A DNA stretch of 36,644 nt from Nitratifractor sp. (lineage in GTDB: Bacteria; Campylobacterota; Campylobacteria; Campylobacterales; Sulfurovaceae): positions 1 through 36,644 of the forward strand of contig WFQO01000141.1 in assembly GCA_015486995.1 (NCBI GenBank). Reading direction: 5' to 3'. Positions 1 through 36,644 of this stretch are shown here, piece by piece. Positions within the stretch are counted from its first letter, which is position 1, and each line of letters begins with the position of its first letter. Both the position numbers and the translations under genes were made by a program. A model generated the notes under the pieces. That model searched no databases. It was not told where the DNA came from and saw only the letters and a list, made by a program, of their open reading frames with translations.

Positions 1-1
1 C

Positions 2-550
<549 letters not shown>

Positions 551-573
551 GAGAGCGGAATTCCGAGGAGAAA

Positions 574-819
574 ATGCCGAGGGGAAGCAGCGGAGAGTGG
601 TTCGTCTTTTCCTTTCGCAGTCTTCTTGCGATCGCGGTCGGTATCGTTCTCTTCGCGTTGTACGTGAAAATTCTTCTTTTCGGCAACAATTCGCTGGAGG
701 TTCTTCGCTCTCTGGAAGCCGAAAAAACGAAGGTACTTCAGGAGCGCAGCGCTCTTCGTGAAGCCAATCAGGCTCTGCAGAAACACTACTTCGAATTGCT
801 GCAGATCACCGGGGGATAA
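574..819 (+). CDS. FtsB/DivIC-like septum-formation protein
   Basis: Small bitopic membrane protein of about 81 residues. It has a short cytoplasmic N-terminus, one TM segment (roughly residues 12-32, SLLAIAVGIVLFALYVKILLF), then a periplasmic heptad-rich coiled coil (LEAEKTKVLQERSALREANQAL). This is the FtsB/DivIC architecture; such proteins join FtsL and FtsQ in the divisome. A similar small coiled-coil gene follows eno in other Campylobacterota (recalled knowledge). I chose ATG 574 because GAGGAG lies just upstream, although the spacing is short. The alternative GTG at 547 overlaps the eno stop as GTGA. Sequence identity to FtsB is weak, so the call rests on topology and context. Confidence 0.7.
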   Translation: MPRGSSGEWFVFSFRSLLAIAVGIVLFALYVKILLFGNNSLEVLRSLEAEKTKVLQERSALREANQALQKHYFELLQITGG

Positions 820-822
820 CCC

Positions 823-1989
823 TCACTTCTTTTCCCGTATCTTTTTCCGATAACGACTGAGGAATTTGATCGCCGTCATGGCGACGATGACTTCGAAGAG
901 ACTTGCCAGGATCAGTGTGTAGTAGGTCAAAATTCCGATCGATCCCGACTCGTAACCGATGGTCGCGACGGCGATGAGCAGGGTCAGAGGCATGGAGAGG
1001 GCGACGGCCATCATCAGGCCGTCGATCCGACTGTAGATTTTCCGCAGATGGTAGGCGGCAAGTATCCGAATACCGATCATGACCGCAGTGATGCTCAACG
1101 CACCGGTGACGACGCCGCGATAGAGCAGAGCTTGCAGATCAAAAGAAGCCCCTACATGGATGAAAAAGAGAGGCACCAAAAAGCCGAAGCCTAGACTGGA
1201 GAGTTTCTCTTCGAGCTGTTTTTCGTGGTGAAAAAAAGCGGAGATGGCTACGCCGGCGATGAAAGTCCCCAGAGCAAGTTCGAGATCCAAGGCCAGCATC
1301 GCTGAAATGAGGATGAAAAAGAGTGCCATCGCCATGCGAACATCCTGATCGGAGCTATCGACGGTGGGCATCAACTTCTTTTTGAGTTCGGGAAACCACC
1401 AAAAGAGCAGATTGAGAAGATGATAGGCCAGATAGATGGTGACGATGAAGAGCAGCAGATAAAAGAGCTTGATCAGAAGCGGGAGTCCGAAGCCGACGGT
1501 GCTGGCGGCGTCGAAAATCGTCAGGGTGGCGATGCTGGCGATCTCTCCCATGACGCCGACGATGATGGCGAGATTGAGCCAGGGTTCTTTCTTTCCGTAG
1601 ATTTTGGCGAGAGACGCGACCAGGCCGATCGAGATCAAGGGGAGGGAAAGAGTGACGATGGGGTTGAAATGCAGTAAAATCCCCGCCGTTACAGCGAGCA
1701 AACCGAGGGTCAGGACAAAGAAGAGAGCCTTACGGATCAAGATTCTGGAACTGTTGAGAATCTGTTTGAGATCCACTTCGAGGCCGGCAAGGAACATCAG
1801 ATAGAGGAACCCCACCTCGGCGATGAGGTCGAAGTATTCGTTTTCCCCGATAAAACCGAAATAGGCAAGTAGAGATCCAAGGACGATTTCGACCGGAGCT
1901 GTCGGAGTCTTGAGGATTTTGGCCAGAAAAGGGGAGAGCCAAATGAGTAGGGAGAGGGTAAGGATCAGTTCGATACCGTTATGATGCAT
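823..1989 (-). CDS. CPA2-family cation:proton antiporter (KefB/NapA-like membrane domain)
   Basis: Integral membrane protein of 388 residues with about 12 hydrophobic segments, typical of the Na+(K+)/H+ exchanger domain. Motifs seen include GFLYLMFLAGLEVDLKQI in an early helix and ALDLELALGTFIAGVAIS, like the family's core region around the ion-binding acidic residues. There is no C-terminal TrkA-N/RCK domain, so it is not a full KefB/KefC channel; the ion is not predictable. The ORF track starts too early. MHHNGIEL at 1989 fits the family N-terminus and overlaps the 3' end of bioB by 11 bp, implying translational coupling. It converges on the FtsB-like gene with only 3 bp between the two stops. 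Confidence 0.85.
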   Translation of the reverse strand: MHHNGIELILTLSLLIWLSPFLAKILKTPTAPVEIVLGSLLAYFGFIGENEYFDLIAEVGFLYLMFLAGLEVDLKQILNSSRILIRKALFFVLTLGLLAVTAGILLHFNPIVTLSLPLISIGLVASLAKIYGKKEPWLNLAIIVGVMGEIASIATLTIFDAASTVGFGLPLLIKLFYLLLFIVTIYLAYHLLNLLFWWFPELKKKLMPTVDSSDQDVRMAMALFFILISAMLALDLELALGTFIAGVAISAFFHHEKQLEEKLSSLGFGFLVPLFFIHVGASFDLQALLYRGVVTGALSITAVMIGIRILAAYHLRKIYSRIDGLMMAVALSMPLTLLIAVATIGYESGSIGILTYYTLILASLFEVIVAMTAIKFLSRYRKKIREKK

Positions 1990-2827
1990 GACAGCTTTCG
2001 GCGACGGTGTAGCCGAGCTCTTCGAGGCGTCGGCGGTCTCGATCGGGTGCTTCACCCTCGGTGGTGAGATAGTTGCCCAGAACGATGGCGTTAGCCCCCG
2101 CATCGAAGAGCTCCTTCTCCCGGCCGGAGAAGAGCGCTTCACGCCCGGCGGCGACCATAAGGATGGAGAGCCGGGGCATCCGTCGGGCGGCGGTGCGGAC
2201 GATTTCCAGAGCTTCGGAGTGCCCGATGGTCCGTTCGGGGATCGGCAGGGCCGGGTTGGGGAGATAGAAGTTCAGAGGAACGGAGTCGGGATGCAGCTCG
2301 GCGAGGCTCTCGAGCAGATCGAGACGATCTTCGGGACGTTCGCCCATGCCGAATATTCCTCCGCTGCAGAGCGAAAGCCCGGCTGATTTGACCGCTTCGC
2401 AGGTGGCGTAGCGCTCCTCCCAGCTGTGGGTCGTACAGATCTGAGGATAGTAGCGCTGTGAGGTTTCGAGATTGTGGTTGTAGCTTTGGATTCCGTGGAC
2501 TTTGAGATAACGCAGTTGCTCCACGGTTGCCGTACCGTTGCAGGCGATGAGCCGAAGGTCGGGAATCTCCTCAGTGAGTCGCTGTGCCGTCCGGGCGATG
2601 TACTCCGTCTTGACGTCATCGAGTCCCCGGCCCGCGGTGACGAGGCAGTAACCCAGAGCCCCCTGGGAGCGTGCTCGTCTGGCTTCGGCGAGAACCGTTT
2701 CGGGATCCTTGAAGTTGTAGCGCTCGATTCGGGCTCGATAACGGGCACTCTGGGTACAGAACTTGCAATCCTCCGGACAACTTCCGCTCAGTACATTGTT
2801 GATGGCGCAGAGAAAAATCGTCCGCAT
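1979..2827 (-). CDS. bioB: Biotin synthase (radical SAM)
   Basis: Converts dethiobiotin to biotin using a [4Fe-4S] radical-SAM cluster and a second sacrificial Fe-S cluster. The radical-SAM signature is CPEDCKFC near residue 17. Later family motifs are YNHNLET, CSGGIFGMGE and PLNFYLPNP. At 282 residues it is the short form seen in Campylobacterota, beginning MRTIFLCAINNVLSGSC. The start has a strong purine-rich RBS (GGGAGGGG on the minus strand) and a TATAAT about 30 bp upstream. The downstream antiporter gene overlaps its end. No other biotin genes are in the window. Confidence 0.95.
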   Translation of the reverse strand: MRTIFLCAINNVLSGSCPEDCKFCTQSARYRARIERYNFKDPETVLAEARRARSQGALGYCLVTAGRGLDDVKTEYIARTAQRLTEEIPDLRLIACNGTATVEQLRYLKVHGIQSYNHNLETSQRYYPQICTTHSWEERYATCEAVKSAGLSLCSGGIFGMGERPEDRLDLLESLAELHPDSVPLNFYLPNPALPIPERTIGHSEALEIVRTAARRMPRLSILMVAAGREALFSGREKELFDAGANAIVLGNYLTTEGEAPDRDRRRLEELGYTVAESCHAS

Positions 2828-2856
2828 TCCCCTCCCTTCTGTTTTTTTGATACGTC

Positions 2857-2862
2857 ATTATA
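2857..2862 (-). promoter_or_regulatory. Putative -10 element of the bioB operon
   Basis: A perfect TATAAT on the minus strand about 30 bp before the bioB ATG, giving a leader of roughly 20 nt. No good -35 hexamer is visible, which is usual for housekeeping promoters in Campylobacterota. Confidence 0.5.
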
Positions 2863-2912
2863 CCCGGGAATCCGAAGGTGGCCCCCTAAGTGGGAAGGAA
2901 CGGGAATTTCGT

Positions 2913-2918
2913 GATAAT
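2913..2918 (+). promoter_or_regulatory. Putative -10 element for the two-gene sensor operon
   Basis: TGATAAT (hexamer GATAAT) lies about 37 bp before the GTG start of the first gene, divergent from the bioB promoter. No convincing -35 is present. Confidence 0.4.
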
Positions 2919-2954
2919 ATTGGTATCGGAATTGGTCTCAGAAGGAGGAGTGAG

Positions 2955-3464
2955 GTGTTGAAAGCGCTTGGAGTGTGGGTGATGATCGGTCTGGTCTGCC
3001 TGCAGGGGGGAGTGATTGTTCTTCTGGATACGTTTGCCGATAGAGAAGCGGCACAATCCGAAAAAAACAGGGCGGAAACTTATCTGAAAAAAATTTCTCC
3101 CCGGACGGCAGAGGATCTTCTTTTGCGGCGTCAAGGTAGTGAGTGGATTCTTATGGTGAAACCGGCGACCGACGATATGAAATCTTTGGAAGGGGCGCTT
3201 TTGCCGTTGGCGCGCCGTTATCCGAAACTGCTGGTGATGCCTTCAGAGGGGGAGCCTCTTGCAAAAAGCGGAAAGAAAGTGCAAAGAGAGATCCCTTTCG
3301 TTGTTTCACGCAAGGCACTCATCGCGGGAATCGCAGGAGCGGTCCTCCTTGTACTGGCCTGGTTCGCCATGAGGATTCGCCGTCTCGGAAATATACGGAA
3401 TACGGCAGGAAAAATGGAGAAGCGTTTCGAAGAGATCAGGAGGAGACTGAATGAACAATCGTGA
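2955..3464 (+). CDS. Two-TM membrane protein of unknown function, partner of the downstream sensor-like protein
   Basis: I do not recognise a family. From GTG 2955 (AAGGAGGAG just upstream; TTG 2958 is the alternative) it gives 169 residues. There is a TM segment at about residues 5-27, a roughly 85-residue periplasmic region, a second TM segment (about 118-136, ALIAGIAGAVLLVLAWFAM), and a basic cytoplasmic tail ending in a short helix (MEKRFEEIRRRL). The periplasmic part has a stretch (WILMVKPATDDMKSLEGALLPLARRYPKLLVM) resembling a small alpha/beta fold. The next gene starts 14 bp before this stop, so the two are probably made together. The topology matches the N-terminal part of the downstream protein, which suggests a complex or an old duplication. 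Confidence 0.7.
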   Translation: MLKALGVWVMIGLVCLQGGVIVLLDTFADREAAQSEKNRAETYLKKISPRTAEDLLLRRQGSEWILMVKPATDDMKSLEGALLPLARRYPKLLVMPSEGEPLAKSGKKVQREIPFVVSRKALIAGIAGAVLLVLAWFAMRIRRLGNIRNTAGKMEKRFEEIRRRLNEQS

Positions 3465-5940
3465 TTGGAAAAGAGTTTTTCGCCGGGTATTTCCTCTGGC
3501 GGCGGGAGTGGTTCTGACGGTAACGATCGGAAGAGCGGAGACGATTTTCTTGCTGAAGTCTTCCGCCTCCGTTCAGCCGCTGAAAAGTGAGGAGATAGCG
3601 TTGAAGCGTAAGATCGGAGGGGACGAACATCTTGCCGATCTTGCGAAACGACTCGGCTTTTCCCTGAGGATTCGTCAGGTGGGAAAGGAGTATTATCTGG
3701 TGGGCGGTCCGGTCGCCGACAGTTTCGAGGCGGCACTGTTTGCCTGGAAACTGCGTGCTCTCTCACCCGGAGCGATCGCCCTGACGCTTCCGACTCCTCC
3801 TTCGCATGTCACTCTCCCCTCTTCTACCGTGGCCGTTTCACCGGATGAAGAGCTTCCCCGGCTCTGGATCGCTCTTTTCGCTTTGGCTTTGATCGGAGTG
3901 TTGGGGCTTTATGTCTCATCCCAACAGCTACGAAAAATCCAGGAGCGTTTCGAGGGGATGAAGAGGAGCCAGGAAGAGATAGAGAAGCAACTCAGCGGTT
4001 TCCTGACGACCGTGAGTGAAGAGATCTACAGTATGAGCAAGGAGGCGAATACCCAACTGGGGAAACTGGTTCGGAAAAGGAAAAGTGAATCGCTGGATGA
4101 AAACCTCAAACAGGTGATGCAGATCGAAAACAAAATTCTCGACAATTCGATGCATCTTCTCAATTTTCTGCGCCTAAAAGCCCATAAAATTGCATTGCGC
4201 GAAGAGCCTTTCGATCTGAATACGATGCTGGGAGACGTCCTGACAGCGCTACATGAGAGGATCGCTCCGAGTGACAAAGAACTGATCTTCGATCTCGAGC
4301 GGGATCTCCCACGCAAGGTCATGGGAGATTTCACCCACAGTGTCGAAATACTGAGCAATTTACTGGAAGAGGCACTTGTGAGTACCCGGGGTGAGGATGT
4401 CCAGCTTTCTCTTTCGGCGTTTCGTCCCTATACGGAACAGGGAGAGTTGCGTTTTCGGATCACGTATCTGGCGGCGGATGACGCATTCGATCCCGAGACT
4501 TTCTTTGTACCTCAACGCGACGAGGAGACGGGAGAGTATCGTAATATGGGGCTTTATGTGGCCAAAGAGTTGAGCGATCTGATGGGCGGGACTCTTCGGG
4601 CAGGATCGGCGGCTGGAGGTCATCTGCGACTTCTTGATCTGATGCTTCCGCTCGCTTCGGCGGAAAAGGAGGGAGAACAGCGACGCTATCGTCTACCTGA
4701 ACGGGAGTTGACCCGCAAAGAGATCCTCATCGTCACCCACAACGAGATCGCGTCGGAAGCGTTGCGTAAACTTTTCGCCTATTACCGACATAGGGTGACG
4801 CTCATGAATCTTGTGCATTTTGAGTCGAAGCGCCCCTCCCTGGAGCGTTTCGATCTCGTCGTTCTTGATGAGACGCTCATCGACAATCTCTTCGTGGAGT
4901 ATGTGCGTTCGATTCAAAGAGAGAGCGATGTCCGTATTGTGGCCTTGCACAACCTTTTTCAACCGCCGCGTCTTCTTCCCGAAGATGTCGTCAGTGCCAT
5001 GCTCAGAAAACCGGCCACACTTCTGGATGTCTACAACCTCATTGTAGATCTTTACGCTCCTCGAAAACCGGTTGAGAGCGAAGAGACGAGAGGGGAAGAG
5101 GAAGCGGATCGGAGCCGAACCTTCCATGCGGATTTCCCGGCCAAAAAGGAGGTGACCCTGAAAGATTTTCGGCATTTTGCCGGAACCCGCCTGCTTATCG
5201 TCGAAGACAATCCTCTCAATCTCAAGATGATTTTGAAAGTACTGGAAGATTCGGGCATCAGGATCGAAACGGCGGAAAACGGATTGAAAGCGGTAGAGAG
5301 TATCGAACGGCACTCTGCGGGAAGTTTCGATCTGGTTTTGATGGACATCAATATGCCGGTCATGGACGGATATCAGGCGACCCGTCTCATTCGGCAATCA
5401 CGTTCGGGGGTAGAGCTGCCGATCGTCGCACTTTCAGCCCTCAACCTGGAAAATGAAATTCAGCGAATGCGCGACGCGGGAATGGACGGGTATTTGCCCA
5501 AACCTATCGACCTGGGCAAACTCTACACGGCCTTTGCGACCTATCTCGAAGCCAAAAAAGTTCCCATTATACGAGAGGAGAAGACGAGCCGTGCTCCCGT
5601 CGAATATCGTACGATCGATTACAAAAAAGCGTTACAGTACTGTAGCGGTAACGCGACGCTTCTCGAAGAGATTCTGGAGAGTTTCGTCGATGCCTACGGC
5701 GAGAGTGATCGGAATCTGAGTCGTCTGCTTCAACGGAAGGAATACGAAGAGATGCGCAAGGTTTTGCTCGATCTTCTCGGAATCAGCGGCACCATTGCCG
5801 CAGAGGATCTTCACAAGCGAGTCAAAGCCTTCTATCGAGACATTCTCCTGCACCGTTTCGACGATCTCCCCCAGCGTCTGAAGGAGTACTCTTCGGCGCT
5901 GAAAGTACTCTGCGAAGAGATCAGGCAGAAGCGTTCCTAG
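3451..5940 (+). CDS. Hybrid sensor-like protein: degenerate histidine kinase, two receivers and a histidine-less HPt-like domain
   Basis: 829-residue membrane protein. Order seen: N-terminal hydrophobic segment (about 11-28), periplasmic alpha/beta region, second TM (about 136-155), coiled coil, HisKA-like region, HATPase-like region (about 245-410), receiver 1 (about 425-535), receiver 2 (about 580-705) and a C-terminal HPt-like helical domain (about 725-825). The usual SHEIRTP H-box reads SEEIYSM, so the phospho-His is Glu190. The DxGxG ATP-lid motif is absent, and the N-box reads SNLLEEAL. Receiver 1 keeps LVVLDE but lacks the acidic pair. Receiver 2 is canonical: VEDN, MDINMPVMDG with Asp632, SAL and KPID. 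The HPt region keeps GISGTIAAEDL, but its His position is Leu773. It looks like a pseudokinase scaffold whose one intact receiver would need phosphate from another kinase. The start has a good AGGAGG RBS inside the upstream gene; the end overlaps the convergent phosphoesterase by 20 bp. Confidence 0.88.
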   Translation: MNNRDWKRVFRRVFPLAAGVVLTVTIGRAETIFLLKSSASVQPLKSEEIALKRKIGGDEHLADLAKRLGFSLRIRQVGKEYYLVGGPVADSFEAALFAWKLRALSPGAIALTLPTPPSHVTLPSSTVAVSPDEELPRLWIALFALALIGVLGLYVSSQQLRKIQERFEGMKRSQEEIEKQLSGFLTTVSEEIYSMSKEANTQLGKLVRKRKSESLDENLKQVMQIENKILDNSMHLLNFLRLKAHKIALREEPFDLNTMLGDVLTALHERIAPSDKELIFDLERDLPRKVMGDFTHSVEILSNLLEEALVSTRGEDVQLSLSAFRPYTEQGELRFRITYLAADDAFDPETFFVPQRDEETGEYRNMGLYVAKELSDLMGGTLRAGSAAGGHLRLLDLMLPLASAEKEGEQRRYRLPERELTRKEILIVTHNEIASEALRKLFAYYRHRVTLMNLVHFESKRPSLERFDLVVLDETLIDNLFVEYVRSIQRESDVRIVALHNLFQPPRLLPEDVVSAMLRKPATLLDVYNLIVDLYAPRKPVESEETRGEEEADRSRTFHADFPAKKEVTLKDFRHFAGTRLLIVEDNPLNLKMILKVLEDSGIRIETAENGLKAVESIERHSAGSFDLVLMDINMPVMDGYQATRLIRQSRSGVELPIVALSALNLENEIQRMRDAGMDGYLPKPIDLGKLYTAFATYLEAKKVPIIREEKTSRAPVEYRTIDYKKALQYCSGNATLLEEILESFVDAYGESDRNLSRLLQRKEYEEMRKVLLDLLGISGTIAAEDLHKRVKAFYRDILLHRFDDLPQRLKEYSSALKVLCEEIRQKRS

Positions 5941-6457
5941 AGGGAGGGAAAAGAAAATTCTCTTTTTCCCATTGCCCGCTCGAGAGAGCACGAGAGAAGT
6001 GGGTAACTTTCCACTCTTTGTCATTATGTTCGAGCAGGGCGCATTCGCTTCGGTTCCCCTCCCGAGCGCAAATCTCCCCGGGGTTGAGGTAGAGGCTTGA
6101 TCCTTTGAGCTCACAGGCGAAACGATGAGTGTGTCCGTAGACGATGAGATCGGTGTCGGGGGTGAGGTAGTAGGGTAGGTGCATCAATTTGATCGTCAGT
6201 GCATCGATTTTCAGATACCAAGGTTCTTTCTTGATGCGATACCGGGAAGCGAGGGGAAGCAGAGATCGGTCGTTATTGCCGAAGACTGCGGCGTAGGGAA
6301 GCCCTGTTGCTTCCAGTTGCCGCAGATTCTCTTCGACGCAGAAATCGCCCGCGTGAAGCAGAGTGCGGGCTCCCTCCTCCAGAAGTTTTTCCAGGGCACT
6401 TTTTTGCAGATCGCTGCGACGGTGGGGATCGGAGAGGATGCCGATTTTCAGACTCAT
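5921..6457 (-). CDS. YfcE/MJ0936-type metallophosphoesterase
   Basis: Cytosolic calcineurin-like phosphoesterase of 178 residues, close to the usual size for the YfcE/Vps29 group. Metal-binding motifs appear in order: SDPHRR (usually SDTHG), HAGDF, FGNND, and the pair YGHTHRF with LNPGE. The first motif has Pro in place of Thr and lacks the usual glycine, a mild deviation. The C-terminal tail (about residues 150-178) is polar and overlaps the end of the convergent sensor gene. It follows the GlcD-type oxidase gene by 18 bp and is probably the last gene of that operon. The substrate cannot be told from sequence. Confidence 0.88.
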   Translation of the reverse strand: MSLKIGILSDPHRRSDLQKSALEKLLEEGARTLLHAGDFCVEENLRQLEATGLPYAAVFGNNDRSLLPLASRYRIKKEPWYLKIDALTIKLMHLPYYLTPDTDLIVYGHTHRFACELKGSSLYLNPGEICAREGNRSECALLEHNDKEWKVTHFSRALSSGQWEKENFLFPPSRNASA

Positions 6458-6475
6458 TTGCAGACAGCTTTGTCC

Positions 6476-7858
6476 CTACAATCCCATTTTTCCCGGATTG
6501 AGAATACCGTTGGGATCGAAAGCGTGTTTGAGGCGGCGGAAGAGTTCCATCTCCGCCGGCGTGAAGGCGAGGGTCATGAATTCGGCTTTGCTCAGGCCGA
6601 TGCCGTGTTCACCGCTGAGAGTCCCGCCCATCTCTACCACTAGTTCAAAGATTTCCCGAATTGCCCGGTGGCCCTTTTCCAGCTCTTCAGGGTCGCTGCC
6701 GTCGACCATGACATTGACGTGGATATTCCCGTCGCCGGCATGACCGAAGCAGGGGACGACCAATCCGTACTTCTCCCCGATCGCGTAGATCCGTTCGAGA
6801 GCTTCGGGGAGCAGGCTACGCGGGACGGAGATATCTTCGTTAAGTTTTTTGCTTCCGTACATCGTAATGGAGGGCGAGGCGCCTCGGCGCCCTTTCCAGA
6901 TCCGTTCGCGCTCCTCGGTGCTCTCGGCGACGCGGAACTCCTGGGCACCGTTCTCCTTGAAGGAGTGTTCCAGGACTTCGAGCTGGAAGTCGAGCTCTTC
7001 GGGGACGTTACCGTCCACGTCACCGATAAGCAGAGCACCGGCCTCCTCGGGGAGCTCGATTCCCAACTTTTCTTTGACGGCTCGTACGACCAGCGCATCG
7101 AGAAACTCCATCGCCACGGGGTTGGCTCCCTCGGCCAGGGATTTGAAAACCGCGTTCATCGCCGCTTTGACATCGGGAAAGATTCCCATATAGGATTTGA
7201 CGTAGCGAGGTTTGGGGATCAGCTTGAGGGTCAGTTCCGTCAAAACCGCGAGGGTGCCTTCGCTGGCGGTGAGGATCCCGGCGATGTTGTATCCCGCCAC
7301 ATCTTTGATGGTTCGTTTGCCGGCACGGATCACGTCGCCGTTGGGCAGGACCGCCCGTAGCGCCATTACGTAATCTTTGGTCAATCCGTACTTGGCCGCC
7401 CGCATTCCTCCGGCATTTTCGCTGACGTTACCGCCGAGGGTGGAGTACTCTTCGCTGGCGGGATCGGGAGGGTAGAAGAGTCCCATCGCTTCCACGTGGC
7501 GTTGGAGATCCTTGTTGATGACGCCGGGTTGGACGATGGCGAGCATGTTTTCCCGGTCGATTTCGAGGATTTTGTTCATGTGTTTTTCGAAGCCCAAAAC
7601 AATGCCGCCGCTGGCGGGAAGCGCTCCGCCGGTGAAACCGCTGCCGGCACCCCGGGGAACGATGGGGATTCGGTGGTGATTGCAGTAGGTCAGGATCCGA
7701 CTCACATCCTCTTCGTCGCGGGGGAAGACGACGGCATCGGGTTCGTAATGGGTTCGGGTGGCGTCGTAGCTGTAAGCCCGTCGGTGGGCTTGGTCGCTTC
7801 GGACGTTCTCGTCGCCCACGAGCTCACGCAGGCCTGCAAGCAGCTGATCGTCGATCAT
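6476..7858 (-). CDS. FAD-linked oxidase, GlcD-type (glycolate/D-lactate dehydrogenase family)
   Basis: 460-residue flavoprotein of the VAO/PCMH family that oxidises 2-hydroxy acids such as glycolate or D-lactate. The FAD-binding loop is PRGAGSGFTGGALP (about residue 70), followed by the second FAD segment GGNVSENAGGMRAAKYG. The C-terminal oxidase domain carries the metal/substrate motifs GHAGDGNIHVN and SGEHGIG, and ends with the typical FDPNGILNPGKM. The protein has GlcD length and no Fe-S domain; no GlcE or GlcF is nearby, so the partner for electron transfer is outside the window. The ATG overlaps the stop of the PgbA-like gene (ATGA), so the two are translationally coupled. Confidence 0.93.
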   Translation of the reverse strand: MIDDQLLAGLRELVGDENVRSDQAHRRAYSYDATRTHYEPDAVVFPRDEEDVSRILTYCNHHRIPIVPRGAGSGFTGGALPASGGIVLGFEKHMNKILEIDRENMLAIVQPGVINKDLQRHVEAMGLFYPPDPASEEYSTLGGNVSENAGGMRAAKYGLTKDYVMALRAVLPNGDVIRAGKRTIKDVAGYNIAGILTASEGTLAVLTELTLKLIPKPRYVKSYMGIFPDVKAAMNAVFKSLAEGANPVAMEFLDALVVRAVKEKLGIELPEEAGALLIGDVDGNVPEELDFQLEVLEHSFKENGAQEFRVAESTEERERIWKGRRGASPSITMYGSKKLNEDISVPRSLLPEALERIYAIGEKYGLVVPCFGHAGDGNIHVNVMVDGSDPEELEKGHRAIREIFELVVEMGGTLSGEHGIGLSKAEFMTLAFTPAEMELFRRLKHAFDPNGILNPGKMGL

Positions 7859-8544
7859 TTGATCCTCCCGACACTCTGATAATAGTCTCCCTCGCTCTTG
7901 CCGCCCAAGAATCCGCCTCGAACGCCGCTGAAACGGGTATAGAAAGGATAGCGGGCTTCACTGCCCCGGGGATGGAAGGGGCGGCTGGCTACGATACGGG
8001 AGCTGATAGGATCGAAGAGAATCGCCCGATCCTTCTGGACAATGTAGACGAGACCGACCTGGGCTTCCCGGGCGAAGCCGGCCAGATTGGAGGCGTCGGG
8101 TGCGCTATCGCCTTTTCGGGAAAGGTAGGCGGCGTAGAGATCGGGATGGATGAAGAAGCGGCCTCCGCTTTGAGTGATCGCCCGGTAGGTTTCGGCGTTG
8201 GGTGCCAGGACCAGGACATTATTATAGAGGTATCCACCGATCACTTTGTCCCCGGGACGTGCGACCTGTTTGGGGGTGGGAAGCCCCTTGTGGTCGAGAA
8301 GGTCCCCTTTGCGTACCGTCGCCTCTTTGGGAGCTGTCTGCACCAGAATTCCGGTGATCGCCTGTAAGCCCTTGCCGAAATCGTGCAGGACGATTCCGCT
8401 CATACCGTTAACGGGCAGGGCTGTGGAGAGGGTGACCCGATCTCCGTGGACGGCGCTGACGCTGCTGTGGACGGTAGGGGGATAGAATCCCGCCCACACG
8501 CTCATCAGACACAGGGTCAAAATCATTACAAATCTTTTTATCAC
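7855..8544 (-). CDS. PgbA-like exported protein (plasminogen-binding protein N-terminal domain type)
   Basis: 229-residue protein with a signal peptide (MIKRFVMILTLCLMSVWAGF). The mature N-terminus (SVSAVHGDRVTLSTALPVNGMSGIVLHDFGKG) resembles the PgbA N-terminal domain of Helicobacter and Campylobacter relatives. It lacks the long coiled, Lys-rich C-terminal part of Helicobacter PgbA. Plasminogen binding is therefore unlikely to be the real role in what looks like a free-living relative; the cell-surface function is unknown. The start has an AAGGAAG RBS and a TATAAT about 50 bp upstream. The stop overlaps the oxidase start as ATGA. Confidence 0.75.
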   Translation of the reverse strand: MIKRFVMILTLCLMSVWAGFYPPTVHSSVSAVHGDRVTLSTALPVNGMSGIVLHDFGKGLQAITGILVQTAPKEATVRKGDLLDHKGLPTPKQVARPGDKVIGGYLYNNVLVLAPNAETYRAITQSGGRFFIHPDLYAAYLSRKGDSAPDASNLAGFAREAQVGLVYIVQKDRAILFDPISSRIVASRPFHPRGSEARYPFYTRFSGVRGGFLGGKSEGDYYQSVGRIK

Positions 8545-8592
8545 GTTTCTTCCTTTAGCTCAGACTGATGACGTATTTCTCTTTGAAAGACG

Positions 8593-8598
8593 ATTATA
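8593..8598 (-). promoter_or_regulatory. Putative -10 element of the pgbA-like / glcD-type operon
   Basis: A perfect TATAAT on the minus strand, about 50 bp before the PgbA-like ATG. It has no clear -35. Confidence 0.5.
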
Positions 8599-8649
8599 CT
8601 TTCTCTATTTTAAAAGACCGATGAGGGGGAGAGTAAACGGCTCCTTGGT

Positions 8650-8655
8650 TATAAT
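8650..8655 (+). promoter_or_regulatory. Putative -10 element of the M23 peptidase operon
   Basis: TATAAT in the context GGTTATAATTCCCGCC, about 38 bp before the chosen GTG start, back to back with the minus-strand promoter. The ATG at 8621 in the ORF track lies upstream of this -10 and is unlikely to be used. Confidence 0.5.
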
Positions 8656-8692
8656 TCCCGCCAAAAAAGCGCAATGGGCCAGGGAGAGAACG

Positions 8693-10021
8693 GTGAAGAG
8701 ATTCTGGATGGTGATTCTACTGACAAGTATGGTACTTTGGAGTGCCGAAGTCCATCGCAGTCACTGGAAGAGCGGCGAAACCTTTTCCGAATATCTCCAG
8801 CGTTACGGAATCTCTCAGGATCTGCTCAAAAGCATCAGCGACGACGACAGCAAATACCTCTCCGAGATCCAGGGGGGAGAGCCTTTTTACGAGATGCTTG
8901 AGGGATCGACGTTGATTGACGCGCTGATCCCTATCGGGGAGGAGATGCAGATCGAACTCTCCCGGGATCTACGCAGCGGTCGCTACCGCTTCGACATCGT
9001 TCCCATCGTCTATCGGAAAGTCGAGGATGAAGTCCTGGTACGGATCGAGAGAAATTGCTACAGCGACATCGATCGCCTTACTCGCAATCCCCGTTTGGGA
9101 TTTCTTCTCAAACGTCTCTACAAAGGATCGGTGGATTTTCGTAAATTTAGGGCAGGGGACAAAATAGCCTTCGTCTATAGTCAGAAAAGTCGTCTGGGGC
9201 AGCCCTGGGGCCCGCCCCATATCCGGGGAGCCGTCGTCGAGGGACGGCGGGGCAAACCCCGCTTTATTTTTGTCGACGAGGAGGGAAACGCCTGGCGGGA
9301 CATCCGCAAAACCATCCGTAAAACGAAAACGGCCAAAAAACGGGTGGAGTACAGCACGACTCGAACGATCCGTATCCGGCAGCGTGGGGCGAGTCGCTTC
9401 GTCAGACCGATCCCCGGAGCGCGGATCACCTCCCGTTTCTCCTACAAGCGATGGCATCCGATTCTGCACCGGTATCGTCCTCATCTCGGTGTTGATTTCG
9501 GGGCCCGTCGAGGGACCCCGATCCATGCCACGGGAAGCGGCCGGGTGATCTACGCCGGGTGGATGCGCGGATACGGCAAAGTGGTCAAGATCGATCACGG
9601 TCGCGGCTATGTCTCTCTCTATGCGCATCAAAGCCGGCTGAAGGTTCGACGGGGAAGTTACGTCAAGCGGGGAGAGGTGATCGGTTATGTCGGAAGTACG
9701 GGGCGAAGCACCGGACCCCATCTGCACTTCGGTCTCTATCGCAACGGTCGGGCCGTCGATCCGCTGAAAGTTTTGGGACGGGGCTCCGGACCTCTCTATG
9801 TGACCCGCAGAATCACCACACACCATACGAAGATCCAGAGCTACACCAAAATCACCAAACACACCGTCCCGATCAAAGGGGCGGCGGCGATGAAAAAACG
9901 TCTTAAAAAACTTTTGGAGGGGTCGAAACCGCATGCCTTTCGCTGGGAAGTGATCGCCGAGAACTTGATCCATGTGGAGGATCGTAACGTTTCGGCGCGG
10001 GAGGAAAATTTGACGCATTAA
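8693..10021 (+). CDS. Csd3-like M23 peptidoglycan metallopeptidase
   Basis: Exported LytM/M23 zinc endopeptidase of 442 residues, likely cutting peptidoglycan cross-links and shaping the cell as Csd3 (Helicobacter) and Pgp3 (Campylobacter) do. The start is GTG 8693 with AGGGAG 6 nt upstream, giving the signal peptide VKRFWMVILLTSMVLWSAEVH. The N-terminal part (about 25-235) fits the inhibitory and spacer domains of Csd3. The LytM domain (about 240-365) has HLGVD (Zn ligands His264 and Asp268) and HLH with the last Zn ligand His345. A basic C-terminal tail of about 70 residues follows the catalytic domain. The Nudix gene starts 19 bp downstream and is likely co-transcribed. Confidence 0.93.
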   Translation: MKRFWMVILLTSMVLWSAEVHRSHWKSGETFSEYLQRYGISQDLLKSISDDDSKYLSEIQGGEPFYEMLEGSTLIDALIPIGEEMQIELSRDLRSGRYRFDIVPIVYRKVEDEVLVRIERNCYSDIDRLTRNPRLGFLLKRLYKGSVDFRKFRAGDKIAFVYSQKSRLGQPWGPPHIRGAVVEGRRGKPRFIFVDEEGNAWRDIRKTIRKTKTAKKRVEYSTTRTIRIRQRGASRFVRPIPGARITSRFSYKRWHPILHRYRPHLGVDFGARRGTPIHATGSGRVIYAGWMRGYGKVVKIDHGRGYVSLYAHQSRLKVRRGSYVKRGEVIGYVGSTGRSTGPHLHFGLYRNGRAVDPLKVLGRGSGPLYVTRRITTHHTKIQSYTKITKHTVPIKGAAAMKKRLKKLLEGSKPHAFRWEVIAENLIHVEDRNVSAREENLTH

Positions 10022-10040
10022 GCATAAGGGGGATCGTTTC

Positions 10041-10622
10041 ATGAAAATACGAATCGAAAATTTCCGTCTGGAGCCTTTGGAGTCGGGGCATTACATTCAC
10101 CCCTATCTTGCCCGATTTCGGATGGACGGTGAGCAGAAGAGCTGGGAAGTTCTTCGTGCACGTGACAGTGTCGCGATCCTTCTTTGGCATCGGGAGCGGG
10201 AGCGTTTCATTCTGGTCCGTCAGTTTCGGCCGCCGGTCTATCTGAATAACGGAGAGGGGATGACGGTCGAACTCTGCGCCGGTTTACTGGACAAACCGGA
10301 GCTGAGTCCCGAAGAGGTGGCAAGCGAAGAGATCGAAGAGGAGTGCGGTTATCGTGTCACACCCACGGATCTGCAGCGGATCACTTCCTTTTATACCTCG
10401 GTCGGACATTCGGGAAGTCGGCAAATCCTCTACTATGCGGAAGTGACGGAAGCGATGCATATCGGACCGGGAGGAGGCGTCCCGGGAGAGGAGAAGATCG
10501 ACGTCGTTGAGTATACCCTGCAGGAAGCACACAGTCTCGAGGAGGATGAAAGGATCGCACGGACCCCGGGACTGCTCTACGCGCTGTGCTGGTGGGAAAA
10601 GAACCGGGGCAGCGGGATATGA
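10041..10622 (+). CDS. Nudix hydrolase, NUDT14/UDP-sugar diphosphatase-like
   Basis: 193-residue cytosolic Nudix hydrolase. The Nudix box GLLDKPELSPEEVASEEIEEECG is one residue longer than the classic GX5EX7REUXEEXGU, and Ser stands where Arg is usual. This form, followed by SVGHSGSRQILYY and a GPGGG segment, closely matches what I recall of eukaryotic NUDT14 (UDP-glucose pyrophosphatase) and its bacterial relatives. UDP-sugars or ADP-ribose are the likely substrates (inference). It sits 19 bp behind a peptidoglycan peptidase, which would fit a link to envelope sugar nucleotides, but this is only suggestive. RBS GGGGG, ATG start. Confidence 0.88.
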   Translation: MKIRIENFRLEPLESGHYIHPYLARFRMDGEQKSWEVLRARDSVAILLWHRERERFILVRQFRPPVYLNNGEGMTVELCAGLLDKPELSPEEVASEEIEEECGYRVTPTDLQRITSFYTSVGHSGSRQILYYAEVTEAMHIGPGGGVPGEEKIDVVEYTLQEAHSLEEDERIARTPGLLYALCWWEKNRGSGI

Positions 10623-10643
10623 GAGTTGACGTGTTCTCCGCGA

Positions 10644-10671
10644 ACGAACAACGAACGACGAAAAACGATTT
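10644..10671. repeat. Degenerate heptanucleotide array (ACGAAnn x4)
   Basis: Four back-to-back 7-mers: ACGAACA, ACGAACG, ACGAAAA, ACGATTT. The array fills most of the short space between the convergent Nudix and globin genes. It belongs to a set of 3'-intergenic heptamer arrays seen elsewhere in the window. Confidence 0.65.
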
Positions 10672-11168
10672 TACTGATCCTCTTTCGCCTGGGTGTAGCT
10701 GGCGTAGTAGGTGCTGCCGTCACTGAAGGTGTTGACGGTGAGTTTGGAGAATTGGTCGAGGTAATCCCAAAACTCCTTTTTGATCGCTTCGTCGACCCCT
10801 TCGACTTCGTCGAGGGCGTCACGCATCGTCCCGAGCCACTCGACGCGGGCCTTTTCGTTGATGGAAAATTCGTCGTGGAGGCGGATCATGTATTCGTTGA
10901 GGTCCATTCCCTGAGCTTCGTCTTCGTAAACTTTCGGGCCGCCGCAAATCTGGATGAAGAATTTTGAATTTTTCTCCTTGACCTTTTCGAACTCCTCTTC
11001 GTCCTGGGGAAAAAAGTGGGCGATGTCGCTCTCGTAGATCTTGTCGTAGAAGTTGTACATCAATTTGCGCATGCCCTCTTCGCCTCCGATCGCTTCGTAG
11101 AAGCGTTTGCTCGGGTTTTTGAAGCGGACCGTTTCGCCTTTTTCGACGGGGCTGATTTCCAGTGCCAT
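10671..11168 (-). CDS. Group II truncated haemoglobin
   Basis: 165-residue 2-over-2 globin. Key residues by eye: the NFYDKIY stretch (helix B with Phe B9/Tyr B10), HDEFSI containing the proximal His F8, and the group II hallmark Trp G8 in ARVEWLGTM. ICGGPKVYE matches the group II QxxGGPxxY stretch. It binds haem and O2/NO; a role in NO or oxygen handling is likely from family knowledge. There are N- and C-terminal extensions of about 20 residues each. It is a single-gene unit with a GGAAAA-type RBS. A TTGAC-N4-GTCAA palindrome lies 57 bp upstream of the ATG, the kind of site bound by FNR/DNR/NnrR regulators. Campylobacter controls its globins through NssR of the same superfamily. Confidence 0.92.
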   Translation of the reverse strand: MALEISPVEKGETVRFKNPSKRFYEAIGGEEGMRKLMYNFYDKIYESDIAHFFPQDEEEFEKVKEKNSKFFIQICGGPKVYEDEAQGMDLNEYMIRLHDEFSINEKARVEWLGTMRDALDEVEGVDEAIKKEFWDYLDQFSKLTVNTFSDGSTYYASYTQAKEDQ

Positions 11169-11197
11169 AGTTTTCCTTCGTGCTTTAATTAGGAGTA

Positions 11198-11205
11198 ATA
11201 TTATC
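11198..11205 (-). promoter_or_regulatory. Putative -10 element of the globin gene
   Basis: The minus strand reads AGGATAATATTAC; GATAAT or TAATAT can serve as the -10. Either places the TTGAC-N4-GTCAA box about 40 bp before the expected start of transcription. Confidence 0.5.
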
Positions 11206-11224
11206 CTATTTAAAGTGAAAGCTC

Positions 11225-11238
11225 TTGACCTCGGTCAA
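11225..11238. promoter_or_regulatory. FNR/NnrR-type operator, TTGAC-N4-GTCAA
   Basis: Perfect palindrome TTGACCTCGGTCAA. The half-site TTGAC matches the DNR/NnrR consensus and differs by one base from the FNR half-site TTGAT. It lies between divergent promoters. Its spacing to the globin -10 is near the class II activator distance (-41.5), while it is only 17 bp from the TATAAT of the HIT-side promoter. Confidence 0.6.
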
Positions 11239-11254
11239 TTCTCGCGCCTTTCGC

Positions 11255-11260
11255 TATAAT
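11255..11260 (+). promoter_or_regulatory. Putative -10 element upstream of palindromic element copy 1 and HIT
   Basis: TATAAT in the context CGCTATAATTTCGCC. If it serves HIT, the leader would be about 245 nt and would contain the whole palindromic element. It could instead transcribe the element as a separate RNA. Confidence 0.45.
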
Positions 11261-11300
11261 TTCGCCAGCGAGTTTCAATGGAGTACTCTGAAGAACCTCC

Positions 11301-11466
11301 GGTTTCACTCGATAGCTCTGGCAGTCGCGAACAGGAGAAGCGAACAAGGCAATATCAACTGCTTGATGTTGCCCGCTTCGAACGGCGCTTCGTCTATGCC
11401 GAAGGCATCGAAGACGCCCACACCTTTCACGGGTTGAGCGCTCCTTTGTCGCCATCGAGTGAAACC
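11301..11466 (+). repeat. Palindromic element copy 1 (166 bp, with nested hairpins)
   Basis: Terminal arms GGTTTCACTCGAT and ATCGAGTGAAACC are perfect 13-bp inverted repeats. Inside them are the two conserved boxes: GGCAGTCGCGAAC (11320-11332) and GCGCTCCTTTGTCGC (11438-11452). Between the boxes are two more hairpins. 11337-11379 has stem GAAGCG/CGCTTC and an inner GGCAATATCAA/TTGATGTTGCC stem. 11384-11418 has GGCG...ATGCC paired with GGCAT...CGCC. The fold is cloverleaf-like. An extra outer match, CTCTGAA/TTCAGAG, lies at 11286 and 11481. Confidence 0.75.
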
Positions 11467-11512
11467 TCTCTTGGGCATTTTTCAGAGGGTTCAATGAGAA
11501 AAAGGAGAAAAA

Positions 11513-11866
11513 ATGTGCATTTTCTGCAAAATCGTCGCGGGAGAGATCCCCAACAATACCGTGCTTGAGAACGAAGAGTTCCTGGCCTTTCACGACCTCT
11601 ATCCCAAGGCGCCGATCCACGTCCTCGTCATTCCCAAGAAGCATATCTGCTGTTTTCAGGAGGTGGATCCGGAGACGATGGCCAAGATGACCCCCTTTAT
11701 CCAGGAGGTCACCCGCAAGCTCGGGATCGATCAGAGCGGCTATCGGCTCATCGTCAACAACGGAGAGGACGGCGGGCAGGAGATCCACCACCTGCACGTG
11801 CACATCCTCGGCGGCGGCAAGCTGCGCTGGGATCATCAGCACGAGGATGCCCGTAAAAACATTTGA
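11513..11866 (+). CDS. HIT-family nucleotide hydrolase/transferase (HinT-like)
   Basis: 117-residue cytosolic histidine-triad protein. It has the N-terminal CIFCKIVAGEIP stretch, including the first zinc-type CxxC of many HinT proteins, and the catalytic triad HHLHVHIL near residue 92. HIT proteins of this branch cleave nucleoside phosphoramidates or adenylylated products. It lies ahead of pheS, an order common in Campylobacterota (recalled). Start ATG with AGGAG upstream. Palindromic-element copies lie on both sides of it. Confidence 0.94.
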   Translation: MCIFCKIVAGEIPNNTVLENEEFLAFHDLYPKAPIHVLVIPKKHICCFQEVDPETMAKMTPFIQEVTRKLGIDQSGYRLIVNNGEDGGQEIHHLHVHILGGGKLRWDHQHEDARKNI

Positions 11867-11897
11867 CCGCTTTCATTGAAGAACTTCGAAGAGAACT

Positions 11898-11977
11898 TTT
11901 ATTCGGCGGCGACAAAGGAGCGCTTGCCCCCTGGAGGTTCCAACGGAATCAGCGACTGCCTAAGCTGCCGGATGAAA
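11898..11977 (-). repeat. Palindromic element copy 3 (80 bp, inverted orientation)
   Basis: Read on the minus strand it has box GGCAGTCGC (11952-11960) and box GCGCTCCTTTGTCGC (11909-11923), as in copies 1 and 2. The arms TTTATTCGGCGGC (11898-11910) and GCTGCCGGATGAAA (11964-11977) are imperfect inverted repeats. The middle is short, with a small TTCC/GGAA hairpin. Confidence 0.65.
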
Positions 11978-12064
11978 TCGGCGAAATGACAAAAAACCCG
12001 TTTATATCGTTGTACTTAAAGACACAGAGCTTCGTTCCAAACCCGCCCCCCAGCGATTTTTCGC

Positions 12065-12070
12065 TAAAAT
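12065..12070 (+). promoter_or_regulatory. Putative -10 element of the pheS operon
   Basis: TAAAAT in TTTTTCGCTAAAATCCCC, about 32 bp before the pheS start, behind a T-rich tract, as in Campylobacterota promoters. Confidence 0.45.
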
Positions 12071-12101
12071 CCCCACATTTCATCATCAGTGAGGTAATGG
12101 A

Positions 12102-13094
12102 TTGGAAAATCTCGAAGAAAAGATAGCGGGGGCGTCGTCCCTCGAGGATCTGGAGAAAGTCCGGATCGAAATCTTCGGCAAAAAAGGGGCCCTGGCGGCG
12201 GAATTCGCCAAGCTCAAGGACGTCCCCGGGCCGGAGAAGAAAGCGTTCGCCGAGGGCTTGAACCGACGCAAGGCTCAGCTGCAGGCCCTCTTCGACGCCC
12301 GTAAAGAGACGCTCGCGGCCGAAGCGTTGGAGCGGACGATGCGCTCCGAAGCGCTCGATGTGAGCCTCTATTCGGGCCTGGGAGAGAAGGGAGCGCTGCA
12401 TCCGGTGCGTGAAACGATGGATCGGATCATCGACTATTTCGTGGCGCTCAATTTCGCCGTCGAGAGCGGGCCGATGGTGGAGGACGATTTTCACAATTTC
12501 GAAGCGCTCAATCTCCCCAAGCACCATCCCGCCCGGGATATGCAGGATACCTTCTATTTCGCCGACGGAACCCTCCTGCGCACCCACACCTCTCCGGTGC
12601 AGATCCGCACGATGCTGCGTCAGAAGCCGCCGATACGGATGATCGCTCCGGGAGCGGTCTTCCGTCGTGACTACGATTTGACGCATACCCCGATGTTTCA
12701 TCAGGTGGAGGGGCTGGTCGTGGAGGAGGGCGACAAAGTGAGCTTCGCCAACCTCAAATGGATCCTCACTGATTTTCTGCACGAAATGTTCGGGGAGGTC
12801 GAGGTCCGTTTCCGCCCCAGTTTCTTCCCTTTTACGGAGCCTTCCGCGGAGGTGGATATCAGTTGCATCTTCTGCGGCGGTGAAGGGTGTCGGGTCTGTT
12901 CCCGCACCGGCTGGCTGGAGGTCCTCGGCTGCGGGGTCGTGGATCCCAACGTCTTCAAAGCGGTGGGCTACGAAGGTGTCAGCGGGTATGCCTTCGGACT
13001 GGGGGTGGAGCGTTTCGCGATGCTTCTGCACCGCATTCCCGATCTACGCTCTCTTTTCGAGGGTGATATTCGACTATTGGAGCAGTTCAGATGA
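12102..13094 (+). CDS. pheS: Phenylalanyl-tRNA synthetase alpha subunit
   Basis: Catalytic subunit of the alpha2-beta2 class II synthetase charging tRNA-Phe. 330 residues, normal length. N-terminal coiled-coil tRNA arm, then motif 2 ([18 protein letters not shown]) and motif 3 ([10 protein letters not shown]). It carries an insertion with four cysteines ([12 protein letters not shown]), a probable zinc-binding site found in some bacterial PheS. The start is TTG: the nearby ATG at 12097 is in another frame and stops soon, while the TTG frame gives the usual MENLEEK. GAGG lies about 9 nt upstream. The stop overlaps the pheT start (ATGA). Confidence 0.96.
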
Positions 13095-15424
13095 TCGTTA
13101 CACGCAGTTGGCTGGAGGAGTACATCGATCTCTCCGGCATCGACAACGACCGGCTTTACGAAACCTTCAACTCCATCGGCCTGGAGGTGGATCGACTGGA
13201 GCCTCTGGAGCTTCCTTCCAAGGTGGTCGTCGGGAAGGTTCTGGAGTGTAGCAAGCATCCCGACGCGGACAAACTCAATGTCTGCCGGGTCGACACCGGG
13301 GACGGGGAGCGGCAGATCGTCTGCGGCGCCGCCAACGTCCGGGAGGCAGAATATGTCGCCGTGGCCCTTCCCGGGGCCGTACTGCCGGGCGATTTCGCGA
13401 TCAAACCCGCCAAGCTTCGTGGGGTCGAAAGCCTGGGGATGATCTGCTCCACGGAGGAGCTGGGATTGCCCCATGCCGGCCCGGGGATCTGGATCCTTGA
13501 CGAGAGCCTCGGAGAGATGGTTCCCGGCCGGGAATTGGCGGAGTATGAAAAGATCGCCGACACCGTCATCGAACTGGAGTTGACCGCCAACCGCGGGGAT
13601 TGCCTCAGTGTTCACGGGGTGGCCCGGGATCTTTCGGCGGCGTTTGAGCGGCCGCTGCACCGTCGGGAGACGAAACCGCGGCTGACGAGCAAACGAGGCA
13701 TCGCCCGGAGTGTCGATCTGCATAGCCGGGGAGCGGTCGACGCCGATCTGCTCTATGTACTGGCGGAAAACGAGAGGATCGTTGCCGACGCGTTGATCCG
13801 TCTGCGTCTGGCCTTGGTGGACGCCTATCGGGAGGAGGCCCTCGAAGCGCTGCTGGCTTACGCGACGCACGCGACGGGAGTGATCCTGCGTGCCTATGAC
13901 GTGGAGAAGCTTCGGGGTGAGGAGGGGCATCTGCCGCTGCAAATCGAGGAGAGAGAGAAAGGCTACGTCGAGATCCGTGCGGGCGAGACGGAACTCTCCA
14001 TCGTCGGGGTCCGCCAGAACGAAGAGAGTCGGGCGACGGCCGAGAGTCGGGAGATTCTCTTCGAAGCCTCCTACATCGATCCGGAAGTTCTGGTCCCGAT
14101 GGTGGCGCGAAGCGGGCTCCAGACCGACGCGCTCTACTATCGCAGTTCCCGGGGCAGCGAGCCCGATCTCGATTTCGGGATGGAGGCGCTCTTTGCCGCC
14201 TGCGACGCGAAAGGGGAGTGTCGGTTCAGTGAAGCGGAGCTGCGCATCGAAGCGGAGCGGGAGCGCCGCAGCGTGCCCGTCGATCTGAAAAAGCTCGACG
14301 CGATCATCGGGCAGCACATTCCCGCGGGCAAAGTCTATATGATTCTGGAGAAGCTCGGTTTTACGATGCACAAAGCTGCCGAAGGGGTCTTCGGAGCCGT
14401 CGTGCCCCCCTGGCGCCACGATATTTTCAACCTCCAGGATATCGCCGAAGAGATTCTGCGGATCGTCGGGATCAACCGCATCGACGCGCAGCCGCTGCAA
14501 CTGACCGAACGCAACCGACTGACGGAGACGACCCGTCGTTACCGTTTTCGGCGGGATCTTCGCCAGCGGGCCGTGGCTGCGGGCTATTTCGAAGCGGTCA
14601 CTTACGCCTTCGCCGAAAAAGCGACGCTGGAGCGCTACGGCTTTCCCCTTTTGGATGCGAGCGTCGAACTGGTCAACCCCATCGTCGAAGAGCTCAATAC
14701 CCTGCGCAGTACGTTGACGGTCAATCTCCTCGAAGCGGCACGACGCAACCTCAGTTACGGCAAGCGGCGCATTCCTCTCTTCGAGATCGGCTCGGTTTTC
14801 GATCGTGAGCGCAACGAACACGAGAAATTTACGCTGCTCTGGAGCGGGGATGCCGAAGAGCCGAGTATCGTCAACCACGGCAAGCCGCCCCGGATCGATT
14901 TCGCCCGTTTTGTCCGAACCCTTGGGGAGATTCTCGGCGAGTTTACTCTGGGCCCCTGTCGGGAGACGAACGGTCTGATCCACCCCTATCAGTCGGCGAC
15001 GCTCTACTTCGGAGATCGGCCGGCGGGATGGCTGAGCAAACTGCATCCCGAAGCGGCCGAAGCTTTCGGTCTGGAGGAGAGCTATCTGGCGGAGTTGGAC
15101 TTCGAGGTCCTGATCCCGCCGCACCGCAACGCCGAAGCGATTTCCAACTTCCAGGGAACCTACAAAGATCTCAGCCTCCTGGTGGAGAAGGAGCTCCCCT
15201 ACGCCCGGATGGCCGAAATCCTCGAAGCGCAGGATCTGCCGCTCTTGCAGCGCTTCTTCCCCATCGACCTCTACGAAGACGAGAGTCTCGGTGAGCGCAA
15301 GAGCGTCACGCTGCGTTTCTTCCTCCAATCTTCCGAAGGGACCCTCTCCGAGGAGGCGATCGAAGAGACGATGGAGACGATCCTCTCCAGCCTTGTCGAA
15401 GGGTGCGGGGCCCGTCTGCGATGA
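13091..15424 (+). CDS. pheT: Phenylalanyl-tRNA synthetase beta subunit
   Basis: Beta subunit, 777 residues. Domains in order: an EMAP/OB-fold tRNA-binding domain (about 39-150, with [19 protein letters not shown]), the B3/B4 editing module that clears mischarged Tyr (about 210-360), B5 (about 390-460), the degenerate synthetase core (about 470-680), and the C-terminal ferredoxin-like FDX-ACB domain (about 685-777). The B3/B4 region looks shorter and more divergent than in E. coli. It starts inside the pheS stop and its own stop overlaps the aroA ATG, so subunits and neighbours are translationally coupled. Confidence 0.96.
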
Positions 15425-16716
15425 AAACGGTTCGCATCGCTCCGGCCCCCAAGGCTTTCACGATCGACTGTGACCGCATCGCTTCAGACAAATCGATCTC
15501 CCACCGCTGCGCCATCTTCGCACTTTTGAGCGATCGTCCCTCGATAATCGAAAATTTCCTTCGGGCCGAAGATACCCTCGCTTCTCTCTCCATCGCCGAG
15601 CAGTTGGGTGCGACGACCGAATGGAGCGAAGCGGGGAAGCTGACGATCACTCCTCCTGCGCGGCTGCGTGAACCCGACGACGTTCTCGACTGCGGCAACG
15701 CAGGGACCGGGATGCGCCTCTACTGCGGATTCCTGGCGGGAGTGGAGGGGAGTTTCGTCCTGACCGGAGACCGCTACTTGCGTGCCCGTCCGATGAAGCG
15801 GGTCACCGGGCCTCTGCAGAGTGTGGGAGCGAAGCTCGACGGGCGGGAAGAGGGCAATCTCGCTCCTTTGCATATCCGGGGCGGCAAGCTCAAAGCTTTC
15901 CGGTACGCCTCTCCCGTCGATTCGGCGCAGGTCAAATCGGCGATGATCCTGGCAGCGCTCCGGGGAGACGGACGCAGTTACTACCGCGAATCTTTCCTCA
16001 GTCGGGACCACAGTGAGCGGATGCTGCACGGAATGGGAGCGAGGGTCGGACGCGACACGGAGGGATGGATCACGATCGATCCGATGGAGGGACCCCTCGA
16101 ACCGCTGAAACTCCGGGTGCCCGCCGATCCCTCCAGTGCCTTTTTTTTCGCGGTCGCGGCGGCAATTCTTCCGGGTTCACGGATACGCTTCGAAGGGATC
16201 AGCCTCAATCCGACCCGTATTGAAGCCTTTCGGGTTCTGGAGAGTATGGGCGCGGCGATCGACTACCGGATCCGTCAGGATCTCTACGAGCCGATCGGTG
16301 AAATCACGGTGCGCTACAACGGACGCCTGGGGGCTGTGGAGGTGGCCGAACGCATTCCCTGGCTCATCGACGAGTTGCCGGCGTTGGCCGTGGCGATGGC
16401 GACGGCCGAAGGGGTCAGCCGGGTCCGCAACGCCGCCGAACTGCGGGTCAAAGAGAGTGATCGCATCGCCTCGACGCTCCGGGCTCTGGAGGCGTGCGGC
16501 ATCGAGACGGAAGAGTACGATGACGGTTACGCGGTGCACGGCGGGACGCTCCACTCCGCCGTCATCGACAGCCACGGAGACCACCGGATCGCGATGAGTT
16601 TCGCCGTCGCGGGACTGCTCTGTGGAATGGAGATCGTCGATACCGACTGCGTCGCCACCTCTTTCCCGAACTTTTTCGATATCCTTTCGCAGATGACGGA
16701 GGTTCACACCCTATGA
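15421..16716 (+). CDS. aroA: EPSP synthase (3-phosphoshikimate 1-carboxyvinyltransferase)
   Basis: Shikimate-pathway enzyme joining shikimate-3-phosphate and PEP. 431 residues in two inside-out alpha/beta domains. Recognisable motifs: SDKSISHR near the N-terminus (Lys and Arg that bind substrate), the glycine-rich [16 protein letters not shown], the active-site region [16 protein letters not shown], and DHRIAMSFA. The true start is ATG 15421, overlapping the pheT stop as ATGA; the upstream ATG in the ORF track lies inside pheT. Its stop overlaps ispH in the same way. Confidence 0.96.
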
Positions 16717-17570
16717 ACATCAAACTCGCCTCCTCCTACGGGTTCTGTTACGGGGTCAAGCGGGCGATCCGCATCGCCGAGGAGAATCCCGGCAGTGCCA
16801 CCTACGGCCCGTTGATCCACAACAAAGACGAAATCGCCCGCCTCAAAGATCGGTACGACATTGGCCTGATCGAGAGCTTCGAAGAGGCGGAGAAGACCGA
16901 TTCCATCGTCATTCGGACCCACGGCATTCCGAAAAACGAGCTCAAACAGCTCAAAGCCGAGGGCAAAAAGATCGTTAACGCCACCTGCCCCTATGTCACC
17001 ACTCCCCAGCAGATCGTCGAGCAGATGAGCCGGGAGGGCTATAGCATCGTGATTTTCGGCGATCGCAACCATCCCGAGATCAAAGGGGTAGTCAGTTACG
17101 CCGACGATCCCCGCGACGCTTTCGTCGTCCTCGATCCCGAAGATTTGGACGAACTTCCGCTCAAATCCAAGGTCGCCGTCGTCGCCCAGACGACCCGCAA
17201 ACCGGAGGACTTTCTCAAGATCGTCGGAGCGTTGACGCTGCGTTCGAAAGAGGTGCGTGTTTTCAACACCATTTGCAATGCCACCTTTGAAAATCAGGAC
17301 GCCGCCGCCGAATTGGCCAGAGAAGCCGACGTGATGATCGTCATCGGAGGCAAACACTCCTCCAACACCAAGCAGCTCCACTCCATTTGCAAAAACTATT
17401 GCGACGACAGCTACTTGATCGAAAACGAAAAAGAGCTCGACTCCGCCTGGTTCGAGGGCAAAGAACTCTGCGGGATCAGCGCCGGGGCCTCCACTCCCGA
17501 CTGGATCGTGCAAAACGTCATCGATCGGATCGAAGCCATCGTGCGAGACGATGTCTCTAGTGAAGAGTGA
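16713..17570 (+). CDS. ispH: 4-hydroxy-3-methylbut-2-enyl diphosphate reductase
   Basis: Last enzyme of the MEP isoprenoid pathway, an Fe-S protein forming IPP and DMAPP from HMBPP. 285 residues. The three cluster cysteines are seen in [18 protein letters not shown] and FNTICNATF. Other motifs are THGIPKNE (usually THG), FGDRNHPE, and the C-terminal [12 protein letters not shown]. The ATG lies in the aroA stop. The last codons (SSEE and stop) are made from a heptanucleotide repeat that continues past the gene, so the C-terminal tail may have been reshaped by the repeat. A GCGTTG hairpin with a U-run follows. Confidence 0.96.
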
Positions 17571-17586
17571 GGAGTTAGAAGTTAGT
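17559..17586 (+). repeat. Degenerate heptanucleotide array overlapping the ispH stop
   Basis: AGTGAAG, AGTGAGG, AGTTAGA, AGTTAGT: four in-phase 7-mers starting 12 bp inside ispH. The array is followed by TTTTGG and a GCGTTG hairpin, the same order as after efp. Confidence 0.65.
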
Positions 17587-17597
17587 GGTTTTGGATC

Positions 17598-17620
17598 GCG
17601 TTGCCATACAACGCTTTTTT
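17598..17620 (+). terminator. Intrinsic terminator after ispH
   Basis: GCGTTG-CCATA-CAACGC followed by TTTTTT. The stem is 6 bp with a 5-nt loop. It would end the pheS-pheT-aroA-ispH transcript before rpsA. Confidence 0.65.
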
Positions 17621-17628
17621 CAATGGAG

Positions 17629-17646
17629 GCGGGAATTCATTCCCGC
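17629..17646. repeat. Perfect hairpin GCGGGAAT-TC-ATTCCCGC
   Basis: An 8-bp perfect inverted repeat with a 2-nt centre, in the 270-bp gap before rpsA. A second hairpin, GATCCG-CTATA-CGGATC, follows at about 17702-17718. Function unknown; possibly REP-like DNA. Confidence 0.5.
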
Positions 17647-17801
17647 AATGCACAGTTTTGGTTCTGCTTCTTGTAATCGCGCCCTAGACGCACACAATGC
17701 CGATCCGCTATACGGATCTCACTGCCGCCGTCCGAAGCAAAATTTCTTGACACATGACACGTCATACGTAACATATCCCCCCGACTTTAAACTATTCCCG
17801 G

Positions 17802-17807
17802 TATAAT
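17802..17807 (+). promoter_or_regulatory. Putative -10 element of rpsA
   Basis: TATAAT in CCCGGTATAATTAGCG, about 33 bp before the rpsA ATG. A second, weaker candidate upstream is TTGACA (17747-17752) with TAACAT 16 bp later. It contains the inverted repeat ATGAC-AC-GTCAT in its spacer, which could be an operator. Confidence 0.5.
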
Positions 17808-17840
17808 TAGCGCCAAAATGCGAAAAGTAAGGATTGGTAT

Positions 17841-19511
17841 ATGAAGTTCGAAGACATCGAAATTGAGGACGTTGATTTTGAAGCGATGCTGGAGGAGTCT
17901 TTCAAAAAAGAGGCTCGCGGCAGCGGGGATCTGACCGAAGGCACCATCGTCAAAATCAACGAAGAAGAGAACCAGGCGATCGTAGATATCGGCCGGAAAA
18001 ACGAAGCGTTCGTTAACCTGGATCAGCTCCGTGACGAAGAGGGGAATCTCCTCTTCAAGGAAGGCGACACTCTGCCCGTCGTCATTACCGGCAGCCGGGG
18101 CGAGCGCCCGATGGTCTCCTACGATCTGGCCAAAAAACGCCAGGCGATGAATGAATTCATCGAGGAGTATGATGAACAGCAGGAGTACATAGTCGAGGGA
18201 ACCGTCACCAAGAAAAACAAAGGCGGTTACGTCGTCGAAGCCGACGGGCTGGAATTTTTCATGCCCCGGACACTCTCCTATCTCAGCTCCAAGACCGACG
18301 CCATCGGCAAAAAAGTCAAAGGGGTCATCGTCAAGGTCGACAAGGACAAAGGCTCCGTCGTCATCTCCCGCAAAGAGCTCATCGAGCGCGACAAAGCCCG
18401 TGTTCAGGAGATCGTCGAAAAGCTCCTCGAGAGCAAAGAGCCCGTCGCCGGAATCGTCAAGAAGATCACCAGCTACGGTATGTTCGTCGACGTCGGCGGA
18501 ATGGACGGTCTGGTCCACTACTCCCAGATTTCTCACAAAGGGCCCGTCAACCCTTCCAAGTATTTTCAAGAAGGAGACGAAGTCAACGTCGTAGCACTCG
18601 ACTACGACAAGAAGAAGCGTCACCTCTCCCTTTCCATCAAAGAGGCCAATCCCGATCCCTGGAACAACATCGACGAAATCATCGAAGTGGGCGATACCGT
18701 CGAAGCGGTCGTCAGCAACATCGAGCCCTACGGCGTCTTCGTCGATCTGGGTGAAGATCTCGAAGCCTTCCTGCATGTCTCCGAAATCTCCTGGGACAAG
18801 AACGTCAAGCACCCCAAAGATTACCTCGAAGTGGGGGAAGAGATCAACGTCGAAGTGATCGAGATCGACAAAGAGAAGCGGCGCCTGCGCGTCAGCCTCA
18901 AAAACCTTCTGCCCAAGCCGATGGAGGAGTTTTCGCGCAAGCATCATGTCGGCGACGTCCTGACCGGTACCGTCTCTTCCTTGACCGATTTCGGTGCCTT
19001 CGTTCGCCTCGAAGGCGGAGTCGAGGGGCTGCTGCACAATCAAGAGACCTCCTGGGACAAGAGCAAGCGCGCCAAAGATCTCTTCAACGTCGGAGACGAA
19101 GTCGAAGTGAAGATCATCAAGATCGATACCGACGCCGGCAAAATCAGCCTCAGTCGCAAAGCGCTGGAGAAGTCGCCCGTCGAAACCTTCGCCGAGAACC
19201 ACAAGGTCGGTGACATCGTCACCGGAACCGTCAAAGACAAGAAAGATTTCGGTGTCTTCATCGCTCTGGACGACAACGTCGACGCCCTGATTCGCACCGA
19301 AGATTTGCATCCGCTGAAATTCGACGAGATCGAGCCCGGCCAGGAGATCAAAGGGGTCATCACCCACATCGATCCCCGCAACGACCGGATCCGTGTCTCC
19401 GTCCGCCGCCTCGAGCGTCAGGAGGAGCGCGAAGCGCTCAAACACCTCAACGAGGAGCAGGACAGCAGTATGACTCTGGGCGATCTGATCAAAGATCAGC
19501 TCCAGAAATAA
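17841..19511 (+). CDS. rpsA: 30S ribosomal protein S1
   Basis: 556-residue S1 with six OB-fold S1 repeats, close to the E. coli length. It recruits mRNA to the 30S subunit. The repeats start near residues 30, 117, 202, 287, 374 and 461; the later ones show the typical GxVxxxxxxGxFVxLxxxxEGLLHxSExSW pattern. The first two are more divergent, as expected for the ribosome-binding domains. Acidic N-terminal leader MKFEDIEIEDVDFEAM. AAGTAAGGA lies upstream of the ATG. serA follows with 19 bp between, possibly on the same transcript. Confidence 0.97.
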   Translation: MKFEDIEIEDVDFEAMLEESFKKEARGSGDLTEGTIVKINEEENQAIVDIGRKNEAFVNLDQLRDEEGNLLFKEGDTLPVVITGSRGERPMVSYDLAKKRQAMNEFIEEYDEQQEYIVEGTVTKKNKGGYVVEADGLEFFMPRTLSYLSSKTDAIGKKVKGVIVKVDKDKGSVVISRKELIERDKARVQEIVEKLLESKEPVAGIVKKITSYGMFVDVGGMDGLVHYSQISHKGPVNPSKYFQEGDEVNVVALDYDKKKRHLSLSIKEANPDPWNNIDEIIEVGDTVEAVVSNIEPYGVFVDLGEDLEAFLHVSEISWDKNVKHPKDYLEVGEEINVEVIEIDKEKRRLRVSLKNLLPKPMEEFSRKHHVGDVLTGTVSSLTDFGAFVRLEGGVEGLLHNQETSWDKSKRAKDLFNVGDEVEVKIIKIDTDAGKISLSRKALEKSPVETFAENHKVGDIVTGTVKDKKDFGVFIALDDNVDALIRTEDLHPLKFDEIEPGQEIKGVITHIDPRNDRIRVSVRRLERQEEREALKHLNEEQDSSMTLGDLIKDQLQK

Positions 19512-19530
19512 AGTGAAGGACAACGTTTCG

Positions 19531-21123
19531 ATGCCTCAATACACCATTGTAGTCTGTGATCATATCCATGAAAGCGGGCTGAAGATCCTCGCCTCCGATC
19601 CCGAGGTGGAGATGATCAACGCGGCGGACGAACCCAAAGACGTCCTGCTCGAAAAGTACATTCCTCTGGCCGACGTGGCCATCACCCGCAGCTCCACCGA
19701 CGTCGACGAGAAGTTCCTGGCCCAGGCCAAAAAACTCAAAGCGATCGTTCGTGCCGGAGTAGGGGTCGACAACGTCGATATCCCCGGCTGTTCCAAACTC
19801 GGCATCGTCGTCATGAACGTTCCCACCGCCAACACCATCGCGGCGGTCGAAATGACGATGGCGCATATGCTTGCCTGTGTCCGGCAGTTTCCCTACGCCC
19901 ACAACAATCTCAAGCTCGATCGCGTCTGGCGTCGGCAGGATTGGTACGGGACGGAGCTCAAGGACAAAAAGCTCGGGATTATCGGCTTCGGAAACATCGG
20001 TTCCCGGGTCGGGAAACGGGCCAAGGCCTTCGAGATGGACGTTGTCGCCTACGATCCCTACATCGATCCGCGTAAAGCGACCGATCTCGATATCGCCTAT
20101 ACGGAGAATTTCGACGAGATCCTCGCCTGCGACATCATCACGATCCATACCCCCAAAACCGAAGAGACCGTCGGAATGATCGGCGCAGAAGAGATCGCGA
20201 AGATGAAAGACGGAGTGATCCTCATCAACTGTGCCCGTGGAGGCCTCTACGATGAAGCGGCCCTCTATGAAGGACTCAAAAGCGGCAAGATCGCCATGGC
20301 GGGAATCGACGTCTTCGAAAAAGAGCCGGCGACGGACAATCCTCTGCTGGATCTGAACAACGTGACCGTCACGCCCCACCTGGGAGCCAATACCCGGGAA
20401 TCACAGCGCAACATTGCGGTGCAGGCTTCCGAAAACGCCATCGCCGCCGCCAAAGGGATCGCCTATCCCAACGCGCTGAACTTGCCGATCCGGGAGAACG
20501 AACTTCCCGACTTTGTCGCTCCTTTCTTGGAGTTGGTTCAGAAGATCGGAAACATGAGTGCCCAGGTGCTCAAGAGCGGCCCCAAATCGATTCGGGTCAC
20601 GGCCCAGGGGCCGATCGCCGAGTATGTCGACTCCCTCGCGACTTTCGCGACGGTCGGAGTCCTCAGCGAATCCCTGGCGGACAGTATCAATTACGTCAAT
20701 GCAGAGTATGTGGCCAAAGAGCGGGAAATCGAGATCGTCAAAGAGACGGTTCCCGAGGCCCCGGGCTTCAAAAACCTCGTTACGGTCCGTCTCGCCGCGC
20801 AGAACGGGAGTGTGATCCGTATCAGCGGTACCGCCTTCGAAGAGAATCTCCAGCGCATCGTGGATATCGACGGCTATACGTTGGATCTGGTTCCCAAGGG
20901 GCGGTTGATCCTCTTCAAAAACAACGATGAGCCCGGCGTCATCGGCGATGTCGGCCGCATTATCGCCGAAGCGGGAATCAACATCGCCGATTTCCGCCTC
21001 GGACGGGACAAGACGGGCCAGGCACTGGCTGTCGTCCGTGTCGACGGGACGGTAGGAAAAGATCTCATTGATCGTCTGGCGGCTCTGCCCGCTTGCATCA
21101 GCGTCAAATCCGTCTCACTTTAA
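19531..21123 (+). CDS. serA: D-3-phosphoglycerate dehydrogenase (long form with ACT domain)
   Basis: First step of serine synthesis, NAD-dependent oxidation of 3-phosphoglycerate. 530 residues from ATG 19531 (AAGGA upstream; GTG 19513 is a weaker alternative). NAD-binding motif GIIGFGNIGSRVG near residue 150, catalytic Arg in NCARGG, catalytic His in TPHLGANT. After the catalytic part come the intervening (ASB) domain and a C-terminal ACT domain (about 455-530, ILFKNNDEPGVIGDVGRIIAEAGINIADF), the site of serine feedback in related enzymes. It is the last gene of the rpsA-serA unit. Confidence 0.96.
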   Translation: MPQYTIVVCDHIHESGLKILASDPEVEMINAADEPKDVLLEKYIPLADVAITRSSTDVDEKFLAQAKKLKAIVRAGVGVDNVDIPGCSKLGIVVMNVPTANTIAAVEMTMAHMLACVRQFPYAHNNLKLDRVWRRQDWYGTELKDKKLGIIGFGNIGSRVGKRAKAFEMDVVAYDPYIDPRKATDLDIAYTENFDEILACDIITIHTPKTEETVGMIGAEEIAKMKDGVILINCARGGLYDEAALYEGLKSGKIAMAGIDVFEKEPATDNPLLDLNNVTVTPHLGANTRESQRNIAVQASENAIAAAKGIAYPNALNLPIRENELPDFVAPFLELVQKIGNMSAQVLKSGPKSIRVTAQGPIAEYVDSLATFATVGVLSESLADSINYVNAEYVAKEREIEIVKETVPEAPGFKNLVTVRLAAQNGSVIRISGTAFEENLQRIVDIDGYTLDLVPKGRLILFKNNDEPGVIGDVGRIIAEAGINIADFRLGRDKTGQALAVVRVDGTVGKDLIDRLAALPACISVKSVSL

Positions 21124-21129
21124 CAAGAA

Positions 21130-21149
21130 CGGAGAGATTTTATCCTCCG
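21130..21149 (+). terminator. Possible stem-loop after serA
   Basis: CGGAG-AGATTTTATC-CTCCG shortly after the serA stop. The stem is short and the following tract has only a few T's, so this is a weak terminator candidate. Confidence 0.3.
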
Positions 21150-21163
21150 CTCCTTACTTTAAA

Positions 21164-21262
21164 TCCATAAGTTCTATCAAAGAGATTCATAAGTTATCTT
21201 CGATATAATTCCCAAAATATTCATAAACTATTAACAGTTTATTAGTGAACTATTCATAACTT
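21164..21262 (+). promoter_or_regulatory. Phased TTCATAA-type repeats and a palindrome upstream of the efflux operon
   Basis: TCCATAAGTT (21164), TTCATAAGTT (21186), TTCATAAACT (21220) and TTCATAACTT (21253) start 22, 34 and 33 bp apart, near whole helical turns. ATAAACT-ATTAAC-AGTTTAT (21223-21242) is a perfect 7-bp inverted repeat of the type bound by dimeric repressors. The region is far more AT-rich than the rest of the window. Confidence 0.55.
21204..21209 (+). promoter_or_regulatory. Distal -10 candidate for the efflux operon
   Basis: TATAAT in TTCGATATAATTCCC, between the second and third repeat. If used, transcription would run through the palindrome and give a leader of about 100 nt. 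Confidence 0.4.
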
Positions 21263-21274
21263 CATATTTTTTGC

Positions 21275-21280
21275 TATACT
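21275..21280 (+). promoter_or_regulatory. Proximal -10 candidate for the efflux operon
   Basis: TATACT directly after a T-run (TTTTTTGC), about 34 bp before the tolC-like ATG. The palindrome and last repeats lie where the -35 region would be. Confidence 0.5.
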
Positions 21281-21313
21281 ATGTTAATTGTCGAGAATTT
21301 CGAGGAGTAGACT

Positions 21314-22693
21314 ATGGTACGAACGCTTGCACTGTTGATGATCGGATTGCTTCCGCTTTCCGCCGGATTGAAAAACCTGACGATGAGAGATGCGCTGGGC
21401 ATGCTGGATAAGAAAAACCTGGAGATCCGAGTTTCCCAATACGATGAAGTAATGAAAAAATACGACGAAATAGCCGTCGAAGGCAAAAATTGGGGATCGG
21501 CGTCGATCACGATCCAGGCGCTGCGCTCCAACGATGCCGGTAACGTTTTCGGGTTTAAACTTCAGAGCCGTGAAGCGGATTTCGGGGATTTCGGATTTTC
21601 GGATTTTCTTCCCTGCATGGGACCGACACCTCCCGCATACTGTCGGGATATTCTGGACCGCCAGCCCCATGATTTGAACTACCCGGGAGCTCGAAACCAC
21701 TTTTTGACAAAATTCCACTACGAAGTACCGATTTATACGGGTGGAAAACTCAGCGAATACAAAAAGATCACCCAAAAGCTCTACGAAATGAGCAAACTCG
21801 ATACGAGAAAGCTTCGAGACGAAAAGATTTTCCAGGTCAAAAAGGCCTTCTACAATATCACTTTGGTCGAACGTTACGTCACCAATCTTCGCAAAATCCG
21901 TCGTAATATGCTCAAGCTCAAAAAGACGATCCTGGAGATGAAAAAAGAGGGCTATACCAAGAAAACCGATGTGCTCGAAATCGAAGCGCGCTTGGCGAAG
22001 GTAGACAGTATGCTCAATCAGGCCAAACTCAATCGTACATTGGCCTATCAATTTCTCTCCTTCCTCCTCGACACCGATGTCGATTCGATCCGCAAAGTCG
22101 ATCTCTTGATCCACGCTCCCAAAGTGACGCAGGCGGACATCGAGCGGATGAGCCTCGATATCCGCAAAGCGAAGATGGGGCTCGAAGTGGCCCGGCATGC
22201 CATCGCCACGGAGAAAGCCAACTTCCTGCCGATGGTCGGTGCCTTTGCCGAATACGGCAGTGCGGATGACCACCTTTGGAATGACTTCGCAAAAAAAGAT
22301 TTCTATACCGTGGGGATGCAATTCAAACTCAATATCTTCAACGGCGGCAGCGACAAGGCCAAACTTGAAAAGGCTCGGGTACGGCAGATGAAAGTGGCGA
22401 CTCAGGTCGAACTGGCCAAAAAAGGGATCGCTTTGAAAGTTCGCAAGCTTGAAACGGCGATCGATTCGTTGGAGTTCGATCTGCGTAGCGAACAGAAGCA
22501 GTTGGCGTTGGCCCGGGAGATCTACCGCACTTACGAAGCGAAGTACAAAGAGGGGCTTGCCTCCATCACCGACGTTCTGATCAAACAATCGGCAGAGTTG
22601 CAGGTCTTGCTGGAGTATCTCCAGGTCGCCAACAGACACAGTGAAAAAGTCTTCGAACTCGAAAAAATTCTCGACATGGGAGGTCGTTCATGA
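21314..22693 (+). CDS. TolC-family outer-membrane efflux protein
   Basis: Outer-membrane channel of a tripartite efflux system, 459 residues. Signal peptide MVRTLALLMIGLLPLSAG, then two OEP repeats rich in long alpha-helices. A loop with two cysteines (FLPCMGPTPPAYCRDI, about residues 98-113) interrupts the first beta-barrel part and may form a disulfide. Ends with the usual helical region (SADLxxL-like QSAELQVLLEYLQV). GAGGAG lies 6 nt before the ATG. The stop overlaps the adaptor ATG (ATGA). Confidence 0.93.
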   Translation: MVRTLALLMIGLLPLSAGLKNLTMRDALGMLDKKNLEIRVSQYDEVMKKYDEIAVEGKNWGSASITIQALRSNDAGNVFGFKLQSREADFGDFGFSDFLPCMGPTPPAYCRDILDRQPHDLNYPGARNHFLTKFHYEVPIYTGGKLSEYKKITQKLYEMSKLDTRKLRDEKIFQVKKAFYNITLVERYVTNLRKIRRNMLKLKKTILEMKKEGYTKKTDVLEIEARLAKVDSMLNQAKLNRTLAYQFLSFLLDTDVDSIRKVDLLIHAPKVTQADIERMSLDIRKAKMGLEVARHAIATEKANFLPMVGAFAEYGSADDHLWNDFAKKDFYTVGMQFKLNIFNGGSDKAKLEKARVRQMKVATQVELAKKGIALKVRKLETAIDSLEFDLRSEQKQLALAREIYRTYEAKYKEGLASITDVLIKQSAELQVLLEYLQVANRHSEKVFELEKILDMGGRS

Positions 22694-23499
22694 AAAAAAT
22701 CCTGCTTGCGGCGCTGTTGGCGTCGGGAACCCTGATCGCCGGAGTCCTTCAGCTTAGCGGCACCGTCATCTCCGACAATCAAAAGATGATCACGAGCCGC
22801 TTTATGGGCTTCATCAAAAATATGCGCGTCAGCGAAGGGGATCAGGTCAAAAAGGGGCAGATCCTCTACGAGATCGACTCCAAAGAGATCGAAGCGGCGG
22901 TCAAACAGGTCGACCTGGCGATTTCCCAGGCCCGCCTGGCGTTGCAGATGAACGAAAACCAACTCAACAACGTCCTGCTCAATCTCGCACGGAACAAGCG
23001 TCTTTACGAGAAAGATATGATCTCCAAATACGAGCTGGAGCAGCTGGAGCTGGCGGCGAAAAATATGCGCGATATGGTGAAAATCGCCAAAAAACAGGTG
23101 GAGCAGGCCGAAGCGCAGAAAGAAGCGGTCCTCAACCAGTACAAATATTTGACGATCAAAGCGCCCAACGACGGCGTCGTCGTCGCCAAAAAGCTCAACG
23201 AGGGAGATATGCAGATCCCCGGAATGCCGGCTCTGGTCATTACCGACCTGAAACACCTCAAAGTGCTGGTGGAGATCAGCGAAAGCAATCTCAAATTCGT
23301 GCGTATCGGCAAAAAGGTCAAAATAGAGATTCCCTCCGTCAACTTCAAAACAGAAGGAACGATCAGCGCCATCATCCCGGCGTCGAATCCGATGACCCAC
23401 AAGTTCAAAGTCAAAATCAGCTTCGAGAAGAAAGACGCTTTCGTCTTCCCCGGAATGTACGCCAAAGTCTATATCCCCGAAGAGGTCGGTAAGCAATGA
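22690..23499 (+). CDS. RND efflux periplasmic adaptor (membrane fusion protein)
   Basis: 269-residue periplasmic adaptor linking the RND pump to the TolC-like channel. Signal peptide MKKILLAALLASGTLIAG without a lipobox Cys. Lipoyl half-motifs VSEGDQVKKGQILYEID and YLTIKAPNDGVVVAKKLNEGD flank a helical hairpin (about 75-145). A beta-barrel domain follows (about 190-265). It ends right after that barrel, so the membrane-proximal domain seen in longer adaptors is absent. It starts in the tolC-like stop and ends in the start of the first RND gene, both as ATGA. Confidence 0.94.
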   Translation: MKKILLAALLASGTLIAGVLQLSGTVISDNQKMITSRFMGFIKNMRVSEGDQVKKGQILYEIDSKEIEAAVKQVDLAISQARLALQMNENQLNNVLLNLARNKRLYEKDMISKYELEQLELAAKNMRDMVKIAKKQVEQAEAQKEAVLNQYKYLTIKAPNDGVVVAKKLNEGDMQIPGMPALVITDLKHLKVLVEISESNLKFVRIGKKVKIEIPSVNFKTEGTISAIIPASNPMTHKFKVKISFEKKDAFVFPGMYAKVYIPEEVGKQ

Positions 23500-25127
23500 T
23501 CTCCTACAAACCGAAAGATATCGCCGGGAAACTGGCGCTGGACTTTCTGAAAAATCCCCTCACTTCGGTGCTGGGGATTTCACTGCTACTGTTGGGCTTC
23601 ATCTCGTTGCAGGTCATGCCCCGCGAAGAGGATCCTCAGATCGCGATTTCAGGCGGGGCGGTCATCGCGCCGATGCCTGGAGCGACGCCCCGGGAGATCG
23701 AAAACGTCATCGTCAATCCGCTGGAGCGGAAACTGCGAGAGATCAAAGGGATCGACCACATCTACGGTATCGCGATGCACGACGTCGGGATCGTCAACGT
23801 CGTCTACAAAATCGGAGAGCGCCGGGAAGATGCCAACCTCAAGCTCTACGACAAAGTGATGCAGAATATGGATCATCTCCCCAAAGGGGTGATGCAGCCG
23901 TTGGTCAAACCTTTCGACATCGACATCGATATTCCCATTCTGACCTTCGCCTTTTATCCTCTGGAAGGGCAGAAAGCTGACTACGAGAAACTCTTTCCCA
24001 TCGCCCGGCGCTTGCAGCAGCGGATCAACGCCGTGCACAATGTCGCCAAAACGACGCTGGTCGGAGCGCACAAACCGCAGTTTAACGTTGAAGTGGATCT
24101 GGGCAAGTTGACGGCTTACAATCTTTCGATGGGGCAGATCATGAAAGCGATCCAATCCATCGCTGTCAACGTCCCCAACGTCAAAGGGCGCACCCAAGAC
24201 AAAAAACTGCTGATCTTCGGGGTCAAGAACGCCATCGATACCGTCGACGACGTCAAAAACATCATCGTGGCAGAGTATATGGGTTCGCCGATCTATCTGC
24301 GGGACGTCGCGCGGGTCCAGCGGGGGATCGACTTCCAGAATTTCAAGACGGCCTATGTCGGATTCAAAAAGGCCAAGACTCCCGAAGAGGCGGCCAAAGA
24401 GAAGCTCTCGCCGATCAAGCAGCAGATCACCCTCACGGTCTCCAAACTGGGGGGAACCAACGCTGTCTTCGTCGCCAACGATGTCCTGAAGGTGATGAAG
24501 GAGTACCGGGATCAGTTGCATAAATACGGCTTCGGCTACATCGTGACCCGAAACTACGGCAAGCGCGCCAACGACGCCGTCAACGAGCTGGTCGATCACC
24601 TGCTCATCACCATCGCAATCATCGCGGTGATGCTGGTCTTTGCCCTGGGCTTCAAAGAGGCGATCATCGTCACGCTGACCGTACCGGCGATCCTGGCGGT
24701 GACGCTCTTTATCGCCTGGATCTCCGGGCAGACGATCAACCGGATCACCCTCTTCGCCTTCCTGCTGGCTTTGGGTCTGCTCGTGGATGCGGCGATCATC
24801 GTCATCGAAAACATTCACCGTCACTTGCATGCCCACGATGTAGAAGAGCGGAGTATGGAGGAGATCCTCGTCGAAGCGACCGACGAAATCGGCGCACCGA
24901 CCAACGTCGCGACGCTGGCGATCATCATGACGATGATTCCGATGCTTTTCGTCGGAGGGATGATGGGCTCCTTTATGAAGCCGATCCCTCTCAACGTCCC
25001 CGTCGCGCTGGTGGCGTCCCTGGTCGTTGCCTACATCTTTACCCCCTATCTGAGCCTCAAGCTGCTCAAGAAACCTGAACACAAGCCTCATCACGGCAAG
25101 CGCGCCGGACAGGAAGGAGTGAAATGA
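23496..25127 (+). CDS. RND permease, N-terminal half (TM1-6) of a split pump
   Basis: 543 residues, about half of a normal RND permease. It has TM1 (about 20-40), a periplasmic porter domain (about 42-340), then TM2-TM6 (about 365-535). TM4 reads LGLLVDAAIIVIENIHRH; AcrB has two Asp here (VDDA), so the second is Ala. The protein ends soon after TM6 with a His/Lys-rich tail (KPEHKPHHGKRAGQEGVK), exactly at the boundary between the two halves of RND proteins. The next gene carries the second half and overlaps by ATGA. This looks like a real gene split, since both parts have proper starts and RBS. Confidence 0.92.
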   Translation: MISYKPKDIAGKLALDFLKNPLTSVLGISLLLLGFISLQVMPREEDPQIAISGGAVIAPMPGATPREIENVIVNPLERKLREIKGIDHIYGIAMHDVGIVNVVYKIGERREDANLKLYDKVMQNMDHLPKGVMQPLVKPFDIDIDIPILTFAFYPLEGQKADYEKLFPIARRLQQRINAVHNVAKTTLVGAHKPQFNVEVDLGKLTAYNLSMGQIMKAIQSIAVNVPNVKGRTQDKKLLIFGVKNAIDTVDDVKNIIVAEYMGSPIYLRDVARVQRGIDFQNFKTAYVGFKKAKTPEEAAKEKLSPIKQQITLTVSKLGGTNAVFVANDVLKVMKEYRDQLHKYGFGYIVTRNYGKRANDAVNELVDHLLITIAIIAVMLVFALGFKEAIIVTLTVPAILAVTLFIAWISGQTINRITLFAFLLALGLLVDAAIIVIENIHRHLHAHDVEERSMEEILVEATDEIGAPTNVATLAIIMTMIPMLFVGGMMGSFMKPIPLNVPVALVASLVVAYIFTPYLSLKLLKKPEHKPHHGKRAGQEGVK

Positions 25128-26860
25128 TGAAAAGATTCGAAAATTTCGTTCACGCCATCCTGGAGAGCAAATCCAAAAAGACCCTGGTGATTCTGCTGAC
25201 GATCCTCGCTCTGTTGGGATCCGTCGCGATGATCCCCCTCAAGATCGTCAAAGCCAAGATGCTGCCGGGCAAAAGCGACAACACCTACTCCGTCTACGTT
25301 ACAACCCCCACCGGTAGTTCCATCGAACAGACCTACAAGGTGAGCAAATGCGTGGTCGAGCAGTTGAAAAAAGAGCCCCAGATTCTCAATATGGAGATAT
25401 ACGCCGGGATGGGGATTCCTCTCGACTACGCGGGTCTCGTCAAAGGCTCGGGGATGAAAAACAGCGAAAACGTCGCCGAAATCGCCGTCAACCTCACCGA
25501 CAAGCACGAGCGCGAAGAGACCTCCTATATGATGGTCCACCGTCTGCGGCCGGTCGTCAAAAAAGCGTGTGAAGGTCTCGTCCCCGGTACGACGATCCAG
25601 TTCGTGGAGCAGCCCGCCGGCCCCCCGACTTTGGCCTCCATCGTCGTCGAAGTCACCGGTCACAATCTCAAACGCGACCGCAAGCTCGCCGTCGAAGTCG
25701 CCAACATCCTCTCCAAGACTCCCAAGGTCGTTGACGTGGATATCATGATGGATGACATTTACAAGAAGTACGACCTGATTCCCGACAAGGAGAAGATCGC
25801 CCGTAGCGGACTCACTGTCGATCAGGTCAACAAAATCATCTACCTGGCTTTCGAGGGGATGGCCGTCGCGCACAAAAACTCCGCCAACGAGCCGGATCAG
25901 ATCCAGATCTTCGAAGTGCTGGATCCGAAAACGAAGCTTTTCCCCAACAAAAGCAAAGAAGCGCTGATGACGAAGCTCAACGAGCTGAACCTGATGAACC
26001 GCAAAGGAATGATGGTCCCCGTCAGCGAAGTGGTACAGGTCAAGGAGGTGGATTCCAAACCGAGCATTATGCAAAAAGATTTGCATCGGATGATCAATGT
26101 CACCGCCGAAGCGGACGAAGAGTCCCAGGTCTATCCTCTGCTCGAAGCGCGCCAGAAGATGATCGACTATTTCAGCAAAAAAGGCTGGAAGGTCGAGAAA
26201 GAACCCGGGATGTCCACCTATATGTTCGACCTGCATTTGACCGATCCGAAGACAGGGGAGAAATTCCTCCTGCGTTGGGACGGAGAGATGAAGGTGACGC
26301 TGGATACTTTCCGGGATCTGGGAGGTGCCTTCATCGGGGCGTTGATCCTGATCTTCCTGCTGCTGGTGATCTACTACAAAAACTACAGCCTGCCGACGAT
26401 CATTCTGATCGGAAGTTTCCTCTCGATCATCGGCGTTATCGTCGGGCATTGGGTGGCGGATCTGGTGACGCGGGACACCTTCTTCCTGACGGCGACTTCG
26501 CTGATCGGTTTCATCGCTCTGATGGGGATCAGCTCACGCAACTCCCTGTTGCTGATCGACTTCGCCAAATCGCTGATGGAGGCCAAAGGGATGCCCAAGC
26601 GTCGGGCCATCGCCGTCTCCTCCGCGACCCGGGCCAAGCCGATTATGCTCACGGCGATCGCGATCATCCTCGGTTCGGCGCTCCTGGCCAGCGATCCGAT
26701 CTTCGGCGGGCTTGGTGTCGCGTTGATCTCCGGGACCGTCGCGGCGGTCTTCGTCTCCCTGATCTTCGTCCCGGTCCTTCTGGACAACTCCAAGGGGATG
26801 GATCTCGACGACGACAACCCATTGCATCACGACCCCAGCGACATCTCCATCACCCGCTGA
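25124..26860 (+). CDS. RND permease, C-terminal half (TM7-12) of a split pump
   Basis: 578 residues. TM7 (about 17-38), second porter domain (about 40-395), then TM8-TM12 (about 398-555). The TM10 region reads GISSRNSLLLIDFAK, where AcrB has a Lys of the proton relay; here it is Arg. RAKPIML aligns with AcrB RLRPILM, with Lys for Arg971. These changes suggest a non-AcrB proton relay (alignment by eye). The start is ATG 25124 with AGGAAGGAG upstream; ATG 25127 is equally possible. It would pair with the upstream half to form one pump protomer, three pairs per trimer. Confidence 0.92.
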   Translation: MMKRFENFVHAILESKSKKTLVILLTILALLGSVAMIPLKIVKAKMLPGKSDNTYSVYVTTPTGSSIEQTYKVSKCVVEQLKKEPQILNMEIYAGMGIPLDYAGLVKGSGMKNSENVAEIAVNLTDKHEREETSYMMVHRLRPVVKKACEGLVPGTTIQFVEQPAGPPTLASIVVEVTGHNLKRDRKLAVEVANILSKTPKVVDVDIMMDDIYKKYDLIPDKEKIARSGLTVDQVNKIIYLAFEGMAVAHKNSANEPDQIQIFEVLDPKTKLFPNKSKEALMTKLNELNLMNRKGMMVPVSEVVQVKEVDSKPSIMQKDLHRMINVTAEADEESQVYPLLEARQKMIDYFSKKGWKVEKEPGMSTYMFDLHLTDPKTGEKFLLRWDGEMKVTLDTFRDLGGAFIGALILIFLLLVIYYKNYSLPTIILIGSFLSIIGVIVGHWVADLVTRDTFFLTATSLIGFIALMGISSRNSLLLIDFAKSLMEAKGMPKRRAIAVSSATRAKPIMLTAIAIILGSALLASDPIFGGLGVALISGTVAAVFVSLIFVPVLLDNSKGMDLDDDNPLHHDPSDISITR

Positions 26861-26861
26861 T

Positions 26862-26885
26862 CCCTCCGGCCCGTGCCCGGGAGGG
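26862..26885 (+). terminator. GC-rich stem-loop after the efflux operon
   Basis: CCCTCC-GGCCCGTGCCCG-GGAGGG with an inner GGC/GCC pairing, directly after the stop. No U-run follows, so it may be a processing or attenuation hairpin rather than a full terminator. Confidence 0.4.
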
Positions 26886-26925
26886 TTGGAGGGACGGGCT
26901 ACTCCTCTTCTTATCCTCTCTTCGA

Positions 26926-26931
26926 TATAAT
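26926..26931 (+). promoter_or_regulatory. Putative -10 element of efp
   Basis: TATAAT in CTTCGATATAATCTGC, about 31 bp before the efp ATG; the upstream tract is T/C-rich. Confidence 0.5.
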
Positions 26932-26961
26932 CTGCTCCATCTAAAGTACGAGGAGTAGACC

Positions 26962-27525
26962 ATGGCAACCATCGGCATGGGTGATATCAAAAAAGGGGTT
27001 CGCCTCGAGATCGACGGCAACCCCTTCAAAGTGATCGAGTTTCAGCACGTCAAACCCGGCAAAGGCGCCGCGTTCGTCCGGATCAAGATCCGAAACCTCT
27101 CTACCGGCAAAGTGATCGAAAAGACGGTTCACGCCGGCGACAAGTTCGAGGTGCCCAATCTGGAGCAGAAAAAGATGCAGTATCTCTACGACGACGGAGA
27201 GTTTTTGCAGTTTATGGATACGACGACGTTCGACCAGATCGGCTTGACCCACGAGCAGGTTGGAGACGTTTTCGATTTTATGGTCGACGGGATGGAAGCG
27301 GATATCCTCTTCCACAACGGCAAACCCATCACCGTGGAGATTCCCCAGACCGTCATTCTCGAAGTGGTCGAAACCCCTCCCAACTTCAAAGGCGACTCCC
27401 AGGGCGGCAAAAAGCCCGCCACTCTTGAAAGCGGTGCCGTCGTGCAGGTCCCTTTCCATATTCTCGAAGGGGACAAGATCAAAGTCGACACCACGGAAGG
27501 GAAATATCTCGAGAAGGTGAAATGA
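26962..27525 (+). CDS. efp: Translation elongation factor P
   Basis: 187 residues, standard EF-P length: KOW-like domain I and two OB domains. It rescues ribosomes stalled at polyproline stretches. The tip of domain I reads [12 protein letters not shown], with Lys34 in the position that is beta-lysylated by EpmA in E. coli; the modifying enzymes are not in this window. The C-terminal stretch [18 protein letters not shown] matches the EF-P signature. GAGGAG lies upstream of the ATG. A heptamer array and a terminator-like hairpin follow. Confidence 0.97.
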
Positions 27526-27528
27526 AAT

Positions 27529-27563
27529 AGTAACTAGAAACGAGTAACTAGTAACTAGGAATT
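27529..27563 (+). repeat. Degenerate heptanucleotide array after efp
   Basis: AGTAACT, AGAAACG, AGTAACT, AGTAACT, AGGAATT in phase, beginning 4 bp after the stop. Confidence 0.65.
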
Positions 27564-27570
27564 TTGGTAG

Positions 27571-27594
27571 GCGTTGCTTTGCAACGCTTCTATT
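27571..27594 (+). terminator. Intrinsic terminator-like hairpin after efp
   Basis: GCGTTGC-TTT-GCAACGC followed by TTCTATT. It is nearly the same hairpin as after ispH, with the same TTTTGG lead-in. A second small hairpin (GGGGTGTAGCCCC) lies at about 27613. Confidence 0.55.
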
Positions 27595-27698
27595 CCAATC
27601 CAAAAACAAAAAGGGGTGTAGCCCCGTCCAGACTACTATAAACACCTGACCATCGGCTAATCACTGCGCCGAGGGTGCTTCTGTTTCCCCAATTCCGT

Positions 27699-27704
27699 TA
27701 TAAT
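27699..27704 (+). promoter_or_regulatory. Putative -10 element of the DJ-1/PfpI gene
   Basis: TATAAT in CCGTTATAATCTTCC, about 40 bp before the ATG. Confidence 0.5.
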
Positions 27705-27738
27705 CTTCCGTATAAATTTCATTGTCAAGGAGGATCGT

Positions 27739-28299
27739 ATGGCACGAGCATTGGTACCTTTGGCTGAAGGTTTCGAAGAGATCGAAGGCGTCAGTATCAT
27801 CGACATTCTGCGCCGCGGAGGGGTGGAGGTGCACAGCGCCTATCTGCCCGGAGAGTTCGCCACCGATCTGGTGACCGGGGCCAACGGCATCACTGTTCAG
27901 GCGGATGTCCCTCTGGCGACGGTCGTCGTGGATGAGTACGATATCATCGCGCTTCCGGGCGGCTGGGGCGGGACCAACCGCCTGGCCGAAGACCCCACCG
28001 CCCAGCGTCTGCTCAAAGAGTTCGCCGCGGCGGGCAAATGGGTCGCGGCGATGTGTGCGGCCCCCTACGCCCTGCACGTGGCCGGGGTACTCAGCAAGCG
28101 CTACACCTGCTACCCCAGTGTCGAAGAGCAGATCCGCCCCGAAGACCGAGTGGATGAAAAAGTCGTCGTCGACGGAAAGGTCATCACTTCCCAGGGGCCC
28201 GGTACGGCGATCTGCTTCGCCCTGGAGATCGTCCGGCAGCTGGTCGGCCAGGAGAGTTACGAAACCGTCCGCAACGGCACCCTCGCCACCTACTGCTAA
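27739..28299 (+). CDS. DJ-1/ThiJ/PfpI family protein (YajL-like)
   Basis: 186-residue cytosolic alpha/beta protein. The reactive Cys is in AAMCAAPYAL (nucleophile elbow, about residue 105), paired with the Glu of AEGFEEIEG (about residue 15-18) as in DJ-1 and YajL. ALPGGWGG forms the glycine-rich loop. Members are linked to oxidative-stress protection, chaperone and glyoxal-related activities; the exact role here is unknown. AAGGAGG lies 5 nt before the ATG. Monocistronic, with its own promoter and terminator. Confidence 0.94.
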   Translation: MARALVPLAEGFEEIEGVSIIDILRRGGVEVHSAYLPGEFATDLVTGANGITVQADVPLATVVVDEYDIIALPGGWGGTNRLAEDPTAQRLLKEFAAAGKWVAAMCAAPYALHVAGVLSKRYTCYPSVEEQIRPEDRVDEKVVVDGKVITSQGPGTAICFALEIVRQLVGQESYETVRNGTLATYC

Positions 28300-28305
28300 G
28301 CGTCG

Positions 28306-28325
28306 CCCCGGCCTTTCGGGGTTTT
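28306..28325 (+). terminator. Intrinsic terminator of the DJ-1/PfpI gene
   Basis: CCCCG-GCCTTT-CGGGG followed by TTTT, six bases after the stop codon. Confidence 0.65.
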
Positions 28326-28414
28326 CCCATACTTCACTTTTTCAAACAAATTTATACCTCGTGTTCCGAGTTTCGCTCTCTGTGTATTATTTTCCCAATA
28401 TCCAAAATCAAATC

Positions 28415-28428
28415 ACGAATGACGAATA
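28415..28428 (+). repeat. Short heptanucleotide pair (ACGAATG ACGAATA)
   Basis: Two adjacent ACGAATn 7-mers in the gap between the convergent DJ-1-like and DedA genes; same unit type as the array at 10644. Confidence 0.4.
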
Positions 28429-28496
28429 AGCTCCGAACATCGTCTCGTCTACAAAATTGTCGGAGATTTGATCGTCGCGGCGCAATGCCGATACCG

Positions 28497-29078
28497 TTAC
28501 TGAGCGTCGCGTTTACGCCGGGAGAAGAAGCGCCGAAGCTGCCAGGCGCCCAGCCCGATCAGAACGATGGCGAGCAGCAAATCCTCGAGGCGTCGAAGTT
28601 CGCCGAAAATCCGTTCGATCCCCGTCCCCAGCAAAGCGCCCAGGGCGATGCCTCCGGCTGCCCAGATACCGACCCCCAGAGCGTCGAGCAGGCTGAAGCG
28701 CTTCCAGGGGTAGCGGTAGACCCCCAGTGTCAGGGGAAAAAGGATCGCTCCGCTGTAGATGAAACGCCCGCTGAAGGCGAGCCAGTCCCCCTTGGAGCGG
28801 ACCTTCTCTTCCAGGCGGTTGACGTGCGTAGCGAGCCGGGGAAAACGGGCGAGAAGGGGACGGGTGTAACGGCGTCCCAGCAGATACCAGAGCTGGTCGC
28901 CCAGGATCGCCCCGGCGGCCGCCGCCGCAAACGCCTCTGCGGGTGAGAGCATCCCCAGATAGCAGAGGATCCCCGTGGCCAGGATCATTGTCGTCCCCTC
29001 GACCATCATCCCGAAAAAGACGATCCAAAGTCCGTACTGAGAAACCCAGGGAGTGATTTCGTGCAGGAGAGTTTCCAT
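28497..29078 (-). CDS. DedA-family membrane protein
   Basis: About 193 residues with five to six hydrophobic segments and the DedA/VTT core: ILCYLGMLSPAEAFAAAAAGAILGDQLWYLLGRRY, then an amphipathic stretch and GRFIYSGAILFPLTLGVYRYPWKRF. The family's usual GRFxPxxR reads GRFIYSGA, so the conserved Pro and Arg are changed. DedA proteins act in the inner membrane; members are now linked to undecaprenyl-phosphate or lipid transport. ATG 29078 has a GGA at suitable distance; ATG 29084 is two codons earlier but has no RBS. Divergent from the aminotransferase gene. Confidence 0.87.
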   Translation of the reverse strand: METLLHEITPWVSQYGLWIVFFGMMVEGTTMILATGILCYLGMLSPAEAFAAAAAGAILGDQLWYLLGRRYTRPLLARFPRLATHVNRLEEKVRSKGDWLAFSGRFIYSGAILFPLTLGVYRYPWKRFSLLDALGVGIWAAGGIALGALLGTGIERIFGELRRLEDLLLAIVLIGLGAWQLRRFFSRRKRDAQ

Positions 29079-29145
29079 TGTCATTCCGTTTTTTTGTCAA
29101 GTTTAGCAGAAGTAATGCAATGGATTTATTCGGAGCGTTTTCCTC

Positions 29146-29174
29146 TTGACAAGGCCGCACTTTGGGACTACAAT
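29146..29174 (+). promoter_or_regulatory. Sigma-70 promoter of the aminotransferase gene
   Basis: TTGACA (29146-29151), 17-bp spacer, TACAAT (29169-29174). This is the only promoter in the window with a perfect -35 and good spacing. The start would leave a leader of about 20 nt. Confidence 0.65.
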
Positions 29175-29200
29175 CGCTGAAAAAAGTGCACGAGGTTTCC

Positions 29201-30328
29201 GTGAAAAAAATTGAGAGAGCGGTCCGGGAAATCACCCCTTTTTATGTGATGGAACTCCTGCGTAAAGCCCAACGCTACGAAGACACGATCCATTTCGAGG
29301 TGGGTCAGCCGGACCTGCCGCCCGCTCCCGGCGTCAAAAAGGCGCTGCTGGAGGCCGTGGAGGCGGAGCGTTTCGCCTACACCGAGAGCCTGGGGCTTCG
29401 GGCTCTGCGGGAAAAGATCGCGGCCCATTACCTTCGGGAGTACGGGGTGCAGATCGATCCCGGGCGGATTCTGATCACTCCGGGGACCAGTCTCGCTTTT
29501 ATGGTGGCCTACGAGTTGCTTCTGGGGCCCGGGGACCGGCTGGGGTTGAGTGATCCCTCCTATCCCTGCTACAAAAATTTCGCCGCGATGGTGGATGCCC
29601 GAACCCTCACCTTTCCCGTCGGTCCCCACAACGATTATCAACTTCGTCCCGAGGATCTGGGAGAGGCGGAACTCGACGTTTTGCACATCGCTTCCCCCTC
29701 CAACCCGACGGGGACCCTCTACCGGGCCGAACGCCTCGAGGCGCTGATCCGCCATTGCGAAACGCGTGGGATCGCCTTCGTCTCCGACGAGCTCTACCAC
29801 GGACTGGTGTATGAAGGGCGGGCCCGTACGGCTCTGGAGTTCAGCGACGAAGCGATCGTCATCAACGGTTTTTCCAAATATTTCTGCATGCCGGGGTTAC
29901 GCCTGGGGTGGATGATTCTCCCCGAAGCACTGGTCCGCCCCGCGGAGCTCATCGCGCAAAATCTCTACATCGCCGCCCAGACACCGGCGCAGTACGCGGC
30001 GCTGGAGGCGTTCGATTACGCACATTTGGATCGGGTGAGGGAGACGTTTCGCGAGCGTCGGGATTGGCTCTACGGCGAACTCTCGCAGCTTTTTACGATC
30101 GATGCCAAGCCCGACGGAGCCTTTTACCTCTGGTGCGATGTCTCCGCCTATCGTGACGACGCGGTCGCTTTCAGCGAAGAGTTGCTGGAGAGGCTGCACA
30201 TCGCCGTGACACCGGGGATCGATTTCGGAGAGAGGCAGACCCGGAAATACCTGCGCTTCGCCTACACCCGCAGCATCGAGCATATGGCCGAAGGGATGGA
30301 GCGGCTGAAACAGTATCTAAGAGGGTAG
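29201..30328 (+). CDS. Class I/II pyridoxal-phosphate aminotransferase
   Basis: 375-residue fold-type I PLP enzyme of the aspartate-aminotransferase family. Motifs: SPSNPTG (cofactor contact), SDELYHGL (Asp that pairs with the pyridine N, then Tyr), the PLP Lys in NGFSKYFCMPGLRLGW, and the substrate carboxylate Arg in YLRFAYTRS. The specific substrate cannot be told from sequence. The start is GTG 29201 with GAGG upstream; the ORF-track ATG at 29162 lies before the predicted -10. Converges on the DEAD-box gene with 21 bp between stops. Confidence 0.92.
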   Translation: MKKIERAVREITPFYVMELLRKAQRYEDTIHFEVGQPDLPPAPGVKKALLEAVEAERFAYTESLGLRALREKIAAHYLREYGVQIDPGRILITPGTSLAFMVAYELLLGPGDRLGLSDPSYPCYKNFAAMVDARTLTFPVGPHNDYQLRPEDLGEAELDVLHIASPSNPTGTLYRAERLEALIRHCETRGIAFVSDELYHGLVYEGRARTALEFSDEAIVINGFSKYFCMPGLRLGWMILPEALVRPAELIAQNLYIAAQTPAQYAALEAFDYAHLDRVRETFRERRDWLYGELSQLFTIDAKPDGAFYLWCDVSAYRDDAVAFSEELLERLHIAVTPGIDFGERQTRKYLRFAYTRSIEHMAEGMERLKQYLRG

Positions 30329-30349
30329 ATTTTTTCTTCCCAACAGAGA

Positions 30350-31564
30350 TTAACGGCGTCGGGAGGAGCCTCTGCGGTTTTGTCCCCGATTCCCCCGGCC
30401 GTTTTGGATCGGTTCGGGGCGGATGCTGGGGTCGACCTCGAAGCCGGCGGTTTTCATCTTGGGGATTTCACTTTTGATGAAACGCTCGATGTTGCGCAGG
30501 AGCTGGTGTTCGTCGACGCAGACGAGGGAGAGGGCCTGCCCGCTGCTGCCGGCGCGTCCGGTACGGCCGATGCGATGGACGTAATCCTCGGGAACGTTGG
30601 GAAGCTCGTAGTTGACGACGTGGGGGAGTTCGGCGATGTCGATGCCCCTCGCGGCGATGTCGGTGGCGACCAGGACGCGGACGCGGTTTTCTTTGAAGCC
30701 TTTGAGGGCTTTCATCCGGGCGCTTTGGGTCTTGTTGCCGTGGATGGCGGCGGAGGAGATCCCTTCACGTTCGAGTTGTTGGGAGAGTTTGTTGGCGCCG
30801 TGCTTGGTGCGGGTGAAAACCAGGACCTGCTTCCACTCCTCCTCGCGGATGAGTTTGATCAGGAGCTCCTGTTTGCGGCGCTTGTCCACGTGATGGACCC
30901 GCTGGGCGACCTGCTCGGCCGTGGTGTTCTGCCGGGCGACCTCGACGGTGGCAGGATTGTGGAGCATCCCGGAGGCGAGGCGTTTGATCTCGGGGGAGAA
31001 GGTGGCGGAAAAGAGCAGGGTTTGACGATTTTTTGGCGCCATCGCGATGATCTTCTTGATGTCGTGGATGAAGCCCATATCGAGCATCCGGTCCGCCTCG
31101 TCGAGGATCAGGGTTTCGACGGCGGAGAGGTCGATGGCCCGCTGATTGGCCAGATCCAGCAGACGGCCGGGGGTGGCGATGACAATGTCGACGCCGTTGT
31201 TGAGCGCCCGCTTCTGGGGTTCGATGCCGACGCCGCCGTAGACGACGGTGGAGCGGATTTTGAGGTTTTTGCCGTAGGTGCGCACACTCTCGGCGACCTG
31301 CGCGGCCAGCTCCCGGGTGGGGGTCAGGACGAGGGCACGGATCTGTCGGCGTCCCATCTTTTTGGGGTGGCTGTTCAGGCGCTGAAGCAGCGGCAGGGTA
31401 AAGCCGGCGGTCTTGCCGGTGCCGGTCTGGGCGGCGGCCAGAAGGTCGCGTCCTTCGAGGACGAGGGGGATGGCCTGGGCCTGGATGGGGGTGGGCTCGG
31501 TGTAGCCCTCGGTTTTGACGGCACGCAGAAGCGCGTCGTCGAGTTTGAGTTGATCGAATGTCAT
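30350..31564 (-). CDS. DEAD-box RNA helicase (RhlE-like)
   Basis: 404-residue ATP-dependent RNA helicase. Motifs in order: Q-motif region ([28 protein letters not shown]), AQTGTGKT (Walker A), PTRELA, TPGR, DEAD (Walker B), SAT, and in the second domain [10 protein letters not shown] and HRIGRTGR. The C-terminal tail is short and Arg/Gly/Asn-rich ([17 protein letters not shown]), a likely RNA-binding tail as in RhlE. The start at 31564 is the family N-terminus, with AAGG upstream; the 73 codons before it in the ORF track cover palindromic element copy 2 and are not coding. The role is probably in ribosome assembly or RNA turnover. Confidence 0.95.
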
Positions 31565-31608
31565 TGGGTACCTTGTCGGTAGGTTCTCATTACTCCATAG
31601 CGTATCGG

Positions 31609-31704
31609 GGTATGTTCTTCGTTCAATACTCCGGCAGTCGCGAACGCCTGCGGCGCCCCTTCGGGGTTGGGCGCTCCTTTGTCGCATTGAACGAAGAACA
31701 TACC
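31609..31704 (+). repeat. Palindromic element copy 2 (96 bp)
   Basis: Perfect 19-bp terminal inverted repeats: GGTATGTTCTTCGTTCAAT (31609-31627) and ATTGAACGAAGAACATACC (31686-31704). Internal boxes GGCAGTCGCGAAC (31633-31645) and GCGCTCCTTTGTCGC (31671-31685) match copy 1. The centre is a short GC-rich hairpin (GCGCCC/GGGCGC around CTTCGGGGTT). It lies 45 bp upstream of the helicase ATG, in the opposite orientation to that gene. Confidence 0.8.
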
Positions 31705-31890
31705 GGTTGAAGAACAACCTTGCAGTGACTATGGTTTTCGGTCGGAACCTGGAAAAATTTTGGGTGGATTTATCAAATATCAAGAGGCAAAATGCGGAAT
31801 CAATAGTCGTAAATCATCGCAGACCGATGAGCGATTGGAAAGAGTATAGCGGAATCTTTGATGAAAAGATAGGGGCACGTATGGCGCCTT

Positions 31891-31911
31891 GTCATTGGTC
31901 ATTGGTCATTG
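31891..31911. repeat. Heptanucleotide tandem repeat (GTCATTG x3)
   Basis: Three perfect head-to-tail copies, about 47 bp past the 3' end of the RND gene (which is on the minus strand). The most regular of the heptamer arrays. Confidence 0.8.
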
Positions 31912-31958
31912 GCTCCTTGGGGATAGGGATTTTAGCCCTGCATTGTGCGACGGAAGCG

Positions 31959-34900
31959 TCAGCGTTCCCGCACTCGGTAGATCACCGCGTACATCAACGG
32001 CACATAGATCAGGTTGAGCACTGTCGCCCAGGCGATACCGTAGCCGAGGCTGACGGCCATGGGTTGGATGATGAGGGCCTGGCCGCTGGCGAAAAAGATC
32101 AGGGTGAGCAGGCCGAGGACCGTCGTGAGAGAGGTCAGGAAAATCGGGCGTAGGCGCATCGACGCTTTTTCGGCCAGTTCGTCGTAATTCTTCGATCCGC
32201 GGATGAAATCGAGCATGATCAGCGCGTCGTTGACGACGACGCCGGCGAGGCCGACCATCCCCATCACTCCGGGGAGGGTGAGATTGAGCCCCATCAGTTT
32301 GGTACCGACCAGGGCTCCCAGGATCGAGAGAGGGATGACGGAGACGGTGATCAGAGGCAGGATCAGGGAGTTGAACATCCAGACCAGGGAGAGGAAGATC
32401 AAAAAGAGCGCGATGACGGCGGCTTCACCCATCTCCCGCTTGACCTGTCGGTTCTCCTTCTCTTCTCCTTTGATGATCACTTTGATCCCCTCCTTCTCCA
32501 GGCGATGGAGGAAGGGGCGCAAGCGCTCCATCACTTCACTGGGAAGGACGATTTTTTTGTCGGTGCGGGCGGTGACGGTCCAGACCCGATCGCCGTCCTC
32601 TTTGTAAATTTTGAGCATGCTTTTTTTGTAGAGGAAGTCGGCGACGTCCCGCAGCGCCACTTCGCGGCCGTCGGGGGTGGTGATGCGCAGGGCGCCCAGG
32701 TCGACATTACGGTCGCGTGAGGGGTCTTCGATGCGGATGCGGACCAGGCCGCTGCGGTCAAACATTTTGCCGTATTCGGCGTCGAGGTAGAGGCCGCGGA
32801 GGATCTGCACGAGCCGCCCCTCGTCCAGTCCCAGTTTCTGGCCGTAGTCGTTGACCCGCAGTTTCAGCTCCTGAGGCCCTTCGACGGCATTGTCGGAGAT
32901 GTCGAGGACGCCGGGAATCGCATGCAGCCTCTTTTCGAGGCGTTTGAGGGCGGCGAAGACTTTGTCGTCATCGAGGGCGGAGAGGCCGATCTCGATGTCG
33001 TGGCCGACGATCCCCGCCTGGGGGACGAAGGCGGTCAGCTCCTGATAGAGCGGTGTATGGCTTGGGCCGATCTTGAGCGCTTTGTAGGGGGCGAGGACCT
33101 TCTGCGCACGCCGGAGAATCTCCTGGGCGCTGTGTTCGCGCAGCATATCGTGGGCGTCGTATTCGATGGAGAGCAGGGGGTTGATGTATTTGTCGAAGAA
33201 GTTCTGCGGTTTGCGCTCGTGGAGATTGAGGAAGATGTGAAAGAGGTTTTCACCGCTCTCGGCGCGCTGGTCGGGGGTGAATTTCATCCCGACGATGGAG
33301 GTGATGGAGGAGACGTCGGTGCCGTTGAACTCTTTAAGCAGATCGTTTTCGATCCGGCGCATTAGCTTTTCGGTCTCTTCGAGGCGATTGTCCACATCGA
33401 CTTTGCCGCTGATGTAGACCTGGCTGGCGTCGAAGGCGGGGAAGAGCTGGAATTTACTGAGTTTGACCATCCCGACGGTGGCGGCGAGGATGCCGACGAC
33501 CAGCAGAGTCAGGGAGAGCTTTTTGCGGCGCAGCAGGGCATGCAGAAGCCGTTCGTAGAGGAGAATCGCGCGGTCCCAAAGGGGACTGGGCTCGTGGTGG
33601 TCGACCCGGTGCCCCCAGCTGAAGAGCTCTTTGGCGTGGAGGGGGAGGAAGTAGAAGGCTTCGAAGAGGGAGCTCAGCAGCAGGATCGTGATCATCACCG
33701 GCAGGACTTTCATGAAGACCCCGAGCTGCCCGCTCATGATCAGCAGAGGCAAAAAGGCGAAAACCGTCGTCAGCGTCGCCGTGACCACCGCGGGAAACAT
33801 TTCCGCCGCCCCGTCGATGGCGGCTTCTCTGGGGGGCTTGCCCATCTCCATATGCCGGTAGATATTTTCGGCGACGACGATCGCCTCGTCCACGAGCATC
33901 CCCAGGGCGATGAGGGCCCCGAGCATCGTCAGCATATTGAGGCTGTAGCCCAGCATCTCCGAGCCGATGAGGGCGATGAAGAAGCTGGTGGGAATCCCCA
34001 GCGCAACGACGGCGGCGATGCGCCAGTTGACGCTCAGGAAGAGGGCGGCGAAGACGAGGATCAGCCCGAAGAAGATGTTGGAGCTGACGAGGTTGATCCG
34101 GTTTTTGATCCAGATGGAGGTGTCGGTGTAGACTTCGAAGTGCAGGGAAGGGTATTTTTTGGCGAAAGTGTGCAGCAGGGCGCTGATCTGCCGGCTCAGG
34201 GCGATGGCGTTGCCCGATTTTGTTTTGGTGAGGTTGAGGGAGATGTTTTCGTGGCCGTTGAAATGGGAGATCTCTTTGGGGGTGCTGAGGCGGAACTCCA
34301 CCGTCGCCACCTCCCCGATGCGGATACGCCGCTCGCCGACTCCGAGCAGGGTGTTGCGGATCTTCGCGGCGTCCTTTTCGCCGTTGATCGTCGAGAGGTA
34401 GATCTCCCGGCCGTGCTGCTTGAAGGTTCCGGCGGGGTAGATCGAGCTCAGCCCCTGGATCGCCTGGTAGAAGAGTGTTTTGGGGATGCCGTAGGCTTCG
34501 AGCTTTTTGTCGTCGACGGCGATGCGCAGCTCCCGGTCGGCATCGCCCCGGACGTCGATGCTGTTGAGGCTCTTGAAGCGGGAGAGGCGGCTTTTGAGCG
34601 CTTTGGCCGCTTCGAGGAGTTCCGCTTTGGGGACGTCGCCGGAGACGGCGATGAGCAGGAGGGGAAAGTTGTGGATGACGATGCGGGCGATGGGCTCGTT
34701 CATATCCGCCGGCAAGTCGCGTTTGACGTTGGCGATGACATCTTTGACGTCGCTGAGGACCAGCTGCTGGTCTGCCCCGGGTTTGAGGTCGGCGGTAATG
34801 GAGAAGGAGCCGTTTTGGATCACGGTCTCGATGTCGCTGAGGTTTTCGACGCTTTTGAGATCCTCTTCGATGGAACGGACCGCCATCTTGTCGAGGATGT

Positions 34901-35075
34901 CGGCGCTGGCGCCGGGATAACCGCCGGTGATTCGGATCTTGTCCAGATCGGCGGGCGGGAAGATCTCTTTGGGGATCTTTTGATAGGCGAAGAGTGCGAG
35001 GACCATGACGAGCAGAAAGAGGATGTGGTTGAGAATCGGCCGATCGAGGGCGAAGGCGAGAAAGCGGCGGATCAC
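31959..35075 (-). CDS. RND-family efflux permease (full length)
   Basis: 1038 residues, normal RND size with 12 TM segments and two large periplasmic loops. TM1 (about 12-32), TM4 with LGMLVDEAIVVAENIYRH (AcrB VDDA becomes VDEA), TM10 GLAGVVVNDALIMLDF (Asn where AcrB has Lys940), and RLRPIFLTSLTTVLG retained. It is closer to the hydrophobe/unknown-substrate branch than to metal pumps. Unlike the operon at 21-27 kb there is no adaptor or TolC gene beside it. Its ATG overlaps the ftsL-like stop (ATGA), so it is part of the rsmH-ftsL transcript, an unexpected neighbour for an efflux pump. Confidence 0.94.
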   Translation of the reverse strand: MIRRFLAFALDRPILNHILFLLVMVLALFAYQKIPKEIFPPADLDKIRITGGYPGASADILDKMAVRSIEEDLKSVENLSDIETVIQNGSFSITADLKPGADQQLVLSDVKDVIANVKRDLPADMNEPIARIVIHNFPLLLIAVSGDVPKAELLEAAKALKSRLSRFKSLNSIDVRGDADRELRIAVDDKKLEAYGIPKTLFYQAIQGLSSIYPAGTFKQHGREIYLSTINGEKDAAKIRNTLLGVGERRIRIGEVATVEFRLSTPKEISHFNGHENISLNLTKTKSGNAIALSRQISALLHTFAKKYPSLHFEVYTDTSIWIKNRINLVSSNIFFGLILVFAALFLSVNWRIAAVVALGIPTSFFIALIGSEMLGYSLNMLTMLGALIALGMLVDEAIVVAENIYRHMEMGKPPREAAIDGAAEMFPAVVTATLTTVFAFLPLLIMSGQLGVFMKVLPVMITILLLSSLFEAFYFLPLHAKELFSWGHRVDHHEPSPLWDRAILLYERLLHALLRRKKLSLTLLVVGILAATVGMVKLSKFQLFPAFDASQVYISGKVDVDNRLEETEKLMRRIENDLLKEFNGTDVSSITSIVGMKFTPDQRAESGENLFHIFLNLHERKPQNFFDKYINPLLSIEYDAHDMLREHSAQEILRRAQKVLAPYKALKIGPSHTPLYQELTAFVPQAGIVGHDIEIGLSALDDDKVFAALKRLEKRLHAIPGVLDISDNAVEGPQELKLRVNDYGQKLGLDEGRLVQILRGLYLDAEYGKMFDRSGLVRIRIEDPSRDRNVDLGALRITTPDGREVALRDVADFLYKKSMLKIYKEDGDRVWTVTARTDKKIVLPSEVMERLRPFLHRLEKEGIKVIIKGEEKENRQVKREMGEAAVIALFLIFLSLVWMFNSLILPLITVSVIPLSILGALVGTKLMGLNLTLPGVMGMVGLAGVVVNDALIMLDFIRGSKNYDELAEKASMRLRPIFLTSLTTVLGLLTLIFFASGQALIIQPMAVSLGYGIAWATVLNLIYVPLMYAVIYRVRER

Positions 35076-35359
35076 TGCGTCGCCTCCGGCTCGTTGCCCT
35101 GACTGTCGTCGTCGAGGCTGAAGATCGTGTCGGTGATTTCACTTTTGTATTTGAGGCGCTCGACGTTGGTTTTGAGGATGCTGTTCTCTTCACGTAGTGC
35201 CGCGACTTCGGCGTCGAGTTTATTCAAGGCCCGGCTTTCATAATAGATGCGGTTGCTGAGATAGATTTTGACGGCGGCGAGCATGACGACGATCGTCATG
35301 GCGATCAGCGCGATGGCAAGGGTGCCGGGGGTGATGCCTCGGGGAGGACGACGGGTCAT
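35072..35359 (-). CDS. FtsL-like cell-division protein
   Basis: 95-residue bitopic membrane protein. Short basic N-terminus, one TM (about 13-34, TLAIALIAMTIVVMLAAVKIYL), then a coiled coil (about 40-70, SRALNKLDAEVAALREENSILKTNVERL) and an acidic tail. The position directly after rsmH and the topology are those of FtsL, the divisome partner of FtsB and FtsQ. Sequence conservation of FtsL is low, so context carries most of the weight. Overlaps both neighbours by ATGA. Confidence 0.75.
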   Translation of the reverse strand: MTRRPPRGITPGTLAIALIAMTIVVMLAAVKIYLSNRIYYESRALNKLDAEVAALREENSILKTNVERLKYKSEITDTIFSLDDDSQGNEPEATQ

Positions 35360-36327
35360 CCCTCTTTTCCTTGTTCAGGTTTTTCACGAAAGCGGAAGCT
35401 ACGGAGTTTGGCGCTGCGACTGCGGGGATTGGCGGCGGCCTCTTCGGGAGTGGCGGCGATCGCTTTGCGTTGCAGAGGCCGTCCCAGCGCGTGACCGCCT
35501 CCGCAGAGGCAGCGGGGAGTGCCGGGCGGGCAGATGCAGTCACGGCTCCAGTCGCGGAAGCGGTTTTTGACCCGACGGTCTTCGAGGGAGTGGAAGGTGA
35601 TCAGGGAGACGACCGCGCCGGCGGGGGGATCGGCTTGGAGGGTGTCGAGGAGGCGATCGATTTCGCCTAGTTCGTCGTTGACCGCGATGCGGATCGCCTG
35701 AAAGGGTTGGGTGGCGGGGTGGATGCGCCCCCGGCGGGGCAGGACGCTCTCGACGATCGCCGCCAACTCTTGGCCGCTGCGAATCGCCCGGCGGCTGCGG
35801 GCTTTTACGATCGCTTCGGCGAGACGGCGGGCGGGACGGATTTCGCCGTAATCCCGGAAAATGCGTTCCAGAGCCTCTACGGAGTAGCTATTGACCAGGG
35901 TTTCGGCACTGAACCCCTGCTGCGGGTTCATCCGCATATCCAGGGTTTCGCTTTCGAAAGAGAATCCGCGTTCACGGTGGTCGAGTTGAAGGGAAGAGAC
36001 CCCGAAATCGGCGAGGATACCCACGACCCGCTCCCGGGAGAGAAGACCGGGTAGAAGGTCGGAAAAAGAGCCGTGCAACAGTTGCACACGCTCGACATAA
36101 GGGGCGAGTCTCCGCCGGGAAAAGGCCAGAGCTTCGGGGTCCCGGTCGATGCCCAAAAGCCGCAGGCCGGGATGGGCACGCAGGAGCGCTTCGCTGTGGC
36201 CGGCGTATCCCAGGGTACAGTCGATGAAGCTTCCCGTCGCGTCGATCCCGTCGAAACTCTGAAGAACGGCATCCAGGAGGACCGGAATGTGGGGGCTTGC
36301 GACCTTCTCCTGCGCTCTCTCTGTCAC
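35356..36327 (-). CDS. rsmH: 16S rRNA m4C1402 methyltransferase
   Basis: SAM-dependent methyltransferase (MraW) that N4-methylates C1402 in the ribosomal P site. 323 residues. N-terminal HIPVLLDAVLQSF, SAM motif I DCTLGYAGHSEALL, motif II GIDRDPEAL, the helical insertion domain, then QAIRIAVNDELGEI and SLITFHSLEDRRVKNRF. A four-Cys/His stretch CICPPGTPRCLCGGGH lies near the C-terminus. Start is GTG 36327 with AAGGA upstream, rather than the earlier ATG of the ORF track. It is the first gene of the rsmH-ftsL-RND unit. Confidence 0.95.
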   Translation of the reverse strand: MTERAQEKVASPHIPVLLDAVLQSFDGIDATGSFIDCTLGYAGHSEALLRAHPGLRLLGIDRDPEALAFSRRRLAPYVERVQLLHGSFSDLLPGLLSRERVVGILADFGVSSLQLDHRERGFSFESETLDMRMNPQQGFSAETLVNSYSVEALERIFRDYGEIRPARRLAEAIVKARSRRAIRSGQELAAIVESVLPRRGRIHPATQPFQAIRIAVNDELGEIDRLLDTLQADPPAGAVVSLITFHSLEDRRVKNRFRDWSRDCICPPGTPRCLCGGGHALGRPLQRKAIAATPEEAAANPRSRSAKLRSFRFREKPEQGKEG

Positions 36328-36365
36328 GGTATTTTCCTTTTTACTGCGATACTCTATAGTGCGCA

Positions 36366-36371
36366 ATCATA
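36366..36371 (-). promoter_or_regulatory. Putative -10 element of the rsmH operon
   Basis: TATGAT on the minus strand (TTTTGGTATGATTGCGC), about 40 bp before the GTG; preceded by a T-rich tract. Confidence 0.45.
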
Positions 36372-36419
36372 CCAAAACTCTTTCCATATTATTTAACATA
36401 ATCCACAGAGTCTCTATGC

Positions 36420-36425
36420 TATGAT
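36420..36425 (+). promoter_or_regulatory. Putative -10 element of the right-edge gene
   Basis: TATGAT in CTCTATGCTATGATCTGTG, about 44 bp before the ATG at 36469; divergent from the rsmH promoter. Confidence 0.4.
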
Positions 36426-36468
36426 CTGTGTCGGAATCCAAAGTTTTCGCGAAACGGTAAAGGGAAAA

Positions 36469-36644
36469 ATGGAAGAGATTACACTGCGTTTTGAGATCAT
36501 TCGATTGGCCGTAGAACTCGGTGATTTCGATACGATCGATCTGCAATGCCGCAAACTGCAAAGCCTCAGTCTCGACGAACGTCTGGATGAAATCATTGAA
36601 TTGCTCGAGAGTAGAAACTACCGGCAGGCTCTTTATGGAATGAA
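36469..36644 (+). CDS. Unrecognised protein, N-terminal part (3' end outside window)
   Basis: Open frame of 58 codons running off the right edge, absent from the ORF track because it has no stop. Starts MEEITLRFEIIRLAVELGDFDTIDLQ with AGGG just upstream of the ATG. The visible part is charged and predicted helical, with no signal peptide or TM segment, possibly a helical-repeat or scaffold domain. No family recognised. Confidence 0.6.
   Translation, partial: MEEITLRFEIIRLAVELGDFDTIDLQCRKLQSLSLDERLDEIIELLESRNYRQALYGM

Follow-up and report, generated by a model that had tools for sequence, protein, structure and literature searches.

The palindromic sequences that lie in three intergenic positions of a Nitratifractor contig were found to belong to a mobile DNA family which is present in many copies in vent and sediment Campylobacterota and is apparently undescribed. 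The element jumps, as was demonstrated by empty sites in relatives, and the family is probably one of short, non-coding, fold-back mobile DNA, MITE-like in kind, with a core that is conserved in its structure.

A multicopy element family in Sulfurovaceae

The window, by which we mean the whole 36,644-nucleotide stretch of DNA analysed here, had been given an initial annotation describing three copies of an element with inner boxes and self-complementary outer arms, and both boxes and arms were found in the places that it gave in all three copies, with the sequences as described. The annotation had also named two outcomes that would speak against a new family, a total of only three copies in the genome or a match to a known IS end, MITE or Rfam family, and as far as tested neither was found. 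In the draft genome (1.83 Mb) a strict two-box pattern gave 9 matches (0 with the pattern reversed) and a looser pattern gave 18 (0 in the reversed control), so that this genome alone holds at least 18 copies. Rfam gave no match at the gathering threshold or at E<=1, which agrees with the family having been previously unrecognised, and nothing was found on the element family itself in the open-access literature. With the looser pattern 14 of 60 relatives were positive, with up to 27 copies per genome in related Sulfurovaceae. When 85,462 species genomes were scanned, the matches listed came almost only from Sulfurovum, Nitratifractor and unclassified 'Campylobacteraceae' metagenome bins, the family members being scattered through deep-sea Sulfurovum/Nitratifractor-type bacteria. 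Pattern matches in Clostridiales (L052) and Planctomycetaceae (L130) had no arms and were rejected as chance, and a search for a plasmid or phage origin gave no match. About 150 distinct copies were assembled for comparison.

The three copies in the window

Copy 1 is a complete long-form element of 212 bp (11281-11492, forward strand) and reaches beyond the arms, at 11301-11466, that had been taken as its limits. It ends in terminal repeats of 15 bp, GAGTRCTCTGAAAAA, of which the left, GAGTACTCTGAAGAA, lies at 11281-11295 on the forward strand (tens of copies end alike) and the right, the reverse complement of GAACCCTCTGAAAAA, lies at 11478-11492 on the reverse strand, in line with the terminal-repeat set. 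Inside these, all on the forward strand, are the left outer arm GGTTTCACTCGAT (11301-11313), which is the commonest arm of the family, and the right outer arm ATCGAGTGAAACC (11454-11466), which pairs with it at 13 of 13 positions. Box 1, GGCAGTCGC (11320-11328, forward strand), supplies the left internal-loop bases and the left side of the middle stem, and box 2, GCGCTCCTTTGTCGC (11438-11452, forward strand), the right side of the middle stem and the right internal loop. Between the boxes the inner branched region of the long form (11329-11437, forward strand) is predicted by folding to be built of long hairpins, and is about 81 nt longer than its counterpart in the short form. No promoter or terminator was found near copy 1.

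Copy 2 is a short-form core (31609-31704, forward strand; 88.5 bits) with arms of another sequence, 31609-31627 pairing with 31686-31704 at 19 of 19 positions. The copy is missing from the same place in genomes G005 and G009, and the stretch inserted, approximately 31589-31735 on the forward strand, measures 147 bp here against 14 bp in those two genomes; its ends are too eroded for ends and duplication to be resolved. Copy 3 (11893-11980, reverse strand) is an old, decayed short-form core with 10 of 13 arm pairs standard and three non-standard, no recognisable terminal repeats were found at it, and its site in G005 holds a remnant without box 2. The hairpins of the window fold at about 5 sd below shuffled sequence.

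Movable copies have terminal inverted repeats and duplicate a 4-bp target

Empty sites, which it had been suggested to seek in sister strains, were present in relatives. In the sister genome G005 both flanks of copy 1 are joined by a single AATG, whereas the window reads AATG-element-AATG, so that exactly 11281-11492 plus one AATG is absent from G005. The left duplication lies at 11277-11280 (supported by the G005 empty site and element L170) and the right at 11493-11496 (supported by the same empty site and the duplication set), and at these edges BLAST alignments to many genomes repeatedly break off, near 11276-11278 and near 11495. A base-perfect case was given by the empty site L144, reading ...GAATGAGGAATTAGGAG..., against L141, reading ...GAATGAGGAATT-(131 bp)-AATTAGGAG... 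(AATT), and a further case by L111 against L001 (AACT).

The movable form measures 131 bp (short) or 212 bp (long) and has imperfect 15-bp terminal repeats, GAGTGCTCTGAAAAA/GAACCCTCTGAAAAA, at its ends. Both ends were recognisable in 49 elements, 33 of which are exactly 131 bp long, and a perfect 4-bp target duplication was present in 27 of the 49, compared with a mean of 7.8 over 2000 trials with permuted partners, the highest of which gave 15. The duplicated target is AT-rich (mostly AATT and AATA, also AATG and similar). Elements were found in both orientations in all gene contexts, and the amplified copies had no strong orientation bias, for which reason a cis-regulatory leader was rejected. 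Terminal inverted repeats, a duplication of fixed length and presence or absence with precise empty sites, by which a MITE is recognised, were all observed, and the transposon reading is solid for those copies that have terminal repeats; the low-copy Sulfurovum versions lack them. Such inverted repeats with 4-bp duplications are characteristic of transposases of the DDE type, which work on double-stranded ends, and the earlier proposal of a folded single strand as the form that moves or is processed gained no support. The element may have been moved in trans by a DDE-type transposase, perhaps one that has since been lost.

Searches for DDE_Tnp_1 in a set of own-genus genomes and for Y1_Tnp in the own genome and in copy-rich G002, G005 and G006 found none; G000, G002 and G006 are incomplete drafts and G005 is 99% complete. 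No autonomous partner with the same ends was found in the own genome, in the fetched loci or, by end pattern, in 16 genomes, and paired ends 600-4000 bp apart in the fetched loci were only chance or MITE-to-MITE pairs, with no autonomous copy among them. With sites of the known interior set aside, the end pattern gave 17 matches in the 16 genomes. All of these have other interiors, and nearly all belong to a second type of MITE, measuring 130-132 bp in the cases in which its two ends were located, that carries inside it a pair of CGTC-REP hairpins like those of PMC3733652. This combination of the same ends and length with a different interior points to a single transposition system that can carry different interiors and is constrained to a length near 131 bp.

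Elements of the second MITE type, at 128-132 bp (L217, L228, L238, L186, L315, L317, L320, L322 and L328), were observed to have the same terminal repeats and 4-bp duplications at nearly the same length, with two CGTC-REP hairpins replacing the core. RAYT-like Y1 transposase genes were also seen (L151, L152, L153, L156 and L168), lying between inverted GGGGTCAG repeats that are unrelated to the element. A RAYT gene flanked by inverted repeats is the TIRtron arrangement (PMC3733652).

Arms change in step, with few wobble pairs

Arms paired at 12 or more of 13 Watson-Crick positions in 139 of 154 copies, and 33 distinct, perfectly self-complementary arm sequences were counted. The covariation that the initial annotation had perceived in the arms was genuine, with 94.9% of cells paired over 45 diverse copies compared to 67.6% after shuffling, although the copies are related and shuffle figures are thus not probabilities. 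Slid controls, which keep the relatedness, gave 32-42% of cells paired when displaced by one to three columns, and in these same copies both sides had changed in 171 cells, where 40 were expected. The arms do differ among the three window copies; their description as copy-specific is true of lineages only, most copies of the family having the GGTTTCACTCGAT/ATCGAGTGAAACC arm pair in common. As an arm stays constant across independent insertions, arms are inherited with the element and not renewed at each insertion, and the making of arms from target sequence at each insertion was rejected.

The 77 distinct arm pairs comprised 943 Watson-Crick pairs, 12 G.T and 26 A.C, and the wider alignment likewise gave 12 G.T against 23 A.C and 4 against 10. 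Read on the core-sense strand over all stems, A.C mismatches are about twice as frequent as G.T. Helices selected as sense-strand RNA should show G.U well above A.C. That the changes are nearly all Watson-Crick, with no G.T excess, favours a DNA hairpin over a sense-strand RNA. Complementarity is therefore a property that would, with moderate confidence, be kept at the DNA level: a strand may have to extrude the hairpin for recognition, template switching may copy arm onto arm, or both may occur, and the unpaired boxes would be conserved as recognition sequence. Template switching at quasipalindromes is described as a documented mutational process in bacteria and yeast (e.g. PMC7202029, PMC3820800).

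The core is more widely spread than the ends

An outer stem of at least 13 bp, a middle stem and a pair of small tip hairpins make up the core, together with an asymmetric internal loop in which ACTCTGGC faces TTTGTCGC; its stems vary by lineage yet remain complementary. The inner boxes are exact in the three window copies, as had been noted, but the invariance claimed for them holds less well, as GGCAGTCGC and GCGCTCCTTTGTCGC look invariant partly because copies were sought by exact boxes, and remote relatives alter them. In distant members found with covariance models the inner part of both boxes is the middle stem, 7-9 bp long, varying and perfectly paired (alternatives being GCGGTGCA/TGCACCGC, GCCTTGCT/AGCAAGGC and ACAATGCA/TGCATTGT); constant in most Sulfurovaceae copies are the loop, ACTCYGGC opposite TTGTCGC, and the two-hairpin tip. 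Weaker remote matches in other families within the order (G102, G072, G067, G130, G096, G070 and G039) lie in large fold-back palindromes and have the same tip together with a related loop, in which GCTAA faces CTTRACG; they are likely to be homologous. The inner core surpassed the terminal repeats in both conservation and spread, and in view of this wider spread and of its persistence the idea that the core is more than the interior of a MITE is well motivated.

Six fold-back copies of about 200 bp were observed in G102 (L277-L282), with outermost repeats of 15-20 bp whose two sides vary together (CTGATGTTACGC, CTGACCTTACGC, CTAATATTCCA); two of the six have terminal direct repeats of 7-8 bp (TTAGTTT, TTAATTAA). 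Long forms (core of about 132 nt) and short forms (core of about 52 nt) were seen at the same locus in related genomes (L019 versus L013; L028 versus L148 and L066), which implies that an element gains or loses this inner extension while staying at its site. Between L028 and L148, which differ in form in this way, two compensated arm pairs had changed.

Sulfurovum copies recur at conserved loci

Copies in Sulfurovum are few and without terminal repeats, and they turn up again and again at the same sites, which from recognised sequence motifs we take to be hsp20-hsp20, TPR-BatD-like, comEA-like-gltX and the position after infB. They lie mostly just after the upstream stop codon and in the sense orientation. 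Such persistence without terminal repeats at conserved loci suggests a cellular role. Across 30 genomes the comEA-gltX locus held four intact cores, one decayed core and one remnant, with all carriers in a group of seven that has the same comEA tail; in the remaining genomes there was a plain hairpin, or no element of this kind. The flanks of this locus show 92% and 81% identity between G341 and G559 and the element shows 54%, each version pairing with itself. This fits vertical inheritance with stems turning over in place, repeated insertion at a hotspot being a possible alternative. The gap before gltX (L329-L358) was observed to hold a different stem-loop in nearly every Sulfurovum genome, running from stop codon to promoter, and just upstream of gltX the sequence TTAACCACATTTT..TACAATCACATAATTTATT is strongly conserved.

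Discussion

Bacterial MITEs are 70-300 bp, non-coding and intergenic, with terminal inverted repeats, target duplication and a strong hairpin (PMC3733652). The element resembles Correia/NEMIS, ERIC, RUP, YPAL and Nezha in its size, intergenic site, ends, duplication and folding, and differs from these named MITEs in having GAGTGCTCTGAAAAA 15-bp ends and a 4-bp AT-rich duplication, in a core that is more conserved and widespread than its ends, in its long and short forms, and in stems replaced in step on both arms, in 33 perfect versions. CGTC- and GTAG-tagged REPs have both been reported in a Sulfurovum genome (PMC3733652). These are palindromic and intergenic like the element, with complementary stem changes between families, and pairs of CGTC-REPs are carried, in these very genomes, by MITEs that share the element's ends; however, REPs are single hairpins of 20-40 bp with a tetranucleotide tag, whereas the core is a branched structure of 60-140 nt with two conserved unpaired boxes and no tag. 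Structured RNAs of the Rfam kind also have covarying stems around conserved loops, but in the element wobble pairs are scarce and no match at E<=1 was obtained. Integron attC sites may be a further likeness: they too are imperfect palindromes, maintained for their structure and not their sequence, and they have small conserved boxes and a variable tip. By eye, however, the element has no RYYYAAC/GTTRRRY box pair at its ends, which read GTTYY.../...RRAAC, opposite to attC, and it forms no array.

Several points weigh against the MITE-like reading that we prefer: neither a transposase nor an autonomous copy was found in the genomes and loci searched; the core outspreads and outconserves the ends, which is unexpected for a plain MITE; Sulfurovum copies without terminal repeats persist at conserved loci; and the reading does not account for the excess of A.C over G.T. 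Tentatively, the core may be a functional, structured nucleic-acid module ancestral in Campylobacterales, whose stems were rewritten in place by DNA template copying while its unpaired boxes and branch point were conserved under selection, and which one genus made into a transposon.

Clearly less probable than the MITE-like reading is a structured regulatory or processed RNA, transcribed in operons, with the loops CUCUGGC / UUUGUCGC bound by a protein or the ribosome and controlling stability or translation, the core having been spread later by a MITE in the Nitratifractor-like genus. An RNA of this kind would account for the strong covariation, for the branched fold with its conserved unpaired boxes, for the position of Sulfurovum copies between co-directional genes near a stop codon (hsp20-hsp20, TPR-BatD, comEA-gltX, infB) and for the long persistence at comEA-gltX with stem turnover, but it is opposed by the near absence of sense-strand G.U tolerance, with A.C exceeding G.T, by the orientations of the amplified copies, and by the lack of an Rfam relative and of a promoter or terminator near copy 1.

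The core could also be a unit of its own that enters the loops of hairpins already present, such as terminators, the arms then being the stem of the target. The comEA-gltX element does sit at a position taken up by a plain hairpin in most other Sulfurovum genomes, and in the sister MITE, whose ends are the same, CGTC-REP hairpins replace the core; yet copies with terminal repeats bring the same arm to tens of sites, the empty sites have no pre-existing hairpin, and arms at different loci have a common outer GTT/AAC end, unlike random targets, all of which makes this improbable. Movement as single-stranded DNA by a Y1 tyrosine transposase, as for RAYT/REP elements, is more improbable still: the element is palindromic and intergenic and some related genomes encode Y1/RAYT-like proteins, but Y1_Tnp is absent from the own genome, G002, G005 and G006, the RAYT-like genes adjoin the unrelated GGGGTCAG repeats with no core model match there, and terminal repeats with target duplication are not a feature of REPs. 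Chance or an artefact of the draft metagenome assembly (184 contigs) is a negligible explanation, as the same elements occur in single-contig genomes (G011, G034 and G227) and reversed patterns gave zero matches.

The family offers a clear test of a general problem: covariation is commonly accepted as proving RNA structure, but in this case its source is mobile palindromic DNA in which wobble pairs are almost lacking. Should the reading of the core as a template-rewritten module be true, for which the case is as yet a tentative one, the family would be a natural instance of DNA-level covariation that mimics RNA structure. If template switching drives the turnover of stems, RNA-discovery pipelines would need a wobble-pair control; if selection drives it, the element would have a function at conserved loci such as comEA-gltX.
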